NCBI GenBank assembly: GCA_029066805.1
Contig: JAIEFT010000040.1
Span: 40,628 to 104,627, forward strand
Length of the DNA stretch: 64,000 nt
Source: Clostridiales bacterium
GTDB taxonomy: Bacteria; Bacillota; Clostridia; Christensenellales; Pumilibacteraceae
Direction of reading: 5' to 3'
Part shown: positions 1 through 64,000 of the stretch, in pieces
Layout: each line of letters starts with the position of its first letter
Position numbering within the stretch: position 1 is the first letter of the stretch
The notes under the pieces: model-generated
Databases searched by the model: none
What the model was told of the DNA's origin: nothing
What the model saw: only the letters and a program-made list of their open reading frames with translations
Translations under genes and position numbers: made by a program

Positions 1-386
1 ACCCTTTCGTACGTGCCCGTGACCTCGCCGTAAAATCCTACCGCGGTGGTATTGGAATATTCTTTGTCGTAAACGTCTTTCGGCATATCGGCCGAGCTTA
101 CGCTACTCAGCAAAAGCGATTCCTTGGAAACAGGTTTATCGCTGTAGATAATTTCTTCCTCTGTCGGATCATTATTGTCGGGGTCTTTATTCTCCCCGTC
201 GCCCGGATCTACGGGATCTATGATCTGCGGAGGAGCATCGGGCGTATTGTTAGGATTGCCGGTCGGTTTGGCAGCGTCGCTACACGCAATCGCGCCGAAC
301 AACATTACAAACGTCAACATAAACGCCATGATAGACGTAATTATGTTCTTTATCTTGGATTTAGGCTTATTGCCGATTCTTGCCAT
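1..386 (-). CDS. Putative lipoprotein, N-terminal part (runs off left edge)
   Basis: The minus strand from the ATG at 384-386 reads open to the window edge (about 128 residues visible). The start is set by a good ribosome binding site (AAGGAG type, complement of 391-398). The protein begins with a basic N-terminus (MARIGNKPKSKIKN), a hydrophobic stretch and the lipobox LFGAIAC with the modifiable Cys near residue 30. A Pro/Asp/Asn-rich low-complexity linker follows, as is usual between a lipid anchor and an exported domain. The visible remainder (about residues 80-128) is not a family I recognise. It is therefore likely a membrane-anchored extracytoplasmic protein of unknown function. Confidence 0.7.
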   Translation of the reverse strand, partial: MARIGNKPKSKIKNIITSIMAFMLTFVMLFGAIACSDAAKPTGNPNNTPDAPPQIIDPVDPGDGENKDPDNNDPTEEEIIYSDKPVSKESLLLSSVSSADMPKDVYDKEYSNTTAVGFYGEVTGTYER

Positions 387-535
387 AAAGCTCTCCTTGA
401 TTAGCAAATATTATAGTACTTATAAGCGGGTGCAGTATAACATAAATCTATTCTCGATGTCAATTATATGTTTCATTAAACCGGCGAATAAGCCAAAACT
501 TAACGGAAATGATTTAACGAATTTTCACGTATAAC

Positions 536-564
536 TTGATTTTATCCGACAACTGTGTTACAAT
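536..564 (+). promoter_or_regulatory. Sigma-A type promoter of leader RNA copy 1
   Basis: TTGATT (536-541), a 17-base spacer, then TACAAT (559-564). The inferred transcript starts at about G571, exactly where the closing helix of the leader RNA begins. The same box pair recurs at 849-877. Confidence 0.75.
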
Positions 565-570
565 AGCGTT

Positions 571-755
571 GCAACACCACCCTCTATATACTTTCCAAAA
601 AATATGCCATAGGCGTATAATATTTTTATGTGTTCTGTTTGAGATTATCGGTAGTTACACCGTTCCATCTCGGACAGGACGCAAGGAAAGTTCGGGTGAT
701 GTTGCAATCATGGAGCGGTGTGCTATGTGCCGTTCCGAAAGGAGCGGCATTTTTT
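571..755 (+). promoter_or_regulatory. Structured leader RNA with terminator/antiterminator, copy 1
   Basis: About 185 nt. Closing helix P1 pairs 571-582 with 694-705 (11 of 12 pairs). It continues as 590-596 with 685-691, a small hairpin in the 5' side bulge (near 604-618), a 12-bp helix 632-643/669-680 and an apical CGGT/ACCG hairpin (649-662). After P1, a hairpin at 712-736 is mutually exclusive with a terminator-like hairpin (729-736/741-748, GAAA loop) followed by six T's. The downstream arm carries an AAGGAG-like ribosome binding site, and an ATG follows at 756. The layout is that of an attenuator or riboswitch. I do not recognise the class. Confidence 0.6.
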
Positions 756-844
756 ATGGCAAAAAAATCGACAACGACAGACTTTTTCAGGCGACCGATT
801 ATCGAGTGATAGATAAAATAAACACAGCAAACTTTTATCCGATA
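756..844 (+). pseudogene. Duplicated 5' remnant of the 1064-1813 gene
   Basis: The first ~50 bases after leader copy 1 align with the first ~55 bases after leader copy 2: ATGGCAA, then AAATCGAC, then TTTTTCAGGCG, then ATTAT. Small indels shift the frame, and the reading frame from ATG 756 stops at 807-809 after 17 codons. This looks like the leftover of a ~314-base tandem duplication (531-844 against 845-1115) that copied promoter, leader and gene start. It could still be a short leader peptide, but frame decay argues against that. Confidence 0.55.
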
Positions 845-848
845 TAAC

Positions 849-877
849 TTGATTTTATCCGACAACTGTGGTACAAT
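849..877 (+). promoter_or_regulatory. Sigma-A type promoter of leader RNA copy 2
   Basis: TTGATT (849-854), 17-base spacer, TACAAT (872-877). The inferred start is about G884, at the first base of the leader's closing helix. About 27 bases around the boxes are nearly identical to the copy 1 promoter. Confidence 0.75.
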
Positions 878-883
878 AACATT

Positions 884-1063
884 GCAACACCATTCAAATA
901 CTAAGTCTCCAAATATGCGCCTATTAGTGTATTATATTTTTTGGTCAGTCTAAAAATCGGTAGTTACCGTTTCAAATCGACTTGACCGAAATGGAGAGTT
1001 CGAATGGTGTTGCAGCCATGGAACGGTATGCTATATGCCGTTCCGCAAGGGACGGCATTTTTT
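884..1063 (+). promoter_or_regulatory. Structured leader RNA with terminator/antiterminator, copy 2
   Basis: About 180 nt. P1 pairs 884-895 with 1002-1013 perfectly; two pairs differ from copy 1 in a compensatory way. Inner elements match copy 1: 904-910/993-999, a bulge hairpin near 914-931, 943-950/979-987, and an apical hairpin 958-969. A perfect 10-bp hairpin (1020-1029/1035-1044, 5-base loop) competes with the terminator hairpin 1037-1044/1049-1056 (GCAA loop, T-run 1058-1063). The T-run abuts the ATG at 1064, and the loop plus 3' arm (AAGGGA) is the only candidate ribosome binding site, so the same hairpin could stop transcription or hide the start. Confidence 0.65.
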
Positions 1064-1813
1064 ATGGCAATGGAAATCGACGGCAATAAAATTTTTCAGG
1101 CGGCCGAAGCAATTATTCTGAATATGCTTGTCAATATTTATGCGGTCGAACGCGTGGCGTTCGGTTACGAAAAGCCCGGAGAGCAAGTCCCGATCGATTT
1201 GTATCTTCAGCATTTACAGTTAGGTTTAAATTACGATCGGCATTTGCGCAAAAGTATTCCCGGCGTATACATAGACGAAAACGAGCATATAAGCACGGAA
1301 TATGACTACACCGAATATGTGCACGACTTGTTTGTTTACCAAATGGAGAGCATATTCTTCCAAGCGCCTAAGGACGTACGCTTGGAGCGTGACGGCAAAG
1401 AAATCCCGTTGCTTCCCCGTTTCCGTGATTACCTGTTCGGAACTATGCCGTTATTTACCGAGGTGTTAAACGTAAAAGTCGAGTATAACGCCTTTGACGT
1501 TATCCCGACAGACAGAGAGGCGCGCTCGACCGAATACAGCAAATGGGCGAGGTTCGTCACCGCGATTTTGCTCAAGCCGTTAAGGTCTGGCGGCAAAATC
1601 AATCGATACGTCAAAGATTTTACTTCTGCGCCGCACTATATTAGTGGGCTTATAGAAAAGAACGGCAAAAATTTCTATCTAAAGCCTGTTAATATCAATA
1701 GCTACGAATATATCTTTGCATTGTTTTCTCTAATGCAATTTAAAAATGCCGAAAACAATAAACTATTAGAACTGAAAATGCTCGAATGGCAACGCCGACA
1801 CGATCAGGAATAG
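1064..1813 (+). CDS. Unknown protein under a structured leader RNA
   Basis: 249 residues starting MAMEIDGNKIFQAAEAI. I chose ATG 1064 because it directly follows the leader's terminator hairpin; an in-frame ATG at 1004 lies inside the leader helix and is an artefact. The protein is soluble-looking, with no signal peptide or membrane segment, and rich in aromatic and charged residues (segments such as YTEYVHDLFVYQME and LKPVNINSYEYIFALF). I recognise no family. It stands alone, converging on the next gene at 1922. Its only contextual clue is its attenuator-type leader, which says it is made on demand. Function unknown. Confidence 0.7.
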   Translation: MAMEIDGNKIFQAAEAIILNMLVNIYAVERVAFGYEKPGEQVPIDLYLQHLQLGLNYDRHLRKSIPGVYIDENEHISTEYDYTEYVHDLFVYQMESIFFQAPKDVRLERDGKEIPLLPRFRDYLFGTMPLFTEVLNVKVEYNAFDVIPTDREARSTEYSKWARFVTAILLKPLRSGGKINRYVKDFTSAPHYISGLIEKNGKNFYLKPVNINSYEYIFALFSLMQFKNAENNKLLELKMLEWQRRHDQE

Positions 1814-1921
1814 CGGTTATTCCATTGCTACGGCGGCGCGCTTCAATTGCCATATCCTCTCTCCGCCACGCAAAACGTATTATTATAGCGTTTTATTGCA
1901 GGCGCAACCGTCATTTATTCT

Positions 1922-3391
1922 TTAGGATGTCTTGCCTTCGGCGTCCGCCGCTATGAGCTGCGCCGCAAACTTGCCGCTTATTACGGCAATCGGCGTACCG
2001 CCGGGCGACATAAGCCATTGATTGGCGAGATAGAGCTTGTCTATTCCGTTCACCGTGCGTGCATACAACTGTTGCGGCATTTTTGCGCCGAGCGGAAAGC
2101 TCATAAAACTGCCCTGATATGAATTGAGGTATCGTTCATACGTGCGCGGCGTGACAACGTCGATAAGCTCGACGTCGCCGTTTACCGCATAATATTTTTC
2201 GAGCTGACGCTTCAACGTCTCGCCCGTACGGCGTTTAAACTCTGTATACTCGCTACGGCTCATCGCGCTTATTCTTTCGTAATCATCCGCGTTTGTATCT
2301 ACAAAAACCTGCAAAACGGTACAACCGTCGTTTGTAAACGACTCGTCGTAAGCATAGTGTCTGACGGACAACACGTTGCATTCTTTGCCCGACAAATCGA
2401 ATTTTTCGGTCTTGTATATTTGCGAGACCTTGCGGTCATTCAAATCCATATTGGTCTTGAACGCGGCAACGATATAGCTGTAGGTGCTGTATTTTTCTTT
2501 GTCTGCGTCGCCGTCGAAAAATGCGTTCGGCGGATATTTATTCATGAGCAGCTTCTCGTATGTGTGGTGCACGTCGCAGGCGGCAATCGTATAATCGCCG
2601 TAAACGATTTGCCCGCTCTCCAGCTTTACGCCCTTAGCCGTGCCGTTTTCTATAATTATCTCCGATACGGGCGAACTCGTCATCAGTTTGCCGCCCAACG
2701 CTTTAAACCTTTCCGACACGTTGCGCATGATAGCGGAGCTGCCGCCGCGCGGAAGATCGGCATTGCCCGAGCACAGATTGCTGAGCGTTTCCGCAAAGTA
2801 CAGCACACAAAACCGCTTATTCACGGGCGCATTTTCCAGCGCATACCGTATGATAGGAGTTTCAAACTTTTGCGCATACTCGCCTAAGGTGCGAGTCATA
2901 AAGCTGATCGTTTTGCGCGCAAACGCCATATTGGGCTTGATAGGTTGAGTAATAAGCTCTGGCGGAATATCGCTTGGTATCTCGAACATACCGAGATACC
3001 GCAGTAATTCCATAAAACGCGCTATCTCGGCTCTATCGTTATCGCAAACACATACGCGGTAAAGCTCGCGCTCCAGCTTGTCGAAGTCGTTGTAAAATGT
3101 AAGCGTTTCATTTTCGTAAAACACTTTATAAAAGCTGTCGAGCTTGACAATATCGCCGTCTCTTATTCCGCCGATCTCCCGCCAGATACGACCTAAACCG
3201 CTGTCGCCGTGTGTGCCTATAAGCCAATGCAAACAGCCGTCTATAATAACGCCGCCTCGTTGCCACGACGTGCAGAACCCGCCTGCAACGCTGTTCTTTT
3301 CGTAGATATTCACGTTGAATCCGCTCTTAAGCAGATATACGCCGGCAGTTAAGCCCGAAATACCTCCACCTACAATATTAACCGTTTTTAT
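1922..3391 (-). CDS. FAD-dependent oxidoreductase, phytoene desaturase/CrtI-like, with apparent AUA start
   Basis: The ATG at 3311-3313 would give 463 residues but removes the dinucleotide-binding fold. The open frame extends upstream to 3391 and encodes the diagnostic N-terminus KTVNIVGGGISGLTAGVYLL (GxGxxG with following helix). A TGA lies four codons before, and no ATG, GTG or TTG lies between. The only plausible start is ATA at 3389-3391, five bases after a GAGGTG ribosome binding site. The result is ~490 residues, normal for CrtI/CrtISO-like NAD(P)/FAD oxidoreductases; a C-terminal FAD-contact region (LYLANQWLMSPGGTP) is present. Substrate unknown. Transcribed from a promoter at 3540-3568 through a leader hairpin. 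Confidence 0.8.
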   Translation of the reverse strand: MKTVNIVGGGISGLTAGVYLLKSGFNVNIYEKNSVAGGFCTSWQRGGVIIDGCLHWLIGTHGDSGLGRIWREIGGIRDGDIVKLDSFYKVFYENETLTFYNDFDKLERELYRVCVCDNDRAEIARFMELLRYLGMFEIPSDIPPELITQPIKPNMAFARKTISFMTRTLGEYAQKFETPIIRYALENAPVNKRFCVLYFAETLSNLCSGNADLPRGGSSAIMRNVSERFKALGGKLMTSSPVSEIIIENGTAKGVKLESGQIVYGDYTIAACDVHHTYEKLLMNKYPPNAFFDGDADKEKYSTYSYIVAAFKTNMDLNDRKVSQIYKTEKFDLSGKECNVLSVRHYAYDESFTNDGCTVLQVFVDTNADDYERISAMSRSEYTEFKRRTGETLKRQLEKYYAVNGDVELIDVVTPRTYERYLNSYQGSFMSFPLGAKMPQQLYARTVNGIDKLYLANQWLMSPGGTPIAVISGKFAAQLIAADAEGKTS

Positions 3392-3433
3392 GCTATCACC
3401 TCAATGATGTTATAGTTAAACAAAAATATAAAA

Positions 3434-3480
3434 AAGAACCTAAAACTGCTTCGCTTAACGTATATTCGTTTTAGGTTCTT
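3434..3480 (-). terminator. Intrinsic terminator within the leader of the FAD oxidoreductase gene
   Basis: Perfect 13-bp inverted repeat (AAGAACCTAAAAC paired with its complement) followed on the minus strand by T's. It lies between the promoter at 3540-3568 and the gene start at 3391, so it may be an attenuator. It may instead simply end transcripts coming from the cluster above 3739. Confidence 0.65.
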
Positions 3481-3539
3481 ATTGTGTGTCGGACAAAATA
3501 TATCGCACGACCTAATACTCACATACTTGCTTTGTTAAT

Positions 3540-3568
3540 ATTGTATCATACAATACACCAAAAGTCAA
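3540..3568 (-). promoter_or_regulatory. Promoter upstream of FAD oxidoreductase
   Basis: On the minus strand TTGACT (3563-3568), 17-base spacer, TACAAT (3540-3545). It would produce a leader of roughly 140 bases containing the 3434-3480 hairpin. Confidence 0.55.
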
Positions 3569-3738
3569 ATGCTCCAAAGTCGTGGGTGTTTTTCATTGAT
3601 ATACCGTTAGCCGCTTTATTATGTTCGACGCGTTGTTTTACCCACTGCACCCATCTCTCGGCGATTCCAATACAGTCAACTATTATGCTCTTTTCCACAT
3701 GAAATCGATCAACTTAATTAATTGTAGTATTAAAGTTC

Positions 3739-4476
3739 TTATTCATTTTCCAAGCAGTAATATTGCTCGTCGGTTACGGCTTCGAGCCATTCATTTGACG
3801 TATTCACGCCCGGACATTCTACTGCGATATGACAAAACCAACTGTCGGCAGACGCACCGTGCCAATGCTTTACACCTGCGGGGATATAAACAACGTCGCC
3901 CGGCTTTAAGGCTTGCGCGGGTTTACCCCATTCCTGATACCATCCGTTTCCGTCGGTACATAATAAAATTTGTCCGCCGCCTTGTTCGGCTTTGTGGATA
4001 TGCCAATTATTACGGCACTTCGGCTCGAAGGTCACGTTCGCCATAAACACCGTTTCTTTGGGGTTTGTAAGCGGCTTCAAGTAAGAGTTGCCGATAAAAT
4101 ATTTTGCGTACGCAGTATTCGGCTCTCCCAGTCCGAACAGACCGCCGAACTTTCCGTCGTCCTTGTAAACCTCTTTCGCCATACGGAAGGCTGCCCAAGC
4201 ATTTGGCCATCCTGCGTAAAACGCAACGTGAGTTAAAAGCTCCGCCATTTCTGCTTTGGTTACACCGTTGGTCTTTGCGGTTTGCAAATGGTATTGAAAA
4301 GAACTGTCAATAAGCCCTTTCGATACGAGCGTAGTTACCGTAAGCATAGAGCGTGTTTTAAGAGAGAGCGCGTCGCTCGACCACACTTCACCGAATAACA
4401 CGTCGTCATTGAGCTCTGCAAATTTCGGGGCAAATCCCCCAAGCGAATCGCGTCCTGCCGTTTGTTTGACTTTCAT
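3739..4476 (-). CDS. Carboxymuconolactone decarboxylase-cupin fusion protein
   Basis: 245 residues. Residues ~1-105 are a CMD/AhpD-like helical domain (LTVTTLVSKGLIDSSFQYHL, then EMAELLTHVAFYAGWPNAW). The AhpD-type CxxC pair is absent, so peroxidase activity is unlikely. Residues ~125-240 are a cupin with metal-site histidines in NNWHIHKAEQGGGQ and GVKHWHGAS and a PGDVVYIPAG turn. Such fusions in Clostridia are usually found beside flavodoxins, aldo/keto reductases and LysR regulators, as here. The start has an AAGGAGATAT leader; the gene lies 18 bases after the LRR-flavodoxin gene, probably in one operon. A broken relative of the cupin half is at 40394. Confidence 0.88.
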   Translation of the reverse strand: MKVKQTAGRDSLGGFAPKFAELNDDVLFGEVWSSDALSLKTRSMLTVTTLVSKGLIDSSFQYHLQTAKTNGVTKAEMAELLTHVAFYAGWPNAWAAFRMAKEVYKDDGKFGGLFGLGEPNTAYAKYFIGNSYLKPLTNPKETVFMANVTFEPKCRNNWHIHKAEQGGGQILLCTDGNGWYQEWGKPAQALKPGDVVYIPAGVKHWHGASADSWFCHIAVECPGVNTSNEWLEAVTDEQYYCLENE

Positions 4477-4494
4477 AATATATCTCCTTAATTT

Positions 4495-6153
4495 CTAATT
4501 CATTTTGCTGATAAGAGAGCTGACGCTGCCGCCGACGGCTATTCGCTCTCCGGCTTTCCAATTTGCTTTTGGAGCTATGCTGTGCAAGGAAGTGGCGCTC
4601 GAACCGATATCGCTACTTCCAGAAGTGCAGAATGGAATGATTGTAACATTATCAAAGTCGTATTCATAGCTTTCAAAGAAAGTATAAATGATTTTAGGCG
4701 CTTGCCCCCACCAAATAGGATAACCGATAAAAATAACGTCGTACTGTTCTATGTTTTCCACACTTCCGCTGATTGCGGGACGAGCGGTAGGATCGTTCTG
4801 CTCACGGTTTGCGCGGCAATCGGTGTTATAATTCAAGTCGGCATTCGTATACGGAACGACAGGCGTTATTTGGTAAAGATACGAATTGCTCACTTGACTG
4901 TATATCGATTCCGCAACGCCTTTTGTCGTATTTGTACAAGAGAAATACGCAACGAGAACTTTTGGTTCGCTTGCAGGCGGTTCGGGTTCGCCCGAATACA
5001 CTAGCTGCACATCACGATTGCCGTAATTCCACATGGACGAGCTTTTTTCGATTGCGTTCCACTCGGCTTCCGTTCCTGCGTAGTAAATTTTCGTAATCGT
5101 GCTGTCCTGAATAAAGGAATTGCCTATCGCCGTAACGGTTTTCGGAATATAAAGCTCGGTGATTCCGCTCGTTCTGCGGAACGCGCCCTGCGCTATTTTC
5201 GTCGCGCTTTCGGGAACGTTTTTATTGGCAACGCCGCGAATGAGCGTATTTGTTGAACGTTCTATCAAGTGTCCGTTTTCGGCACGATAAACGGTATTAC
5301 CGTTTGCAACAGTAAAGCTTTCAATCGATGCGCAGTTGTTGAATGCACCGTCGCCGATAGTTGTTACACCTTGCGGTATAGTAATATTTTTCAACGAAGA
5401 ACAAGCCGAAAACGCATTGTTGCCAATAGTGGTCAAGCTACTGTGCGCACCGATATTTACCGTTACTAACTGTCTGCAACCGTAAAATGTATTCTGACCG
5501 ATTTCCGTGATCGTATCGGGAATAGTGACCGAAGTAAACGCTTTTTGTGCAAATGCGCCCGTACCGTGATGCCCTTGTATTTTTGTTACGGGCAAACCTT
5601 CGTATTCGGCGGGAATAACTACGATTGTTTCTTCGCCCACGCCCGTTACCGTATAGGCGTTACCTTCCTTAACAAAGGTAAGACTTGACGTACTGTCCGG
5701 CAACTGTGCTTCCGCTTCCCAACTTGCATAAAGCGTGATATTGTCGTTTACTCTGTCGGTGTCGAAGTTCCACTCGGTATCGTCCTTTTTAAACCAACCT
5801 GTCAGATAATATCCGTCATAGGTAGGTGTTTGGGGACGAACTGCGGGATTGCCTTCGCGTACTCTTTGGCTTTCGACTGCACTGCCGCCGCGACTGTCAA
5901 ATGTTACGGTATAGTATGTTCCCTTGTCTTCTGTTTCGTCGCCACCGGGCTTTTTGCCCTCATCACCGCTCGGCTTTTTATCTTCGTCGCCGCCGGGCTT
6001 TTTGTCTTCGTCGCCGTCGACACCGCCGATGCCTATATCGCCGTTATCGGCAGGATCACTTCCGTCAGTCCCGTTGCCGCCGCAGCCTGTAAGCGCAAAC
6101 ATCAAGCACAATATACAAGCCAAAACAATACAAATCAATTTTTTCGTTTTCAT
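4495..6153 (-). CDS. Lipoprotein with InlB-type repeat, BspA-like LRRs and a C-terminal flavodoxin domain
   Basis: 552 residues. Signal peptide with lipobox LTGC (Cys 24); an acidic-lysine linker with repeated DEDKKPGG-type units (~30-75); an InlB/Listeria-Bacteroides repeat (~80-150, GGSAVESQRV...GWFKKDD); BspA-type LRR_5 repeats (~155-385, TITEIGQNTFYGC, TTIGDGAFNNC); then a flavodoxin-like domain (~393-552) with the FMN phosphate loop YFSCTNTTK and the GYPIWWGQAPK flavin motif. It is anchored outside the cell, where a flavodoxin fold is unusual. Starts at ATG with an AGGAGGCTTAT leader. The flavodoxin part is paralogous to the broken gene at 7445-8037, suggesting a fusion with a locally duplicated copy. 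Confidence 0.85.
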   Translation of the reverse strand: MKTKKLICIVLACILCLMFALTGCGGNGTDGSDPADNGDIGIGGVDGDEDKKPGGDEDKKPSGDEGKKPGGDETEDKGTYYTVTFDSRGGSAVESQRVREGNPAVRPQTPTYDGYYLTGWFKKDDTEWNFDTDRVNDNITLYASWEAEAQLPDSTSSLTFVKEGNAYTVTGVGEETIVVIPAEYEGLPVTKIQGHHGTGAFAQKAFTSVTIPDTITEIGQNTFYGCRQLVTVNIGAHSSLTTIGNNAFSACSSLKNITIPQGVTTIGDGAFNNCASIESFTVANGNTVYRAENGHLIERSTNTLIRGVANKNVPESATKIAQGAFRRTSGITELYIPKTVTAIGNSFIQDSTITKIYYAGTEAEWNAIEKSSSMWNYGNRDVQLVYSGEPEPPASEPKVLVAYFSCTNTTKGVAESIYSQVSNSYLYQITPVVPYTNADLNYNTDCRANREQNDPTARPAISGSVENIEQYDVIFIGYPIWWGQAPKIIYTFFESYEYDFDNVTIIPFCTSGSSDIGSSATSLHSIAPKANWKAGERIAVGGSVSSLISKMN

Positions 6154-6172
6154 ATAAGCCTCCTAAACTCTT

Positions 6173-6298
6173 TTACTTCTTTCCGAACGACATACATTTG
6201 CCGATAATCGCGCCTGTTTTCAAATACTGATAGGTGGGCATCTCGAATAAAACAGGTTTCAGTTTGTTGTAGTCGATTTTTCCGTCATCGCGCAGTAT
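6173..6298 (-). pseudogene. C-terminal end of the flavin reductase cut off by an in-frame TAG
   Basis: Directly after the TAG at 6299-6301 the same frame stays open for another 41 codons to TAA at 6173-6175. It encodes a typical family C-terminus (DDGKIDYNKLKPVLFEMPTY, then YLKTGAIIGKCMSFGKK). A GAG-to-TAG change at one base explains the break. Confidence 0.7.
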
Positions 6299-6715
6299 CT
6301 ATTCATTTGCATACGTATTTGCAATCGTCAAGATGAAGTTGTCAAAGCCTTTCGTTTCGTAATTGTCCTCAACAACGCACTCCATAGCGAGCGGCGACTT
6401 TGTGATGATGGGCGCACCCTTGCCGCCCACTTCAAAATCAAAAACTTTCGATTTGTCAACTTTGCTACCGCTTACGCAACCGACGTAATCGGCTTTGTCC
6501 AAGAGCATTTCGTCAACAATATTTACCGAAAGCACTTTGTTTTTTATGATACCCGCATTGATGAAATGGGGCTTTGCAAGGCTGACCATAATATGATCGT
6601 GTCCCATAATGCCCAAGTGCCCTACAAGCGTCCAAGTGGGTTTGCCGTCCGCAAACGTTCCGACTACTGCGAGCGGTGTGGGATACAGCGCCAAAACCGA
6701 ACCTAAGTTTTTCAT
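6299..6715 (-). CDS. Flavin reductase-like (flavoredoxin) domain protein, prematurely stopped
   Basis: 138 residues (MKNLGSVLALYPTPLAVVGT). It belongs to the flavin-reductase-like FMN-binding split-barrel family, with the N-terminal segment on which FMN sits (VGTFADGKPTWTLVGHLGIM) and a central SLAKPHFINAGIIKNKVLSV strand-helix unit. Relatives are ~180-190 residues; with the 41 codons after the TAG this one would be 180. It is therefore probably a fresh nonsense pseudogene, or else readthrough occurs. Ribosome binding site AAGGAG precedes the ATG. It sits in the same minus-strand redox cluster and would supply or use reduced flavin with the neighbouring flavodoxins. Confidence 0.75.
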   Translation of the reverse strand: MKNLGSVLALYPTPLAVVGTFADGKPTWTLVGHLGIMGHDHIMVSLAKPHFINAGIIKNKVLSVNIVDEMLLDKADYVGCVSGSKVDKSKVFDFEVGGKGAPIITKSPLAMECVVEDNYETKGFDNFILTIANTYANE

Positions 6716-6841
6716 ATTTATCTCCTTAATTCTTTTTGATTTCGAGGAGCAAATTTGCTTGCTTGCAAGGGCAAACTTGCGACAACGACAAATGGTATTT
6801 GTTCCGTAGCTTGCTGCGGAACGGCGTGCGTAGCGCGCCGC

Positions 6842-7069
6842 TCAGGGCTTGCCCTGAGGTTTAATACTTTTTATTTCGTGTATCAGGTAATCAATTTGCT
6901 GTATTGATTTTTCCTGTGCGTGAACGGCGTCCAATATACGGTATCTGCTTTTTTTCAAAACGTCGATTTGTCTTTCTATGTTCCCGCCGCTCGCGTTAAA
7001 CTTTTTTGCTTCGCTTTCCGTCAAGCCTATTTCCGTCAAATATTGTGTCAAACTCTCTCCGTATTGCAT
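6842..7069 (-). CDS. MerR-family C-terminal-like coiled-coil fragment
   Basis: 75 residues. The segment IERQIDVLKKSRYRILDAVH followed by EKSIQQIDYLIHEIK matches the dimerisation coiled coil of MerR-type regulators. The N-terminal winged-helix DNA-binding domain is missing. It overlaps the degraded frame at 7048-7476. An AGGTG ribosome binding site five bases before the ATG suggests it could still be translated. Most likely a remnant of the cluster's former regulator. Confidence 0.5.
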   Translation of the reverse strand: MQYGESLTQYLTEIGLTESEAKKFNASGGNIERQIDVLKKSRYRILDAVHAQEKSIQQIDYLIHEIKSIKPQGKP

Positions 7070-7476
7070 AGTTCACCTGCTAAAGATAAATCTTTTATTG
7101 CTCCTGTTTTTTTCTTCTTTCTCGATAAGAGAATGACCTTGTTTGAGTAATATTCTACCGCGCAAATCAAGCAAATCACACAAACATAGTCGAATAAAAA
7201 CTTTATTACCGATTCGCCGTACTCTAAGAATTTGAATGAGAAATGAATCCCCAAGTGCAACGACGCAAACACAAAAGTCCACATTGTCGCAAACAAATGC
7301 AGCCGTCTGCCCGTCATTATGTCGCCGTTAATATTCAACGGCGAATTAGGCGCGAGTTTTGCTATCGCCGTTTTTGTCCGCAAGCCGCAAAACAGAATAT
7401 ACACAACAAAAACGTTAAAACTATACCGACTATTTTTTATCGGTTTACTCCTTGTTAAAACCAAGTCCCGCAACAT
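7048..7476 (-). pseudogene. DUF4405-like membrane cytochrome remnant
   Basis: The frame contains a motif typical of DUF4405 proteins of Clostridia (MTGRRLHLFATMWTFVFASL, then HLGIHFSFK), including the two histidines of its membrane helices, and a further hydrophobic segment (FDYVCVICLICAVEYY). The N-terminal helices are absent or scrambled, no proper start is visible, and the 5' part overlaps the end of the upstream flavodoxin frame. In related clusters this protein lies between flavodoxin and MerR genes, so the order is preserved although the gene is decayed. Confidence 0.5.
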
Positions 7477-8037
7477 AGCTGTCTATAGCGCTTTGAGACG
7501 CACTACCCGACAGTTTTGTGCCGTTCAGCCAAGTGGCTTTGCTCGCCGAGCCGTGCAAGTTCTTTGCGCTGCTGCCTACGCCGCTGCCGCCCGAAGTGCA
7601 AAACGGAATGATCGTCTTGCCCTCAAAGTCATAGCTTTCAAGGAAGGTATATATGATCTTCGGCGCTTCCGCCCACCAAATAGGATAACCGAGAAATACT
7701 ATATCGTACTCGTCCATGTTTTCCACTCTGCCGCTGATCTCGGGACGCGCTTTGATGTCGTTTTGTTCTTTTGTCGAACGGCTGTTTCTGTCGCTGTAAT
7801 TGAGATCTGCCGAAGTGTAGGTCTGCAACGGAGTAATGCTATACAGCGTGCCGCCCGTAGAAACCGCTATTTTTTCGGCAACACTCTTTGTTGTGTTCGT
7901 GCAAGAGAAGTATGCACGTCCGTGCCCTCGGGAATTTTATCGGTAGTTCCATCGTCGTCCGTGCAACCGACAAATCCAAAGCACACACAAAGTATTATGA
8001 GAACTACCGGAAGAACCGAAATAAAGACCTTTTTCAT
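7445..8037 (-). pseudogene. Flavodoxin lipoprotein, frameshifted
   Basis: ATG at 8035-8037 behind GGAG starts a lipoprotein signal (MKKVFISVLPVVLIILCVCF then GFVGC). The frame then breaks near 7920, where AYFSCTNTTKSVAEKIA continues in another frame, so a few bases of the linker/first strand were lost. The rest (7445-7828 and upstream) encodes a normal flavodoxin_4 domain: SADLNYSDRNSRSTKEQND, GYPIWWAEAPKIIYTFLESY and TIIPFCTSGGSGVGSSAKNL. It is paralogous to the flavodoxin domain of the 4495-6153 protein, which may have replaced it. Confidence 0.7.
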
Positions 8038-8324
8038 AATGGACTCCTTTTACAAAAAATAAGTGTGCAAAAACCTTTTCGGTTCTTACACACTAATTAT
8101 ACTTGATTTGTATTGCTATGTAAAATACTTATTTTTTATCGTTTATCATAACTGATTTGCATTTTATAAATTAGGTGTGTCCCGGGACAAGCTCCAGACC
8201 CGCGCACTTCGTGCGCCTCGCCCCACAAGTGGCGCGACCACCTAATTTGTCGTCGTCGGCAGCCAAATGCTGCGCGATGCTTTGCTTTCGTACTCACATC
8301 GATGGAAAACGCAACAAAAGCAAA
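8038..8324. other. Intergenic spacer between flavodoxin remnant and LysR gene
   Basis: 287 bases. An AT-rich stretch with TATAC-like boxes near the flavodoxin start, then a GC-rich stretch around 8176-8290 with no open frame of recognisable content. No convincing RNA, repeat or operator seen. Confidence 0.4.
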
Positions 8325-9224
8325 TCAATCTGTGATTGCGCAAGCGGGAGAATTTACTCCTCGAATAAAATCTATGAACTTTAACACGCAACCCGATACG
8401 ATTTGGTTTTTCTTCCATACAAGCACGCTTGTTTGTTCTATTTTCGGATAGAGCGGACGGAAGTTTAAGTCGGGATGATTATAAAGCTGTGTAGCCCCGT
8501 CTAACGTTACGGCACAACCCATTCCTTTGGATACAAACATGGCGGCATTGTACAAAAGGTTTACGGTAAGATAGATATTTTTCGGGTTATAATACTCGCC
8601 GAACCAAGACGAGAACAACGAATGATTAACGGCTCGGTTGCTCATAAATATTTTACGGTCTTTCAAGTCCTCCGCCGTAACGTATTCCTTTTTACACAAA
8701 GGGCATTTCGACGGAACAACTGCTCCCCACGTGTCTTTGACAGGCAAACGGATAAATTCGTATTTTGAAAAATCGGTAGGCTCGAGCAAAATGCCTATAT
8801 CTAGCAGGCCTTTATCGAGCTGCTCCTTCGTTCCGTCCACATTGCCCGAAATGATTTCAAAACGAACGTCGGGATATTCTTCACGGAATTCATATATCAG
8901 ATCGGCTAAATATGAGCTTGCCGCGGTTTCGCCCATGCCGATCGAGATCACGCCGCTTAAAGAAGTAAGTCCTCTTGCAAATTCCTGTTCGGTCTTTTCG
9001 GTCAAATCGATAATTTCCTGCGCCTTTTGGCGAAGATATAAACCCTCGTCCGTAAGCGTTATATTGCGTTTTCCGCGAATAAACAGTTTTGCACCGAGCT
9101 CTTCTTCGAGCTGCATAAGCTGACGGGACAAAGCCGGTTGCGAAACATGCAAAATCTCCGCAGCCTTTGTAATGTTTTGCTCCCTTGCGACAATGAGAAA
9201 GTATTTCAATACTCTGTTTTCCAT
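8325..9224 (-). CDS. LysR-family transcriptional regulator
   Basis: 299 residues, the usual LysR length. N-terminal winged helix (MENRVLKYFLIVAREQNITK then AAEILHVSQPALSRQLMQLE, residues 1-60) and linker helix, then a two-lobed effector-binding domain (~90-290, ISIGMGETAASSYLADLIYE). Start ATG behind AGGGG. It sits between the redox cluster and the aldo/keto reductase on the same strand and is the likely regulator of one or both. Its effector cannot be told from sequence. A TTATAAT-like promoter box lies near 9265-9275. Confidence 0.93.
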   Translation of the reverse strand: MENRVLKYFLIVAREQNITKAAEILHVSQPALSRQLMQLEEELGAKLFIRGKRNITLTDEGLYLRQKAQEIIDLTEKTEQEFARGLTSLSGVISIGMGETAASSYLADLIYEFREEYPDVRFEIISGNVDGTKEQLDKGLLDIGILLEPTDFSKYEFIRLPVKDTWGAVVPSKCPLCKKEYVTAEDLKDRKIFMSNRAVNHSLFSSWFGEYYNPKNIYLTVNLLYNAAMFVSKGMGCAVTLDGATQLYNHPDLNFRPLYPKIEQTSVLVWKKNQIVSGCVLKFIDFIRGVNSPACAITD

Positions 9225-9361
9225 AAATACCCCTATCGTATGATACTGCCGTTATTATGCAATTTGATTATAACATAAAACCCCGTCAAAAGCAAGCTTT
9301 TGTCTTCGGCTACCGCCGACTGCGTTTTCCTGCGGCAAACGCGCTTTTTGTTGAAACACAT

Positions 9362-9391
9362 AAAAAGTGCGGAATGACAACCACTCCGCAC
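9362..9391 (-). terminator. Intrinsic terminator of the aldo/keto reductase gene
   Basis: GTGCGGA paired with TCCGCAC (9367-9391) followed on the minus strand by five T's, just after the stop codon of the 9410-10399 gene. Confidence 0.8.
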
Positions 9392-9409
9392 ATATAGATA
9401 TTAAAAATG

Positions 9410-10399
9410 TTATTTGTGATTAAACTGCATCACTCCGACGAGCTTATGGGGGACGTAAGATTCTTCCAAGTACGCTATTTCTTCCGCTGTAAGTTTAACT
9501 CCAACCGCCGCAACCGCGTCTTCTATATGCTTGACTTTGGTAGCACCTACTATAGGCGAAGCTACCTTCGTAAGCAACCACCCGAGCGCGATTTGAGTTC
9601 TTGTCAATCCCTTATTTTCGGCAAGCTCGGCAACACGCGCAATAATTATACCGTCTTGTTCTTTCGTTAAGTCGTACTTGCTTTTCGCAACGTTGTCCGT
9701 TTCAAGCCGTTTCGTGACTTCGTCTGCCGGCTTTACAAGTCTACCAGAAGCAAGCGGACTGTACGGCGTAAGCGCTATTCCGTTTTCTTCACAGCACGGG
9801 AACATTTCACGTTCTTCTTCTCTGAATAAAAGATTGTAATGCCCCTGCACCGACACGAACTTTGCAAAGCCGTTACGTTCCGCAAGAGCATTTGCTTTTT
9901 CAAGCTGCCATGCGTAACAATTCGATATTCCGATCGCCCTTGCCTTGCCTTGCTTAACTGCGGTGTTTAAGCCCTCCATAATTTCTTCTATGGGCGTGTG
10001 GTAGTCCCACATGTGGCAAATGTATAAATCAACGTAGTCCGTGCCCAATCTTCTTAAGCTATTATCAAGACAGATCGCAACGTGCTTTTGCCCGCTTATG
10101 CCGCTTGCAATTTCATCTTCCGTTCTCGGCAAGAATTTTGTTGCGATTATCGCGTTTTGTCTGGCGGTTAAATCCTTGATAATTCTACCAAGATATTCCT
10201 CGCTCGTGCCGCCCGCATAGCCCATTGCCGTATCGAAAAAATTGATACCGTTATTAAGCGCCGCTTTTATGATTTCTTTTGAACGTTCCGCGTCGAGCGT
10301 CCAAGAGTGATGCCCGAGATTCGCATCTCCAAACCCCATACACCCCAAACAAATGCGCGACACGTTCAAATCGGAATTCCCGAGCTTAATATATTCCAT
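9410..10399 (-). CDS. Aldo/keto reductase
   Basis: 329 residues, full length for the AKR superfamily. Key parts: N-terminal strand (ISRICLGCMGFGD), catalytic Asp/Tyr region FFDTAMGYAGGTSEEYLG, lysine in AIIATKFLP, histidine in DLYICHMWDYHTPIEE, NADPH-phosphate site GATKVKHIEDAVAAV. It reduces carbonyls with NAD(P)H in a (beta/alpha)8 barrel in the cytosol; the physiological substrate is not evident. Start ATG with AGGAG-like leader. Own terminator at 9362-9391. Commonly found next to LysR, cupin/CMD and flavodoxin genes in Clostridia. Confidence 0.95.
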   Translation of the reverse strand: MEYIKLGNSDLNVSRICLGCMGFGDANLGHHSWTLDAERSKEIIKAALNNGINFFDTAMGYAGGTSEEYLGRIIKDLTARQNAIIATKFLPRTEDEIASGISGQKHVAICLDNSLRRLGTDYVDLYICHMWDYHTPIEEIMEGLNTAVKQGKARAIGISNCYAWQLEKANALAERNGFAKFVSVQGHYNLLFREEEREMFPCCEENGIALTPYSPLASGRLVKPADEVTKRLETDNVAKSKYDLTKEQDGIIIARVAELAENKGLTRTQIALGWLLTKVASPIVGATKVKHIEDAVAAVGVKLTAEEIAYLEESYVPHKLVGVMQFNHK

Positions 10400-10508
10400 A
10401 AAATACTCCTACACTTTTCTTTCATTATACCATTTTACTGTTTCAATGTCTAATACCAATTTTATATGATTTATCATAACCTCGGCGCATTGAACAATTA
10501 TAAATAAA

Positions 10509-10562
10509 CATAAGAAAATCGGTCCAAAAGCCGCAAGACTTTTAGACCGATTGACTTGGCGG
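10509..10562 (-). repeat. 54-bp repeat: tRNA 3' end plus terminator, copy 1
   Basis: Read on the minus strand it begins CCGCCAAGTCAA, then a hairpin (CGGTCTAAAAG / CTTTTGGACCG, 8-base loop) and TTTTC. That is the layout of a tRNA CCA end followed by its terminator. The second copy at 13706-13759 has the same length with a few changes, several of them compensatory in the stem. It probably marks the far end of an island inserted at tRNA-Ser. Confidence 0.6.
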
Positions 10563-10564
10563 AG
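10555..10564. other. Candidate attachment-site half (attL) matching the tRNA-Ser 3' end
   Basis: CTTGGCGGAG here is identical to 26746-26755, which covers the CCA end and first acceptor bases of tRNA-Ser. Its neighbour on the left is a tRNA-type terminator that the tRNA itself now lacks. Confidence 0.4.
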
Positions 10565-10597
10565 TAATCGTAACCTAAAACGAATACTCGACTTATA

Positions 10598-11041
10598 TTA
10601 TTTTACGGTAAATGAAGTCCATTCAACATGGTTAAACTGCATTACGTCAGTCGCTTTTTCCATGCCTATGCTCTCGTAGAACGGCATGGCTTTGTCATTC
10701 GCGATGAGATATACTGCTATATCTTTTTCACCTCCGGCGAGCTCGTGTGCCGCTTTCATCAGCCGCCTACCTATTCCTTGCCTTGCATAATTCCTATCAA
10801 CGCCCAAATCGGTTATATAAAGCCAATAAGCGAAATCCGTTAAACCGAAAAGAACCCCGACAATTAGGTTGTCTTTACTTCTCGCAACAAGACTAATCGA
10901 TGCGTTTTTAACTAGCTTCGATATCCTTTCGTTAAATCGCTCTTGTGGATATTGCGTACCCAAATCCGTGCGTTTAAGAAAATCAATATACTCGTCCGCC
11001 GAAATAAATTCATTTTTAATAGTTATGTTATCCGAAGTCAT
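10598..11041 (-). CDS. GNAT-family N-acetyltransferase
   Basis: 147 residues, a single GNAT domain. The acetyl-CoA pyrophosphate loop is seen as DRNYARQGIGRRLMKAAHEL (Q/RxxGxG/A motif A), preceded by the strand YITDLGV and followed by YLIANDKAMPFYESIGMEKA (motif B). It transfers acetyl groups to an unknown amine. Monocistronic, with a GAGG-type leader before the ATG. It stands next to the candidate island boundary at 10.56 kb and may be the first island gene. Confidence 0.9.
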   Translation of the reverse strand: MTSDNITIKNEFISADEYIDFLKRTDLGTQYPQERFNERISKLVKNASISLVARSKDNLIVGVLFGLTDFAYWLYITDLGVDRNYARQGIGRRLMKAAHELAGGEKDIAVYLIANDKAMPFYESIGMEKATDVMQFNHVEWTSFTVK

Positions 11042-11177
11042 AATTTCCTCTAATTATAATTTAATTAAGTATATTATACTACTATCATATATATTTTGCA
11101 AGCGTTTTAACAAAAATTAAACTTTGGCACTTTTGAATGCACTTCTCGTTACCCTATCTCTCTGCGCTAACGCAAAA

Positions 11178-11198
11178 GCGCGCCCATTAGGACGCGCC
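11178..11198 (-). terminator. Terminator after the TIR-methyltransferase operon; rest of 11042-11437
   Basis: GCGCGTCC-TAAT-GGGCGCGC then TTTT on the minus strand. The remaining bases between 11042 and 11437 are AT-rich and hold no supported gene. Some short words (TGCGCTAACGC) resemble the terminator arm of the 13.2-kb leader RNA. Confidence 0.5.
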
Positions 11199-11437
11199 AT
11201 GCGTTTGTGTACGACGAAATCTCGCGTTTTCGAAGTGTGTAAGACTAAATCTATTGTGCGATTCAAACCGCCCAACCCTAATTATTTCACATTGCGTCAT
11301 GCAACGCCCCCAAAAAGTCAAATATCTTAACAAAATATATTCTTATAGACCGTTTGCCTTAGCGAAACTGTAGTAATCTAAAACGAATTTTATCACTATT
11401 TAACATAAAATATCTATGAAAAAACTCTAACGAACAG

Positions 11438-12718
11438 CTACTGTTTAATAGCAATATAGAAAAATACCCCCAAAGCAATGAAGTATTTCCCTTGTAAATA
11501 GCATTCTTTCATTTCACTATGCTTTTGCGAAACCACTTTTAAGAGATCAAACGCCTCATAATTATCAAAATATGATGCGCTATCTGCTGCCCATAATTCC
11601 GGGTTGAAATATAAGTCCCATAATTCCTCTTTGTATTGTTCATCAAAATCAATTGAGGATATTGTAGGCGATAATAATTTAATATTATTAAACCCTGCGT
11701 TTTTCAAAATTAATGGTAATTTTCTAGCCATTTTGCGATCGCCTGATTCCTTTGAATGTTCCCAAATATAAAAGCAGTCCTCAAAATATTTGGAGTGCGG
11801 ATAAGCTATATTGACGCCGTCATCCTCATCCTGAATAAAAATTGTTCCATTGGGATTCAAAAGCATATATAAATTTTTTATCAAATCATCAATTTGTCCT
11901 ATATGTAACAATACAGCGGAAATATGAATTATGTCAAATCCCATAACTCTAAACCTTTGCATTTGAAAAAAAATATCTCGAAAAAAATTACTTGATGTCA
12001 CATCACACTGAATAAAGGCATGATTATCATGCGAATGTAATTTATTAGCTTCTTCAATTGCATTTTGATTATTATCAACACCTAATAAAAAGCTGTATTT
12101 ACGGCCATCTAAACGCATAATAATATTATCGCCATTATCGCAGCCCACATCTAAAACCGAAGGATTATCATAATTTGAAAATATTTCGTCTAAATATTTT
12201 TTTGCATATTCATTAAAGAATTTATTTTGCGATTTTAAACGAATTCTTTCCGCTTCTTTTTCAGTTGAATAAGTGCTTTTACTATTCTCATCATAAGTCG
12301 GCATCAAATTTGCTTGCTCAAAAATTGCAAGCACCAAACTTTCATAATCATCAAATTTATCTTCATAAAGCCAATTAAGACTCCCTAAAAACAATTCAAT
12401 AATTTCTTGATTACTTTCATTTAATTCTTCTATCACAACTGGAATAATAGCATAATCGCTATTTTTTTTCTGTTGAGAAATCGCTCTTGCTATCTCATTT
12501 CTAACCATAAGAGAAGAAACGCTTGCATTAGATAAAAAAACAACAAAATTTTTCGAATTATTTATTCCATTATTAATTTCTTCTATGAAGTGTTGCTTAC
12601 TATCTCTAAGCTGAAACCAACATGTAGGTCCAAAAAATTTAATCGTAGAAACAATCTTTTCTACTTTATCTTTATTTGCATTAGAAAACGAAATAAAAAT
12701 ATCTCTAATATCGTCCAT
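11438..12718 (-). CDS. TIR domain fused to a class I SAM-dependent methyltransferase
   Basis: 426 residues. Residues ~5-135 form a TIR-like domain (DIFISFSNANKDKVEKIVST); the conserved helix carrying the NADase glutamate reads SSLMVRNEIARAI, so the catalytic Glu is likely present. Residues ~155-345 form a class I methyltransferase with motif I NPSVLDVGCDNGDN, motif II LGVDNNQNAIEEAN, DVT at motif III and a motif IV/post region ending in LNPNGTIFIQDEDD. The C-terminal ~80 residues are unassigned. TIR proteins in bacteria usually act in anti-phage defence by NAD consumption or signalling; a methyltransferase partner in the same chain is unusual. AT-rich. It starts 11 bases after the 12730-13188 gene, so the two are one operon. 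Confidence 0.8.
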   Translation of the reverse strand: MDDIRDIFISFSNANKDKVEKIVSTIKFFGPTCWFQLRDSKQHFIEEINNGINNSKNFVVFLSNASVSSLMVRNEIARAISQQKKNSDYAIIPVVIEELNESNQEIIELFLGSLNWLYEDKFDDYESLVLAIFEQANLMPTYDENSKSTYSTEKEAERIRLKSQNKFFNEYAKKYLDEIFSNYDNPSVLDVGCDNGDNIIMRLDGRKYSFLLGVDNNQNAIEEANKLHSHDNHAFIQCDVTSSNFFRDIFFQMQRFRVMGFDIIHISAVLLHIGQIDDLIKNLYMLLNPNGTIFIQDEDDGVNIAYPHSKYFEDCFYIWEHSKESGDRKMARKLPLILKNAGFNNIKLLSPTISSIDFDEQYKEELWDLYFNPELWAADSASYFDNYEAFDLLKVVSQKHSEMKECYLQGKYFIALGVFFYIAIKQ

Positions 12719-12729
12719 CTTTTATTCCT

Positions 12730-13188
12730 TTAAGCATAATAGTATATTATATCCTCATATGGTAATACATCATTCACAAATTCTTCGTCATATTCCATAC
12801 ATAACTCACCATATATCTTCTTAAGTTTTTCATTAGAGCCTTTCATAGCCTCTTTTACTGAAACAATCAATTCTGATAACGATTTGAACTTAACAATTTT
12901 ACCTTCCTTAACTTCCATTACGTATGGTTGGTCACAGTCTAAAATAAACGGATAAGGGAATTTTTTTGATAATTTATCAAATTTACCTATAACAAATAGC
13001 CCTGATATTGATACAATTTTTTCCGAAAAAAATCTTCCACTATCAATATAAAAGCTATGCGTTTCACTTGTGGGAGTCATCTTATCGACTTCTTTTTTTA
13101 TTGAATCACAATTATAAAAACAAAAGACGTATTCTTCGTTTTCATATGATATAGGAAAACTTTTCACTAGATGATTGGGTATTTTCAT
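12730..13188 (-). CDS. Unknown partner protein of the TIR-methyltransferase
   Basis: 152 residues from MKIPNHLVKSFPISYENEEY. I prefer ATG 13186-13188 because TATGGAG supplies a ribosome binding site nine bases upstream; the ATG at 13203 overlaps that site. Features: strand-rich N-terminal half, acidic C-terminal half (YGELCMEYDEEFVNDVLPYE), no signal or membrane segment. No family recognised. It is the first gene of the operon and lies immediately behind the leader RNA at 13205-13418. By position it may be an adaptor, sensor or inhibitor of the TIR enzyme; that is inference only. Confidence 0.65.
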   Translation of the reverse strand: MKIPNHLVKSFPISYENEEYVFCFYNCDSIKKEVDKMTPTSETHSFYIDSGRFFSEKIVSISGLFVIGKFDKLSKKFPYPFILDCDQPYVMEVKEGKIVKFKSLSELIVSVKEAMKGSNEKLKKIYGELCMEYDEEFVNDVLPYEDIIYYYA

Positions 13189-13204
13189 TTTGATTATCTC
13201 CATA

Positions 13205-13418
13205 AAATAAAAAATGCGCTAGCCAGAGCTAACGCACGAAAAACGCAAACTCCGACTGTCGCCAAACAAGTTTATATGCAGTACGGGTAATATCGTCCAC
13301 ATAAATGGATTTGCATTTTTACCAAATTCAAAATATGGACGAGACGAAAAAAGGATATACCTATTTTGTTGAAATAAAAAAGCCCGTACTCCTATTTAGG
13401 GCATATAACTTGTTTGGC
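13205..13418 (-). promoter_or_regulatory. Conserved structured leader RNA, copy B (upstream of TIR operon)
   Basis: About 214 nt on the minus strand. The 5' end (13418-13403) pairs with 13261-13277 over 16 bp with one bulge. Inside, TAGGAGTACGGGC and CCCGTACTGC can pair, and TTTGGTAAAAATGCAAAT is shared exactly with copy A. After the closing helix comes an invariant block (GACAGTCGGAGTTTGCG, then TTTTTCGTGCGTTAGC) leading into a terminator hairpin at 13215-13236 with a T-run, just before the first gene of the operon. Only structure and key words are kept between the two copies, which points to a functional RNA. Confidence 0.7.
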
Positions 13419-13424
13419 ATAATT

Positions 13425-13453
13425 AGTATAGCATAATGCAAAAGAAAAATCAA
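13425..13453 (-). promoter_or_regulatory. Promoter of leader RNA copy B
   Basis: Minus-strand TTGATT (13448-13453), 17-base spacer, TATACT (13425-13430). Six bases later the RNA's closing helix begins at 13418. Confidence 0.8.
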
Positions 13454-13705
13454 CGCTTTTAGAAAGACAAATAACAAAAGGGCATTATTATTTGTCATTC
13501 AAATCATTTACTCGAAAAGCCGTCAACAATTTCCCGTTCAAGCCCCATTCTCTTGTATATTTTCGTCTTACACACTTGAAGTGTGTGCTACACCTTAATC
13601 TCTCTTTTTGGTGGATTTGAACCACATACAAATCGACCACCGAACACATTTTTAGCGTTCAATAGTCCGCGTGATTCCGCGAATATTGGCAAAAACGCCC
13701 CAAAA

Positions 13706-13759
13706 CATAAGAAAATCGGCCTAAACGTCGCAAGACTTTTAGACCGGTTGACTTGGCGG
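13706..13759 (-). repeat. 54-bp repeat: tRNA 3' end plus terminator, copy 2
   Basis: Same element as 10509-10562, including CCGCCAAGTCAA and the CGGTCTAAA hairpin. It separates the TIR operon from the SWIM/radical SAM genes and could be the junction between two successive insertions at the same tRNA. The surrounding 13454-13827 holds no gene. A stretch near 13605-13625 resembles a T-arm (GTGGTTCAAATCCAC), but the rest of a tRNA is missing. Confidence 0.55.
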
Positions 13760-13827
13760 CACGCCATCACCCGAATTTGAACTTTTTATGTATAAAGAAC
13801 ATTTCGGGATGAACATGCCGCTTTAAA

Positions 13828-14289
13828 TCACTCGTCATCAATATCGTGATGGCGGATATAGCGGTCTAGCACCCAATCCTCGGCTGTAAACAACACGTCC
13901 AACAGTTGATCTTGAAGCTCCTTTTTGCTCAACTTGCGCACATAAGCTTCCACGCGGTCGGGCAAGCCTTCTTCCCACGCCTCATATTCGGCTTGCTCTT
14001 TATCTATTTGCGTTTTATACGTTTTAGCATCATCGGGAAATATGGCAAAATAGAGCGCTACGGCATGCTTACATACGACTCGTCTGCCATTAGCAAACGG
14101 ACAATCGCACGCAGTATTGCGTACTTTATTCAAGTTTAATGTAACATTATATATGGCATTATCCGAACCTTTGACTTTGCCCGTATATATTCCTTCTTCT
14201 ACCAGCTCATACGATAGGACTTTACCATTTTTATAGTATTCGTATCCACGCCAAGCGGAATCACTACTTGCAAGATTAACTAATCTCAT
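13828..14289 (-). CDS. SWIM zinc-finger domain protein
   Basis: 153 residues. The SWIM motif CxCx(n)CxH is visible as CDCPFANGRRVVCKHAVAL at ~58-76, following a strand-rich lead-in (GYEYYKNGKVLSYELVEEG). The C-terminal half is helical and acidic (KKELQDQLLDVLFTAEDWVL). SWIM domains bind zinc and mediate DNA or protein contacts. The stop of this gene and the next gene downstream (13706-13759 repeat) show no further member; upstream the radical SAM gene ends 19 bases before its start, suggesting one transcript. Confidence 0.85.
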   Translation of the reverse strand: MRLVNLASSDSAWRGYEYYKNGKVLSYELVEEGIYTGKVKGSDNAIYNVTLNLNKVRNTACDCPFANGRRVVCKHAVALYFAIFPDDAKTYKTQIDKEQAEYEAWEEGLPDRVEAYVRKLSKKELQDQLLDVLFTAEDWVLDRYIRHHDIDDE

Positions 14290-14308
14290 GATTACTCCTT
14301 ATCGTAAT

Positions 14309-15100
14309 TTATATCCGAACAATATATTCGTCGGGATTTTTCTCCTCCTTGGTAAGCTCAACATCCGGCGCAAGCTTGCGTAAGCAAAACTTATAATAAA
14401 CCTCTTTATTCGCCGGCCGCAAGAGCGAAACACAGTCTATAAGGTATTTCCGCCAGTCTTGCCATTTGTCCGCATCACGATAGTGATTAATTTTACCTAT
14501 CTTATAATGGTCGACACTGTTGTCTTTAAGTGTACGCTCAATAAGCTTGATGCTCTCACTTGGCTCGATTGTAGGCTCAAAGCTTGCAAAGGTTTTTATT
14601 CCTGCACCGTGCAATGCTTTTAGCGCTTCCAATCTTTCTTCCGGTCGACTTGCAAACGGCTCCCACTCCGCGCTTTTTTGTTCGTCTATGAATGTAAGCG
14701 TAGTGCCGACGGCTATACGACTGCCAAACGCTTTAAACATGTCTATATCGCGCAACATTTTATTGCCGCCCTTACTGAGAACGGCGACGGGCGCTTTGTA
14801 TGTATTAAGTAATTTCAACATTTCGCGCGTAGTTGCGCCGTTATCCGAGCTATCGCAATATACGTCACCCACAAACGACAGTAAAATTTGCTCAGTATAT
14901 ATGTTGCGCATTAAGTCGGCTTCAGCTAAGCTCAAGATATTCTTTCGCGGCGATGGCGTACCAAAATAGCTCTGCGCGCTCCGCTGTAATGTTCCGGGCG
15001 CATAGCAATACTTACAGCGATGACTGCATCCAATATAAATATTTAAGGCATATGGACTGTACTCTCGCGCCATGCCCGTAGGTCTATATATAACACTCAT
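14309..15100 (-). CDS. Radical SAM protein, SPL/Rv2578c-like
   Basis: 263 residues from MSVIYRPTGMAREYSPYALN. Radical SAM cluster motif CxxxCxxC is CSHRCKYCYAPGTLQ at about residues 25-40. The family shares the SAM/[4Fe-4S] barrel of spore photoproduct lyase and the Rv2578c-type proteins; length ~260-290 fits. An upstream ATG (15118) overlaps the -10 box, so ATG 15100 is chosen. With the promoter at 15107-15135, transcription would begin at about that ATG, making the mRNA leaderless. It is followed by the SWIM gene. Role probably in nucleic-acid or island-specific modification; unproven. Confidence 0.88.
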   Translation of the reverse strand: MSVIYRPTGMAREYSPYALNIYIGCSHRCKYCYAPGTLQRSAQSYFGTPSPRKNILSLAEADLMRNIYTEQILLSFVGDVYCDSSDNGATTREMLKLLNTYKAPVAVLSKGGNKMLRDIDMFKAFGSRIAVGTTLTFIDEQKSAEWEPFASRPEERLEALKALHGAGIKTFASFEPTIEPSESIKLIERTLKDNSVDHYKIGKINHYRDADKWQDWRKYLIDCVSLLRPANKEVYYKFCLRKLAPDVELTKEEKNPDEYIVRI

Positions 15101-15106
15101 ATAAAA

Positions 15107-15135
15107 ATTATAGCACATCGGCGCATCAAACGCAA
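15107..15135 (-). promoter_or_regulatory. Extended -10 promoter giving a leaderless radical SAM mRNA
   Basis: TTGCGT (15130-15135), 17-base spacer, TGC-TATAAT (15107-15112). Only six bases separate the -10 box from the ATG at 15098-15100. Confidence 0.65.
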
Positions 15136-15141
15136 GTTCTG

Positions 15142-15693
15142 TTATTTGTTAATTCTAAAATAACCATAATGCTTAGTGAAATTATCTCTCACTTCATAAT
15201 ATGTTACTCTGTCAATTCCATGCTTTGCCAAAAATTCATAGAAGAACTCTATCGCTCGCGCGTTAAATAACGACGGGGCTTTATTATAAAATGAACGAAA
15301 ACCGAACTCGTCCTTGGCTTCATTTTGGATTTTGGTAAATTGATTAGTAATGGCTGTATAAATAATAACTGTCCCATTGCGTATGCTTTTACTTGTCAAA
15401 ATTTTCTTGTAAATATCAAAAGATATGCCGTAGCTGTCAACATCAATGACATTAAATTTGCTCAAATCTAATGAGTCGAATATTCGGCGTGAATCAGCAA
15501 CAAGATTATTCCCCTTGTCCTTTTGTTTTTCGACCCCGAAATATCGGTCGGTGTATATGTTTTTCCATAAAACATTATTGCCGCCGAACAAATCCAATAC
15601 GTTGATTTCGGGTAAGTTGGATATTGCCTTTTTTCTTATGAATATTTTATTGCCAATGGACTTATTATCCGTTTTAGTTGGTTGTTGACTCAA
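15142..15693 (-). CDS. Trm1/DNA-methylase-like SAM-fold protein
   Basis: 183 residues. The segment INVLDLFGGNNVLWKNI is a SAM-binding motif I, followed by YFGVEKQKDKG (motif II position) and NVIDVDSYGISFDIYKKIL, which resembles the D-x-D-P-[FY]-G active-site motif of N2,N2-guanosine tRNA methyltransferases (Trm1) with Pro replaced by Ser. A phage-like short relative of that fold is likely. The C-terminal region (RAIEFFYEFLAKHGIDRVTY) is compact. Target (tRNA, DNA or none) unknown. It is on the same strand as, and 41 bases upstream of, the leaderless radical SAM gene. Confidence 0.6.
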   Translation of the reverse strand: MSQQPTKTDNKSIGNKIFIRKKAISNLPEINVLDLFGGNNVLWKNIYTDRYFGVEKQKDKGNNLVADSRRIFDSLDLSKFNVIDVDSYGISFDIYKKILTSKSIRNGTVIIYTAITNQFTKIQNEAKDEFGFRSFYNKAPSLFNARAIEFFYEFLAKHGIDRVTYYEVRDNFTKHYGYFRINK

Positions 15694-15745
15694 TTTCCAC
15701 CCCTTTTATTTGTTTCATTTTGTTGATAAGTGGCAATAGTTTATC

Positions 15746-16096
15746 ATGGAAAATGTCAATACGACAAACAAAGATATATCACCGTCTGCTGTAGCAACGC
15801 AATTCGATCCGGCTAAACATTACAACGAAGTTTTCGGTATGTTTACGGGCGAAACCGAACAAGTAACATTTGAAATAAACGCAAAGCTGCTCGACGCTAT
15901 GATAGATCGTTTCGGTGAAGATATAAAGTTTACAACAAAAGAGAACGGCAAACTTACGTTTATCGCTCAAGTTCAAATCAGCCCGCAGTTTTTCGGCTGG
16001 TGTTGTTCATTTGGGGATTTGTTAAAGATAATTGAACCAAATAATGTTATGTGCTTTATGAAACAAATTCTATCTCGAATAATATCACTATACTAG
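15746..16096 (+). pseudogene. WYL-domain regulator, C-terminal fragment
   Basis: The segment HYNEVFGMFTGETEQVTFEI through MIDRFGEDIKF and VQISPQFFGWCCSFGDLLKI is the C-terminal half of a WYL (YafY-type) transcription factor. The winged-helix domain and most of the WYL core are missing and no promoter or good ribosome binding site precedes the ATG. The last ~20 residues (MCFMKQILSRIISLY) differ from the family. This is a remnant inside the island. Confidence 0.65.
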
Positions 16097-16184
16097 TTTT
16101 TGCAAAGTATAAAAGCATATTAAATTTATGAGTAACAATTATATCAGATTGTGAAGCCATATAATATTCTCTCAAATAAAAAAT

Positions 16185-16214
16185 AAAAGCCGCGAACATG
16201 ATTCACGGCTTTTT
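16185..16214 (-). terminator. Intrinsic terminator of the giant LRR gene
   Basis: AAAAGCCGTGAATCA...GCGGCTTTT hairpin on the minus strand followed by ATTTTTTATTT, 24 bases after the stop codon at 16238. Confidence 0.85.
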
Positions 16215-16237
16215 ATGTTGGTCTTTTATAAGTTCTA

Positions 16238-19200
16238 TTAATTTTCGATTACATCACCATCATCGCAATGAACTGTATAATGGTAAAGACCTGCGTCCCA
16301 ATCAAGCTCCTTTGATATAGCGTTCCATTGCGCCTTAGTTCCCTTGAAAGTTATGCTTGTAATACTGCTACTCCAAAACGCATGGCTCTTAATACTAGTT
16401 ACACTACTAGGAATTGTGATGTTCGTTAGTCCATTACAATCATCGAAAGTGCCACTCTCAATGCTCGTTATGCCGTTCTGGAGTACGATGCTTGTAAGTC
16501 CAGAGCAACCAGAGAATGCATATTCGGCGATTGAAGTCACGCTGCTTGGAATTATTAGACTTGTAAGTCCAGTACAATTAAAGAATGCATATTCGGCGAT
16601 TGAAGTCACGCTGCCGTCATTAGGTATTATACTCGTTTTACAGCCTTTTATCATTTTTCTTGCTTCCGTTTCTATAATACAATTCCCATCACTATGATAT
16701 TTACTATTTTCATTTGATATTGTTATTTCTGAAATTTCACCACAGTCTCGAAATGCTAATCTATCAATACTTGTCACACCACTACCGATTGTTATATTTG
16801 AAAGCCCTGTACACCCAGAGAATTGATTTTCTCTAATATTCTTAAGACCGTTACCGATTATTATATTCTTAAGCCCTGTGCAATCATCAAATGCCCAAGC
16901 GGAAATATACGTCACACTATCAGGAATCACTATACTTGTAAGTCCAGTGCAGCCAGAGAATGCCCAGCTATTTATGTCCGTCACGCTTCCATCTGTAGGT
17001 ATTATACTTGTTTTACATCCTGCTATCAATGTCTTAGTTTTTGTTTCAATTAAACAATTCTTATCGCTATGATACTTACTATTTCCACTTTGTACTATTA
17101 TTTCTGAAAGTCCTATGCATTTGCGAAACGCATTGTCAATACTTGTCGCTCCAGTGCCAATTTTAACACTAGTAAGTTTAGCGCAATTATAGAATGCATT
17201 ATGACCAATACTTTTTACATTGTTTGGAATTATGATACTTGTAAGTTCAACACAATTATAGAATGCCCATTTTTCTATGCTTGTTACGCCACTACCGATT
17301 GTTATATTCTTTAGTTTAGAACAATCGTAGAATGTAAATGGAGCAATACTTGTTACGCTGTTCGGAATCGTTATATTCGTCAGCTCAGAACAACCCCAAA
17401 ACGCGCTCTGTTTAATGTTAACTATGCTATTGGGGATTGCGATACTTGTAAGCCCAGTGCAACCGGAAAACGCAGACTCGCCGATGCTTGTCACGCTTCC
17501 ATCTGTGGGAATTATACTCGTTTTACAACCAAATACCAATGTTTTGCTTTGCTTATCCACTAAACAGTTGCCTTGACTCTTATACTTGCTATTCCCACTT
17601 GATACCGTTATGCTCGTAAGACCACTGCACTTCTCGAATGCCAAAGCGGAAATACTCGTCACACTGTCGGGTATTGTGATACTTGTTAAAGCTTGACAAT
17701 TACTAAATGTATAATTGCCTATGCTCGTGCCGCTTGTTATAACAACTTTTTTTAAATTTGAGTTTGTTATATATCGTGCCGCCATTATGGGTATTGTTGC
17801 TTCTTCAATAGCGCAACCGTTGAATGCATAGTCTCCTATACTCGTCACACTATCAGGTATTGTGATGCTTATTAATCCAGTACATTCGTAGAATGCATAA
17901 GAACCGATACTCGTCATATTACCTGAAAGTATAACCCTTTGTAGCGAACTCGGTATAACTTCTCTATTAGCCCAATAAACACTTGTACTAAATATATAGC
18001 CAAAGATTGTGTTTTCAGTGCCGTCTACATTCGCACCCACGAATGGTAATGTTATGCTTTCAAGAGAATTACAACTACCGACCGCGCATATCCCGATACT
18101 CGTCACGCTGTTTGGTATCGTTATGCTTGTAAGTCTAGCACAACCATAAAACGCATAAGACCCGATTGAAGTTACGCCATCAGGAATTGTTATGTTTGTA
18201 AGATTAGCACAACCATAGAATGTATATGATTCGATTGAGTTCAATTTATTGGATATCATTATGCTTGTAATTTCAGTACAACCATAAAATGCATAAGAGC
18301 CTATTGAAGTTACGCTATTCGGGATAGTTACATTTGTAAGTCCAGCGCAACCATAAAATGCATAAGAGCCTATTGAAGTTACGCTATTCGGGATAATAAG
18401 ATTATTTATTACAGATTTACCGTTAATCACCAAGTCTTTGTTTGTTATGCCACAGCGCATAAGACTATTTAATCCATCTATTGCGCACCAATTCGCTATA
18501 TTCCCTGTATAAATTATGCGCGTAATATCATTACAACCGGAAAATGCAGACTCGCCGATATTTGTCACACTGCTGGGAATTGTTATGCTCGTAAGTGCAC
18601 GGCACCCGTAAAAAGCACTATTTTCAATACTTGTTATACTGTCGGAAATTGTTATATTATTTAGGTTAGTACAATATTCAAAAGCCCCGTAACCTATATT
18701 TGTGCCGCTTGTTATTGTTACTGTTTTTAGAGCTGAATTCCTTATATATCTTGCCGCGATTGCGGGTATAGATGCCGTTTCAATAGGGCAGTCATCGAAC
18801 GCATAATCTCCAATGCTTGTCACGCTATCTGGAATATCTATGCTCGATAAGCTACGACAATGATGGAATGCATCTTGTCCAATACTCGTCAAATTACTTG
18901 GGATTGTTATACTTGTAAGTCCATCACAATAATAGAATGCACCATATAGAATATTCCCACCCGTAATCGTTACATGTTTTAAAGATGTCGGTATATAATA
19001 ATAGCTATATGTAGTATAGCTCGTACTACTACCGTAATAGTATTGACATGTTGACTTGGCATTTACAAATTGATTTGTTCCGAATATATAACCAAACGGA
19101 TACTGATAGGTATCACGTGAGGTTTTATATGACCCACCTACAAAAGGCAGTGTAATGGTTGTAAGAGAGCGGCAACCGTTAAACGCACCTTCGTTGATTT

Positions 19201-22200
19201 TTGTGACATATGAAGGCACATTTAGCTGCGTAACTAGTTGATTTTTTACGCCGGTTATAGTTAGCGTTGTTTGCGTAGCAATATAAGTAAATGCAGATAA
19301 CTGTGTGTCAACTTGGAATTTCGCCGTATAAGTAATATTTTCATGTGGCATTAAAAAAGTAAATTCAATATTCTCAGAAACTTTTTGAGATCCGTTATAC
19401 CAACCAACAAAGTTCGAACCTAAGTTCGATGTTGCCTTAATGGTAGTACTTTGACCAACTATATATGTATCTTGTAAAGATGTAACAGTGCCTGCGGTAT
19501 CGTCGCTACTTTCAATTACAACTTTACACCATCTTGCCGTATAAGTAGCATCTTTGTTCGGCATAGCGAACATATAGTTCATATTTTTTGTTAGTTCGTA
19601 TTCACCATCATACCAACCAACCCATGTGTATCCGGGCTTTGTCGTTGCTATCAATGTGACATTTCTTCCTGCCGTAATTCCTCCGCTAGCAGGCAAATAC
19701 AGATTCCCACCATCGAGTGGTTTTTTGCAACTTAGGTTTAGAGTTGTCCAACGTATCGCTGTAGAACTTGTTTGCGTTAGTCCAACGTAATACAAATTAC
19801 CTGCTGTTACATTATATTTTATGTCAAACTCATAGTGTGAGAAACTCCCCCCATAATACATTGATGGTCCACTTGCAAGGCGATTTTTAAAACTATCAAA
19901 TAAATATCCGCTTACAGAATATTGACCTATACCACTTATTGTTATCGTTTCATCAATTAAAGGCACGAACGCATAATATTCATATATTCCATACCCATTA
20001 TATTCATAGTCAGCATACCCTGTAATACTTGTTCCATCCAACGGCAGTACGCTTCCAGAATAAGTGAGCCATTTTGCGTATAATGTAATATTACTTTCTA
20101 CCCCTTGTGAAAAGTCATATGGGATTCCTACGCATCCGGCGTTATCGTACCAACCGCCAAATAAATAGCCAGAACGCGAAGGAGTTGCAGGATATTTTAA
20201 GCTAATATCTTTCGTTATCGTTTGCGACGCTATTGTACCAATTCCGCCGTTGAGATCAAAGTTAACAGTATAAGAAGATACGCCGTAATCGCGAGTAACT
20301 GTTCCGCCTTCTTCACTGTTTACAGTAAGAGTGTACATATTCCATTTCGCAGTATAGGTTATGCTATTACTCGGCATTATAAATGTGTAGTTTAAATCAC
20401 TTGTAAGTTTTTGTTCTCCATTATACCAGCCAAGCCATGTATATCCTCTACTAGTACTTGCTGAAATAGTAACACTCTCTCCGACTTTATAGCTCTGTTT
20501 AGTTGTAGATACCGCGCCTGCGGAATTGTTATTACATGCAAGCGTAAGAGAGTACATTTTCTTAACTATATTATTTTCGCATTCGTTCGAAATAAAGAAA
20601 TCGGCGTTGCTATCATACGCACAAACGGTAAATTGTCCTATTCCGTTATTGTCGTAAATTGGACTATCGTTATTTATTACATAGCTTGTATCCGTTACGG
20701 TTATGTAAGTGTTATGATGTTTTATTCTATATGTGTTTGCATGTGCGACAGCTAACCAAGATACAGTATATGTACAGTCAGAAATATTTTCCGTAATCGC
20801 AATTGTAGGAGTTTTAAGCCTTTTTTTGCTTACTTCTAAATTTAATGCCGAAGAAGAGCTCCATCCATCTCGTGTAGGAGTTACTGAAACGGTATAATCT
20901 CCAGCCTCGATATCGGATATGTCATAAGACGTATTTTCAATCGTTGCTTTAAGAGTACCGTTAATTCGCACATCGTACGCAGTTGCATTTTTTACTGCAT
21001 CCCAAGAGAGAATGGATGTAGATGTATTGAAATACGGGTTTACAGGCGTTAGCATATGATGTGAATAATTTTTTTCAGTCCACATTGAATTTAACGTTGT
21101 TTCGCCATCACCGTTGGCACGAATTTTAACGGTGTAATACCCCGCGGCTATATCATTTGGGAAAGACCAGCTTGTTGTCATAAGGTTTTCTTCGGATTGC
21201 TTTGTAGTATCCGAATAAACTTCAATTTTATAACCTTGTGCACCAGTTATAATATCCCAACTGAATATACCATTTTGAGAAATGCTAACAATCGGCGAAT
21301 ATAGCTGAGAATCGTCTGTGCGCTTTTGTACCCATTCCGCATAAAGAAACAGTCCAGATTGCGTTATGCGTTGTGATGTATCGAACTTCTCAGACAGTAT
21401 GTAACTTCCGTCCGCAGTCTGTCCGTCGCTTAAATACCAACCATTGAACACATATCCCGAACGTGACGGAATATATGTTATCAAACCATTTTGGGTAGTC
21501 TTTATAATGTTTGTTGAGCCTGGATAATTATGAATAAAAGTAACATCGTATTCGGTTACGACTATTCTCGGTATTTCAGTTATATCTGTTTTCTCGGAAC
21601 AGCGGGTGCAATGGTGAGATTTGCTTCCGGAGTGCTCCGTTGTGGCTTCTATATCAATCGACCATTCGGTTCTCCAATCGTGATTTAGCGCATTTATAAT
21701 GATGCTGTTTTTATCTGTAATCTCATGTTTTGCTTCGGAATCGGAAAACCATTTGCCGCAACCGCAAGTGTAGTATGCGTTGTTGCCAGCTTCCGTGCAA
21801 CTTGCCGATTTTGCTGACACGGGTGTCGTAGAATGCGTGTGACCGATAGGCTCTGCTAATACATAATTACATACGGTACAAACTTGCGGAGAGATAGTAG
21901 TTGCAGCCGCGCCGGGGATATGGTTTGCTTCGTCTTTCTTCTCATTGCATACAGTACAGACGTGCCAATGCTTTGTGGCGTTGTTGCTCCATTTAGTGGA
22001 CCAAATATGCGCATGACCATCCGTGGATTTTACGGCAGAGCATTTTGTGCAGTTATTATTTGCTCCCCAAATGTGCGTTTCATTGATCACGTCGGGTTTA
22101 TCACAACCTTCCACAGAGCAATGACCGTCATGCGTACCATTGCCGTTATCTATCCATTGATAATTATGAGTATGCGATGTTGCCTCAGGAGCTTTACTCG

Positions 22201-22276
22201 CGCAAGCTGAAAGCCCGAATGCAAGCATCAAGCAACTTGCAATCGCCAATAGAACAACAAGAATCTTCTTTTTCAT
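16238..22276 (-). CDS. Giant BspA-like LRR surface lipoprotein
   Basis: 2012 residues from MKKKILVVLLAIASC; GGAGGA lies five bases before this ATG, whereas the frame upstream (to 22354) runs through the leader RNA. Lipobox LSAC (Cys 25). Order: His/Cys-rich repeats ~35-230 (pairs such as CTKC, HWHVCTVC, HHCTRC, possibly metal-binding); an InlB-type repeat ~240-320; fibronectin-like segments ~320-600 (TVKIRANGDGETTLN); further InlB/bacterial repeats ~610-1000 (GGWYDNAGC, TWVGWYDGEYEL); then more than twenty LRR_5 units ~1010-1985 (SVTSIGSYAFYGC). Such proteins sit on the outer face and bind host or microbial ligands. Made behind leader RNA copy A, with its own terminator at 16185-16214. Confidence 0.92.
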   Translation of the reverse strand: MKKKILVVLLAIASCLMLAFGLSACASKAPEATSHTHNYQWIDNGNGTHDGHCSVEGCDKPDVINETHIWGANNNCTKCSAVKSTDGHAHIWSTKWSNNATKHWHVCTVCNEKKDEANHIPGAAATTISPQVCTVCNYVLAEPIGHTHSTTPVSAKSASCTEAGNNAYYTCGCGKWFSDSEAKHEITDKNSIIINALNHDWRTEWSIDIEATTEHSGSKSHHCTRCSEKTDITEIPRIVVTEYDVTFIHNYPGSTNIIKTTQNGLITYIPSRSGYVFNGWYLSDGQTADGSYILSEKFDTSQRITQSGLFLYAEWVQKRTDDSQLYSPIVSISQNGIFSWDIITGAQGYKIEVYSDTTKQSEENLMTTSWSFPNDIAAGYYTVKIRANGDGETTLNSMWTEKNYSHHMLTPVNPYFNTSTSILSWDAVKNATAYDVRINGTLKATIENTSYDISDIEAGDYTVSVTPTRDGWSSSSALNLEVSKKRLKTPTIAITENISDCTYTVSWLAVAHANTYRIKHHNTYITVTDTSYVINNDSPIYDNNGIGQFTVCAYDSNADFFISNECENNIVKKMYSLTLACNNNSAGAVSTTKQSYKVGESVTISASTSRGYTWLGWYNGEQKLTSDLNYTFIMPSNSITYTAKWNMYTLTVNSEEGGTVTRDYGVSSYTVNFDLNGGIGTIASQTITKDISLKYPATPSRSGYLFGGWYDNAGCVGIPYDFSQGVESNITLYAKWLTYSGSVLPLDGTSITGYADYEYNGYGIYEYYAFVPLIDETITISGIGQYSVSGYLFDSFKNRLASGPSMYYGGSFSHYEFDIKYNVTAGNLYYVGLTQTSSTAIRWTTLNLSCKKPLDGGNLYLPASGGITAGRNVTLIATTKPGYTWVGWYDGEYELTKNMNYMFAMPNKDATYTARWCKVVIESSDDTAGTVTSLQDTYIVGQSTTIKATSNLGSNFVGWYNGSQKVSENIEFTFLMPHENITYTAKFQVDTQLSAFTYIATQTTLTITGVKNQLVTQLNVPSYVTKINEGAFNGCRSLTTITLPFVGGSYKTSRDTYQYPFGYIFGTNQFVNAKSTCQYYYGSSTSYTTYSYYYIPTSLKHVTITGGNILYGAFYYCDGLTSITIPSNLTSIGQDAFHHCRSLSSIDIPDSVTSIGDYAFDDCPIETASIPAIAARYIRNSALKTVTITSGTNIGYGAFEYCTNLNNITISDSITSIENSAFYGCRALTSITIPSSVTNIGESAFSGCNDITRIIYTGNIANWCAIDGLNSLMRCGITNKDLVINGKSVINNLIIPNSVTSIGSYAFYGCAGLTNVTIPNSVTSIGSYAFYGCTEITSIMISNKLNSIESYTFYGCANLTNITIPDGVTSIGSYAFYGCARLTSITIPNSVTSIGICAVGSCNSLESITLPFVGANVDGTENTIFGYIFSTSVYWANREVIPSSLQRVILSGNMTSIGSYAFYECTGLISITIPDSVTSIGDYAFNGCAIEEATIPIMAARYITNSNLKKVVITSGTSIGNYTFSNCQALTSITIPDSVTSISALAFEKCSGLTSITVSSGNSKYKSQGNCLVDKQSKTLVFGCKTSIIPTDGSVTSIGESAFSGCTGLTSIAIPNSIVNIKQSAFWGCSELTNITIPNSVTSIAPFTFYDCSKLKNITIGSGVTSIEKWAFYNCVELTSIIIPNNVKSIGHNAFYNCAKLTSVKIGTGATSIDNAFRKCIGLSEIIVQSGNSKYHSDKNCLIETKTKTLIAGCKTSIIPTDGSVTDINSWAFSGCTGLTSIVIPDSVTYISAWAFDDCTGLKNIIIGNGLKNIRENQFSGCTGLSNITIGSGVTSIDRLAFRDCGEISEITISNENSKYHSDGNCIIETEARKMIKGCKTSIIPNDGSVTSIAEYAFFNCTGLTSLIIPSSVTSIAEYAFSGCSGLTSIVLQNGITSIESGTFDDCNGLTNITIPSSVTSIKSHAFWSSSITSITFKGTKAQWNAISKELDWDAGLYHYTVHCDDGDVIEN

Positions 22277-22292
22277 AAAATCCTCCGCAAAC

Positions 22293-22495
22293 AAAAAAGT
22301 GCGCCAGCCGAGGCTAACGCACGAAAAACGCAAACTCCGACTGTCGCCAAACATTCACTATGCAGTACAGGACACATTCCAATACACACATATGGAATTT
22401 GCATTTTTACCAAATTCTATTTGTGATATATTGAAATGCTATGAAAAAACAAAAAGCCCCGTACTCCTAATTAGGGGATATAGTGAATGTTTGGC
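22293..22495 (-). promoter_or_regulatory. Conserved structured leader RNA, copy A (upstream of giant LRR gene)
   Basis: About 203 nt on the minus strand. The 5' end (22495-22480) pairs perfectly over 16 bp with 22346-22361. The pairs differ at several positions from copy B at 13.2 kb but remain complementary. Shared core words: TAGGAGTACGGG, TTTGGTAAAAATGCAAAT, GTACTGC, and the post-helix block GACAGTCGGAGTTTGCG. An internal ATTCCA/TGGAAT hairpin is also kept in shorter form in copy B. It ends in a strong terminator hairpin (22299-22322) with T-run (22293-22298), ten bases before the ribosome binding site of the LRR gene. Confidence 0.75.
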
Positions 22496-22501
22496 ATAAT
22501 C

Positions 22502-22530
22502 AATATAACACATTTGCGAAAAGAAATCAA
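22502..22530 (-). promoter_or_regulatory. Promoter of leader RNA copy A
   Basis: Minus-strand TTGATT (22525-22530), 17-base spacer, TATATT (22502-22507), six bases before the first paired base of the RNA at 22495. Same layout as the 13.4-kb promoter. Confidence 0.8.
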
Positions 22531-22570
22531 TAATATCTAACAAACATTTTCTCTTATCTTTTCAGGCTTA

Positions 22571-22602
22571 GGTGTCCACATTCATGGACACCTTTATTTT
22601 TT
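22571..22602 (+). terminator. Intrinsic terminator at the edge of the serine-recombinase module
   Basis: GGTGTCCA paired with TGGACACC (22571-22592) followed by TTTATTTTTT on the plus strand. No plus-strand gene is visible just upstream, so it may insulate the following module. Confidence 0.6.
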
Positions 22603-22678
22603 CCATAAAATAATCTTGACAAACCTAATCGAATAGACTATACCGCGCTTATTCTGACATCTAACACAACCCTTGTCA

Positions 22679-22744
22679 AAATCGGGTTTCCCGATTGTTT
22701 CCCGTCGAAGGTGTGGCACGAAGTACCACCTTCCTTATCCTGCT
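22679..22744 (+). repeat. Mobile-module repeat: CGGGTTTCCCG palindrome plus CTTCCTTATCCTGC hairpin block
   Basis: AATCGGGTTTCCCGATTG followed ~20 bases later by GAAGGTG...CCACCTTCCTTATCCTGC. The same two-part block occurs at 58748-58806 and, inverted, at 58660-58718, beside the other serine recombinase. Here it lies about 40 bases upstream of the promoter of the 22820 gene. Confidence 0.6.
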
Positions 22745-22784
22745 TAGGCATCGAAAGATGCCACAATTTTGGGACGCTAACAAA

Positions 22785-22813
22785 TTGAAATCCAAACGGT
22801 TCTATGGTATACT
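22785..22813 (+). promoter_or_regulatory. Extended -10 promoter giving a leaderless mRNA
   Basis: TTGAAA (22785-22790), 17-base spacer, TGG-TATACT (22808-22813), then only six bases to ATG 22820. Confidence 0.65.
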
Positions 22814-22819
22814 ATCTCT

Positions 22820-23842
22820 ATGGATAAATTAGTATATCATTTAAATAAAAAGAAACAGCCGGCAAAAACCGAAGGGAAATACTTGTATTACTATCCTTGC
22901 AAAAAGGGCGCACCCGACATACATATCGGGGACAAAGGCTATGTCGTTATAGAAGTAACCGAAACCGAATGGGAAGCATTATTTGAGCTGGATAGATTCG
23001 AGTATAACAACACACATAAATTTCAGCGCCACACCGTTATCGTAGTAGACCGTGACGAAAACTTTCTTACACCAAAGGAAGAAGAAAAGCGTATAGACAA
23101 AGGTATTCATTTCACTCATACTCTAAACGACCAAGTAGATAAAGAACGACTCATTAGCAAACTCACAAAAAAGGAGCAAGAGATTTATCTGTCATGCATC
23201 GAAGATGAAATACCGCAAGCGCAAGTAGCGGGAGAACTTGGCGTTACGCAAGGCTACATATCCGCCGTGCTCAAAAAGATAGAGACAAAGCTGTTTACAT
23301 ACGAGATGAAATGTAGAACACCCAACGACGTCGTATGGAAATGCTGGAATATGTTTGTGCGCAAGGGAGAAATGCCTATGTTCATAGACGTAGAAATAGA
23401 ATTTGTCTTGCGCGCATTATTCGGTGACTTGATGCCATTCCTGCATTGGTTTTACAGCGTCGGCGAACTGTGCAGATTCATTTTAAGATATTATCTTTTC
23501 GACGAGGACAAAATAGACGCGGATATAGCGCGATACTTACAAATCGCAGATGAGCCTGCACGAAAACACTTCGAAGACCGCTATGGAGACGAGCTCCCTA
23601 TTATACAAGGCGTATATGTTCGGCTGTGCTTAGAAATAAAGCGCCGCAAAAATGCCGGGTTGCACAACACGAATAAAGCCGTTGTAGGTATTTTCGTCGC
23701 TATAGATAAATTAGCGAAGAAATTGAATACCACGCCGGAAGAATTCATGACACAAAGATTTTATCCGTTTATCGCCGAATGGCGAAATCGTCGTATAAGG
23801 CAGTTCTACAAAGAATACACGGGGAAAAACTTACCTCAATAA
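22820..23842 (+). CDS. Sigma-region-4-like HTH protein of the mobile module
   Basis: 340 residues. A helix-turn-helix like sigma region 4 lies at ~110-155: LTKKEQEIYLSCIEDEIPQA then VAGELGVTQGYISAVLKKIE. The rest (acidic N-terminal ~100 residues, long helical C-terminal region with MTQRFYPFIAEWRNRRIRQF) matches no family I know. It is leaderless from a promoter at 22785-22813 and is followed by a terminator at 23912. Position at the head of a Mob/Pre-like and recombinase module suggests a regulator of element excision or transfer. Confidence 0.75.
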   Translation: MDKLVYHLNKKKQPAKTEGKYLYYYPCKKGAPDIHIGDKGYVVIEVTETEWEALFELDRFEYNNTHKFQRHTVIVVDRDENFLTPKEEEKRIDKGIHFTHTLNDQVDKERLISKLTKKEQEIYLSCIEDEIPQAQVAGELGVTQGYISAVLKKIETKLFTYEMKCRTPNDVVWKCWNMFVRKGEMPMFIDVEIEFVLRALFGDLMPFLHWFYSVGELCRFILRYYLFDEDKIDADIARYLQIADEPARKHFEDRYGDELPIIQGVYVRLCLEIKRRKNAGLHNTNKAVVGIFVAIDKLAKKLNTTPEEFMTQRFYPFIAEWRNRRIRQFYKEYTGKNLPQ

Positions 23843-23911
23843 AAAATTTTAATTATTTTTCAAAATAGGTAATATTTTCGGCGTTTTCGTGGCTTATAAG
23901 TAGAAACGGGT

Positions 23912-23945
23912 AACAGCTCTTGGACAAAGAGCTGTTTTCTTTTTC
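23912..23945 (+). terminator. Intrinsic terminator after the sigma-like gene
   Basis: AACAGCTCT / AGAGCTGTT hairpin (23912-23935) followed by TTCTTTTTC. Confidence 0.8.
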
Positions 23946-23973
23946 CGAAAATCTTACAAGGAGGTGAAAAAGC

Positions 23974-24150
23974 ATATACGAGTATTACAGAAACAAATGC
24001 GTAGTAATACCAAAAACCGAGCAATACAAAGCTCGGGGTATTCCGCGAGACAGGCACGCAACAATATCCGTCATAACACATAGGCAGAAAGATTTTATCG
24101 GTATAGACGAATACTTTCATGACTGCGAACAGCGATTTGACGTAGAGTAA
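23974..24150 (+). CDS. Small protein with apparent AUA start
   Basis: 58 residues reading (I/M)YEYYRNKCVVIPKTEQYKA, then RGIPRDRHATISVITHRQKD. AAGGAGG (23959-23965) is followed nine bases later by ATA at 23974; no ATG, GTG or TTG occurs in frame after the upstream TGA until deep in the protein. It ends ten bases before the Mob/Pre-like gene, so translation is probably coupled. No family recognised. A normal start lost by mutation is the alternative explanation. Confidence 0.45.
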   Translation: MYEYYRNKCVVIPKTEQYKARGIPRDRHATISVITHRQKDFIGIDEYFHDCEQRFDVE

Positions 24151-24160
24151 CATAAAACCT

Positions 24161-24790
24161 ATGTATTGTCCAACCGAACAGGCTTGGACAAGTGTTATGA
24201 AGGCAACAAACGCACAGCTCAATAACCGAGGCAAGAACATTCTCTTGGAGTGCTTGCAGTTCGGTGGCAACCGAGAGTTTTGGGACGGCTTTCCGGACAA
24301 CGACGAAATTTGGATGTACTTCCAAAACTGCTACAAGTTTGCCGTAGACAAGATAGGGTTTCTGCATACGGATAAGAACATTATCTGTGCCGTTATTGTT
24401 ACCGAGCCGAACAGAAGAAATCTATTTGTCTACTACTTGCCAATAACCGAAACATGGCAAGCAAAGCTTATGAGCAATAAGCGAAGTGAAAACGGTAACA
24501 AGCTACACCAACGCGACGAAACGAACACGCCGCTATATAGGCAAATCTTGAACAAAGACAACCCACGCCTATCTCACTCCGAATTCTGGAAAGCGCGCGG
24601 CGGTCTTACGTCGTATTCGGACTTACAGGAAGACTTTTATATACAAGTATCCGAACGTTACGGTGCAATACGCGGAGAGAGTCTTTCGCTCATAAAGAAC
24701 ACTTCGTCCGCTCAACAAAACCGTTTTCATAGACATGAAGATGATGAGTATGATGATTTATATTTCGACGATTTACCATTTCGTTATTAA
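24161..24790 (+). CDS. Mob/Pre-like plasmid recombination protein lacking the relaxase motif
   Basis: 209 residues. The order of motifs resembles MobV/Pre relaxases: a helical start, YFQNCYKFAVDKIGFLHTDK, NIICAVIVTEPNRRNLFVYY then LPITETWQAKLM, and the late LQEDFYIQVSERYGAIRGES. In true relaxases the middle block carries HxDE...PHxH metal ligands. Here those histidines are replaced (VTEPNRRN), so nicking activity is doubtful. It may keep a DNA-binding role in the element. No clear ribosome binding site; likely coupled to the 23974 gene. Confidence 0.6.
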   Translation: MYCPTEQAWTSVMKATNAQLNNRGKNILLECLQFGGNREFWDGFPDNDEIWMYFQNCYKFAVDKIGFLHTDKNIICAVIVTEPNRRNLFVYYLPITETWQAKLMSNKRSENGNKLHQRDETNTPLYRQILNKDNPRLSHSEFWKARGGLTSYSDLQEDFYIQVSERYGAIRGESLSLIKNTSSAQQNRFHRHEDDEYDDLYFDDLPFRY

Positions 24791-24808
24791 AAACTTTGCA
24801 TAAAGCTG

Positions 24809-24859
24809 TTGACAACGGTAAATGGTTCGGGTATACTATACTAATTCGTATATATACGA
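24809..24859 (+). promoter_or_regulatory. Promoter and palindromic operator upstream of the recombinase genes
   Basis: TTGACA (24809-24814), 17-base spacer, TATACT (24832-24837), then the perfect 14-bp palindrome TCGTATATATACGA at 24846-24859, placed over the start of transcription. An almost identical palindrome follows the promoter at 58574-58602. Confidence 0.75.
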
Positions 24860-24880
24860 TTAAACAAATATAGACCACTT

Positions 24881-24915
24881 CGGGCTGTAAGGATTGGACA
24901 AATCTTTACGGCCCG
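24881..24915 (+). promoter_or_regulatory. Long hairpin in the leader of the recombinase operon
   Basis: CGGGCTGTAAGGATT pairs with AATCTTTACGGCCCG (15 bp, two wobble pairs, 5-base loop). No T-run follows, so it is not a standard terminator. Confidence 0.5.
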
Positions 24916-24955
24916 AAAATTTAATAAAACAAAATCTAATCGGGAGGATAATTTT

Positions 24956-25111
24956 GTGAATACGGAGAAAGGACATAATATCCGATTAGCAAGAGGACAT
25001 AGTAGCTACACAAACAAAATAAGGAGCTTTGAAGCAACTACAACAAAATTTAGTAAGTGTAGATTTATCTACGGGACAAACATTATTCGGAAACATAGAT
25101 ATTTCGAATGA
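24956..25111 (+). CDS. Possible short leader ORF (GTG start)
   Basis: 51 codons starting MNTEKGHNIRLARGHSSY behind GGGAGG. Its first residues resemble the 14-residue MERGHSIQSNKGDK encoded at 58164-58208 in the same place of the other recombinase module. The later part overlaps the 25029 gene in another frame, so only the beginning may matter. Confidence 0.3.
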   Translation: MNTEKGHNIRLARGHSSYTNKIRSFEATTTKFSKCRFIYGTNIIRKHRYFE

Positions 25112-25232
25112 AACAATAGACGCAAGCGCGACAATACTTGCAAACTTGCTGCTCGACTATGTGAGAAACAGCGGCAGTGCAACGGAATTAACGCCGAGTA
25201 AAGTATTCGGCAAAGGAGAACACAATGAATAA
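25029..25232 (+). CDS. Small protein overlapping the recombinase start
   Basis: 67 residues (TTG start, MKQLQQNLVSVDLSTGQTLF). AAGGAG precedes, but only two bases away, so the true start may be slightly downstream. Its stop overlaps the recombinase ATG (ATGAATAA), implying coupled translation. A small ORF in the same relation is found at 57981-58145 before the second recombinase. Function unknown; possibly a recombination directionality or accessory factor. Confidence 0.55.
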   Translation: MKQLQQNLVSVDLSTGQTLFGNIDISNETIDASATILANLLLDYVRNSGSATELTPSKVFGKGEHNE

Positions 25233-26913
25233 ACGAGCGGTTATATATGCGAGATTCAGTTCACACACGCAAACGGAACAATCTATAGAAGGACAGCTTC
25301 GGGAATGCTATGACTACGCCAAGCGACACGACTTACTTATAGTCGGAGAATACATAGACCGAGCATTGACGGGGACTACGGACAAGCGTCCGAACTTCCT
25401 GCAAATGATTGATGATAGCAAGAAAAAAACTTTCGATTACGTTCTTGTTTACCAACTCGATCGCTTTGCTCGTAATCGATATGACAGCGCGAATTATAAA
25501 GCGAAGTTAAAGAAAAACGAAGTGCGCGTACTTTCGGCAAAAGAAAACATAACTGAAGATGCAAGCGGCATTCTCATAGAGGGCGTACTCGAAAGTATGG
25601 CGGAATACTACTCTGCGGAGTTAAGTCAGAAAGTCCGTCGCGGTATTAGAGAGAGCTTGAGCAAAGGCTATTTTATTGGTGGGTATAAGCTATTCGGTTA
25701 TGACGTTGTGGACAAGCGGTGGACTATAAATCCTATTGAAGCGCCCATAGTGAAAGATATGTTCGAACGGTACAAGAACAGAGAGAAAGCTAAAAGCATA
25801 GTCAACCGCCTGAACGATATGGGCGTCCACAACAAAACCGGCGCGAAGTTTACAGTTAATTCTTTTGCCAAAATAATCCGAAACAGCAAGTATATGGGCG
25901 TGGTCATAAGCAACGGAACGACATATACAAATATCGTTCCTGCGATTGTGGACGAACAAACATTTACTGTTTGCAATAAGATAATGGATAACCAACGCCA
26001 CAAGCAAAAAGCTGTTCAAGGACACAGTGAATACATACTTAGCGGAAAACTGTTTTGCGGCAACTGCGGTACACTTATGACTGCCGAAGATGGAACGAGC
26101 CATACGGGAAAGGTGTACCACTACTACAAATGCTTTAACCGTAAACTCCACAAAGAACAATGCCAAAAGAACAATATTACCAAAGACAAACTAGAAGATT
26201 TGGTATTCGGCAAGACAGTTGAGTATTTATTACAACCGAACGTAATAGATAAACTCGCGCTCGCTGTTACCGAAAAGTTTAACGAAGGCTTGCAAAAGTC
26301 CGATACTCTTGCCCTGCTCGAAAAAGAACAAAAGCAAGTACAGAAAGCAATAGATGGTTTTCTTTCGGCGATTGCAGCGGGTATAGTTACTAAGTCCACG
26401 AAAGAGAAATTGCTTGAATTAGAACGACAAAGCTCAGAATTGGGAAGCAAGATTGCAGTAGAAAAAGCACGTCAAATACAGCCGCTTGATTATGAGCAAG
26501 TAAAGGCGTTCTTAACTTACTTTGCAAGAAAACAATACGAAAACGACGAAGAAAAGAACGAGTTTTTCAACTCGTTCATATACCGCGTGGTTTTATTTGA
26601 TGATAGCGTTTATATTTTCTACAACACTTCGCCAAATACACCAACAAAAGTTAAGTTAGACAAAAGCGACTTAACAGCATTACAAGAATACTGCAAAAAT
26701 AGAAAAAGCACTCAATTTGTTCCGCTTGGGTTCCAATTGGGTGCTCTTGGCGGAGAGAGGGGGATTCGAACCCCCGGTAGCTGTTACACTACGCACGCTT
26801 TCCAAGCGTGTGCCTTCAGCCGCTCAGCCATCTCTCCATTCTCCGCGCCCATAGCTTGTCGGGCGCGGTGGTTTTATTCTTGTTTGGTTTGTGGTCTTTC
26901 TACCACTTGTTGA
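25225..26913 (+). CDS. Large serine recombinase (integrase) reading into tRNA-Ser
   Basis: 562 residues. Catalytic resolvase domain ~1-150 with the nucleophile serine in IYARFSSHTQTEQSIEGQ (Ser 12 or 13) and VLVYQLDRFARNRYD; Recombinase domain ~165-260; zinc ribbon CGNCGTLMTAEDG...CFNRKLHKEQC ~275-315; coiled coil ~350-420. It performs site-specific insertion and excision. The last ~50 codons are antisense tRNA-Ser (RGIRTPGSCYTTHAFQACAF), so the natural end was replaced on integration or the ORF is extended by chance. This places the attachment site just beyond the gene, at the tRNA 3' end. Confidence 0.9.
   Translation: MNKRAVIYARFSSHTQTEQSIEGQLRECYDYAKRHDLLIVGEYIDRALTGTTDKRPNFLQMIDDSKKKTFDYVLVYQLDRFARNRYDSANYKAKLKKNEVRVLSAKENITEDASGILIEGVLESMAEYYSAELSQKVRRGIRESLSKGYFIGGYKLFGYDVVDKRWTINPIEAPIVKDMFERYKNREKAKSIVNRLNDMGVHNKTGAKFTVNSFAKIIRNSKYMGVVISNGTTYTNIVPAIVDEQTFTVCNKIMDNQRHKQKAVQGHSEYILSGKLFCGNCGTLMTAEDGTSHTGKVYHYYKCFNRKLHKEQCQKNNITKDKLEDLVFGKTVEYLLQPNVIDKLALAVTEKFNEGLQKSDTLALLEKEQKQVQKAIDGFLSAIAAGIVTKSTKEKLLELERQSSELGSKIAVEKARQIQPLDYEQVKAFLTYFARKQYENDEEKNEFFNSFIYRVVLFDDSVYIFYNTSPNTPTKVKLDKSDLTALQEYCKNRKSTQFVPLGFQLGALGGERGIRTPGSCYTTHAFQACAFSRSAISPFSAPIACRARWFYSCLVCGLSTTC
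26748..26837 (-). tRNA. tRNA-Ser (GGA anticodon)
   Basis: 90 bases including encoded CCA. Acceptor GGAGAGA/TCTCTCC with discriminator G; D-arm GGCTGAGCGGCTGAA; anticodon loop CTTGGAAAG giving anticodon GGA; class II variable arm; T-arm GGGGGTTCGAATCCCCC. No terminator is visible directly after it. The 3' flank is the recombinase gene, consistent with use as an integration site. Confidence 0.96.
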
Positions 26914-27922
26914 CGACTTTCTCGGCAAAGCCGATTTTGTCGTCGATATTGACAATCATCCCGTCGTCCAATACGACCTTGCCGTAGAACCTGCCAAACA
27001 CCTGGTGTTGATCCGTGGACAGCACACCCACGTTCATCTTGTCCTTTCTGTCTATCATAGGATAGAACGTCAGTTCAAGCCTGTTCTCGTTGTCGGTCAT
27101 CCTCCAGGGCTTGAGGTAATCTATCTTGCCCTGCGTGTACGGAATGTCGAACGTGACCTTGTCGAGCTTGTTGCCCTTGCCGTCGTAGAACACTACATTC
27201 TCGCTTTCCGTCGGCTTGCCGAACCCGTATCCCAAGTTCAGTCCGAGCGTTTTGCCGTCGTCCGTCTCGCAGGACATTGACGACCAGTACCACGTGTTCT
27301 TGTACGTCCACACGCCTCTGCCCCAGTCGAGCCCGCCGAATGCGTTCACTATCTCGTGCCGCTCGTCGCCGACCGAAAACCAGCCGTTGCACTTTAGACA
27401 ATTGATCTTGGTGTTGTAGTAGAACCTGCGTTTTTTGCCGAACGGTATCGCGACCGTGATATTATCGCCGACATGCGGCTCTACATCAATTTCGCACTTG
27501 AACGCTTTATTGCCGTCGAACTTTTTGTACTCCGCCTTTAGCGTTCTTCTACCGTCTCGGTCGATATCGAACTCGATACTCACGCCGCCATTTTTGTACT
27601 TGACGTTGCCTTCGTAGCAGCTCTGCGGCATACCGAGCTTACCCATAGAGAACAGTCCGATCTTGCTTTTTGTAATGTACTTAATGTGCTTGAAGTCGAT
27701 TACCGATACCGAAGCTAGCGACATATACGAATTGTCGGCTACCGTCAGCGCGATGGCGTAATCGCCTAAACAAATGCTGTAGTAGTCCCATTCTTTTATG
27801 CGCAGCTTGGGCTTTGCCGCACTGCGGCTGTAGGACTTGACCTGCGAAAACGCATAACCGCTTTCGTTAAGCAGCCCGTGTTTCCCAAGCAAATCGCCAT
27901 TTCCAAGCAAACCGTCGGCCAT
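26900..27922 (-). CDS. DUF2804 family protein
   Basis: 340 residues, full length. Family-typical blocks: a start with GLLGNGDLLGKHGLLNESGY, YSICLGDYAIALTVADNSYM, FGGLDWGRGVWTYKNTWYWS and LNLGYGFGKPTESENVVFYD. DUF2804 proteins have a beta-rich fold of unknown activity (sometimes likened to lipocalin/hydroxyneurosporene-synthase-like folds). It begins three bases after the rpsI stop and so is the third gene of the rplM-rpsI transcript. Its 3' end overlaps the recombinase frame by 14 bases, head to head. Confidence 0.9.
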   Translation of the reverse strand: MADGLLGNGDLLGKHGLLNESGYAFSQVKSYSRSAAKPKLRIKEWDYYSICLGDYAIALTVADNSYMSLASVSVIDFKHIKYITKSKIGLFSMGKLGMPQSCYEGNVKYKNGGVSIEFDIDRDGRRTLKAEYKKFDGNKAFKCEIDVEPHVGDNITVAIPFGKKRRFYYNTKINCLKCNGWFSVGDERHEIVNAFGGLDWGRGVWTYKNTWYWSSMSCETDDGKTLGLNLGYGFGKPTESENVVFYDGKGNKLDKVTFDIPYTQGKIDYLKPWRMTDNENRLELTFYPMIDRKDKMNVGVLSTDQHQVFGRFYGKVVLDDGMIVNIDDKIGFAEKVVNKW

Positions 27923-27925
27923 TGA

Positions 27926-28342
27926 TTAACGCTTGGAGAACTGCGGAGCTTTACGCGCTTTCTTGAGACCGTATTTTTTGCGCTCTTTCATTCTGGGATC
28001 GCGAGTCAGGAAGCCCGCCTTTTTGAGCGCGGGACGGTATGTCGCGTCCACGTTGCAAAGCGCACGGGCGATGCCGTGACGGATAGCGCCCGCCTGTCCG
28101 GTAAAGCCGCCGCCGCGCACGTTGACTATAACGTCGAACTTGCCCTGCGTATCGGTTTCCGCGAACGGCTGATTGACTATAAGCTTGAGCGTATCGAGCG
28201 GGAAATAATCGTCGAGCGAACGCTTATTGACCGTAATAGTGCCGGAGCCGCCTGCCAAAATACGCACGCGCGCAACCGCCTTTTTGCGTCTGCCCGTACC
28301 CCAGTACTGAACTTTCTTTTTTGCGGAAGATTTAGCTGCCAT
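27926..28342 (-). CDS. rpsI: 30S ribosomal protein S9
   Basis: 138 residues; the family is ~130. N-terminal [20 protein letters not shown], central [20 protein letters not shown] and the basic C-terminal tail [17 protein letters not shown], whose last residues reach the P-site tRNA in the small subunit. Sixteen bases after rplM, as in nearly all Bacillota. Start ATG behind GAGGTAAC. Confidence 0.98.
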
Positions 28343-28358
28343 AGCTTGTTACCTCTTA

Positions 28359-28844
28359 TTAGTCCTTATCTTTGTGGAGCTCGATTACGAGCGGCTTGGG
28401 CTGTTGTGCTTCATGCGTATGCTCTGCGCCTTTGAAAAGCTTGAGCTTTTTAATCATAGCACGCCCTAGCGAATTTTTGGGAAGCATGCCCTTAACTGCT
28501 TTCTGAACAGCCTTGTCCGAATTTTCCTTGAGGAAATGCGAGTACTTTTGCTGTTTGAGCCCGCCCATATATCCGGTGTGGTATGTGCGAAGCTTTTTGT
28601 TGAGCTTGTTGCCCGTGAGCACGACCTTGTCCGTATTGACAACTATAACAAAATCGCCTACGTCGGTGTTGGGCGTGTACTCGGGCTTTGTCTTGCCCTT
28701 GAGCACGGACGCTACAACGCTTGCAAGCCTGCCGAGCGGTATTCCGGCCGCGTCGACAACGTACCAGTTACGCTTGTATTCCTTGTCCCCGATCTTGTAG
28801 TCGGCGGACTTGGAATTTATCTTTTTTGCCATTAATGTTTTCAT
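28359..28844 (-). CDS. rplM: 50S ribosomal protein L13
   Basis: 161 residues from MKTLMAKKINSKS. Core family blocks: RNWYVVDAAGIPLGRLASVV, NTDVGDFVIVVNTDKVVLTG, YHTGYMGGLKQQKYSHFLKE, GMLPKNSLGRAMIKKLKLFK. L13 binds 23S rRNA early in assembly. The N-terminus has about a dozen extra residues (SKSADYKIGDKEYK) and the C-terminus a longer tail than the usual ~145. I chose this ATG because GAGG lies nine bases upstream; the in-frame ATG at 28853 has none. Strong consensus promoter at 28985-29013. Confidence 0.97.
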   Translation of the reverse strand: MKTLMAKKINSKSADYKIGDKEYKRNWYVVDAAGIPLGRLASVVASVLKGKTKPEYTPNTDVGDFVIVVNTDKVVLTGNKLNKKLRTYHTGYMGGLKQQKYSHFLKENSDKAVQKAVKGMLPKNSLGRAMIKKLKLFKGAEHTHEAQQPKPLVIELHKDKD

Positions 28845-28853
28845 CGAAAACAA

Positions 28854-29013
28854 CCTCGTAAAAAATTTTTAAATGAACATTTACGTTCAACAAGCGCAAA
28901 CGTTTCACGCCGCCGCGCTCTACTGCGCTTAAGTTCGGTTCGCCGGGGCAGGTCAGAGCCGCCATTCCACGCAGTGCAATGTATATTATAAAGGATAAAA
29001 AGGTAAATGTCAA
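28854..29013 (-). promoter_or_regulatory. rplM-rpsI promoter and leader
   Basis: Perfect consensus: TTGACA (29008-29013), 17-base spacer, TATAAT (28985-28990). The leader of ~125 bases is GC-rich with self-complementary pieces (GCGCAGTAGAGCGCGGCGGCG) and could be a ribosomal-protein autoregulatory leader of the L13 type, but I cannot fold it reliably by eye. Confidence 0.7.
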
Positions 29014-29240
29014 CTGTTTTACGGGTGTTCGACACACAATAGATACACTTGGCAGCGGGCTGTTTTTGACCATATCTGCGCTAAGCTCGCTTGCAGTAAG
29101 AATCGACTTAATGCGGCATTAGCCGCCCGATTCTTCATTCTGCATTCTTGAATTCTTAATTAATTTTGCATATGTCAAAAAATTCCACAAATTCCTACAA
29201 AAAGACATAAAATGCCTACAGCGAAACGGCGTATAAAATG

Positions 29241-29269
29241 TTGATTATTGTCGGTTAAACAATTATAAT
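29241..29269 (+). promoter_or_regulatory. Promoter giving a leaderless mRNA for the Spo0A-C-like gene
   Basis: TTGATT (29241-29246), 17-base spacer, TATAAT (29264-29269), then six bases to ATG 29276. No ribosome binding site is present. Confidence 0.7.
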
Positions 29270-29275
29270 ATAATC

Positions 29276-29662
29276 ATGGAAAACAACAGCAGACTATCCG
29301 AATATTTGACGGCACTTGCCGACCCCTCCTTTAGGCTGACCGCCGAAAAACTCACCATGAAGTGCGGCGTGCGCGCCGACCTTAAGGGCAGCAAGGGGCT
29401 TGCGGACGCCATAATACTATACGGCACAGAGCTGTGTACCGGCTTTTGCGAAATCTACCGCATTATCGGCGAGGTACGCGGACTCAAATCCAAATCGGTC
29501 ATGCGCGAAATCTCGTACGCAATATCTCAGGCATTCGGCATAGCCGAACGGTTATCCAATCTTGTAGGCGTTACCCTTTCGAACAACGACATTCACAGCG
29601 GGCTTGTTATCGCCTATCTCGGCAGAATCTTTCGGCATCCCGACCTCGCGCTGTATGCTTAA
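29276..29662 (+). CDS. Free-standing Spo0A C-terminal-domain-like protein
   Basis: 128 residues. The region ~22-100 (EKLTMKCGVRADLKGSKGLA, then DAIILYGTELC, then SVMREISYAISQAFGIAERL) follows the pattern of the Spo0A DNA-binding domain (IGVPAHxKGxxYLREAI ... VERAIRHAIE). No receiver domain is attached. Such stand-alone proteins occur in several Clostridia and are presumed DNA-binding regulators. The recognition helix is diverged, so its target need not be a 0A box. Transcribed alone, apparently leaderless. Confidence 0.7.
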   Translation: MENNSRLSEYLTALADPSFRLTAEKLTMKCGVRADLKGSKGLADAIILYGTELCTGFCEIYRIIGEVRGLKSKSVMREISYAISQAFGIAERLSNLVGVTLSNNDIHSGLVIAYLGRIFRHPDLALYA

Positions 29663-29667
29663 TAAAT

Positions 29668-29749
29668 TCAGAATTAATAATTAAGAATGCAGAATGAAAA
29701 ATAAGGATGAGATGCTTCACTGCGTTCAGAATGACAAAAATTAATCCTT
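29668..29749. repeat. Dispersed intergenic repeat (AGAATGCAGAATG / TCACTGCGTTCAGAATGACA)
   Basis: Contains AAGAATGCAGAATGAAAAA followed by GATGAGATGCTTCACTGCG and TTCAGAATGACAAAA. Related words occur at 29135-29162, 33921-33937, 34003-34130, 49161-49317 and 56204-56237, always outside genes. The rest of 29663-29785 is AT-rich without genes. Confidence 0.6.
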
Positions 29750-29785
29750 TTACATATTCATTCTTCACTATTACTTATTCACTAA

Positions 29786-29947
29786 ATAGTCGTTACACAT
29801 AAGTGACGCGGTAAGATTGCGTAGGTAATTTGTTCCGTGAGCAGGACGTGTGCCGTGTTCGTAGCAGCGCTACGGGCGCGGTGCACGGACGAACTCACAG
29901 GGCAAATTGGTAGCAAGATACCGCACGAACTTATGCGCAACGACTAT
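29786..29947. ncRNA. 162-bp near-complete hairpin of unknown role
   Basis: The two ends pair (ATAGTCGTT at 29786-29794 with AACGACTAT at 29939-29947), and pairing continues inward with small loops: CATAAGT/ACTTATG, GCGGTA/TACCGC, AATTTG/CAAATT, GTGAG/CTCAC, then about 17 pairs around the tip at GTAGCAGCGCTAC. On the plus strand the inner arm is kept by several G-U pairs. It has no coding content. Could be a small structured RNA (6S-like shape) or a palindromic repeat. Confidence 0.4.
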
Positions 29948-29952
29948 AAACA

Positions 29953-29987
29953 ACAAACGCGCCCGTCTAACCGACAGGCGCGTTTGT
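29953..29987 (-). terminator. Hairpin after the purine permease gene
   Basis: ACAAACGCGC paired with GCGCGTTTGT flanking GTCTAACCGAC; on the minus strand followed by TGTTTAT. Forty bases after the stop at 30031. The T-run is weak. Confidence 0.6.
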
Positions 29988-30030
29988 GAGTTAAGATTGT
30001 CGAGTATTGCTACTCGAAGGGGGAGGCTTT

Positions 30031-31635
30031 TTACACTTGCGCAGGCAAGAAGAAGTAAAGCAGGAAGAATATCGTTATAATGCCCAAAACGACGGATATG
30101 TTCCATACGGGCTTAACTGCGGCTTCCGCATTCTTCTTTTTGACAACCGCGTACTTGATAGCATCGACTGCGTAGCAAATCATGTTGATGATGACGTACG
30201 AAATCATGCCGATACCAATACCGTCTGTAATGGAATATCCAAGCGGCATAATGATTATCGTAAGGAATGCAGGAACTGCGACGCGAAGGTCGGAGAAGTC
30301 TATATTCTTTACTTGACTCATCATCAAAACGCCTACGTAGATAAGCGCGCCTGCAGCAGCGGCCGACGGAATAAACGCGAACAACGGCAATACAAATATA
30401 GAAAGCAAAAACAATATGGATGTAGTAAGCGCAGTCATGCCTGTTCTGCCGCCTGCGGCAACGCCCGTGCCGGACTCGACAAATGTCGTAACCGTGGAAG
30501 TGCCGAGCATAGCGCCGGCGCAGGTAGCGACAGCGTCCGACATCATTATCTTATTGAAGTTGATAGGCTTGCCGTTTTCGTCAAGCAAGTTGGCTTTGGA
30601 GCAGCAACCGAGTACAGTGCCCATCGTATCGAACATATCGATCATGCAGAACGACAGTATGGTAACAATGCAGAACAAAGGCGTTGCGCCGTTAAAGTCA
30701 AGACCGTGGAATGTAGCAAAGAACGAGCCGCCATTGTTGGTGTCCATGGAGAAGAAGTTTTTAAAGTTCTCCCAGAACTTCCAAGTGATTGCACCGGTAT
30801 CGCCTTTGAGTGTATCAAAGAATACCACTACGCCATCGCCAAAGCACATAGCTACTAAAGTGGCGATGAGTATGCCGATAATAACCGCACCCTTTACTTT
30901 GAAGTGCGCAAGGATACCGATAGAGAACAGCGAAATAAGCGCGACAATTGCGGTCTTGGTTTGAAGAGTCCAATTGGTAAAGCTGACAAGGTCTACCTGT
31001 GTATAAGGATTATCTACGATTATACCGGCATTTTGGAAACCTATATATGCAATAAACAAGCCGATACCTACTGGTATTGCAACGCGAAGTCCGGCGGGTA
31101 TTGACTCGAAAATCTTTTCGCGAATGCCGATAAGCTTGCCTGTCTTCTTGTCTCTGCCGCACGGAACAACGGTAAGGATAAGGAAGATAATACCGCTTAT
31201 AAGAACTAAAAGCATTGCCGCACCGAAAGAAACTTTGCCTGACGCCATTGTCCCAAATCCGATAATACCGCCGAGCGCCGAGTTAAGACCCATACCTGGC
31301 GCTTGCGCAAGCGGCATTTTTGCGAACAACGCCATGAGAAGCGTGCCGATAAGCGCACCGAGTGCCGTGGCAATAAATACCGACGGCCACAACGGATTAG
31401 CCATGTTAAAGCTAAGAATCTGATTGGGATTAACCGTAAGTATATACACCATTGCAAGGAATGTGGTTATACCCGCAAAGATTTCCGTGGATAGCGACGA
31501 CTTGTTCTTTCTGATGCCGAAGAACTTGTCGAGCTTGCCCGCAAATCCCTTGTACGGAGTAGGTGCGGCGGCAGTGCCGTCGGGTTGTGCAACGGGCTGT
31601 TCGTCCGTTGCAACAGTCATGTCTTCTGTTTCCAT
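30031..31635 (-). CDS. NCS2-family (AzgA-type) purine permease
   Basis: 534 residues. The AzgA/GhxP group is seen from FFGIRKNKSSLSTEIFAGIT and TFLAMVYILTVNPNQILSF at the start of the membrane part, then AQAPGMGLNSALGGIIGFGT (short helix with substrate-binding residues) and CAGAMLGTSTVTTFVESGTG (second re-entrant motif), with ~12 hydrophobic segments. It imports hypoxanthine/guanine/adenine with protons. The extra N-terminal ~30 residues are Pro/Ala/Thr-rich. It lies 155 bases downstream of hpt on the same strand: import plus salvage of purines. Confidence 0.92.
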   Translation of the reverse strand: METEDMTVATDEQPVAQPDGTAAAPTPYKGFAGKLDKFFGIRKNKSSLSTEIFAGITTFLAMVYILTVNPNQILSFNMANPLWPSVFIATALGALIGTLLMALFAKMPLAQAPGMGLNSALGGIIGFGTMASGKVSFGAAMLLVLISGIIFLILTVVPCGRDKKTGKLIGIREKIFESIPAGLRVAIPVGIGLFIAYIGFQNAGIIVDNPYTQVDLVSFTNWTLQTKTAIVALISLFSIGILAHFKVKGAVIIGILIATLVAMCFGDGVVVFFDTLKGDTGAITWKFWENFKNFFSMDTNNGGSFFATFHGLDFNGATPLFCIVTILSFCMIDMFDTMGTVLGCCSKANLLDENGKPINFNKIMMSDAVATCAGAMLGTSTVTTFVESGTGVAAGGRTGMTALTTSILFLLSIFVLPLFAFIPSAAAAGALIYVGVLMMSQVKNIDFSDLRVAVPAFLTIIIMPLGYSITDGIGIGMISYVIINMICYAVDAIKYAVVKKKNAEAAVKPVWNISVVLGIITIFFLLYFFLPAQV

Positions 31636-31702
31636 TAGACTCTCCTTTTGTTTTTTATTTAACCGATCGCTCGGTCAGTGACGAAATTAATTAAGAAATA
31701 AG

Positions 31703-31760
31703 GTCGCCCCTCATCCGTCGCTCGTTCCTCGCGCCACCTTCCACCACGGGGAAGGCTGTA
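31703..31760. repeat. Dispersed intergenic repeat (CCCTCATCCGTC...GGGGAAGGC)
   Basis: CGCCCCTCATCCGTCGC and CACCTTCCACCACGGGGAAG surround an interrupted inverted repeat. The CTTTCCCCCTCGCGGGAAGG stretch at 49106-49130 and the one at 56157-56173 look related. It occupies most of the gap between hpt and the permease. Confidence 0.5.
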
Positions 31761-31789
31761 ATGACAAAAAACGAATATAAAAACGCGGT

Positions 31790-32335
31790 TTACTTTTCGT
31801 AAATCTCGCGTTTGAGTATACCTACATACGGCAGGTTGCGGTATTGTTGTGCGTAGTCGAGCCCGTAGCCGACAATAAACTCGTCGCCTATCTCGAAGCA
31901 AGCGTAGTCCGCCTTAATATCCACCTTGCGGCGTGCGGGTTTGTCAAACAACGCAACGGTGGTAAACGAAGCCGCGCCTCTACCCGACATAAGCTCTTTC
32001 ATGCGCTGTAAGGTGTAGCCCGAGTCCACGATATCCTCGACCAAAACCACATGCCTATCCTTTACATTCGCCGCAAGATCCATGACAATTTTGGGCATGC
32101 CCGAGCTTTCCGAACCCGCGCCGTAAGACGACACCGTCATAAAGTCCATCTGCACGGGCGTTTCCATAGCGCGAACAAGGTCGCAAAAAAACATTACGCT
32201 GCCTTTAAGCACGCTGATAAAAAGCGGGTTTTTGCCCTCGTACCGCTTGTCCAACCATACGGCGGCGGCGGCGACTTTCTCTTTGATTTGCGCTTCGGTA
32301 AGTACGATGCTTTGGATATCCTTATTCATACTCAT
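31790..32335 (-). CDS. hpt: Hypoxanthine phosphoribosyltransferase
   Basis: 181 residues, standard length. PRPP-binding loop HVVLVEDIVDSGYTL, upstream FISVLKGSVMFFCDLVRAME and the flexible-loop segment DFMTVSSYGAGSESSG; purine contact FEIGDEFIVGYGLDYAQQYR. It converts hypoxanthine or guanine plus PRPP to IMP or GMP in the cytosol. Two close ATGs (32335 and 32329) are possible. It precedes the purine permease. I saw no purine riboswitch in the 230-base gap to the divergent aminopeptidase gene. Confidence 0.97.
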   Translation of the reverse strand: MSMNKDIQSIVLTEAQIKEKVAAAAVWLDKRYEGKNPLFISVLKGSVMFFCDLVRAMETPVQMDFMTVSSYGAGSESSGMPKIVMDLAANVKDRHVVLVEDIVDSGYTLQRMKELMSGRGAASFTTVALFDKPARRKVDIKADYACFEIGDEFIVGYGLDYAQQYRNLPYVGILKREIYEK

Positions 32336-32504
32336 GACTCCGTAATGCTGTTATCGTTGCAACCCGGCAACAACATACTTCAAATTATATCACAATGTGA
32401 CAAATTACGCAAATATTTGACACACGGTTTATCCGATTTTTACATGAAATTTTTTACACAAAACCGCTGCGTAAACACGTGTACAAAGTCGGTGTAAAAA
32501 ACGT

Positions 32505-32533
32505 TTGCTTTTTCGACATTAATGTTATATAAT
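32505..32533 (+). promoter_or_regulatory. Promoter of the M18 aminopeptidase gene
   Basis: TTGCTT (32505-32510), 17-base spacer, TATAAT (32528-32533), about 30 bases before ATG 32563. Confidence 0.65.
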
Positions 32534-32562
32534 TGATTAAATATATCAAGGCAGGTACGAGT

Positions 32563-33924
32563 ATGGAATTGACATACAAGCGGAAAAACGTTTACTCCGC
32601 CGCGGACAAAGCAGAGCTTGAACGGATAATGGAATACGCCGAGGGCTATAAGAGCTTTCTCGATAACGGCAAAACCGAACGCGAAGCGGTAGCGGTAACA
32701 ATCGCTATGGCGGAGAAAGCGGGCTACAAGCCGTACACTTTGGGCGACAAGATAAACAAGGGCGACAAGCTGTACTACAACAACCGCGGCAAGGCGCTGT
32801 TCATTCTGCGCGCAGGCAAAGCGGATATAGCCAAAAACGGCGTGCGCATTCTTGTAGCGCACATCGACAGCCCGAGACTCGACCTTAAACAAGTTCCGCT
32901 GTACGAAAAAGCGAGCATGGCGTACCTTAAAACGCACTACTACGGCGGCATAAAAAAATATCAGTGGCTTACCATCCCGCTTGCGCTTCACGGCGTGGTC
33001 GCGCTCAAAAACGGCAAGACCGTTTCGGTCAATATCGGCGAGGCGGAAACCGATCCCGTATTTTACATTACCGACCTTCTTCCTCACCTTTCGCAGGACC
33101 TTAACCGCAAGACCATCGGCGAAGGGTTTGAGGCGGAAAACCTTAACATTATTATAGGCGGAATACCCGCTGCCGGCGAGGATAAGGACGGCGTCAAAAA
33201 GAACGTTCTTAAACTTCTCAACGAGAAGTACGGCATAACCGAAGAGGACTTCCTGTCCGCCGAGCTTCAAGCCGTGCCTGCGGCTAAAGCCAAGGACGTC
33301 GGACTCGACCGCGCGTTCATTGCCGCATACGGTCACGACGACAGCGTGTGCGCGTATCCCGAGATCACCGCGACGCTACAGTCCGATACCGACCAGACCG
33401 TGCTTACCATACTCGCCGACAAAGAGGAAATCGGCTCGGAGGGCAACACGGGTATGCAGTGCGTGCTCATCGACGACTTGCTCGCCGAGATAGCAAAGAG
33501 CTACGGCGTGAACGCAGCCCTGCTCCGCAGCAAGTCCATGTGCATTTCGGCAGACGTCACCGCGGCGTACGACCCCGACTTTGCCTCGGCGTTCGAGGAG
33601 AACAACGTAGGTCAAGTAAACTACGGTGTGACCATGAATAAGTTTACGGGCGCGCGCGGCAAGTCCGGCAGCAACGACGCCTCGGCGGAATACATCGGAT
33701 ACTTACGCGGCGTGTTTGAAAAAGCCGGCGTTATTTGGCAGACCGGCGAGCTCGGCAGAGTAGACCTCGGCGGCGGCGGCACGGTTGCCAAGTACATTGC
33801 TAAGATAAACATCGACACCGTAGATATGGGCGTGCCCGTACTTTCCATGCACGCGCCGACCGAGCTTATCAGCAAGGCCGACCTGTACACCGCGCACAAG
33901 GCATTCGCCGCGTTTATAAAATAA
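32563..33924 (+). CDS. M18-family metallo-aminopeptidase
   Basis: 453 residues from MELTYKRKNVYSAADKAELE. AGG-type site lies upstream of this ATG; the in-frame ATG at 32533 overlaps the -10 box. Metal ligands and catalytic residues of M18: HIDSPRLDLK, YGHDDSVCAYPE, ILADKEEIGSEGNTGMQ (catalytic EE), SADVTAAYDPDF and the late MHAPTELISKADLYTA histidine. A cytosolic dodecameric aminopeptidase (API/DNPEP/lysine-aspartyl type) removing N-terminal residues. Monocistronic with terminator at 33938-33968. Confidence 0.96.
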   Translation: MELTYKRKNVYSAADKAELERIMEYAEGYKSFLDNGKTEREAVAVTIAMAEKAGYKPYTLGDKINKGDKLYYNNRGKALFILRAGKADIAKNGVRILVAHIDSPRLDLKQVPLYEKASMAYLKTHYYGGIKKYQWLTIPLALHGVVALKNGKTVSVNIGEAETDPVFYITDLLPHLSQDLNRKTIGEGFEAENLNIIIGGIPAAGEDKDGVKKNVLKLLNEKYGITEEDFLSAELQAVPAAKAKDVGLDRAFIAAYGHDDSVCAYPEITATLQSDTDQTVLTILADKEEIGSEGNTGMQCVLIDDLLAEIAKSYGVNAALLRSKSMCISADVTAAYDPDFASAFEENNVGQVNYGVTMNKFTGARGKSGSNDASAEYIGYLRGVFEKAGVIWQTGELGRVDLGGGGTVAKYIAKINIDTVDMGVPVLSMHAPTELISKADLYTAHKAFAAFIK

Positions 33925-33937
33925 AGAATGCAGAATG

Positions 33938-33968
33938 AAAAAATCCGAGCGTAACAACTCGGATTTTT
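33938..33968 (+). terminator. Intrinsic terminator after the aminopeptidase gene
   Basis: AAAAATCCGAG paired with CTCGGATTTTT around GTAACAA-type loop; usable on both strands. Confidence 0.85.
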
Positions 33969-34002
33969 GATTGCGAATTTTAAATGATGTTTTTAATAGG
34001 TT

Positions 34003-34090
34003 GAGATCCCTCACTACGTTCGGGATGACAAAAGTAATTTTATGCGTAGTCACAATTCTTCTTGTCATTCCGAGCAACGCGAGGAATCTC
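34003..34090. repeat. Inverted-repeat intergenic element
   Basis: GAGATCCCTCACTACGTTCG plus GGATGACA at the left end is complementary to TGTCATTCCGAGCAACGCG plus AGGAATCTC at the right end, enclosing ~35 bases. This is the layout of a small non-autonomous palindromic element, and is followed by ATTCTGCATTCTGCATTCTG, the same heptamer word expanded at 49.2 kb. Confidence 0.6.
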
Positions 34091-34131
34091 ATCCTCTTTT
34101 TAATTCTGCATTCTGCATTCTGAATTCCGGA

Positions 34132-35505
34132 TTATTTAAGGTCGTCTTTCGTTCGAGAGAACTCTATAACGTCGCGGATATTGGACATGCCGGTCACGTA
34201 CATTAGCATGCGCTCCAAACCGAGACCGAATCCGCTGTGCGGCACGCTGCCGAACTTGCGCAGGTCAAGGTAATTGGCGTAGTCCGAAAGCTTCATACCG
34301 CGGTCGTTTATTTCCTTGAGCAGTTTGTCGTAGTCGGCTTCGCGCTCCGAGCAGCCTATAATCTCGCCCACGCCCGGGACTAAAAGGTCGGTTGCGGCGA
34401 CGGTCACGCCGTCGGGGTTCTGCTTCATGTAGAAGGACTTTATCTTGCGCGGATAGTTTACCACAAACACAGGCTTTTTGAAATACTCGTCGGTGAGGTA
34501 ACGCTCGTGCTCGGTCTGCAAGTCCAGTCCCCACTCTACGGGATATACAAACGTCTTGCCCGACTTTTTAAGCACTTCTATAGCATCCTTATAATCTATT
34601 CTCGCAAAATCGCTGTCCGCTACATTCTGAAGCTTTGCGACAAGCCCCGGCTCGAACCGCTCCTCGAAGAACTTGAGCTCTGCGGCGCAGTGCTTCAAAA
34701 CATACGAAGTGATGTACTTTATCATATCGGTAGCAATGCCGATAATATCGTCTATGTCGGCAAATGCGACCTCGGGCTCGACCTGCCAGAACTCGGCTGC
34801 ATGCCTCGGCGTGTTGCTGTTTTCCGCGCGGAAGGTCGGTCCGAACGTGTAGATCTTGCCGAGCGCAGTCGCCATGACCTCGCCCTCGAGCTGTCCCGAA
34901 ACGGTAAGCCCCGCGCTACGACCGAAGAAGTCTTTTTTGTTATACTCCTCCTCGCTCTTGACCGTGGGATCGTAGCCGACGGTCGTCACCTTGAATACTT
35001 CGCCCGCGCCCTCGCAGTCGCTGCCCGTGATGATCGGCGAATGTACGTAGTAGTAACCGTTCTTGTGGAAAAACTCGTGCAATGCGTACGACAGCTCGCT
35101 GCGCACGCGGAACACTGCGTTGAACGTGTTGGTGCGAACGCGCAAGTGCGGAATGGTCCGCAAAAATTCCATAGTGTGGCGTTTCTTTTGCAGCGGGTAC
35201 GTGCTGTCGCTACCGCCGAGAAGATCCACGCTTTCCGCCTGTATCTCGTAAGTGCCCTCGCGCTGACCATTTACCACAGTGCCAACCACCTTGAGCGCCG
35301 CGCCGAGCGCGAGCACGGGCGCAAGGTCGTCCTTAAATTTGGATTTATCAAAAACCACCTGCGTGTGGTTAAGCTCGCTGCCGTCGTTAAGCTCGGCAAA
35401 CGCTACGTTCTTGCTGTCGCGCGACGTGCGCACCCATCCGCAAACGGTAATCTTCTGACCGACGTACGCGCCGGAACGAACTTCCTTTAAATCAACGTGT
35501 TGCAT
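34132..35505 (-). CDS. asnS: Asparaginyl-tRNA synthetase
   Basis: 457 residues from MQHVDLKEVRSGAYVGQKIT; AAGGGTG upstream favours this ATG over the one at 35517. N-terminal OB fold (VCGWVRTSRDSKNVAFAELN) binds the anticodon. Class II catalytic core: motif 2 FRAENSNTPRHAAEFWQVEP, motif 3 HSGFGLGLERMLMYVTG. The asparagine-type rather than aspartate-type signature lies in the FRAENSNT-RHAAEFW block. Charges tRNA-Asn with Asn. Promoter at 35536-35564. Confidence 0.97.
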   Translation of the reverse strand: MQHVDLKEVRSGAYVGQKITVCGWVRTSRDSKNVAFAELNDGSELNHTQVVFDKSKFKDDLAPVLALGAALKVVGTVVNGQREGTYEIQAESVDLLGGSDSTYPLQKKRHTMEFLRTIPHLRVRTNTFNAVFRVRSELSYALHEFFHKNGYYYVHSPIITGSDCEGAGEVFKVTTVGYDPTVKSEEEYNKKDFFGRSAGLTVSGQLEGEVMATALGKIYTFGPTFRAENSNTPRHAAEFWQVEPEVAFADIDDIIGIATDMIKYITSYVLKHCAAELKFFEERFEPGLVAKLQNVADSDFARIDYKDAIEVLKKSGKTFVYPVEWGLDLQTEHERYLTDEYFKKPVFVVNYPRKIKSFYMKQNPDGVTVAATDLLVPGVGEIIGCSEREADYDKLLKEINDRGMKLSDYANYLDLRKFGSVPHSGFGLGLERMLMYVTGMSNIRDVIEFSRTKDDLK

Positions 35506-35535
35506 AATTATATACACCCTTAGTTTGTTTTACTA

Positions 35536-35564
35536 ATTATAATCCAACTAACGGCGATAGTCAA
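35536..35564 (-). promoter_or_regulatory. Promoter of asnS
   Basis: Minus-strand TTGACT (35559-35564), 17-base spacer, TATAAT (35536-35541). Confidence 0.75.
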
Positions 35565-35637
35565 GAGATTTAAACGAATTAAGAATTTTCGGCTTTTTCA
35601 GAATAAAACGGTAGCCACGTGACATACTAGAGTCACT

Positions 35638-36144
35638 ATGGAAAATTCAGTTAGTGTGAACAATCAAAAAAGACTGTCGAGCATGGCGCTCTTTTGGGTA
35701 TGCTTGCTCGCAACCGTGGGAATCGGTCTTACGATTTCCTACTGCTCCGGCATATTCGGTAGCGTTTCCGCATACGCTTCGCGTCTGCCGTTCCGAATCC
35801 CCAAGTGGTTAGTCATTGCCACGCCGCCTGTGCTGTTTGTGCACATGGGCATTGCGCTGTTCCTCGTACTCAATAACAATGTGTACGACTACAACCAGCG
35901 CATCGTTCGCAATTGGACTTGGGCGTTCTGGCTGACGCTGTTTGTTGCAACCGCTATCACGCCGTACTTTATCTACCACGGCATGCCGATTGCCGCGTAT
36001 ATCGTATCGAGCATCGCCACTGCGCTCGCTTTAGGTACGGCCATACTTTGCTACCGCGGCTCGATCGGTGCGGGCGTAGTTATGACGGTGTTCCTAATCG
36101 TCGTATCGCTCATCATGGTATACCTCGGCTACTGGGCATTCTAA
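35638..36144 (+). CDS. Small integral membrane protein, TspO/MBR-like architecture
   Basis: 168 residues with five hydrophobic segments (~18-38, 58-80, 95-115, 120-137, 142-162). The proline before helix 2 (FRIPKWLVIATPPVLFVHMG) and tryptophans in the third (RNWTWAFWLTLFVATAITPY) recall TspO/MBR tryptophan-rich sensory proteins of this size, but the match is loose and I am not certain of the family. Very short 5' region: a TGA-CATACT box lies nine bases before the ATG. Terminator at 36174-36204. Confidence 0.6.
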   Translation: MENSVSVNNQKRLSSMALFWVCLLATVGIGLTISYCSGIFGSVSAYASRLPFRIPKWLVIATPPVLFVHMGIALFLVLNNNVYDYNQRIVRNWTWAFWLTLFVATAITPYFIYHGMPIAAYIVSSIATALALGTAILCYRGSIGAGVVMTVFLIVVSLIMVYLGYWAF

Positions 36145-36173
36145 TTACCGGCAAAACCAAACAACGCAAAAAA

Positions 36174-36204
36174 CCCTCTCGTATGTTATACGGGAGGGTT
36201 TTTT
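36174..36204 (+). terminator. Intrinsic terminator after the membrane protein gene
   Basis: CCCTCTCGTAT paired with ATACGGGAGGG around GTT, followed by TTTTTT. Confidence 0.9.
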
Positions 36205-36216
36205 GATACCTAAAAT

Positions 36217-36377
36217 TATCCGACCAACCCTCGGCGGCGCAGTCGCGCGTCAGGTGGACGACAGGTGGCAAGTCGCCGACGGGAGTGTACATAAACGTAC
36301 ATGACCAAGGCGACTTGCCACACGTAGTCCGCATCACGCGATGAATCCGCCGCCGAGAAATGCAAAACGGTCGGATA
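36217..36377. ncRNA. 161-bp long hairpin of unknown role
   Basis: Ends TATCCGACC (36217-36225) and GGTCGGATA (36369-36377) pair; inside, CTCGGCGGCG pairs with CGCCGCCGAG, then a bulged stretch, then GTGGCAAGTCGCC with GGCGACTTGCCAC (13 bp) and a tip TGTAC/GTACA. GGTCGGATAGTCCGACC at the 3' edge is a competing local hairpin. The remaining bases to 36594 show no gene. Similar in length and form, not in sequence, to 29786-29947. Confidence 0.45.
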
Positions 36378-36594
36378 GTCCGACCGTCCTGCTATAAAAT
36401 AAGGGGGAAAATGATGAGCGAATTAATGAACGTAATCGTTTAAGCACAACAGCATCACATTGATTACAACTAAATTATAATTCCAATCGACCGGGAATGT
36501 CAAGCGTTTTGATGGTGTTTTACAAAAATTTTTAGGAATTTTCGTACATTACAGTATATGCTCGTCTACAAAAAACATTCCGAATTATTTTAAA

Positions 36595-38040
36595 CTATTT
36601 TTTCGTCGCTGCCGCAGCCTTGCCGTTTTGTGCGGACTTAATCTCTTTCCGTATCGCCGAAGGGATAACAGCAAACACGTCCTTGGCATACGACGTTTTG
36701 TTCATAGCCGTTTTGATAAACTCCGCGCCGTTGCATTTGTCCCTTAGCTCCTTGCCGCAATCGATGTACAGCGTGCCGACCAGACACCTAGCAAAGCCTT
36801 CCCAGCCGTCTTCCTTTTTGACAGCCTTCAAAAAGCAATCCGCAGCGTCGGCGGCGTGGCGTTTTTTAATCTCTATAAGCCCGTCGATCATAATTTTGAA
36901 CGTGCCCGTAAACTCACGATCGGTCACCTTGCGGAAAAAGTCTCCGTTCTGCGCGGAATTGATGTCGGTCGCCGCTATAGCAAATATTCGCCGTTCGGCA
37001 ATAGCCAGTCCCTGTTTGACGCAATCGCAATATATATCGAGCGCGGCGTCCATATCCGGCGAAACGCCGTAGCCGAGTTCGTGGCAAATTGCTAAATTGT
37101 ACTTGGCGCAAACGTCGTTCTTTTCGTCCGCTCTCGCCTTTAGCCTAGCTAAACCCTCAGTCGCATTGTTGGATTTTATTTCCAGTATGGCAAGCCGAAG
37201 CTCGGCGTCGCCGTCGCCACCCTCCGCCGCACGAATATAGCAGGCCTTGGCTTTTTTCAGGTCTTTTTTTACGTACGCGCCAAGCTCGTAGTAGTAGCCG
37301 AGGTTGAACAGCGCGGGCGCGTATCCGCCGTCTGCCGCCCTCTTCATGTACTTGACTGCTTTTTTGGATTTGTGCGGCGCGTAAATTGCAAGCGACGAGG
37401 CATATTCAAACTGCCCCTTGGCGGTATTAGTACCGTATTTCAGCTCTTTAAGCATGGACTTTATTTGTTTTTTACTGAGCGGCTTATGCTCCTCGTCTCC
37501 CGCCATATCGACAAGAACAGCTTTATTTTTGGCACAGAACTGCCCGAGCGCAGCGTAAGTGTACGCATATCCGCTGTACACATATTCCTGAACCGGCGTA
37601 TCGCGCAAAAGCTTACGCGACAGGATCATAGTAAGCACCATGCCGACGGGCGGAATAAGATCGAATACGCCCGAAAGTATGCACAACGTTTTTAAAGAAT
37701 TCTTGGACAGCATTATGCTGTACACGCCGGACAAAATGAACATCGCATACACCGTGCATGTGTAAAATGTTACAGCATACACCGCGAACTCGCTGTCAAA
37801 CACGTACATAAAAAGCTGAACAAAAAATACAATCGCACTCATGCCGACAAGCATAATATTTGCCAAGCCCACAACCGACGCGCATGCCGTTTTTTTGTAC
37901 AACACAAACACCGCCGCCAATTGAATAACGGAGCACAACAACAACCCGAAGTTCACACAGAATATTACGAATGCTACCGACCCGGGGTTTGAAACGACAA
38001 CGGACAACCCGTTTACCGCTACGGAACTAAACTCGACCAC
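36595..38040 (-). CDS. Membrane protein with Sel1-like repeats
   Basis: 481 residues from the GTG at 38038-38040 (VVEFSSVAVNGLSVVVSNPG). This start follows GATAAGGG; an ATG at 38094 lies within the promoter and is rejected. Four to five hydrophobic helices occupy ~20-150. The cytosolic part holds Sel1-type TPR repeats ~220-340 (KYMKRAADGGYAPALFNLGY, YIRAAEGGDGDAELRLA). Sel1 repeats make superhelical protein-binding scaffolds. The C-terminus ends in a basic Ala/Lys tail. No partner is suggested by the neighbours. Confidence 0.85.
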   Translation of the reverse strand: MVEFSSVAVNGLSVVVSNPGSVAFVIFCVNFGLLLCSVIQLAAVFVLYKKTACASVVGLANIMLVGMSAIVFFVQLFMYVFDSEFAVYAVTFYTCTVYAMFILSGVYSIMLSKNSLKTLCILSGVFDLIPPVGMVLTMILSRKLLRDTPVQEYVYSGYAYTYAALGQFCAKNKAVLVDMAGDEEHKPLSKKQIKSMLKELKYGTNTAKGQFEYASSLAIYAPHKSKKAVKYMKRAADGGYAPALFNLGYYYELGAYVKKDLKKAKACYIRAAEGGDGDAELRLAILEIKSNNATEGLARLKARADEKNDVCAKYNLAICHELGYGVSPDMDAALDIYCDCVKQGLAIAERRIFAIAATDINSAQNGDFFRKVTDREFTGTFKIMIDGLIEIKKRHAADAADCFLKAVKKEDGWEGFARCLVGTLYIDCGKELRDKCNGAEFIKTAMNKTSYAKDVFAVIPSAIRKEIKSAQNGKAAAATKK

Positions 38041-38065
38041 TTTTATACCCTTATCTTCTGCGATT

Positions 38066-38094
38066 ATTATACCAAAAACAAACCGCAATGTCAA
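38066..38094 (-). promoter_or_regulatory. Promoter of the Sel1-repeat gene
   Basis: Minus-strand TTGACA (38089-38094), 17-base spacer, TATAAT (38066-38071); leader of about 20 bases before GTG 38040. Confidence 0.8.
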
Positions 38095-38122
38095 TATGTT
38101 TTAATTCTTTATTGCGAATTCC

Positions 38123-39022
38123 CTACAATTCCGCCGCGTCTTGCGGTTTGTAACCCTCGCCGTAGATTTCCATAGCGGACGAAACTATGGTAAACGCGCC
38201 GCTGTCGTACTCCTTAACCACGTCGCGCAAGCGCGGATATACGTAGTTCTTTATAGCGCACATAATAATGGTCTTTTCCGCGCCCGAGTACGCGCCCTGC
38301 CCGTCTATAATTGTCGCGCCTACGTCGAGCTGTTTGAGCAGTCCGTTACAAATGAGCTCTGCGCGCTCCTTGGTGGTTATTATAAACACCATCATCGCCG
38401 AATTACCGCCGTACAGCGCACGGTTGAACATTACAGAGAATATGACTATAGATCCGATTGTAATGAGCATAAGCTCCAAATCCTTATACACAAACAGCGC
38501 GCCCGCCGTTACTATAACCAGATCGATCACCATGGAAATTATGCCGGTCTTGACGTAGCGGAACTTTTTTCGTATAAGCTTGACTATGATGTCCGTGCCA
38601 CCCGTACTGCTGCCCGTTCTGAAAACAAGCCCCAGCCCAATACCGAACAACGCACCGCCGACTATTGACGCTACTATTATGTTCACTTTAGGTATGTACG
38701 GAACGACTGTGTACTCCCACAGCTCCATAAGTCCGGACGACAACCCTACCACCACTAGCGAAGTCAGCACAAACGTTTTACCGATAAATATTAAGCCGAT
38801 TATGAACAGCGGAACGTTGATTATAAGTATGAGCCAGCCCGTACCGATTTTGCCGCCGATTGCGTCGTTTATTATTATCGATATGCCGGTAACGCCGCCC
38901 GCCGCCATGTGGTACGGGTCTAAGAACACCGCAATGCCGAATGAATAAATTACGCACCCGATAATAACAAGCGCGCACTGCTTGAGCAGATGTTTCTTTT
39001 TGGCTTTATCTAATTTTATCAT
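38123..39022 (-). CDS. YitT-family membrane protein (DUF161/DUF2179)
   Basis: 299 residues. Five to six membrane helices in ~10-215 with family words GIAVFLDPYHMAAGGVTGIS and GIGLGLVFRTGSSTGGTDII, then a cytosolic DUF2179 domain ~220-290 (GATIIDGQGAYSGAEKTIIM). Widespread in Bacillota, function still unknown; often proposed as a transporter. It starts 29 bases after the L-serine dehydratase stop on the same strand, probably sharing its transcript. Confidence 0.93.
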   Translation of the reverse strand: MIKLDKAKKKHLLKQCALVIIGCVIYSFGIAVFLDPYHMAAGGVTGISIIINDAIGGKIGTGWLILIINVPLFIIGLIFIGKTFVLTSLVVVGLSSGLMELWEYTVVPYIPKVNIIVASIVGGALFGIGLGLVFRTGSSTGGTDIIVKLIRKKFRYVKTGIISMVIDLVIVTAGALFVYKDLELMLITIGSIVIFSVMFNRALYGGNSAMMVFIITTKERAELICNGLLKQLDVGATIIDGQGAYSGAEKTIIMCAIKNYVYPRLRDVVKEYDSGAFTIVSSAMEIYGEGYKPQDAAEL

Positions 39023-39051
39023 ATTTTCTCCTATAGTGTTAACTCACGCCG

Positions 39052-40254
39052 TTACTTATCCGAATAAACCTTAGCAAGTCCGCCTTCCGCCGTTTCGCGA
39101 TATATACGCGACATATCCTTGCCGGTCTTATACATTGTGGCAACCACCATATCGTAAGATATCTTGCGCGACGCAGTAAGGAATGTAGCAAGGTTGACCG
39201 CGTTTATCGCGCGCATCGCCGCAACGGCGTTGCGCTCTATGCACGGGATTTGCACCAAACCCTTTATCGGGTCGCAAGTAAGCCCCAAGTGATGCTCGAG
39301 CGCGACCTCCGCGGCGTACTCTATCTGGTTGATATCCATGCCGAACAGCTCCCCGATTGCCGCAGCCGCCATCGAGCATGCCGTTCCGATTTCCGCCTGA
39401 CATCCGCATTCCGCGCCGCTTATCGACCCGTTGGTTTTTACAACATTGCCGATTACGCCCGCCGTAAGTATGGCGTTTACAATCTGCTCGTCGGTATATT
39501 TGTGTTTGTGCTTGTAGTAGTACAGCACGGCGGGCAGAACCCCGGCAGCGCCGCACGTAGGCGCAGTGACTATTTTGCCGCAGGATGCGTTTTCCTCGCC
39601 CACAGCAAACGCAAACGCGCACACAAGCCGATTCTCGCGCGTCATACCGTCCTCAAACACGTTATTGGTCTCGTACAGCGTTTTGGCTTTGCGCTTAACG
39701 TTCAGCCCGCCGTCGAGTACGCCGTCCGCGGCAAGCCCGCGAGTAATGGCGTCCTGCATGACAGCCCACACCTCGCGTATGTAATCGCGTAAATTCGGCA
39801 CGTCAAACCGCTCGGCATACTCGCACAGCCGAATATTGTTCTGCGTACAGTAGTCGGCAATCTCGCGAAAGTTGTTGTGCGGATACACGTCGGACGAGGT
39901 CGCCTTTTTGCCCTTAACCTTATATGCGCCTCCGCCTATACTGGTCACTCGCCACATAGCCGCCTGCTCGCCGCCTTCGCGATATCCGAAAATGTCGAAC
40001 GTGTTAGGATGCGGGAAGTCTTTTTTGTCTACGTTGAACTCGACTGTAACGTGACGATCGCCGAACGTTCGAGTAATAACTCTGTCCGTCATGTGTCCTT
40101 TGCCCGTCTTGGCAAGCGACCCGTAAAGTATGACCTTGTACTCGGAAAGATTGCCGTGTTCTTTAAGGAATTCACGGCACGCATTTTCGGGCGCGATCGT
40201 GTGCGAACTGGACGGACCCATTCCGCATCTAAATAGCTCTGTCAAAGACTTCAT
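39052..40254 (-). CDS. sdaA: L-serine ammonia-lyase, iron-sulfur dependent, single chain
   Basis: 400 residues from [26 protein letters not shown] precedes this ATG, and the longer frame to 40326 crosses the promoter. Residues ~1-150 are the beta (ACT-like) domain with the GPSSSHT signature. Residues ~165-400 are the alpha domain with cluster cysteines in [20 protein letters not shown] and [20 protein letters not shown]. It converts L-serine to pyruvate and ammonia with a [4Fe-4S] cluster. The one-chain form contrasts with the split SdaAA/SdaAB common in Bacillota. Promoter at 40288-40317. Confidence 0.93.
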
Positions 40255-40287
40255 GGATAATCCTCTGTGCAATAAGCGCACCGTCAT

Positions 40288-40317
40288 ATTATATATTATT
40301 TTCGGGAAAATTGTCAA
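40288..40317 (-). promoter_or_regulatory. Promoter of the L-serine dehydratase gene
   Basis: Minus-strand TTGACA (40312-40317), 18-base spacer, TATAAT (40288-40293). Confidence 0.75.
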
Positions 40318-40393
40318 GGCGAACAAGGGGGTTGCGCGCCGCTAAAGTAAGCGCTATAATTCTTTTAAGCGCAAGAATTTACTAGATGAAATC

Positions 40394-40683
40394 ATGGACT
40401 ACAAGCAATTCGAACAATTAAACATATTCGGCAAGGGCGAAAAAAATACGGCATACAGCAAATACTTTATAGGCATGTCGTATCTCAACCCGCTTAACGC
40501 GCCGCAAAAAGGCATGCCGTTTTTGGCAAACGTCACGTTTGAACCCGCCTGCCGCAACAATTGGCACATACACAGAGCAACAAGCGGCGGCGGGCAAATG
40601 CTTATCTGCGCGGCAGGCTCGGGCTGGTATGCAAGACCGAGTGGTGCGAGCCCGTCTCCGACGAGGAATACAAAAAACAGTAA
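40394..40683 (+). pseudogene. Cupin domain of a CMD-cupin protein, internally deleted
   Basis: Starts MDYKQFEQLNIFGKGEKNTA and runs through a good cupin first half (ANVTFEPACRNNWHIHRATS GGG region) closely matching residues ~115-180 of the 3739-4476 protein. After GSGWY the sequence jumps, in another frame, to EWCEPVSDEEYKKQ-stop (TAA 40681-40683), equivalent to the C-terminal end of that protein. The second half of the cupin, including its last histidine, is missing. The 101-codon open frame is therefore not a working gene. Confidence 0.7.
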
Positions 40684-40701
40684 ACCGACTAAAATATAAT
40701 A

Positions 40702-40752
40702 CCACACAAAAAAATCCGAACTTAAGCGCGCTTGAGCTCGGATTTTTTTGTG
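40702..40752 (-). terminator. Terminator of tmRNA
   Basis: Long inverted repeat with arms CCACACAAAAAAATCCGA and its complement around CTTAAGCGCGCTTGAG; T-run on both strands. Its outer bases overlap the tmRNA CCA end. Confidence 0.8.
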
Positions 40753-41142
40753 TGGTGGAGATGACCGGATTTGAACCGGTTTCCGACGCGGGTTCACGCG
40801 GACTTCTACAGGTTTAGTTTATTGCTTGATGTCCGGCGCGCCGCCGCAGTAAACAAAGGCGGTGCGCCGCAAGGTCTATGTTCCGTTCGAGGTTCGACCG
40901 CTACCCCGCGCGGTTGCCTATCTACATTACGCCCGGGTCTCTACCGATAGGATATAGAGCCGAACGTGCAGCTATAACTTAAGCTGCGAATGCCAATGCC
41001 GGAGCAGCAGCGGGAGCTGCAAACTTCATGACTTTGGCGTTTTCGTTTTTGTTGGCAATTAAAGCCTTTTGCGTTTTTAGATAGCCGACCCTATCACCTG
41101 CTTTCCGTCGCTGAGCCGCGCCGTCGAAGCCAATACATCCCC
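40753..41142 (-). ncRNA. ssrA: tmRNA (transfer-messenger RNA)
   Basis: About 390 bases, one piece. 5' end GGGGATGTATTGGCTTCGAC pairs with the 3' CATCTCC of the acceptor; the 3' end has the T-arm ACCGGTTCAAATCCGGT and encoded CCA. The tag frame, resuming at about GCC-AAC-AAA, encodes ANKNENAKVMKF and then AAPAAAPALAFAA-stop, the usual hydrophobic Ala-Ala end recognised by ClpXP. It rescues stalled ribosomes with SmpB. A TTGCAA / TATATT pair lies upstream near 41150-41185. Confidence 0.97.
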
Positions 41143-41249
41143 ACGATGTCAATATAATATACACGATTTTTGCCCGAATTGCAACTGTTTAATGAAAAAA
41201 TTTTTTACAATATTTGCTCGTTGCCAATAGAAAATCATAAACAAAACAT

Positions 41250-41287
41250 AAAGCAACGGCTTCCCTTTTTAGAGAAGCCGTTGCTTT
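41250..41287 (-). terminator. Intrinsic terminator of the first giant surface-protein gene
   Basis: AAAGCAACGGCTTC paired with GAAGCCGTTGCTTT, identical to the hairpin at 49320-49357 behind the second giant gene. Confidence 0.85.
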
Positions 41288-41295
41288 GTTTTTAC

Positions 41296-44200
41296 TTACT
41301 TTTTCTTTTTGTTGCCGCTACAGCTTATAAGCTTTTTCTTTTGCAGCATTTCTATGCTCTTGAACAGCTCTACGTAGTTGCTAGGCGCGCGATCGGACTT
41401 TTCCGCTTCTATGTTGTGCATAAGCTCGTCTATCAGCTCCTTCGCATACTTAAGCGCTCGCTCGCTCTTTATTCTGATCAAGCACGGCGTATCCGCATAC
41501 GACTTTACGCCCAACACGTCTTCCACATTGTACTTTGTTCCTGCGTACTTCTGCGGATCGAGCGCCAGATACACGCACAGCGTTTTGCCGCGCACTGCTA
41601 TGCGCGCATAGCAGTTCCTGCCGATGTAGAAGCTCTCTCGCGCACGGCTCATGTTTGCTCGTGCTTTCTTGTACGACAGCAGATAGTTCTTCAATTCCGA
41701 ATATCTGTTCTTTACGGCGTCGGTCGAGCTGATCAGCTTGGACAGAACGCTCTGGCTGTATGTTACCGTTTCCGCCGAGCTTGCGTCAAACGCGCCCGCA
41801 AAACCGTCGTCGGACGGAACTTCGGGATCGTCGTCATCTACTTCGGGCGTGATTTCGTCGTCGATTTGCGCAGGCGCGGGTGCAATTTCGGGCGTGACTA
41901 CCGGCTCGGGCGTAACCTCAACCGCTGCCTCTTGTGCGGCTGCCGCGTTCTCCGCTTGTACCGAGTTGATTTTTGCTTCGGCAACCTTTGCCGCGGCTTC
42001 CGCCACCATTGCCGCCGCCGCAGCTATCCTGTTTGCCGCTTCGGTTGCATTGTTGCCTAAGTCCGCGCTTGCGGCAGACTCGGTCGCGGTCGCGGGGTCG
42101 ATCGGCGCGGGCAGTGCAGCATTTTCCTCTTTGTTTTTCTTGCGGAAAATCAACACCAACAGCAGTATGATGATGAGCAGTGCAAGCACGCCGATCACTA
42201 TCCATATCCACCATAGATCATTCTTTTCGGGCTCGGTCGCCGCAGGCTTTACTGGCGCGGTTTTTTGCACGAACACGAACGCAGACAGCGAGTCGGTCGT
42301 ACACTCCGCGTAGTTGCCGTCGATTTTAATAGTAAGCTCTGTAGCCGCGCCGCCATGCACATGCATCAAGCCGAGCGTATTGCCCTCGGGCAGGCTGCGA
42401 AGCGCTTCGGGGATAAGCAAGCGTAGCGTGATCGAACCGTTGGGCTGAATTGCGTTTCCGTCCGCACCGACCAGCGTGATATCGAACGCCGCGCCGATAG
42501 TGCTCTCGATAAGATTGGACGTGTAGCCCTCGATAAGCCTTATGTTAAGCTTTGTGCCGATGGGGAAACCGTTAACGTTGCGCGCGGATAGCCAAACTGT
42601 GTTTGTACCGTCGACGTAAACGACAAGCTCGGATTCTAGAATGAATAGATTTGCGTCGAGCTTTGTTTTTCCTACAAGGACGTGGTTATTGTCGGTCGGG
42701 ACAAGCGTAGCCACTACCCCGTACTTACCGGGATCGGTAAAGCTGTTATTGGAATACGTGACAAGCACACCGTCGGGCAAGCCCGAAACACCGGTCAAGC
42801 TTTGCGCGCTGCCGTTGTATGCGACCGTCATATCCGCAAACGATACGCCGCTGACGTCGATTTCCTTAGGGGAAATAACAAGCTTGGTCGTGCAGTTGCT
42901 CGGCTTGACATGGTTGCCGTCCACGGCGAACGCCGCGGTCACGGTATAGTTGCCCGCATTGACAACGGCAACTTCATCGCCGCGCGATACGACGTTGCCG
43001 TCCTTATCGGTCACTATGTAAGACACGGTAACGCCGCTAGGCAGATTGTCCTTGACCTCGACAAGCTGCGCCGCGCCGGTATAAGTGAATTTGTACTCGT
43101 CTTTTTCGAAGCCCCATTCGTCGGTGTCGTAAGCAATAGGGTTGATTTTGACGGTGTAGAAGAATTTAGCGCCGTCAACCGATCCGGCGTCGCCGCCGTA
43201 CGCGTTGTAGTTGTTGGAGGTAATGCGGTAATAAACCTTATAATCCCCTGCATTTATCGGCTTAGGTCCGTCAAAAGCGGAAAGCTGCTCGAGCGTGCGG
43301 TAGGAGCTGCTGTCATTCCAGCTTGCAATGTTGTAGGAAACCTCGTAGCCGTAGTAGCTATCGTATTTGGACTTAGCCCATTCCCCGCTACGCTTAGTCG
43401 CGGTATCGTAAAGAAGCGCAACATTGAGATTGCTCTCCTCGAGCATAATAAGCTCGCCGGAGTAATTGCGCGATAAGGCCTTGCCCTTAAGTCCGTCCGT
43501 CGTTACGGTCAGTTCCGCCTTTTCGACGGTAAAGTCGAACGACATGGGGAACGACTCGTAAACAATATCGTTTTCGGTAACCGAATCCACGCTGACGGCA
43601 AGCACGTACTTGCCCGCGGGCATTGATTGGTTGATATAATCCGCAAACTCGGAATAAACAAACGATTCGCCTATTTGTTCCGCTTTGCCGTTTGCGCCTA
43701 TACGCAAAAGCTTGAATGTAGCGTTGCTGTCCGAAATAGTACCGTGCTCCAGCGCAGGCGCTACAGCGGTGACCTCGCCGCCGAAAGTAAAGTCTGCCAC
43801 ATAATAATCGACGGGGTCTTCCGCAGTGCTCGTAGGCATGATAAGTCCGTTGCCTATCGTGAGTATGTACCAAACCTTTTCGATATGCGCAGTCCATTTG
43901 CCGTTAACATAGTCGACCGTGACGGTCGTTCCGTACCTGGGATCGACAGTTCCCAAAACGTATTTGTAGTTGACCGAATCGGTAAGCGTAAGATCGACTA
44001 TTGCGGTATAACGCCCGATCTCCGTCGCACTGCGCGTGCCGGACGTGGAGTAATCCACATCCGTGGGGATATTTCCGGTATTGAGACCGACGGTAAGCTG
44101 CCTGTCGCGGAAGCGGGCAATCGACTGAAGTACGGGAGTAACCGACTTGGGCTCGCCGTACTCGGCGTGCTCGATATAGAAATACTTATCGCTGCCGTCC

Positions 44201-47200
44201 ACGGTATAGGCGTACACCGTGCCGTCGCGCAATACCGAACTCATGCCGGCAAGCGTCCACTTATAATCGACGGCGGTTGCCAAATCAACGACGTACGGCG
44301 TGATTGAAAACACAAACTCGTTTGTCTCGATATCATACTTGTCTATATTGAAGCTGTCGCTTCCGACAAGCGAGAACGTATAAGTGCCGACGTTCTTTAA
44401 CGCGGTTGCGCCGCCCGTCGCGACCATATTTACTTCGGCGTTCAATCCGGTAAAGCTCTGAACTGTTTTGCCCTCAAAATCCTTAAGCGCGACCTTGATT
44501 TCGCCCTTGTCGGATTCGCCGTTGTACTCGCGAGTATTGACGTTCTCGTTTTTGTACGTCCACTCGAGGCTGACCTTCTTTTTGACAATAGCCTCGACCT
44601 CGGTATTGCCGATTACGGTATAACTGCTTCCTTCCGCGGCTTCGCCGTTGACGTTCCATTCGACAAAGACTTCGTCAGTCCTCAAATTAAGAAGAACTGT
44701 TGTGTTGCCCACAGTGAGCTGCTTGTTGCCGAAGGTTATTACGGTGTCGCAAGGCACGGTAATGCCAGAATGCGACAAAGTTCCGAATCCGTTGGGACTG
44801 GAAATGGACACCTCGTAATTGTTGAGCGTTTCCGTAAATCTACCGTACAAATCGAGATTATCCGTGATAGCGGTATTGACAATGTCGAACGGCGTATAAG
44901 TAGCTCCGTTCTTTTTGTACCAGCCGAATGTGTATGTATACTGCGCTGTGTTTTCCTTTGTGGGCAGCACGCCGGTGTACGTGACCTTTTGCCCGTGCGC
45001 CACCAGCTTGGTCTGCAAAAGCGCATCGTCCTCGCCGTAAAATCTGACCGTGCGAGTGGTAACCTCCTCGTTGACTATCTTTGCCTCGCCGTTATCCAAA
45101 ATAATCTTTTTAAGGCTATCCGAGAAGAAATAGTCGGACGGATCGTCGCTGTTGTTGTATTCCTCATCGCTGTACCCGTCGGTAAACTTGCCCGTACCGC
45201 TCTCATGAGTAACGCCGATGTTGGCTGAATCATCAAGAGCGCCGACAACGGTCATAATGCGATAATTCGATACATATACATTGCTTAATTTTGTTTTTTC
45301 ACTATCATTATAGTTATCTTCAATAACGGGATTGCCGCTGATATTGAATTTAGGCGCGGTGTTAATAGTACTGAATTGAACGCCGCCGCCGTTGCCGTTT
45401 GTTCTTGCAACGTTTCCGGTGATCGTGCCGCCCGTCATATTGAACACAGCATTTTGATTAAGGTAAACGCCGCCGCCGCGATATCCGGAATTATCGGATA
45501 TTCTGCCGCCGTTCATATTGAATGTGGCGGGGGTAGTGCTGCTACTACCATAAACCAACACGCCTCCTCCCAAGCCGCTTGTCATGCTCGAAGTAGCATA
45601 GTTATTGGAAATTTCGGCTGCGTCGGACATAGTAAATGTGCCGCTATAGATTACAGCCACGCCACCTCCGGAATTATATGAGGAATTACGGTAAACTTTG
45701 CCGTCGGTCATAGTAAAGCTGCCGCTTCTTACACACACGCCGCCGCCATTGCCGTTGTTACCATAGGCTCTGTTTCTCGTAATTATGCCGCCCGTCATAT
45801 CAAATGAGCCGCCGTCTACATACACGCCGCCGCCTGAATCCGATGCATTGTTTTCCGATATTGTGCCCTTACTTATGGCAAACGTGCCGCTGCCTACATA
45901 TACGCCGCCGCCGTTAGACGTCGCATAGTTGCCCGATATAGCGCCGCCGATCATATTAAATGTGCCGCCTAATACAGACACGCCGCCGCCTTGTGACGCA
46001 TAACCGCCGGTTATTACGCCGCCCGATATTTCCACTTCCGTATTTATATCGTACTGGCTCTTAACTTTGTTGACGGCTGTGGGCACACTGTCTTTTAGCG
46101 TGAGATTGCCGCCGTAAACATTAAGATAGCGCGATTTGCTGCTGCTGCCGTTTAGGTTGAGAACATGCCCGTTAAGGTCGAAAATGACGACGTTGCCTTC
46201 GACAAGCCTACCCAAGTCCGCCGCATCGGACGCTACGATCGCGTCCTTCAACAAGGTCAACGTAACAGTGCCGGACGTAACGGCTTGCGCCGCTTTCCAG
46301 GCGTCCTCGAACGAATCGCAAATTTTTTCGACGCTGCCGTCGTCATATTCTACGACATGGTTGGTAACGGCGACCTCGCCGTCCCTTATATCTATGGAAT
46401 ACTCGGCGTTGTCCGCAAAAAAATGCGTTTGCGGATTGTCGCTGTCGTGCTCATAACTGCCGTAATCCACAGTAAACACGCCCGTGTACCTACCAACGTT
46501 GCCGACGTTGCTGAAAAGGCTGACGGAAATATGCGCGCCGCTCGTAAGCGCCCCGGTTATTTTGGCTTTTTGCTGATTGCCGTTGCTATCGCCTCTCTCA
46601 AGATAAAGGTTAGGGTTTTCGCCGCAGCTTACTATATTGCCGTCACTATCGACCGTGCCGCCTTTACCGACATTGTCTTTTATAACGGGATTGCCGCTCA
46701 GCTCGACGGTACAATTGCTTGCATATACACCGCCGCCGCCGCTACTACCGATATGCTTATTGCCGACGATCGTGCCGCCGCTCATTTTGAATGTGCCGGT
46801 TACATGCACGCCGCTGCCCAAGTAGGTCGTCGAATTGCCCGATATAGTTCCGCCGGTCATCTCGAACGTTCCACTACTGCCCACATAAACGCCACTGCCC
46901 ATATAACCGATATTATCGGAAATAGCCGCAGTGCCGGACAAATTAAACACGCCGCCGTCCACACACACGCTGCCGTGACTGGTCGTTCTGTTATTTGCTA
47001 TCTTGCCACCGCTCATGTTGAACGTGCCGTTTTTTAAATATACGATTCCGTTGGCGGCCTTAGTGTGAAGGATAGCTCCGTCGGTCATATTGAACGTGCC
47101 GCCGCTTACGTGCACGGCAGTACACGAGTAATTAGACGGCTTAGCTGAGCTATTGTTATTGTTGTTTCCTGCGATAGTGCCGCCGTTCATCTCGAACGTG

Positions 47201-48936
47201 CCGCTGTTTAAACGCACCGCTCCGCCGCTGTCCTTGTAATATCCGCCTGTTATTACGCCGCCCGACACTTGCACATTCCCATCGGTAATCGCGCTCCTGA
47301 TCGTGTTGGTAGATGTAGGAAGACTGTCTTTCAGTATAAGCGTGCCGCCGTCAACTATTATATTACGGTAATAAGCTGTGCCGCTTTCGCCGTTTAGGTT
47401 AAGCTTTTTGCCGTTAAGGTCGAGCGTGATAGTCTTGCCCGATACGACCGTGGCAAGCTGATTGGTAAGCGTAGCGTCGGAAAGCATCTGCACCGTCGCA
47501 GTAGCCTTAGCGAGCGCAGCATTCCAAGCCGCGGCAAAATCCGTATATTTGACCGGTTCGCCGTCCTCTACCGGAATAGTCGCGACGTAATTTACGAGCT
47601 TAACTTCACCCGAAGAGTCGGCATCGATACCTTTGCTTTCGCTATCTGCAAAGAAGTATGTGCTCGGGTGTACGCCGGGATTGTTGGTGGGATAACCGTT
47701 TGTAAAGGCGCTTGTACTCGAGTAAGTGACGCCTATTTTTGCTCCCGATTCAAGCTTACCCACATTAAACTTCATGCTTATGTACAAATTGCCAAAAGTA
47801 TCATTTCCGCGCATATTATCCGCAATTTCGGTAGTGCCGCTAAGCGTGAAATTATCCCCGTTCCGTATAAAGAATACAGCGCCTGTGTTGTCGTTGGTCG
47901 ATAAGTTATGCGATATCTTGCCGCCACTCAAATTTAACGTGCCGCAGGAATACACGCCGCTGCCGTTCTGCGCGGTGTTATGCGATATCTCGCCGCCGCT
48001 CATTTTGAACGTGCCGCCAACGTCATACACGCCGCCGCCTGTGTTGCCGGCATTATTATAGGATATATTGCCGAGGCCGCTCAGATTGAACTTGCCTGCG
48101 GACGCAACAAACACGCCGCCGCCCGCGGTGGTACTATAATTGTAAGATATCGTGCCACCCGTCATGCTGACCGTGCCGCTGGCGTATACGCCGCCGCCCT
48201 GCTTTGAGCGGTTGCCTGCAATGCCGCCGCCGATGATGGTAGTATTGCCGGAATTCATAATAGGGCTATATACGTAACTGCCATCGGCGGGAACACAATC
48301 AAAGCCGGTTATTACGCCGCCAAGCACTTGCTTTTGTTCGCCCGTACCTGCCACCGTGATCGTGTTATCAGCTTCGGGGTTGCTGTCCGACAACGTAAAA
48401 GTCAGATCCTTTCCTATTGCAAACCAGTTGACCGCCCCGCTGTCTTCATTGGTATCGAGGTCAAAAATATGCCCGTTAAGGTCGAGCATAACGTCTCCCA
48501 CAGCGTTGACTCCATTCAAAACGTTGTCGTCCTTGAGCGTACCGGTGCGATCGGAAACAGGCTTACTGTCAACCGTTACGTCGTTGAGCAGCGTTATGAG
48601 CGCAGTCTCATTAATGGCTGCGTTCCACGCTTCGCTCATCTTGTCGTAGCCCGTGGTTGTAAGCACGCCGTCGTTGTCGATAGTGACGGCTATGTCCTTA
48701 TCGACAGAGCTTAAGTCGACTTCGACGCCCTCAAACGCAGACGCGGAAAGCTCCGGCTGCACGGTATCGACCTTTACGACCGTGGCTGTTTTCGGCATAA
48801 AAAATATGCAACCGAGTACAGTTGCACATAGCAGCAAAAGCACAGCCGTTACTACTCCGAAAACCTTAGCTTTGCAATTGATTGCCACAGGGTTTTCCCC
48901 GCCGCGGCGCGTCAATCGATTGCTGTTCTTCATCAT
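41296..48936 (-). CDS. Giant beta-helix surface protein, membrane anchored (paralogue 1)
   Basis: 2546 residues. N-terminal signal/anchor helix (KVFGVVTAVLLLLCATVLGC); ~100-1290 long right-handed beta-helix of repeats like GGTFNMSGGKIANN and GGGVYVGSGTF in two or three blocks separated by LNGKKLNLNG-type segments; an InlB-like unit ~1300-1350; MBG/Ig-like repeats ~1400-2160; a single helix WWIWIVIGVLALLIIILLLV near 2250; Ala/Pro-rich stretch; and a conserved ~160-residue C-terminal domain (SYKKARANMSRARESFYIGR, LCVYLALDPQKYAGTKY) found in Clostridial proteins, function unknown, presumably cytosolic. Likely an adhesin. Promoter at 49013-49041. Confidence 0.88.
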   Translation of the reverse strand: MMKNSNRLTRRGGENPVAINCKAKVFGVVTAVLLLLCATVLGCIFFMPKTATVVKVDTVQPELSASAFEGVEVDLSSVDKDIAVTIDNDGVLTTTGYDKMSEAWNAAINETALITLLNDVTVDSKPVSDRTGTLKDDNVLNGVNAVGDVMLDLNGHIFDLDTNEDSGAVNWFAIGKDLTFTLSDSNPEADNTITVAGTGEQKQVLGGVITGFDCVPADGSYVYSPIMNSGNTTIIGGGIAGNRSKQGGGVYASGTVSMTGGTISYNYSTTAGGGVFVASAGKFNLSGLGNISYNNAGNTGGGVYDVGGTFKMSGGEISHNTAQNGSGVYSCGTLNLSGGKISHNLSTNDNTGAVFFIRNGDNFTLSGTTEIADNMRGNDTFGNLYISMKFNVGKLESGAKIGVTYSSTSAFTNGYPTNNPGVHPSTYFFADSESKGIDADSSGEVKLVNYVATIPVEDGEPVKYTDFAAAWNAALAKATATVQMLSDATLTNQLATVVSGKTITLDLNGKKLNLNGESGTAYYRNIIVDGGTLILKDSLPTSTNTIRSAITDGNVQVSGGVITGGYYKDSGGAVRLNSGTFEMNGGTIAGNNNNNSSAKPSNYSCTAVHVSGGTFNMTDGAILHTKAANGIVYLKNGTFNMSGGKIANNRTTSHGSVCVDGGVFNLSGTAAISDNIGYMGSGVYVGSSGTFEMTGGTISGNSTTYLGSGVHVTGTFKMSGGTIVGNKHIGSSGGGGVYASNCTVELSGNPVIKDNVGKGGTVDSDGNIVSCGENPNLYLERGDSNGNQQKAKITGALTSGAHISVSLFSNVGNVGRYTGVFTVDYGSYEHDSDNPQTHFFADNAEYSIDIRDGEVAVTNHVVEYDDGSVEKICDSFEDAWKAAQAVTSGTVTLTLLKDAIVASDAADLGRLVEGNVVIFDLNGHVLNLNGSSSKSRYLNVYGGNLTLKDSVPTAVNKVKSQYDINTEVEISGGVITGGYASQGGGVSVLGGTFNMIGGAISGNYATSNGGGVYVGSGTFAISKGTISENNASDSGGGVYVDGGSFDMTGGIITRNRAYGNNGNGGGVCVRSGSFTMTDGKVYRNSSYNSGGGVAVIYSGTFTMSDAAEISNNYATSSMTSGLGGGVLVYGSSSTTPATFNMNGGRISDNSGYRGGGVYLNQNAVFNMTGGTITGNVARTNGNGGGVQFSTINTAPKFNISGNPVIEDNYNDSEKTKLSNVYVSNYRIMTVVGALDDSANIGVTHESGTGKFTDGYSDEEYNNSDDPSDYFFSDSLKKIILDNGEAKIVNEEVTTRTVRFYGEDDALLQTKLVAHGQKVTYTGVLPTKENTAQYTYTFGWYKKNGATYTPFDIVNTAITDNLDLYGRFTETLNNYEVSISSPNGFGTLSHSGITVPCDTVITFGNKQLTVGNTTVLLNLRTDEVFVEWNVNGEAAEGSSYTVIGNTEVEAIVKKKVSLEWTYKNENVNTREYNGESDKGEIKVALKDFEGKTVQSFTGLNAEVNMVATGGATALKNVGTYTFSLVGSDSFNIDKYDIETNEFVFSITPYVVDLATAVDYKWTLAGMSSVLRDGTVYAYTVDGSDKYFYIEHAEYGEPKSVTPVLQSIARFRDRQLTVGLNTGNIPTDVDYSTSGTRSATEIGRYTAIVDLTLTDSVNYKYVLGTVDPRYGTTVTVDYVNGKWTAHIEKVWYILTIGNGLIMPTSTAEDPVDYYVADFTFGGEVTAVAPALEHGTISDSNATFKLLRIGANGKAEQIGESFVYSEFADYINQSMPAGKYVLAVSVDSVTENDIVYESFPMSFDFTVEKAELTVTTDGLKGKALSRNYSGELIMLEESNLNVALLYDTATKRSGEWAKSKYDSYYGYEVSYNIASWNDSSSYRTLEQLSAFDGPKPINAGDYKVYYRITSNNYNAYGGDAGSVDGAKFFYTVKINPIAYDTDEWGFEKDEYKFTYTGAAQLVEVKDNLPSGVTVSYIVTDKDGNVVSRGDEVAVVNAGNYTVTAAFAVDGNHVKPSNCTTKLVISPKEIDVSGVSFADMTVAYNGSAQSLTGVSGLPDGVLVTYSNNSFTDPGKYGVVATLVPTDNNHVLVGKTKLDANLFILESELVVYVDGTNTVWLSARNVNGFPIGTKLNIRLIEGYTSNLIESTIGAAFDITLVGADGNAIQPNGSITLRLLIPEALRSLPEGNTLGLMHVHGGAATELTIKIDGNYAECTTDSLSAFVFVQKTAPVKPAATEPEKNDLWWIWIVIGVLALLIIILLLVLIFRKKNKEENAALPAPIDPATATESAASADLGNNATEAANRIAAAAAMVAEAAAKVAEAKINSVQAENAAAAQEAAVEVTPEPVVTPEIAPAPAQIDDEITPEVDDDDPEVPSDDGFAGAFDASSAETVTYSQSVLSKLISSTDAVKNRYSELKNYLLSYKKARANMSRARESFYIGRNCYARIAVRGKTLCVYLALDPQKYAGTKYNVEDVLGVKSYADTPCLIRIKSERALKYAKELIDELMHNIEAEKSDRAPSNYVELFKSIEMLQKKKLISCSGNKKKK

Positions 48937-49012
48937 AAACTCACCTCACTGCATTATTATAGTAATGCACAAAATAGTTGCTTGCAAACTTGCAAGTGCG
49001 GATTTATACTTT

Positions 49013-49041
49013 ATTATATCATTATATGCGCATATTGTCAA
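49013..49041 (-). promoter_or_regulatory. Promoter of giant surface-protein gene 1
   Basis: Minus-strand TTGACA (49036-49041), 17-base spacer, TATAAT (49013-49018). Identical spacer words to the promoter of gene 2. Confidence 0.8.
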
Positions 49042-49160
49042 TAAATTAGAAATTATTTTTTCACATATAATATTAGAGGATTGATGGGAGTAATTGCTTT
49101 TCCGCTTTTCGCTTTCCCCCTCGCGGGAAGGCTAATATGGTTTCCGCACCGCCACTTTTT

Positions 49161-49203
49161 TGTCACTCTGAACGTTTCTTGCCCACTGAAGAGTCTCATC
49201 CTT
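49161..49203. repeat. Dispersed intergenic repeat (TGTCACTCTGAAC...GAGTCTCATCCTT)
   Basis: Same family as 56204-56237 and the arms at 34003-34090. Preceded by a CGCTTTCCCCCTCGCGGGAAG unit that is also found at the other gene's upstream flank. Confidence 0.6.
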
Positions 49204-49209
49204 ATTATA

Positions 49210-49317
49210 ATTCTGCATTCTGCATTCTTAATTCTGCATTCTGCATTCTGCATTCTGCATTCTGCATTCTGCATTCTGCATTCTGCATTCTGCATTCTGC
49301 ATTCTGCATTCTGCATT
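49210..49317. repeat. Heptanucleotide tandem repeat (ATTCTGC)
   Basis: About fifteen units of ATTCTGC with one TTAATT interruption near 49228, between the terminator of gene 2 and the promoter of gene 1. Single or double copies of the same word occur near 29140, 29690, 33930 and 34110. Confidence 0.9.
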
Positions 49318-49319
49318 AC

Positions 49320-49357
49320 AAAGCAACGGCTTCCCTTTTTAGAGAAGCCGTTGCTTT
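49320..49357 (-). terminator. Intrinsic terminator of the second giant surface-protein gene
   Basis: Same hairpin as 41250-41287 (AAAGCAACGGCTTC stem). Confidence 0.85.
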
Positions 49358-49365
49358 GTTTTTAC

Positions 49366-52300
49366 TTACTTTTTCTTTTTGTTGCCGCTACAGCTTATAA
49401 GCTTTTTCTTTTGCAGCATTTCTATGCTCTTGAACAGCTCTACGTAGTTGCTAGGCGCGCGATCGGACTTTTCCGCTTCTATGTTGTGCATAAGCTCGTC
49501 TATCAGCTCCTTCGCATACTTAAGCGCTCGCTCGCTCTTTATTCTGATCAAGCACGGCGTATCCGCATACGACTTTACGCCCAACACGTCTTCCACATTG
49601 TACTTTGTTCCTGCGTACTTCTGCGGATCGAGCGCCAGATACACGCACAGCGTTTTGCCGCGCACTGCTATGCGCGCATAGCAGTTCCTGCCGATGTAGA
49701 AGCTCTCTCGCGAACGGCTCATGTTTGCTCGCGCTTTCTTGTACGACAGCAGATAGTTCTTCAATTCCGAATATCTGTTCTTTACGACGTCGGTCGAGCT
49801 GATCAGCTTGGACAGAACACTCTGGCTGTATGTTACCGTTTCCGCCGAGCTTGCCTCGAACGCGCCCGCAAAGCCGTCGTCGGACGGGACTTCCATATCG
49901 TCGTCGTCTACTTCGGGCGTGATTTCGTCGTCGTCCGATTGCACAGGCGTAGCTGTGGGCGCAGGCGCAGGCGCAGGCGCAGGCGCTGGCGTAGGTGCAG
50001 GCGTGACTTCAACCGTTGCCGCTTGGGGGGCTGCCGCATTCTTCGCTTGTGCAGAACCGAGCTTGGCTTCGGCTACCTTTGCCGCGGCTTCCGCCACTAT
50101 TGCCGCCGCTTCGGCTATCTTGTTTGCCGCTTCGGTTGCGTCGCTGTTTGTGTCCGTGCTTGCGGCAGGCGCAGCTGCGGGCGCAGGCGCGGGCTGCGGC
50201 GCGATCTGTTCGATGTTGTATACCTTTTTCTTTCTGCGCAACAGCAACACCAAAAGCAGTATGATGATAAGCAGTGCAAGCACGCCGATCACAACCCATA
50301 TCCACCACATGCTGTTGTCGTTTGACTCGGGCGCAGCGCTCGGCGATTGCGAGCTCTTGACAAACACGAACGGCGAGAGCGAATCGACAGTGAACATAGC
50401 GTAATCGCCGCTTCTTACAAACGATACAGGCTCTGCGGAATTGCTCTTTACCTGCAAAATCGCAAAGTCTTCCTTGCGCAGGTCTTCGGGGATAAGCAAG
50501 CTAATAGTTATTCTGCCGGCGGGCGTAACGGACTCATTGCCTTTTTTGAGCGAAATATCGTACGCCGCCTCTATATTTTCCTCTATTTTGTCGTTTTTGT
50601 AGTTGGGCAGCTCCTTAACACTGAGCTCGATATTAGACTCAAAGCCCTTATCGTTTTCGGCGCTGACCCAGACTTTGTCGGGCTCCTCGTCCTTGACCAC
50701 CTCAAGCGTTTTGGCAAGAATGGTAAGCGTAGCGGTGAGCTCGGGATTGCCGACAAGCTTATAAACTTTATCGTCCGCGCTGAGCTTTGCCGTTACGGTG
50801 TAAGTACCGACCTCGGTTTTTTCGTTACCGTCGTACACTACCTTGATAAACGACGGCGCGCCCTTGACGAAAATGCTGTGTTCGTGATCGTTGTACACAA
50901 ACGTGCCGTCTTCGAACGTGATAGAGCCGAGGTCGAATTCGGTAAATATAGTGAGCGTAGCGGTAAGCTCGGCTTTTCCGACAAGCACATAAGCGTCGTT
51001 ATCCGTGCTGAGCTTTGCCGTTACGGTGTAAGTGCCGGCTTCGGTTTTGCCGTTGCCGACGTACTCCACCTTAATAAAGTCGGGTGCATTCGTAACAAAA
51101 ATGCTGTGTGCCTTTTCGTCGTACTTAAACGCGCCGTCCTCAAACTCGATTGTGCCCAGATCGAACTGCCCCTGATTGATTACGACCGTAAAGAAATGCT
51201 CCTCGCCGCCGCCGTAGCTTGTGCTGTAGTTTTTGAACGCGGCGCGGTAGTAAACTTTGTATTCGCCCATGCCGACGGGACGGATACTCTCATCCTCGGT
51301 AAAGTCCTCAAGCTCCGCTTCGGTGCGGTATACGTATTCGTCCCAAAGCTCGAGATAGTACGCAAGCGCCTTGACCTCGCCGATATCGTAGTACGCGCCG
51401 TAAGCGACGCCCGCCCAAACGCCCGAGCGCGTAGGCGCTCCGGTCGTAGTGACGGTAAGCGCGTCGTCCTTGTACAAATGCACCTTGCCGTCGTAGGAGT
51501 AGGTGTATTTTTTGCCCTTTATGCCGTCTTGCACACTGAATCCGCTCGTCGCCCTTGATACCCTAAAAGTGATTACTTGCGTAAACGGCTCGAAGTAAAG
51601 CATGCTGCCCGTTTCGGCCTCGCCATTCCACCAGTGCACGTGGTTATTGGAGGTAAGCGAAACTTTTTCGGCAGAAACATTCAATCTGTACTCGCCCGAC
51701 GGCATAGACTTATTTATGTAGCTTTGGAACGCGTAGCGATTGAACGGCTCGCCTATCTTGGTAAACTCGCCCGTCGAACCGACGTCGCGGCGGTACAGCT
51801 CGAACATGACTTTGTTGTCCGTTTCCTCAAATGTATATGTGCTGTTATATTCGCCCTCGTCGCCGTGCTCGAGTCTCGGCGCATATACAATAACGTCGTC
51901 GCCGTAAGTCCAGTCGGCTATGTCGTATTCCTGTCCGTAGGTTGCTATGCCGTTCTGCGACAGCAGCGCGTTGGATATGTTGACTATGTACCAATTTTTG
52001 GTTACGGTAGCGGTCTTGCCCTCCGTGCCGATATCTATTTTCATCCCGCGATTTTGATCGATCGTACTGCCCAAATAATAGTAGTAATTGATGTTGTCGT
52101 TAAGCCCGAGAGACGCATACGACGTGTAAGCGCCGACATCCTTTTTGCTATTGACATCATATCTTACGTTGACGTTTGCATTGTCGGCATTAAACACAAT
52201 AGTGAGCTCCGTATTGCGATATCTGACTATAGACTCCACTACGGAAATTTTTCTGTCCAAAACAAGATCGGACTGCTCATTGTAGTAATATTGAGGGTTG

Positions 52301-55300
52301 CCGTTTACGGTGTAAATGTAAACGTCGCCGGTGCGCAGCTTTAGACCTTGAGCCCGATCGTCAAGCTTCCAATAGAAAGCGCTTGCGTCCGAAAGGTCTA
52401 TGCCCACCCTGTTGACTGTAACCGTAAACGAATTGTTGGTAAACACATAGTCGGAGAGCTCGGCTGTTTTGATCGAGAACGCATAGCTACCCGCATTTTT
52501 GAGCTCTGTAAGCCCCGTAGTGGCCGCGCCCGTGTACGTCATGTTCAAGTCAGCCCCGCTTACCGTGACGACCGTGCCGTAGATATCGACGTACTTAGCC
52601 GACACGCTGCCGCGGCTGTCTGCGCCGTCATAGGACTTTTCCTTAGTGACGACAGGCGCGTTATCGTAGTACCACGATAGGGATACTTCCTTTTGTGCCA
52701 CATTTACATTTGTGGATAATTCATTGCTTGTAAACGTTCCGAATTCGTATACGAATGATATCGGAACGATACCCGCGTGCAAGGGACTCACTGCCACAGT
52801 GTGGTCTACGGTATCGTAGCTGATATCATTTGTTTTATTATTCTTGAGCGTGCGACGGATGTTGACTCTTACCGCCTTATCGCCCGCAGTGTACGTGCCG
52901 AGTACACCGTCAAGCTCAGCGGCAATTACTTCAAACGGCAGCTCGTCGGTGATCGTACATTCTTCACCCTCGAGCAACACGTAATAACCGACTTTGTCCG
53001 GCTTGAACACCGAAGCGCCGATATTGCCGTTTGCAAAATTGGTCGTAAAAACGCCCAATCCGCCGTTAAATTCCTGACCGTCGATTCCAACGCCTATCGT
53101 CGCTTCGGCAGTAAGCTCGCCCTCCACGTTGATTTTGACTTTTACAGAGCGGTTGTCTGCGCCGGCGTCCAAAGTAAGGAACACGTTTGTCAACGTTGAC
53201 GTCTTTTCCTCGTTATCGTCGTGCAAGTAGTTGCCATATATTTTGGGCGAACCGCTTATTTTGAATTGTCGGACGACAGTCGAAACATAAACGCCGCCGC
53301 CGGTCGTTCCCGCGGTGTTATCGGATATCGTTCCGCCTGTCATCGTAAACTCGGCGACAGAACCTTGTATGTGCACACCGCCGCCCGTACCGTGTAAATT
53401 ATTATAGCGCACCGCTTTATTTTTGGAAATTTCGGCAGTGCCCGACATTTCGAAGCCGCCCGAAACGTACACACCGCCGCCGACAGCCGCCGTATTGCCC
53501 GTGATTTTGCCGCCTTCGAACTTAAATAACGAATTGCTGTAACTTACGATCACGCCGCCGCCTTGTCCTATGGTTGACGAATAGCTTACGGCTTTGTTTT
53601 CCGATATAGTTCCGCCGCTCATATTGAACGTGCTCGAATATACGTACACGCCGCCGCCATTGCCGCCGACTTGAGAAACCGTACCGGCGGTGTTGTTAGA
53701 AATCTCGGCAGTGCCCGACATATTAAACGTTGCATTACTGTACAAACCGACGCCGCTGCCGGCTCTTCCGTAATTGCCGGTTATCTTTCCTGCCGACATA
53801 TCGAACGTACCCGCACTAACGTGTACGCCGCCGCCGCCGCAATAGGCATCATCAGCCGTATTGCCGGATATCGTTCCGTTTGTCATCGTAAACTTGGAAG
53901 TCGCGCCGTTTACACCTACACCACCGCCGCATTTAGATACCTTATTGCCGGTTATATCGCCGTCGTTCATATTGAATTTGCCGCCGTCGCATACGTACAC
54001 GCCGCCGCCGTTGCCATATTGATAATCCACCGCGTTATCGGATATGACGCCTTTCTCCATATTAAACGTGCCGCTTTTTACGTAAACACCGCCGCCGCTG
54101 ACAGTTACCTGATTGTCGATTATAGCGCCGTCGTTCATATTAAACGTGCCTTGGTGTACGTTCACGCCGCCGCCGTAGCTTGCCTCATTACCTATCATTG
54201 TGCCGCCGTTCATATTAAACGTGCCGCCGACGGTTACGTACACGCAGCCGTTGAGACCGCCCGTAATTACGCCGCCGTTTACTGTCTTTTCCGTTCCCGA
54301 AACCTTGCCCGTAACTTTGTTGACCGCTTGGGGTGCGCCGTCTATCAAGGTAAGCTCGCCACCGTCACCGACGGCAAGTCTTACGTCCCTATTATACACG
54401 CCGTTTACCGTACCGTCCCCGTTAAGGTTTAGCACCTTGCCGTTAAGGTCGAGCGTGACGTTTTTGTTGATACCGCTGCCCAAATTGGTCGAGCCCGCTC
54501 CGACCGTAATGTTCTTTAACAACGTAAGCTCGACCGAACCTTCGGCGGCATTTACAGCCAGCCACGCTTCCTTAAACGTGCTGAATGTTCTGTCTACTTT
54601 CGTAACGCCGTCTTGTTTTACTTCGAACTTTACGGCGTCGTCGCGTACCTCAAGCTCTTTGCCGTCAATATCGAGATCTATATAATACTCGGCGTTGTCC
54701 GCAGAGAATATAGTAGTAAAGTCAGCGCCGTGCGTAAACTTATCGTAGTCCTCTGTAAAAACGCCCGTATACTTTTGTCCTCTCAGGGCTACGTTGTCGC
54801 CCTTGTAATAGCTGCTTAGACTGACGCCTATACGCGCGTCCGCAGAAAGCGGACCGACTATTTTGACTTTTTGCTGCGAATAATCGGCGTCCGCAGTATT
54901 AAGAAAAAGGTTGCCGCTGACGCCGTCCTTATCGACGTTGTTTTGTATGATCGGACTGCCGCTCAATTCGATAGTGCTGCCTAAGCTCGGGTTCACGCCG
55001 ACGCCTCTGGCGGAAATAACGAGCGTGTTACCGGAAATTTCTCCGCCGCTCATTTGGAATGTACTATTGCGGCCTACGCTCACGCCGCCGCCGATATTTT
55101 CGGATATAATTCCGCCCTCCATCACGAATGTACTGCCCAAATATTCTTTATTTGAGTATTTAGCGCCGACGGAAACGCCACCGCTTTTGTTGTGGGAAAT
55201 TTCGGCGCTTCCCTTCATAATAAACTTGCCGGGGATTATCGTGTGAACTCCGCCGCCCGTTCCGCTGGCGTTGTTGTACGAAATCGTTCCGCCGGTCATT

Positions 55301-55983
55301 TCAAACACGCCGCCCTCTACGCTCACGCCGCCGCCGGATGAAGTTGAATATGCTTTATTGGCGGATATCGAACCGCCCGACATGTTGAACGTGCCGCTGC
55401 TCAAGCTTACGCCGCCGCCGTATTCTTCGGCATAACCGCCCGTTATAACTCCGCCCGTTATTGTCTCCTGAGCATTGTTGGTTATTGCGCTGTTAACGCT
55501 GTGGGAGGTTTTTTCTTCGGCGTCGTCGATCAGATTAAACGTGCCGCCGGTTATTTTAATATTTCTACTCGAACTCTTATTAGCGCTATAAGCTCCGTTG
55601 AGATTGAGAACCTTGTCGTTAAGGTCGAGCGTTATGTTTTTGCCCGTCGTAATAGCGGCAAGCTTGTCGGTAAGCACGACGTCTTGGAGCAGCTTTATTG
55701 TTGCGGCAGGCTTAGCAAGCGCGGCGTTCCACGCGCCCGCAAACGAAGTATAAACGTCGGTCTTGGTTTGCTCGTCTGCGTCGATATAGCTTACCTCGGC
55801 AACGTCGCCCGTTTCGGCTTGCACGGCGGCAGATGTTTTCGGCATAAAAAATATGCAACCGAGTACAGTTGCACATAGCAGCAAAAGCATAGCCGTTACT
55901 ACTCCGAAAACCTTTGCCTTGCAATTGATTGCCGTGGAAGTTTCCCCGCCGCGGCGCGTCAATCGATTGCTATTCTTCATCAT
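49366..55983 (-). CDS. Giant beta-helix surface protein, membrane anchored (paralogue 2)
   Basis: 2205 residues with the same plan as paralogue 1: anchor KVFGVVTAMLLLLCATVLGC, beta-helix repeats ~130-1000 (GGGVYVCDGGKFNMNDGDIT), Ig/MBG-like repeats ~1040-1890 (including two nearly identical units around FEDGTFVYNDHEHSIFVKGA), helix WWIWVVIGVLALLIIILLLV near 1930, an Ala/Pro linker with APAPAPAPAPT, and the shared C-terminal domain. The last ~170 codons, stop and terminator are almost identical in DNA to those of paralogue 1, while the repeat regions have diverged. Start ATGATG behind GAGGTGAG. Confidence 0.88.
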   Translation of the reverse strand: MMKNSNRLTRRGGETSTAINCKAKVFGVVTAMLLLLCATVLGCIFFMPKTSAAVQAETGDVAEVSYIDADEQTKTDVYTSFAGAWNAALAKPAATIKLLQDVVLTDKLAAITTGKNITLDLNDKVLNLNGAYSANKSSSRNIKITGGTFNLIDDAEEKTSHSVNSAITNNAQETITGGVITGGYAEEYGGGVSLSSGTFNMSGGSISANKAYSTSSGGGVSVEGGVFEMTGGTISYNNASGTGGGVHTIIPGKFIMKGSAEISHNKSGGVSVGAKYSNKEYLGSTFVMEGGIISENIGGGVSVGRNSTFQMSGGEISGNTLVISARGVGVNPSLGSTIELSGSPIIQNNVDKDGVSGNLFLNTADADYSQQKVKIVGPLSADARIGVSLSSYYKGDNVALRGQKYTGVFTEDYDKFTHGADFTTIFSADNAEYYIDLDIDGKELEVRDDAVKFEVKQDGVTKVDRTFSTFKEAWLAVNAAEGSVELTLLKNITVGAGSTNLGSGINKNVTLDLNGKVLNLNGDGTVNGVYNRDVRLAVGDGGELTLIDGAPQAVNKVTGKVSGTEKTVNGGVITGGLNGCVYVTVGGTFNMNGGTMIGNEASYGGGVNVHQGTFNMNDGAIIDNQVTVSGGGVYVKSGTFNMEKGVISDNAVDYQYGNGGGVYVCDGGKFNMNDGDITGNKVSKCGGGVGVNGATSKFTMTNGTISGNTADDAYCGGGGVHVSAGTFDMSAGKITGNYGRAGSGVGLYSNATFNMSGTAEISNNTAGTVSQVGGNGGGVYVYSSTFNMSGGTISENKAVSYSSTIGQGGGVIVSYSNSLFKFEGGKITGNTAAVGGGVYVSGGFEMSGTAEISKNKAVRYNNLHGTGGGVHIQGSVAEFTMTGGTISDNTAGTTGGGVYVSTVVRQFKISGSPKIYGNYLHDDNEEKTSTLTNVFLTLDAGADNRSVKVKINVEGELTAEATIGVGIDGQEFNGGLGVFTTNFANGNIGASVFKPDKVGYYVLLEGEECTITDELPFEVIAAELDGVLGTYTAGDKAVRVNIRRTLKNNKTNDISYDTVDHTVAVSPLHAGIVPISFVYEFGTFTSNELSTNVNVAQKEVSLSWYYDNAPVVTKEKSYDGADSRGSVSAKYVDIYGTVVTVSGADLNMTYTGAATTGLTELKNAGSYAFSIKTAELSDYVFTNNSFTVTVNRVGIDLSDASAFYWKLDDRAQGLKLRTGDVYIYTVNGNPQYYYNEQSDLVLDRKISVVESIVRYRNTELTIVFNADNANVNVRYDVNSKKDVGAYTSYASLGLNDNINYYYYLGSTIDQNRGMKIDIGTEGKTATVTKNWYIVNISNALLSQNGIATYGQEYDIADWTYGDDVIVYAPRLEHGDEGEYNSTYTFEETDNKVMFELYRRDVGSTGEFTKIGEPFNRYAFQSYINKSMPSGEYRLNVSAEKVSLTSNNHVHWWNGEAETGSMLYFEPFTQVITFRVSRATSGFSVQDGIKGKKYTYSYDGKVHLYKDDALTVTTTGAPTRSGVWAGVAYGAYYDIGEVKALAYYLELWDEYVYRTEAELEDFTEDESIRPVGMGEYKVYYRAAFKNYSTSYGGGEEHFFTVVINQGQFDLGTIEFEDGAFKYDEKAHSIFVTNAPDFIKVEYVGNGKTEAGTYTVTAKLSTDNDAYVLVGKAELTATLTIFTEFDLGSITFEDGTFVYNDHEHSIFVKGAPSFIKVVYDGNEKTEVGTYTVTAKLSADDKVYKLVGNPELTATLTILAKTLEVVKDEEPDKVWVSAENDKGFESNIELSVKELPNYKNDKIEENIEAAYDISLKKGNESVTPAGRITISLLIPEDLRKEDFAILQVKSNSAEPVSFVRSGDYAMFTVDSLSPFVFVKSSQSPSAAPESNDNSMWWIWVVIGVLALLIIILLLVLLLRRKKKVYNIEQIAPQPAPAPAAAPAASTDTNSDATEAANKIAEAAAIVAEAAAKVAEAKLGSAQAKNAAAPQAATVEVTPAPTPAPAPAPAPAPTATPVQSDDDEITPEVDDDDMEVPSDDGFAGAFEASSAETVTYSQSVLSKLISSTDVVKNRYSELKNYLLSYKKARANMSRSRESFYIGRNCYARIAVRGKTLCVYLALDPQKYAGTKYNVEDVLGVKSYADTPCLIRIKSERALKYAKELIDELMHNIEAEKSDRAPSNYVELFKSIEMLQKKKLISCSGNKKKK

Positions 55984-56058
55984 AAACTCACCTCTTTGCT
56001 TTAAAAAGTAGATGCAAATATCATAGCTTGCCTGAATTACAAGCCTGTATTACGCTTT

Positions 56059-56087
56059 ATTATAACATTATATGCGCATATTGTCAA
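56059..56087 (-). promoter_or_regulatory. Promoter of giant surface-protein gene 2
   Basis: Minus-strand TTGACA (56082-56087), 17-base spacer, TATAAT (56059-56064). Confidence 0.8.
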
Positions 56088-56203
56088 TAAATTAGGAATT
56101 ATTTTTTTCACATATAATATTCGAGGAAAATTTATAAATGTGTTGCCGCTTTTCGCTTTCCCTCAAGGAGAAGGCTAATATTGTTGCCGCACCGCCACTT
56201 TTT

Positions 56204-56237
56204 TGTCACTCCTAACGAAGTGAAGAGTCTCATCCTT
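56204..56237. repeat. Dispersed intergenic repeat near the second giant gene
   Basis: TGTCACTCCTAACGAAGTG then AAGAGTCTCATCCTT, matching 49161-49203. The whole upstream block (promoter, CTTTCCC unit, this repeat) is shared by both giant genes. Confidence 0.6.
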
Positions 56238-56322
56238 CCTATTCGTTCCATAAGGATAATTTAGTTGTTTGGATAGATGTGTGGCGTAGCGCAGTCGGCT
56301 ACGCCACTTTCTCTATGCTATT

Positions 56323-57984
56323 TTACTCTTGCGCGGTGTTTGGAATTACGCCCACGCAGTTGTAGATTATTTCTACCTTTTGCCGTAACTTTCCATCGAC
56401 ACGCTCTTTTTCGTGGATTATTATCTTTTGTATAAACGTTCTCACTATTTCCGGCGTGAGTTCGGTTATCTCAGTGTACTTTCTAACAAGCCGTATAAAC
56501 TTTTCTATATCGTCGGATTGCTCTTTTGCCGTTGCCAATTCACTATGCAAGGCTCTGACTCGTTCCGTCAGCGTGGCTTGTTCTTCCTCGTACGCTTGCG
56601 ACATCCTCTTGTATCTCTCGTCGGATATTTTACCGTTTATGTTGTCCTCATACATTTGCTGGATTATACGGTCTAAATCATGTATCCTTCGTTCTCCGTT
56701 TTCGCACTCTCTCATCTTTGCATATAAGTCCTTACGGATTTCTTTGCTCATATTCGATTGTAATAATTCGGCAAACTCTTTCTCATCCGACTTTGCCATA
56801 GCAAATACTCGCTGCAAGTCTGTAAGAACAATGTACTCTACCGCTTCAAGCGTTATGTTGTGTGAAGTACACATTCTGTGTTTAGACATTCCGTTGCGAT
56901 ATGTTGAACAAATAAATCTTGCTTTATCATACTTCTTATATTCCTTTTTCCTGTTAAGATACAGTTTCTTACCGCAATCAGCACAAAACAACAGTCCGGA
57001 AAACACACTCATCTCGCCTAACTTTGCCGGTCGGCGTTTACATTCTCTTAAACGTTGCACCGTATCGAAAGTGTCTTGATCGATTATCGCTTCATGCGTA
57101 TTCTCAAAGATTGCCCATTCTTCTTTCGGTCTGTGCACTATTTGCTTGCTCTTATATGACTTCTTGTGAGTTCGAAAGTTAACTGTATGTCCGAGATAAC
57201 TTGGGTTACTGAGAATGTCTTTAACTGCGTGAGTTGTCCATAATTCGGGCGTTTTAAACTTTTCCGTGTGGTATCTTACGCCGATCTTTATTTTCCACAT
57301 CACCGGCGAATCAACCTTGCGCTCGATAAGCATTCTTGCTATTTGCGTCGGGCCATAGCCTTGTATACAAAGTGAGAATATTTCTTTTACCACACTTGCG
57401 GCTTGCTCATCCACATGCCATTTGTTCTTGTCCACCCCATCCTTTACATACCCATAAGGCGGACAGTTACATAACGGCTTACCCGAATTGCCCTTTGCTC
57501 TCAACACCGCGCGAACTTTTTTGCTAGTATCCTTTGCGTACCATTCGTTTATAATGTTCCTAAACGGTGTAAAGTCGCTGTCGTTTTCTACTTGGTTATC
57601 CACGCCGTCATTGACAGCTATAAAGTGTACGTCGTTCTCGGAAAAATAAACTTCCGAATAATAGCCCACCTTCAAGTAATCTCTACCCAAGCGCGACATA
57701 TCTTTGACTATAACCGTCGTTACCATACCCGCCTCAATATCTCGTATCATTCTTTGAAAATCCGGTCGGTTGAAATTCGTTCCGCTATACCCATCGTCCA
57801 CATAGAATTGTGGATTAGGCATGCCGTGATCCTTGGCATATTTGCCGAGCATTTCTTTTTGGTGAACAATACTGTTGCTGTCTCCGTTTTGGTCATCGTC
57901 TACACTCAACCTACAATATAAAGCTGTTATTTTACCTCCTTTATTTTGTTGTTTCCTATAAGTTTCCGATAATGTTGTGTTCAT
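56323..57984 (-). CDS. Large serine recombinase, TndX/Tn4451-like
   Basis: 553 residues. Resolvase catalytic domain ~18-165 (ALYCRLSVDDDQNGDSNSI with the nucleophile Ser, then VTTVIVKDMSRLGRDYLKVG), Recombinase domain ~185-300, zinc ribbon CADCGKKLYLNR...CSTYRNG...C ~345-395, coiled coil ~420-510 and a C-terminal DUF4368-type segment (KYTEITELTPEIVRTFIQKI). Family members excise and insert conjugative or mobilizable transposons. Its ATG overlaps the stop of the small ORF upstream. A GTGGCGTAGC/GCTACGCCAC hairpin follows at 56281-56307. Attachment sites were not identified. Confidence 0.95.
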   Translation of the reverse strand: MNTTLSETYRKQQNKGGKITALYCRLSVDDDQNGDSNSIVHQKEMLGKYAKDHGMPNPQFYVDDGYSGTNFNRPDFQRMIRDIEAGMVTTVIVKDMSRLGRDYLKVGYYSEVYFSENDVHFIAVNDGVDNQVENDSDFTPFRNIINEWYAKDTSKKVRAVLRAKGNSGKPLCNCPPYGYVKDGVDKNKWHVDEQAASVVKEIFSLCIQGYGPTQIARMLIERKVDSPVMWKIKIGVRYHTEKFKTPELWTTHAVKDILSNPSYLGHTVNFRTHKKSYKSKQIVHRPKEEWAIFENTHEAIIDQDTFDTVQRLRECKRRPAKLGEMSVFSGLLFCADCGKKLYLNRKKEYKKYDKARFICSTYRNGMSKHRMCTSHNITLEAVEYIVLTDLQRVFAMAKSDEKEFAELLQSNMSKEIRKDLYAKMRECENGERRIHDLDRIIQQMYEDNINGKISDERYKRMSQAYEEEQATLTERVRALHSELATAKEQSDDIEKFIRLVRKYTEITELTPEIVRTFIQKIIIHEKERVDGKLRQKVEIIYNCVGVIPNTAQE

Positions 57985-58145
57985 AAGTTTTCTCCTTCCA
58001 AACGCACCTTACCGGACAAGTCCTGCACTAATAATTTTTTAAGTTTGTTGTTTACTGTTTCCTTTGCAGTACCGCTTTCACTTATAATTACTGTGTATTC
58101 AGTACCGCCATATATAGTTGTGTATTCAAATTGCTTTTTGTTCAA
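57981..58145 (-). CDS. Small protein translationally coupled to the recombinase
   Basis: 54 residues from a TTG start (MNKKQFEYTTIYGGTEYTVI, then ISESGTAKETVNNKLKKLL). AAGGA lies four bases upstream and its TGA overlaps the recombinase ATG (ATGA). The same arrangement, with an unrelated-looking protein, precedes the recombinase at 25225. The pattern of short conserved ORFs before Tn4451-type recombinases suggests an accessory protein. Function unknown. Confidence 0.6.
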   Translation of the reverse strand: MNKKQFEYTTIYGGTEYTVIISESGTAKETVNNKLKKLLVQDLSGKVRLEGENL

Positions 58146-58163
58146 GTATCCTTATTCGGGTAA

Positions 58164-58208
58164 TTATTTATCACCCTTATTGCTTTGAATACTATGTCCT
58201 CTCTCCAT
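58164..58208 (-). CDS. 14-residue ORF with strong ribosome binding site
   Basis: MERGHSIQSNKGDK behind AGGAGG with eight-base spacing. It lies between the 95-residue regulator gene and the coupled small ORF. Its N-terminus resembles MNTEKGHNI of the 24956 ORF in the other module. Confidence 0.35.
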   Translation of the reverse strand: MERGHSIQSNKGDK

Positions 58209-58239
58209 TGCGTGTTCCTCCTGTTTTAAAGATTTAAAA

Positions 58240-58527
58240 TCATTCGGTTTTCTTTTTATCGACTTCCTCAAAACCGAAAAAGTCATCATATCCGTCAATT
58301 AGTTTACCCAATGACAAATTGTGTTCGGCGGCATCGTCTAATAATACATGGTATCCCGCCTCGATTAACTGTACCTTCGTGTAGCCGTATTTTCTCAAAA
58401 ACTCATTTATTTCTTCGGCTTTCTCTCTCGGTACGCTCGTTCCCCATACCATACACTTAGCCTTTCTCTCGGCTTTGTGTTTATCCTCGTAACGCTTGTC
58501 TTTAATTGACCTACCTACCTTTTCCAT
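58240..58527 (-). CDS. Small mobile-element protein, possible DNA-binding regulator
   Basis: 95 residues: basic N-terminus (MEKVGRSIKDKRYEDKHKAE), then WGTSVPREKAEEINEFLRKY and GYTKVQLIEAGYHVLLDDAA, a strand-helix-helix pattern reminiscent of ribbon-helix-helix proteins, and an acidic tail. Start ATG behind GGAGG. Its promoter (58574-58602) is followed by the palindrome TCGTATCTATACGA overlapping its start of transcription, as expected for self-repression. The family assignment is weak. Confidence 0.6.
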   Translation of the reverse strand: MEKVGRSIKDKRYEDKHKAERKAKCMVWGTSVPREKAEEINEFLRKYGYTKVQLIEAGYHVLLDDAAEHNLSLGKLIDGYDDFFGFEEVDKKKTE

Positions 58528-58551
58528 AATTACCTCCGTAAAATATATTCG

Positions 58552-58602
58552 TCGTATCTATACGATTGAATATATTATATACATTTACGGAATGTTTGTC
58601 AA
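58552..58602 (-). promoter_or_regulatory. Promoter and palindromic operator of the second recombinase module
   Basis: Minus-strand TTGACA (58597-58602), 17-base spacer, TATAAT (58574-58579), then the near-palindrome TCGTATCTATACGA at 58552-58565. Nearly the same operator sits at 24846-24859. Confidence 0.8.
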
Positions 58603-58659
58603 GAGTTCATCTGCTCATTAATACCTCCTTTTGTGTGGCAATCCACTTAATTTTTGTAA

Positions 58660-58806
58660 GCAGGATAAGGAATGTGCCACAAGCACATTCGAAGTCGAAC
58701 AATCGGGAAACCCGATTTTCATTTGCGGACCTCTATGTAAACCATTGAATCGGGTTTCCCGATTGCTATACTCGAAGGTGGAAACATCCCACCTTCCTTA
58801 TCCTGC
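58660..58806. repeat. Inverted pair of mobile-module repeats
   Basis: Left arm 58660-58718 starts GCAGGATAAGGAA and ends AATCGGGAAACCCGATT; right arm 58748-58806 starts AATCGGGTTTCCCGATT and ends CCACCTTCCTTATCCTGC. The pair faces outward with ~30 bases between. A single copy occurs at 22679-22744. Confidence 0.65.
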
Positions 58807-58922
58807 CTACCTTTTTTCTTGAAATCCTACCATTTTACACCGCCGTTTTTGTTATTTGCAACCGTTTTACGACAGCTTGCAGGTCTTTCTTTTTATCGCA
58901 TACGCATCATCTCCTTTAATAT

Positions 58923-59303
58923 CCCTCTATATTAACAAGGACACGAGTTTTGAAATTACAACCGTTTGAGTAAAAATTTAATCAAATTTTAATAATACTC
59001 TCTACTATAAAGCCATTGAAATAGCAAAAGTTCACTGTTTAAACAAAAAAATTCCTTGAATAATTTCATATCTATCCATATTAACAAGGACATGAGATTT
59101 ACAAATGTGGCGGATTATCTTAAAATTTAATCTAATCTTAATATTTATCCCCTCACTATAAATAGAAAGCCTTAAGTCCTCAGCACACGATCGCATAAAA
59201 TCCACTACTAAACCAAGCACACTTATCTTGAAAAGTACATGGGCTAATTATAATTTCTCAAAAAACTTTCATACCCCTCTATATTAACAAGGACACGAGT
59301 TTT
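58923..59303. repeat. Three spaced direct repeats downstream of the RiPP operon
   Basis: CCTCTATATTAACAAGGACA plus CGAGTTTT at 58924-58951 and 59276-59303, and a variant (CATATTAACAAGGACATGAG) at about 59075-59100. Each is followed within ~50 bases by AATTTAATCAAATTTTAAT. The surrounding 58816-59478 is very AT-rich; I see no supported gene in it. Confidence 0.7.
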
Positions 59304-59478
59304 CAAAAGTTCATGGTTTTTTAAAATTTTAATCAAATTTTAATCTTTGACGCACAGAAAATGAAGTCAGTTAAGCTCCGACTTCCTTTATCCGTTTATT
59401 AAGTTGTGTTTTATGCTCTATATATCAAGCGAATAAAACACCTGAATTATTCCGTAAATGTAAAATTTTAACTCAGTA

Positions 59479-60768
59479 TTATAATTCCTCATTTGCATCT
59501 ATGTAATCAAGCAACAAATCTTTAATATACACCATACTTATATTACACGCTTCACGATTCTTTATATCCTGTCTTTGCGATGGGCATCCACCTAAACATA
59601 AAGGAAACAACTTGCATGTTTTGCATTTCTCTAGAAAACTTAAATTTATAAAATCCAACATCGCGTCTGAATAGTAAAGTCCTTGCCTTACATTCCCTAT
59701 TACTTGTTCCTCTCTGCCGACATGATGTTCACACTTATATAATTCTCCGTCCGGACCTATAACATAATTTTTTAATTTGTATAATCCACAAAAACTTTTT
59801 CTGTACTTGGGAAGTTTAAGTTTATACTCCATGCTCATAAGTTTACAAATATACTTTTCAAACTCAATATTCTTTCTATCAAATTCAACCTGCGAGCAAA
59901 AATTTGCACTGCATGAGCAAGAGTAGTCTACCAATTTTGCAAGATAAAAATGCAAGTTCTTATGCGCTCCGCAACGCGAAACCAACGTTGCGACAACTTG
60001 TTTTAAATCGTCGAAATTATCTTTTGCACAGTTTAACCGTATGCTGACTTTTAAATAATTCAACGCAGAAACAATATTATTGATAACTTGCTCAAATTGT
60101 TTAGGAGTAGCGCCCTTTTGCTTGCAATATATCTCTTGCGTTCCGTCAATCGTAATTTGAACATTACTCAACGCGCAGTGCTCAGCCAATGTCCGTGTTT
60201 TATACTCATCAAGCAACGTACCGTTTGTAATCATACTTGCAGAATAAGCTATTTCTCTACTTGATATCTCATCTTTTAACTTTTTATTAAAATCAAGGAT
60301 GGTTTGATACGCCATCAGTGGTTCTCCGCCGAACCAAGTTATATGTAACTTTCTCGTTTGCATTCGCAAACGTTTCGATATAAATGCTACAATATCATTT
60401 ACCGATTGCTCACTTAACGATTTATTACACCGAGATGACGATTCAAAGCAATATGAACAATTTAGATTGCACACCAATGTCGGTGCGATAACAAATGACA
60501 AGCTATCGTCCGATCTCTCATACACCGCAACCCTTTCTTGGGTTATAATTCGATTATACTCGTTCAATTCCAATGGCTTGATAAAGCCCTCGGCAAGCAA
60601 CTGTTCAAAATACTCACAAGGTTGCTCATCGAATATAGTTTGTGTTGTGATAGTATCATATACTCTTTTTTCAAGCTTAGCAAACGCACCCGAATAAGAA
60701 TTATATAGATATACGCTATCGCCACTTTCTTTAATGACTATGTTGTATATTGAAGCATTATATTTCAT
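59479..60768 (-). CDS. Radical SAM/SPASM peptide maturase
   Basis: 429 residues. N-terminal ~90 residues may be a precursor-recognition region; the radical SAM motif is APTLVCNLNCSYCFESSSRC (CxxxCxxC near residues 100-110), followed by WFGGEPLMAYQTILDF and a TNGTLLDEYKTRTLAE strand. SPASM domain ~315-405 with cysteines in CGLYKLKNYVIGPDGELYKC and CKTCKLFPLCLGGCPSQRQ. Such enzymes install thioether or other crosslinks in ribosomal peptides; CcpM-type maturases acting on Cys-rich Clo7bot-like peptides in Clostridia are the nearest analogue I know. Two Cys-rich precursor genes lie directly upstream. Confidence 0.92.
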   Translation of the reverse strand: MKYNASIYNIVIKESGDSVYLYNSYSGAFAKLEKRVYDTITTQTIFDEQPCEYFEQLLAEGFIKPLELNEYNRIITQERVAVYERSDDSLSFVIAPTLVCNLNCSYCFESSSRCNKSLSEQSVNDIVAFISKRLRMQTRKLHITWFGGEPLMAYQTILDFNKKLKDEISSREIAYSASMITNGTLLDEYKTRTLAEHCALSNVQITIDGTQEIYCKQKGATPKQFEQVINNIVSALNYLKVSIRLNCAKDNFDDLKQVVATLVSRCGAHKNLHFYLAKLVDYSCSCSANFCSQVEFDRKNIEFEKYICKLMSMEYKLKLPKYRKSFCGLYKLKNYVIGPDGELYKCEHHVGREEQVIGNVRQGLYYSDAMLDFINLSFLEKCKTCKLFPLCLGGCPSQRQDIKNREACNISMVYIKDLLLDYIDANEEL

Positions 60769-60783
60769 GCAAATAATGCCTCA

Positions 60784-60936
60784 TCAGTCATCGTTGTAGT
60801 CTCTGTTACCACGACATTCTTCATCCCAGCAACCGCCATAACCGATACAACCGTAGTCAGTACAATTTATGTCGTTACCGCATTTAGAGGCAAAAACACC
60901 CTCTTTTTCACTTTGAGATTTAATTATTAGTTCCAC
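60784..60936 (-). CDS. Cys-rich RiPP precursor peptide B
   Basis: 50 residues, GTG start seven bases after AAAGGAG: MELIIKSQSEKEGVFASKC, then five cysteines in all (19, 25, 30, 36, 41) among Gly, Asp and Tyr (CTDYGCIGYGGCWDEEC). It shares the leader pattern ME(L/I)II with peptide A. It ends 15 bases before the maturase ATG. Likely substrate of the 59479-60768 enzyme. Confidence 0.75.
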   Translation of the reverse strand: MELIIKSQSEKEGVFASKCGNDINCTDYGCIGYGGCWDEECRGNRDYNDD

Positions 60937-61011
60937 AATATTTCTCCTTTTATGTATTTTTAATAAAAGCCTTTTTATATTAATGATAGCTATTACATAT
61001 CAACATAGACT

Positions 61012-61146
61012 TTAATCTGACCAACAATCATCACAATTATGTCGGTCATAACAATCGTAGCAGTTGCTATCGCAACCACACCCATCATAACTACACAATT
61101 CAAAGTCGCCGACTTCTACATTCGCAGTTTCAATTATGATTTCCAT
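61012..61146 (-). CDS. Cys-rich RiPP precursor peptide A
   Basis: 44 residues: leader MEIIIETANVEVGDFEL, then seven cysteines (18, 23, 25, 29, 32, 38, 41) in CSYDGCGCDSNCYDCY... CDDCWSD. Start ATG behind AAGGAG, overlapping the last codons of the 61130-61831 gene, so it is translated from that mRNA. Acidic core with Tyr, Trp and His. Probably processed by the radical SAM enzyme downstream. Confidence 0.75.
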   Translation of the reverse strand: MEIIIETANVEVGDFELCSYDGCGCDSNCYDCYDRHNCDDCWSD

Positions 61147-61831
61147 TTGCGTCTCCTTGTCTCGGGCTATTTAAAGTGCCACCCTTACCTAATTTTTTAC
61201 TGATTTCATTCGACGAATAACTCTTAAATTCATTAACATTTATGCGTTCAATTTCTTTTCTCCTTTTTATAACGCCTTTTTTTCTATTTTCATATAGAAT
61301 ATATGTACTATCCGTTCGATTATACACTTTATCAAGCGCATGGTTAATAGAGAATTCTACCAAATATAACATTTTTTCTTTTTTCTCAGTGTAATATGTA
61401 ATGCTGCACTCGACACGATTCTCATTACAGGAATATTTTAGCGGCAATACCGCCCTAGATTTTGAATCAATAGTACCTATGTCAAATGGCGGTAATGACG
61501 GCCGTTCTTCTTCTTTTATGTCTTGAGACCTTAATTTTATTTCAACTCTACTTTGTCGCATTCTGAACCTATTCTCCGACGTTACGACGATATAAAAGTG
61601 ATCGTCCAAATAAGCATTTAAGTCCTCTATCTTTAAAAACCACCGAGTTCCTTGAGTCTTTAACCGCTCATCAATATCATCTTTTTTATTACACCATATT
61701 GAAACAGACGGTTTAATCCTACAAGCTCTTTTATCATCAATTCTTTTAAATATAGTAGGAATTAATGCGCCGACAATAGCACCTACTATAGCCGCCAAAA
61801 TTGTTATTACTGCCGATAATGAAATATCCAT
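61130..61831 (-). CDS. Membrane-anchored protein of the RiPP operon
   Basis: 233 residues. One N-terminal membrane helix (SLSAVITILAAIVGAIVGAL, residues ~5-27) with positive residues after it, then a strand-rich domain ~45-180 (WFLKIEDLNAYLDDHFYIVV, VLPLKYSCNENRVECSITYY) and a basic tail (ENRKKGVIKRRKEIERI). No family recognised. Its 3' end overlaps the start of peptide A by 17 bases; ATG behind AAGGAG. It may act in export, immunity or attachment of the peptide product; this is only suggested by position. Confidence 0.7.
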   Translation of the reverse strand: MDISLSAVITILAAIVGAIVGALIPTIFKRIDDKRACRIKPSVSIWCNKKDDIDERLKTQGTRWFLKIEDLNAYLDDHFYIVVTSENRFRMRQSRVEIKLRSQDIKEEERPSLPPFDIGTIDSKSRAVLPLKYSCNENRVECSITYYTEKKEKMLYLVEFSINHALDKVYNRTDSTYILYENRKKGVIKRRKEIERINVNEFKSYSSNEISKKLGKGGTLNSPRQGDANGNHN

Positions 61832-61882
61832 ACACTTTATTCTCCTTATGTATTTCCATCGTGAGTAGTAAAAAGGGTTATG

Positions 61883-64000
61883 TCAGCTTTCACTTTTGCC
61901 AAGTGTTCCGTCAGTACAAGTGACGATATATTCGCCAGTAGCATCTTTCCAATGTGACCCTTTACTTATAGCTCGCCATTGCGCCTTTGTGCCATTAAAC
62001 GTAATACTCGTTAAGCCACTACAACCGTAAAATACTTGTTGACCAAAACTCTTAACACTGCTTGACATCTCTATGCTATTTAAACCACTACAACCGTCGA
62101 ATGCAAAAGAGCCTATACTCGTGATGCTGTTTGGTATCGCTACGCGCGTTAAACTACTGCAATTCAAGAATGCTTCCTTGCCGATATTCGTCACGTTGTA
62201 TGTCGCGCTTTTATAAGTTACATTCGACGGTATTGTTATAACTCCGCTTATATTGCTCGGTTGTTCAATAACAATTGCTGTTCCGTCCTTTAAACTATAT
62301 CTTATTCCGCCTATTATAGCATACTCATACCCATCAACATCCTTATTGTTATTCTTGTAATTCCATATTACCGGACAAGAATAATTCCATATATTACCAA
62401 CCTGACCGTAATTACTCCAATTACTATCCCAACCACTCGGCTTGCTTGCTACTTCGCAGTATAAGGTAAGCGCGCTACAACCATAAAATGCACCTTCCAC
62501 GATACTCGTTACGCTACTCGGTATAGTTATGCTCATTAAACTACCGCAACCATGGAACGCTTCCTTACCAATACTCGTTACACTGTATGTTGCGCTTTTA
62601 TAAGTTACATTCGACGGTATTGTTATAGCTCCACTTAAATTTCCTGGTTGTTCAATAACAGTTGCTATATCTGCCTTTAAACTGTATCTTATTCCATCTA
62701 CTATAGCATATTCATACCCATTAACGTCCTTATTGTTATTTTTGCAATCCCATATTACTGGACGTTTTGGATAGTTCCAACCGAAAGTCATATCGCTATA
62801 CCAACCGCTCGGCTGTTTTGTAGCTTCACAATATATTATTAACTTACTGCAACTACCAAAAGCCCAACTCCCAATACTCGTCACGCTGTTCGATATCACT
62901 ATGCTTAATAAACTACTACAAACACGGAATGCATAACTCCCGATACTTGTCACGCATTCGGATAACTCTACGCTCGTTAAACTAGTGCAAAACTCAAATG
63001 CACGATCCCCGATACTTGTTACGCTATTCGGTATCGTTATACTCGTTAATCTTCTACATTCGGAGAATGCACTATCCCCGATACTTGTTACGCCGTTCGG
63101 GATTGAAACGGCTCCACTAATTGCTTGTGGTACATGTATAATTTCCGTTTTTGCTTTGTTATATAATATCCCGTTCTGACTACAATAATATGGATGATTA
63201 CTATTCACCGTGATACTCTCTAATTTGTTGCAATCGGAAAAAGCATTTTGCAAAATAATTTGGCTATCATCAATAGAGTAGCTAATCATATTGCGATTGG
63301 CGTTGACTAACACCCATTTAGAATTATAACTGTTACCAAGATACTCGATACTGTCTATAACAGTTCCACTCAACTTTGTACAGCCAATAAACGCATCGTA
63401 GAATATGACTTTAGTAGCGCTATGAATTGTACACGAAGTAATATCGGTTGATTTTACCTTGATTAATACAACGTATCGATCAATATTATTTCCTAAGTAA
63501 AACGCATTACTGTATTCATTGTATTGTAATTTTATACAACCAACAAACGCACTCTCGCTCACATAATTTATAGAACTAGGTATCGACACACTCGTTAAGC
63601 TACTGCAACCAGAGAATGCATACGACTGGATACTCGCTACGCCGTTGCCTATCGTTACGATCGTCAATCCACTGCAACCGTCGAACGCACCCTCCCCAAT
63701 ACTTGTCACGCTATTAGGTATCTCTATGCTCGCCACACTGCGACAACCAGAGAATGCATAATTCGGAATAGTTGTTACATTATGCCCAATTGTTATCGTT
63801 GTCAGCATATTGCAATTATTAAATATTGGATGATTACTCGCACATGCCGTCGCATTCCAACATACTGTTTTAAGACTAATGCAACCGTCGAACGCACCTT
63901 CCCCGATACTCGTTACGCTATTCGGTATCTCTATGCTCGCCACACTGCGACAACCAGAGAATGCATAATTCGGAATAGTTGTTACATTATGCCCAATTGT
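61883..64000 (-). CDS. BspA-like LRR surface protein (N-terminus beyond right edge)
   Basis: At least 705 residues, open to the window edge (the GTG near 63943 is an internal codon). It consists of LRR_5 units of the type SVTSIGEGAFDGC and SLTSVSIPSS, with two inserted blocks that are near copies (NNNKDVNGYEYAIVDGIRYS; AITIPSNVTYKSATYSVTSI) around CPVIWNYKNNN. Its end (FNGTKAQWRAISKGSHWK) is paralogous to the ends of the 4495 LRR part and the 16238 protein. It lies 51 bases upstream of the RiPP operon and may be co-transcribed with it. Confidence 0.9.
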   Translation of the reverse strand, partial: TIGHNVTTIPNYAFSGCRSVASIEIPNSVTSIGEGAFDGCISLKTVCWNATACASNHPIFNNCNMLTTITIGHNVTTIPNYAFSGCRSVASIEIPNSVTSIGEGAFDGCSGLTIVTIGNGVASIQSYAFSGCSSLTSVSIPSSINYVSESAFVGCIKLQYNEYSNAFYLGNNIDRYVVLIKVKSTDITSCTIHSATKVIFYDAFIGCTKLSGTVIDSIEYLGNSYNSKWVLVNANRNMISYSIDDSQIILQNAFSDCNKLESITVNSNHPYYCSQNGILYNKAKTEIIHVPQAISGAVSIPNGVTSIGDSAFSECRRLTSITIPNSVTSIGDRAFEFCTSLTSVELSECVTSIGSYAFRVCSSLLSIVISNSVTSIGSWAFGSCSKLIIYCEATKQPSGWYSDMTFGWNYPKRPVIWDCKNNNKDVNGYEYAIVDGIRYSLKADIATVIEQPGNLSGAITIPSNVTYKSATYSVTSIGKEAFHGCGSLMSITIPSSVTSIVEGAFYGCSALTLYCEVASKPSGWDSNWSNYGQVGNIWNYSCPVIWNYKNNNKDVDGYEYAIIGGIRYSLKDGTAIVIEQPSNISGVITIPSNVTYKSATYNVTNIGKEAFLNCSSLTRVAIPNSITSIGSFAFDGCSGLNSIEMSSSVKSFGQQVFYGCSGLTSITFNGTKAQWRAISKGSHWKDATGEYIVTCTDGTLGKSES

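What the first reader, a model, noticed from the sequence alone, without database searches (positions are those of the whole stretch)
11438..13188. TIR-SAM methyltransferase fusion with an unknown partner: candidate defence system
A TIR domain with its likely catalytic glutamate (VRNEIARA) is fused to an intact class I methyltransferase, in an operon with a 152-residue protein of no known family. The genes are AT-rich, sit inside a putative tRNA-Ser island between two tRNA-type repeats, and are preceded by a regulatory RNA. TIR effectors are established in Thoeris, TIR-CBASS, TIR-STING and related systems, but I know none with a C-terminal methyltransferase.
Basis: partly seen in the sequence, partly recalled or inferred. 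Interest (0 to 1): 0.85.

Follow-up and report, generated by a model that had tools for sequence, protein, structure and literature searches.

The report
Methyltransferase-gated TIR defence protein
Many gut bacteria carry one protein that joins a TIR domain, predicted to destroy the cell's NAD+, to a methyltransferase-fold domain that likely works as its sensor or switch, which would make it a new type of single-protein anti-phage alarm.

Summary
The fusion is real and intact: a TIR domain (residues 1-140) on a class I SAM-methyltransferase (145-426), window 12718-11438, minus strand. It is a conserved family, not a one-off: 92 homologues of 380 aa or more in a protein database, 26 fusion loci in a one-genome-per-species collection, and further subfamilies in the same order. 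The catalytic TIR glutamate (E75) is kept in 93 of 93 close relatives and in 51 of 51 fusions from genomes. The window copy sits with a 152-aa orphan gene, a GNAT gene and a structured leader RNA between two copies of a repeat that abuts tRNA-Ser(GGA) in a relative, beside a serine recombinase: probably an island cassette. The orphan gene is not a general partner: only 4 other relatives were found. Elsewhere the fusion is mostly solitary, or has clade-specific neighbours (GNAT, RimK). In four fusions the SAM site is broken while D299/D300/R328/R332 and the TIR glutamate stay. That favours a ligand-sensing or switch role for the methyltransferase domain. Phage defence itself is inferred, not shown. 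By-product: the leader is a covarying RNA family without an Rfam match, in 37 of 121 related genomes. Novelty: new variant of a known kind.

The parts
11438..12718 (-). TIR-methyltransferase fusion protein, 426 aa
   Evidence: AlphaFold2 mean pLDDT 91.9
12299..12718 (-). TIR domain (residues 1-140), active-site residues S10, S69, E75; Q36 at the place of Cat1 D33
11441..12286 (-). Class I SAM-methyltransferase domain (residues 145-426); motif I LDVGCDNG, D215, D299, D300, R328, R332
12730..13188 (-). 152-aa orphan protein, 11 bp upstream of the fusion; rare accessory gene, no fold match
13204..13460 (-). Promoter plus structured leader RNA that ends in an intrinsic terminator just before the orphan gene; member of a dispersed RNA family
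13425..13453 (-). Sigma-70-like promoter of the leader: TTGATT, 17-nt spacer, TATACT
   Evidence: read from the sequence; conserved in alignment A6
10598..11041 (-). GNAT acetyltransferase gene inside the same repeat-bounded stretch
10506..10562 (+). Distal att-like repeat: hairpin plus TTGGCGG (matches the tRNA-Ser 3' end); att role inferred
13703..13759 (+). Proximal att-like repeat, 91% identical; att role inferred
26748..26837 (-). tRNA-Ser(GGA), the likely integration target
25225..26913 (+). Large serine recombinase of the neighbouring element at the tRNA-Ser
   Evidence: PF00239, PF07508, phrog_95

Best explanation
This is a conserved single protein whose N-terminal TIR domain, with its active-site serine and glutamate in place, is predicted to cleave NAD+, and whose C-terminal SAM-methyltransferase-fold domain likely serves as the sensor or switch that releases this activity during phage infection. 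The proposed order of events: in an uninfected cell the methyltransferase domain, probably with SAM bound, keeps the TIR domains apart (inferred). Infection changes what occupies the pocket around D299/D300/R328/R332, or the SAM state (inferred). The domain rearranges and TIR domains pair to form a shared active site, as in Cat1 (inferred by analogy). NAD+ falls and the infected cell stops growing (inferred). The order of domains, TIR first and a Rossmann-type ligand-binding domain second, is that of Cat1 (TIR-CARF) and TIR-SAVED (recalled). The 152-aa gene and the GNAT and RimK neighbours would be clade-specific modulators (inferred).
Against: No activity was measured. Cat1 D33 is replaced by an invariant Gln (the Cat1 paper reports that D33A abolished growth arrest but reduced NAD+ cleavage only partly in vitro). 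Many loci show no defence or mobile neighbour and sit beside ribosomal, tRNA-synthetase or metabolic genes as judged by eye. No match in 50,697 phage records, 72,556 plasmid records or the viral contigs, though these searches reach relatives of this subfamily only. PADLOC matches are weak and cover the TIR part only. The invariant SAM site in this clade also fits a working methyltransferase. GNAT and RimK neighbours point to tailoring chemistry rather than sensing. The TIR-less relatives L044 and L073 sit with RimK, not with defence genes.
Confidence: 0.45

Rival explanations
1. The methyltransferase is a working tailoring enzyme. It methylates a TIR product (ADP-ribose, cyclic ADP-ribose or nicotinamide) or another small molecule, with GNAT and RimK ligases as further tailoring steps in other clades, so the protein makes a modified signal or blocks NAD+ salvage.
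For: SAM motif I and D215 are nearly invariant in the window's clade. Clade-specific neighbours are tailoring enzymes: a GNAT directly upstream in 3 of 3 members of the SAM-site-less clade L041/L060/L062 (52-54% identical to the L060 copy), another GNAT overlapping downstream in L067 and L068, and RimK in L063, L044 and L073.
Against: In the clade with the conserved GNAT gene the methyltransferase site is the one that is degraded. No receptor or effector gene is conserved next to the window's clade. The closest solved folds act on very different substrates, so the substrate cannot be read off.
Confidence: 0.22
2. It is not defence: a chromosomal regulatory or metabolic enzyme of anaerobic gut bacteria, with the TIR used for NAD+ turnover or signalling in normal physiology.
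For: Solitary gene between other chromosomal genes at many of the 28 loci; no match in phage, plasmid and viral collections.
Against: Patchy: among 20 genomes of the window's genus only the window genome has a nearly full-length match of this subfamily. Tandem or mixed copies with other TIR genes at L004, L006, L022 and L010. Likely cassette in a tRNA hotspot.
Confidence: 0.2
3. The TIR domain is a scaffold without NADase activity, and the conserved Glu serves folding or assembly.
For: Cat1 D33 is replaced by Gln; the residue four before the Glu, often Trp in active TIRs (recalled; Trp70 in Cat1), is Met here.
Against: S69 and E75 are invariant in 93 of 93, and the fold matches an NADase TIR.
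Confidence: 0.07

Closest known systems
Cat1, CRISPR-associated TIR-CARF NADase
   Same: N-terminal TIR with matching Ser, Ser and Glu active-site residues; C-terminal ligand-binding domain; single polypeptide
   Different: C-terminal domain is a methyltransferase, not CARF; no CRISPR gene among the window neighbours scanned; Gln in place of Asp33
TIR-SAVED and TIR-STING CBASS effectors
   Same: TIR joined to a sensor domain; predicted NADase effector
   Different: No SAVED or STING domain, and no CD-NTase found among the window neighbours scanned
Thoeris (ThsB TIR plus ThsA)
   Same: Pfam ThsB_TIR match in the TIR part (28 bits, cut-off 21.2)
   Different: No ThsA-type gene beside it; TIR is fused to a methyltransferase
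AbTir, bacterial TIR NADase
   Different: No methyltransferase domain (recalled)
3mgg, Methanosarcina mazei methyltransferase (function not given)
   Different: Separate enzyme without TIR; the DEDDG motif is only partly shared (GDHG)

Membership tests
TIR NADase effectors | TIR fold | tested here: met
TIR NADase effectors | Catalytic glutamate and active-site serine in place | tested here: met
   E75 and S69 invariant in 93 of 93, aligned with Cat1 E74 and S68
TIR NADase effectors | NAD+ cleavage | not testable with these tools
   needs an enzyme assay
Class I SAM-dependent methyltransferases | Rossmann fold with Gly-rich motif I and acidic residue after strand 2 | tested here: met
Class I SAM-dependent methyltransferases | Methyl transfer to a substrate | not testable with these tools
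   substrate unknown
DNA amino-methyltransferases (restriction-modification) | [DNS]PP[FYW] catalytic motif | tested here: not met
   no PP dipeptide in the 426-aa sequence (motif recalled); no DNA-methyltransferase model among the Pfam matches
Thoeris | ThsA-type effector gene next to the TIR gene | tested here: not met
   the 8 window proteins scanned, 8328-15693, include no SIR2, SLOG or Macro match
CBASS TIR effectors | SAVED or STING domain and a CD-NTase in the operon | tested here: not met
   C-terminal domain is a methyltransferase; no CD-NTase among the window neighbours scanned
Anti-phage defence system | Protection against phage | not testable with these tools
   needs a plaque or liquid-culture assay
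Anti-phage defence system | Regular location beside known defence genes | tested here: inconclusive
   clear at L022 and L010, suggestive at L004/L006 and L021; only 21 chosen neighbour proteins were scanned with Pfam or PADLOC, and many loci show none by eye
tRNA-site genomic island | Direct repeats carrying the tRNA 3' end bound the cargo at a tRNA gene | tested here: inconclusive
   repeats bound the cargo and end in the tRNA 3'-end hexamer, and one abuts tRNA-Ser in L178; but like repeats occur away from tRNA-Ser too and no empty site was found

The most novel reading that the evidence does not exclude
A methylation-timed TIR alarm: the methyltransferase domain binds an infection-linked ligand through D299/D300/R328/R332, the TIR fires while the ligand is bound, and methylation of the ligand resets the protein, as ring-nuclease activity resets CARF effectors. 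In the clade that lost its SAM site the reset would be lost or moved to a separate enzyme: L022 pairs a free, intact methyltransferase with a TIR-pseudo-methyltransferase, and L041/L060/L062 pair it with a GNAT.
Probability: 0.12. Interest if true: 0.9.

Novelty: new variant of a known kind. Interest (0 to 1): 0.62.

Why it matters
TIR effectors are known with cyclic-nucleotide, repeat, Argonaute and STAND sensors (partly recalled). A broad family in which a methyltransferase fold takes the sensor position, with some members that keep the pocket but lose the SAM site, would add methyl chemistry or SAM status to the triggers of bacterial NAD+-depletion immunity. The intact and pseudo-enzyme pairs give a direct way to test sensing against catalysis. 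The leader RNA found on the way is a separate testable candidate for a new regulatory RNA family.

Tried and rejected
Partner as a conserved system component: rejected as a general claim. One search used overlap-filtered ORFs that had hidden two known fusions (L004, L008), so I repeated the test by tblastn with all five partner proteins on 28 + 24 loci: no match at E up to 0.01. Two of its four other relatives, P0114 and P0116, have longest contigs of 2763 and 5704 bases, the same lengths as those of fusions P0018 and P0017, so occasional linkage is likely but was not seen directly; P0115 and P0117 show no such coincidence.

Single-sequence TIR query against PDB sequences found nothing; the profile query did.

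Phage, plasmid and viral carriage of the fusion: no match, 8 stretches fitted a peptide pattern and none was confirmed.

Empty-site test: the left flank (LysR gene and stretches further left) is kept in G012 and G004, the right flank (radical SAM gene) in G009, G006 and G013; no one of the 20 same-genus genomes showed both joined, so no empty site could be shown.

tRNA-Ser sequence itself as the repeat: BLAST of the tRNA found only itself. The link came from L178, where the repeat abuts the tRNA-Ser. Against an exclusive tRNA-Ser link: a 23-25-bp part recurs elsewhere in the own genome with 3 mismatches, a copy lies about 230 bp from a tRNA-Thr in G013 (L179) and one in G007 (L181) with no tRNA on the 2.6 kb held.

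Rfam: no match in 10400-14000 at E up to 1. Leader near other fusions: none in the loci held.

Literature: no TIR-methyltransferase fusion described in searches (open-access full texts; I saw the listings, at most 25 titles each, not the papers). Search 83 asked about pseudo-methyltransferases in defence; its 15 listed papers gave nothing on this. Passages only were read of PMC12162218, PMC8195603 and PMC10853773.

Rows dropped: 20 of 112 homologues under 380 aa left out of A1. In one search, of 92 profile hits, 56 rows remained after requiring the methyltransferase region and removing identical C-termini; a truncated window copy (L115) and 4 TIR-less rows were then set aside for the count of 51 fusions, which still include near-copies (L004/L006 99% identical; L012/L027). 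39 leader copies extracted, 31 aligned, 8 others, most of them longer or with only partial BLAST matches, left out. The TIR-less hit L022:9998-10843 and the contig-cut L028 are among the 28 loci but are not counted as fusions.

Full report
Observation. The window encodes, on the minus strand, a 426-aa protein (12718-11438) and 11 bp upstream a small ORF (13203-12730). Pfam finds TIR_2 at residues 7-117 (69.5 bits, cut-off 28) and several class I methyltransferase models, the best at 171-347 (46.3 bits for Methyltransf_23, cut-off 27). NCBIfam gives no match above cut-off and PADLOC only weak TIR matches.

A conserved family. A search of 5.8 billion proteins gave 112 homologues of the protein, 92 of them at least 380 aa long. 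In the alignment of these 92 with the window protein (A1), W34, Q36, S69, E75, D215, D299, D300 and R328 are present in 93 of 93, and S10, G192 and R332 in 92 of 93. A scan of one genome per species gave 28 loci: 26 with the fusion, one TIR-less (L022) and one cut by the contig end (L028). By record title 26 of the 28 are Bacillota-type and 2 Bacteroidota (L010 Bacteroidaceae, L022 Prevotellaceae). Viral contigs, phage records and plasmid records gave no match. Among 298 genomes of relatives, 109 have some match to the profile, most of them in the listing to one domain only; by my count 12 genomes, own included, hold a match over nearly the whole length. In 393 genomes of the order of L022, 3 have a match at E up to 1e-12 with the methyltransferase profile A5. 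In a tree of 51 fusions the Bacteroidaceae copy lies in an 18-row set with 16 Bacillota rows and the window (95/91 support); this fits transfer but does not prove it.

Relatives show what is constant. From the fetched loci I collected 51 fusion rows, near-copies included. E75 is Glu in 51, D299 Asp in 51, R328 Arg in 51, D300 Asp in 50, R332 Arg in 50. The residue at 215 is Asp or Glu in 47 and neither in 4: L041, L060, L062 and L022:10871. In these four motif I is also broken (L060 keeps its first glycine). L041, L060 and L062 form one clade (100/100); L022:10871 lies elsewhere on a long branch, so two losses are likely. A domain whose SAM site decays while the acceptor-side residues and the TIR active site stay is probably used to bind something. 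That is the main reason to prefer a sensor or switch role. It is an inference.

Neighbours. At the 28 loci no neighbour is shared by most (ORFs called by a simple overlap filter, which hides some genes). Clade-specific neighbours exist. All three SAM-site-less fusions L041 (same place as L111), L060 and L062 have a related GNAT gene directly upstream (52-54% identical to the L060 copy); L067 and L068 have another GNAT overlapping downstream; L063 and the TIR-less relatives L044 and L073 have a RimK-type ATP-grasp ligase. L004 and L006, two 97-98% identical stretches, carry a second, divergent TIR-methyltransferase and a DUF2779 protein with a weak Cas4-like match next to the first. L010 has an nSTAND1-TIR protein 23 bp upstream. 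L022 has AbiLi and AbiLii-like genes, a TIR protein, a free methyltransferase and the TIR-pseudo-methyltransferase in a row. L021 has a tyrosine integrase. I scanned 21 chosen neighbour proteins in all, so this is not a census.

The 152-aa gene. It has four relatives outside the window (P0114-P0117), is absent from 297 related genomes at E up to 0.001, and tblastn finds it at none of the 28 loci nor in 24 stretches with other subfamilies (L019 and L028 have almost no upstream sequence). Longest-contig lengths coincide for P0114 with P0018 (2763) and P0116 with P0017 (5704), which suggests linkage. The predicted fold has no convincing match. It is best seen as a rare accessory of one small clade.

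The island. The 57-bp repeat at 10506-10562 and 13703-13759 holds a hairpin and ends in TTGGCGG. In the same-genus genome G004 a like sequence (3921-3967) runs into tRNA-Ser(GGA) (L178, 3971-4060), whose 3' end reads as TGGCGG on the plus strand. I read it as the tRNA terminator plus the tRNA 3' end. In G004 a second copy 1.6 kb away brackets a Thg1-like gene. In the window the two copies bracket leader, orphan gene, fusion and GNAT (3.2 kb, 33.3% GC). A second element with a serine recombinase (25225-26913) lies between them and the tRNA-Ser (26748-26837). Successive insertion at one tRNA gene would explain this layout (inference). Against it: copies or parts of the repeat also lie elsewhere, one about 230 bp from a tRNA-Thr in G013 and one with no tRNA on the stretch held in G007, and no empty site was found in relatives.

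The leader RNA. Bases 13460-13204 (-) hold a TTGATT-17-TATACT promoter, a long paired element and a terminator that ends at the orphan gene. The fold energy is 6.95 standard deviations below the mean of 200 shuffles. Similar DNA occurs in 37 of 121 genomes, own included, upstream of many different genes, often lipoprotein-like, repeat or hypothetical proteins by eye, and a second copy in this window precedes a 2038-aa BspA-type protein. In 31 aligned copies RNAalifold predicts 49 pairs, 16 with changes on both sides that keep pairing, for example C-G in 24 and G-C in 7 at columns 47/222; copies are related, so these counts are not independent events, and no shuffle control was run on the alignment. 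Rfam has no match at E up to 1. It was not found at other fusion loci held, so it belongs to this cassette, not to the system.

Mechanism. I commit to a single-protein NAD+-depleting effector with the methyltransferase domain as sensor or switch. Shown: sequence, conserved active-site residues, confident fold, loss of the SAM site in some relatives, repeat-bounded setting. Inferred: NAD+ cleavage, autoinhibition, trigger, phage defence. The strongest points against are the absence of defence neighbours at many loci, the invariant SAM site in this clade, and the tailoring-type enzymes in other clades, which keep rival 1 alive.

Novelty. TIR-sensor fusions are a known kind. I found no description of a TIR-methyltransferase fusion in the listings of my searches of open-access papers; most subscription papers and preprints were not searched. 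I rate it a new variant of a known kind.

Noticed in passing
window 13204-13460 (-) and 22288-22539 (-): Structured leader RNA family of about 210 nt with its own promoter and terminator, 16 of 49 predicted pairs with compensatory changes, in 37 of 121 genomes (own included) upstream of varied surface, lipoprotein-like and hypothetical genes; no Rfam match at E up to 1.
   Followed up: partly
L041/L111, L060, L062: Conserved two-gene unit: a GNAT acetyltransferase directly upstream of a TIR fused to a methyltransferase without its SAM site, in three families of the order.
   Followed up: partly
L022:6651-12196: Prevotellaceae locus with AbiLi, AbiLii (RloB), a TIR protein, a free intact methyltransferase and a TIR-pseudo-methyltransferase in a row.
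   Followed up: partly
L063, L044/L185, L073: RimK-type ATP-grasp ligase overlapping a (TIR-)methyltransferase gene at three loci.
   Followed up: partly
window 25225-26913 and 26748-26837: The serine recombinase ORF runs over the tRNA-Ser gene on the opposite strand.
   Followed up: no
window 14309-15693: Radical SAM protein (phrog_13321) and a 183-aa protein whose homologues in G009 and G006 sit beside ParB-like and terminase small-subunit genes, so probably a prophage remnant.
   Followed up: partly
L178 2275-3967 (G004): The same repeat pair brackets a Thg1-like gene beside tRNA-Ser in a same-genus genome, so the site may be a hotspot with variable cargo.
   Followed up: partly
window 27926-28853, L003, L023: The fusion lies downstream of rplM-rpsI (named by eye) in three genomes: about 0.2 kb away in L023, 4.5 kb in L003, 15 kb in the window.
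   Followed up: no
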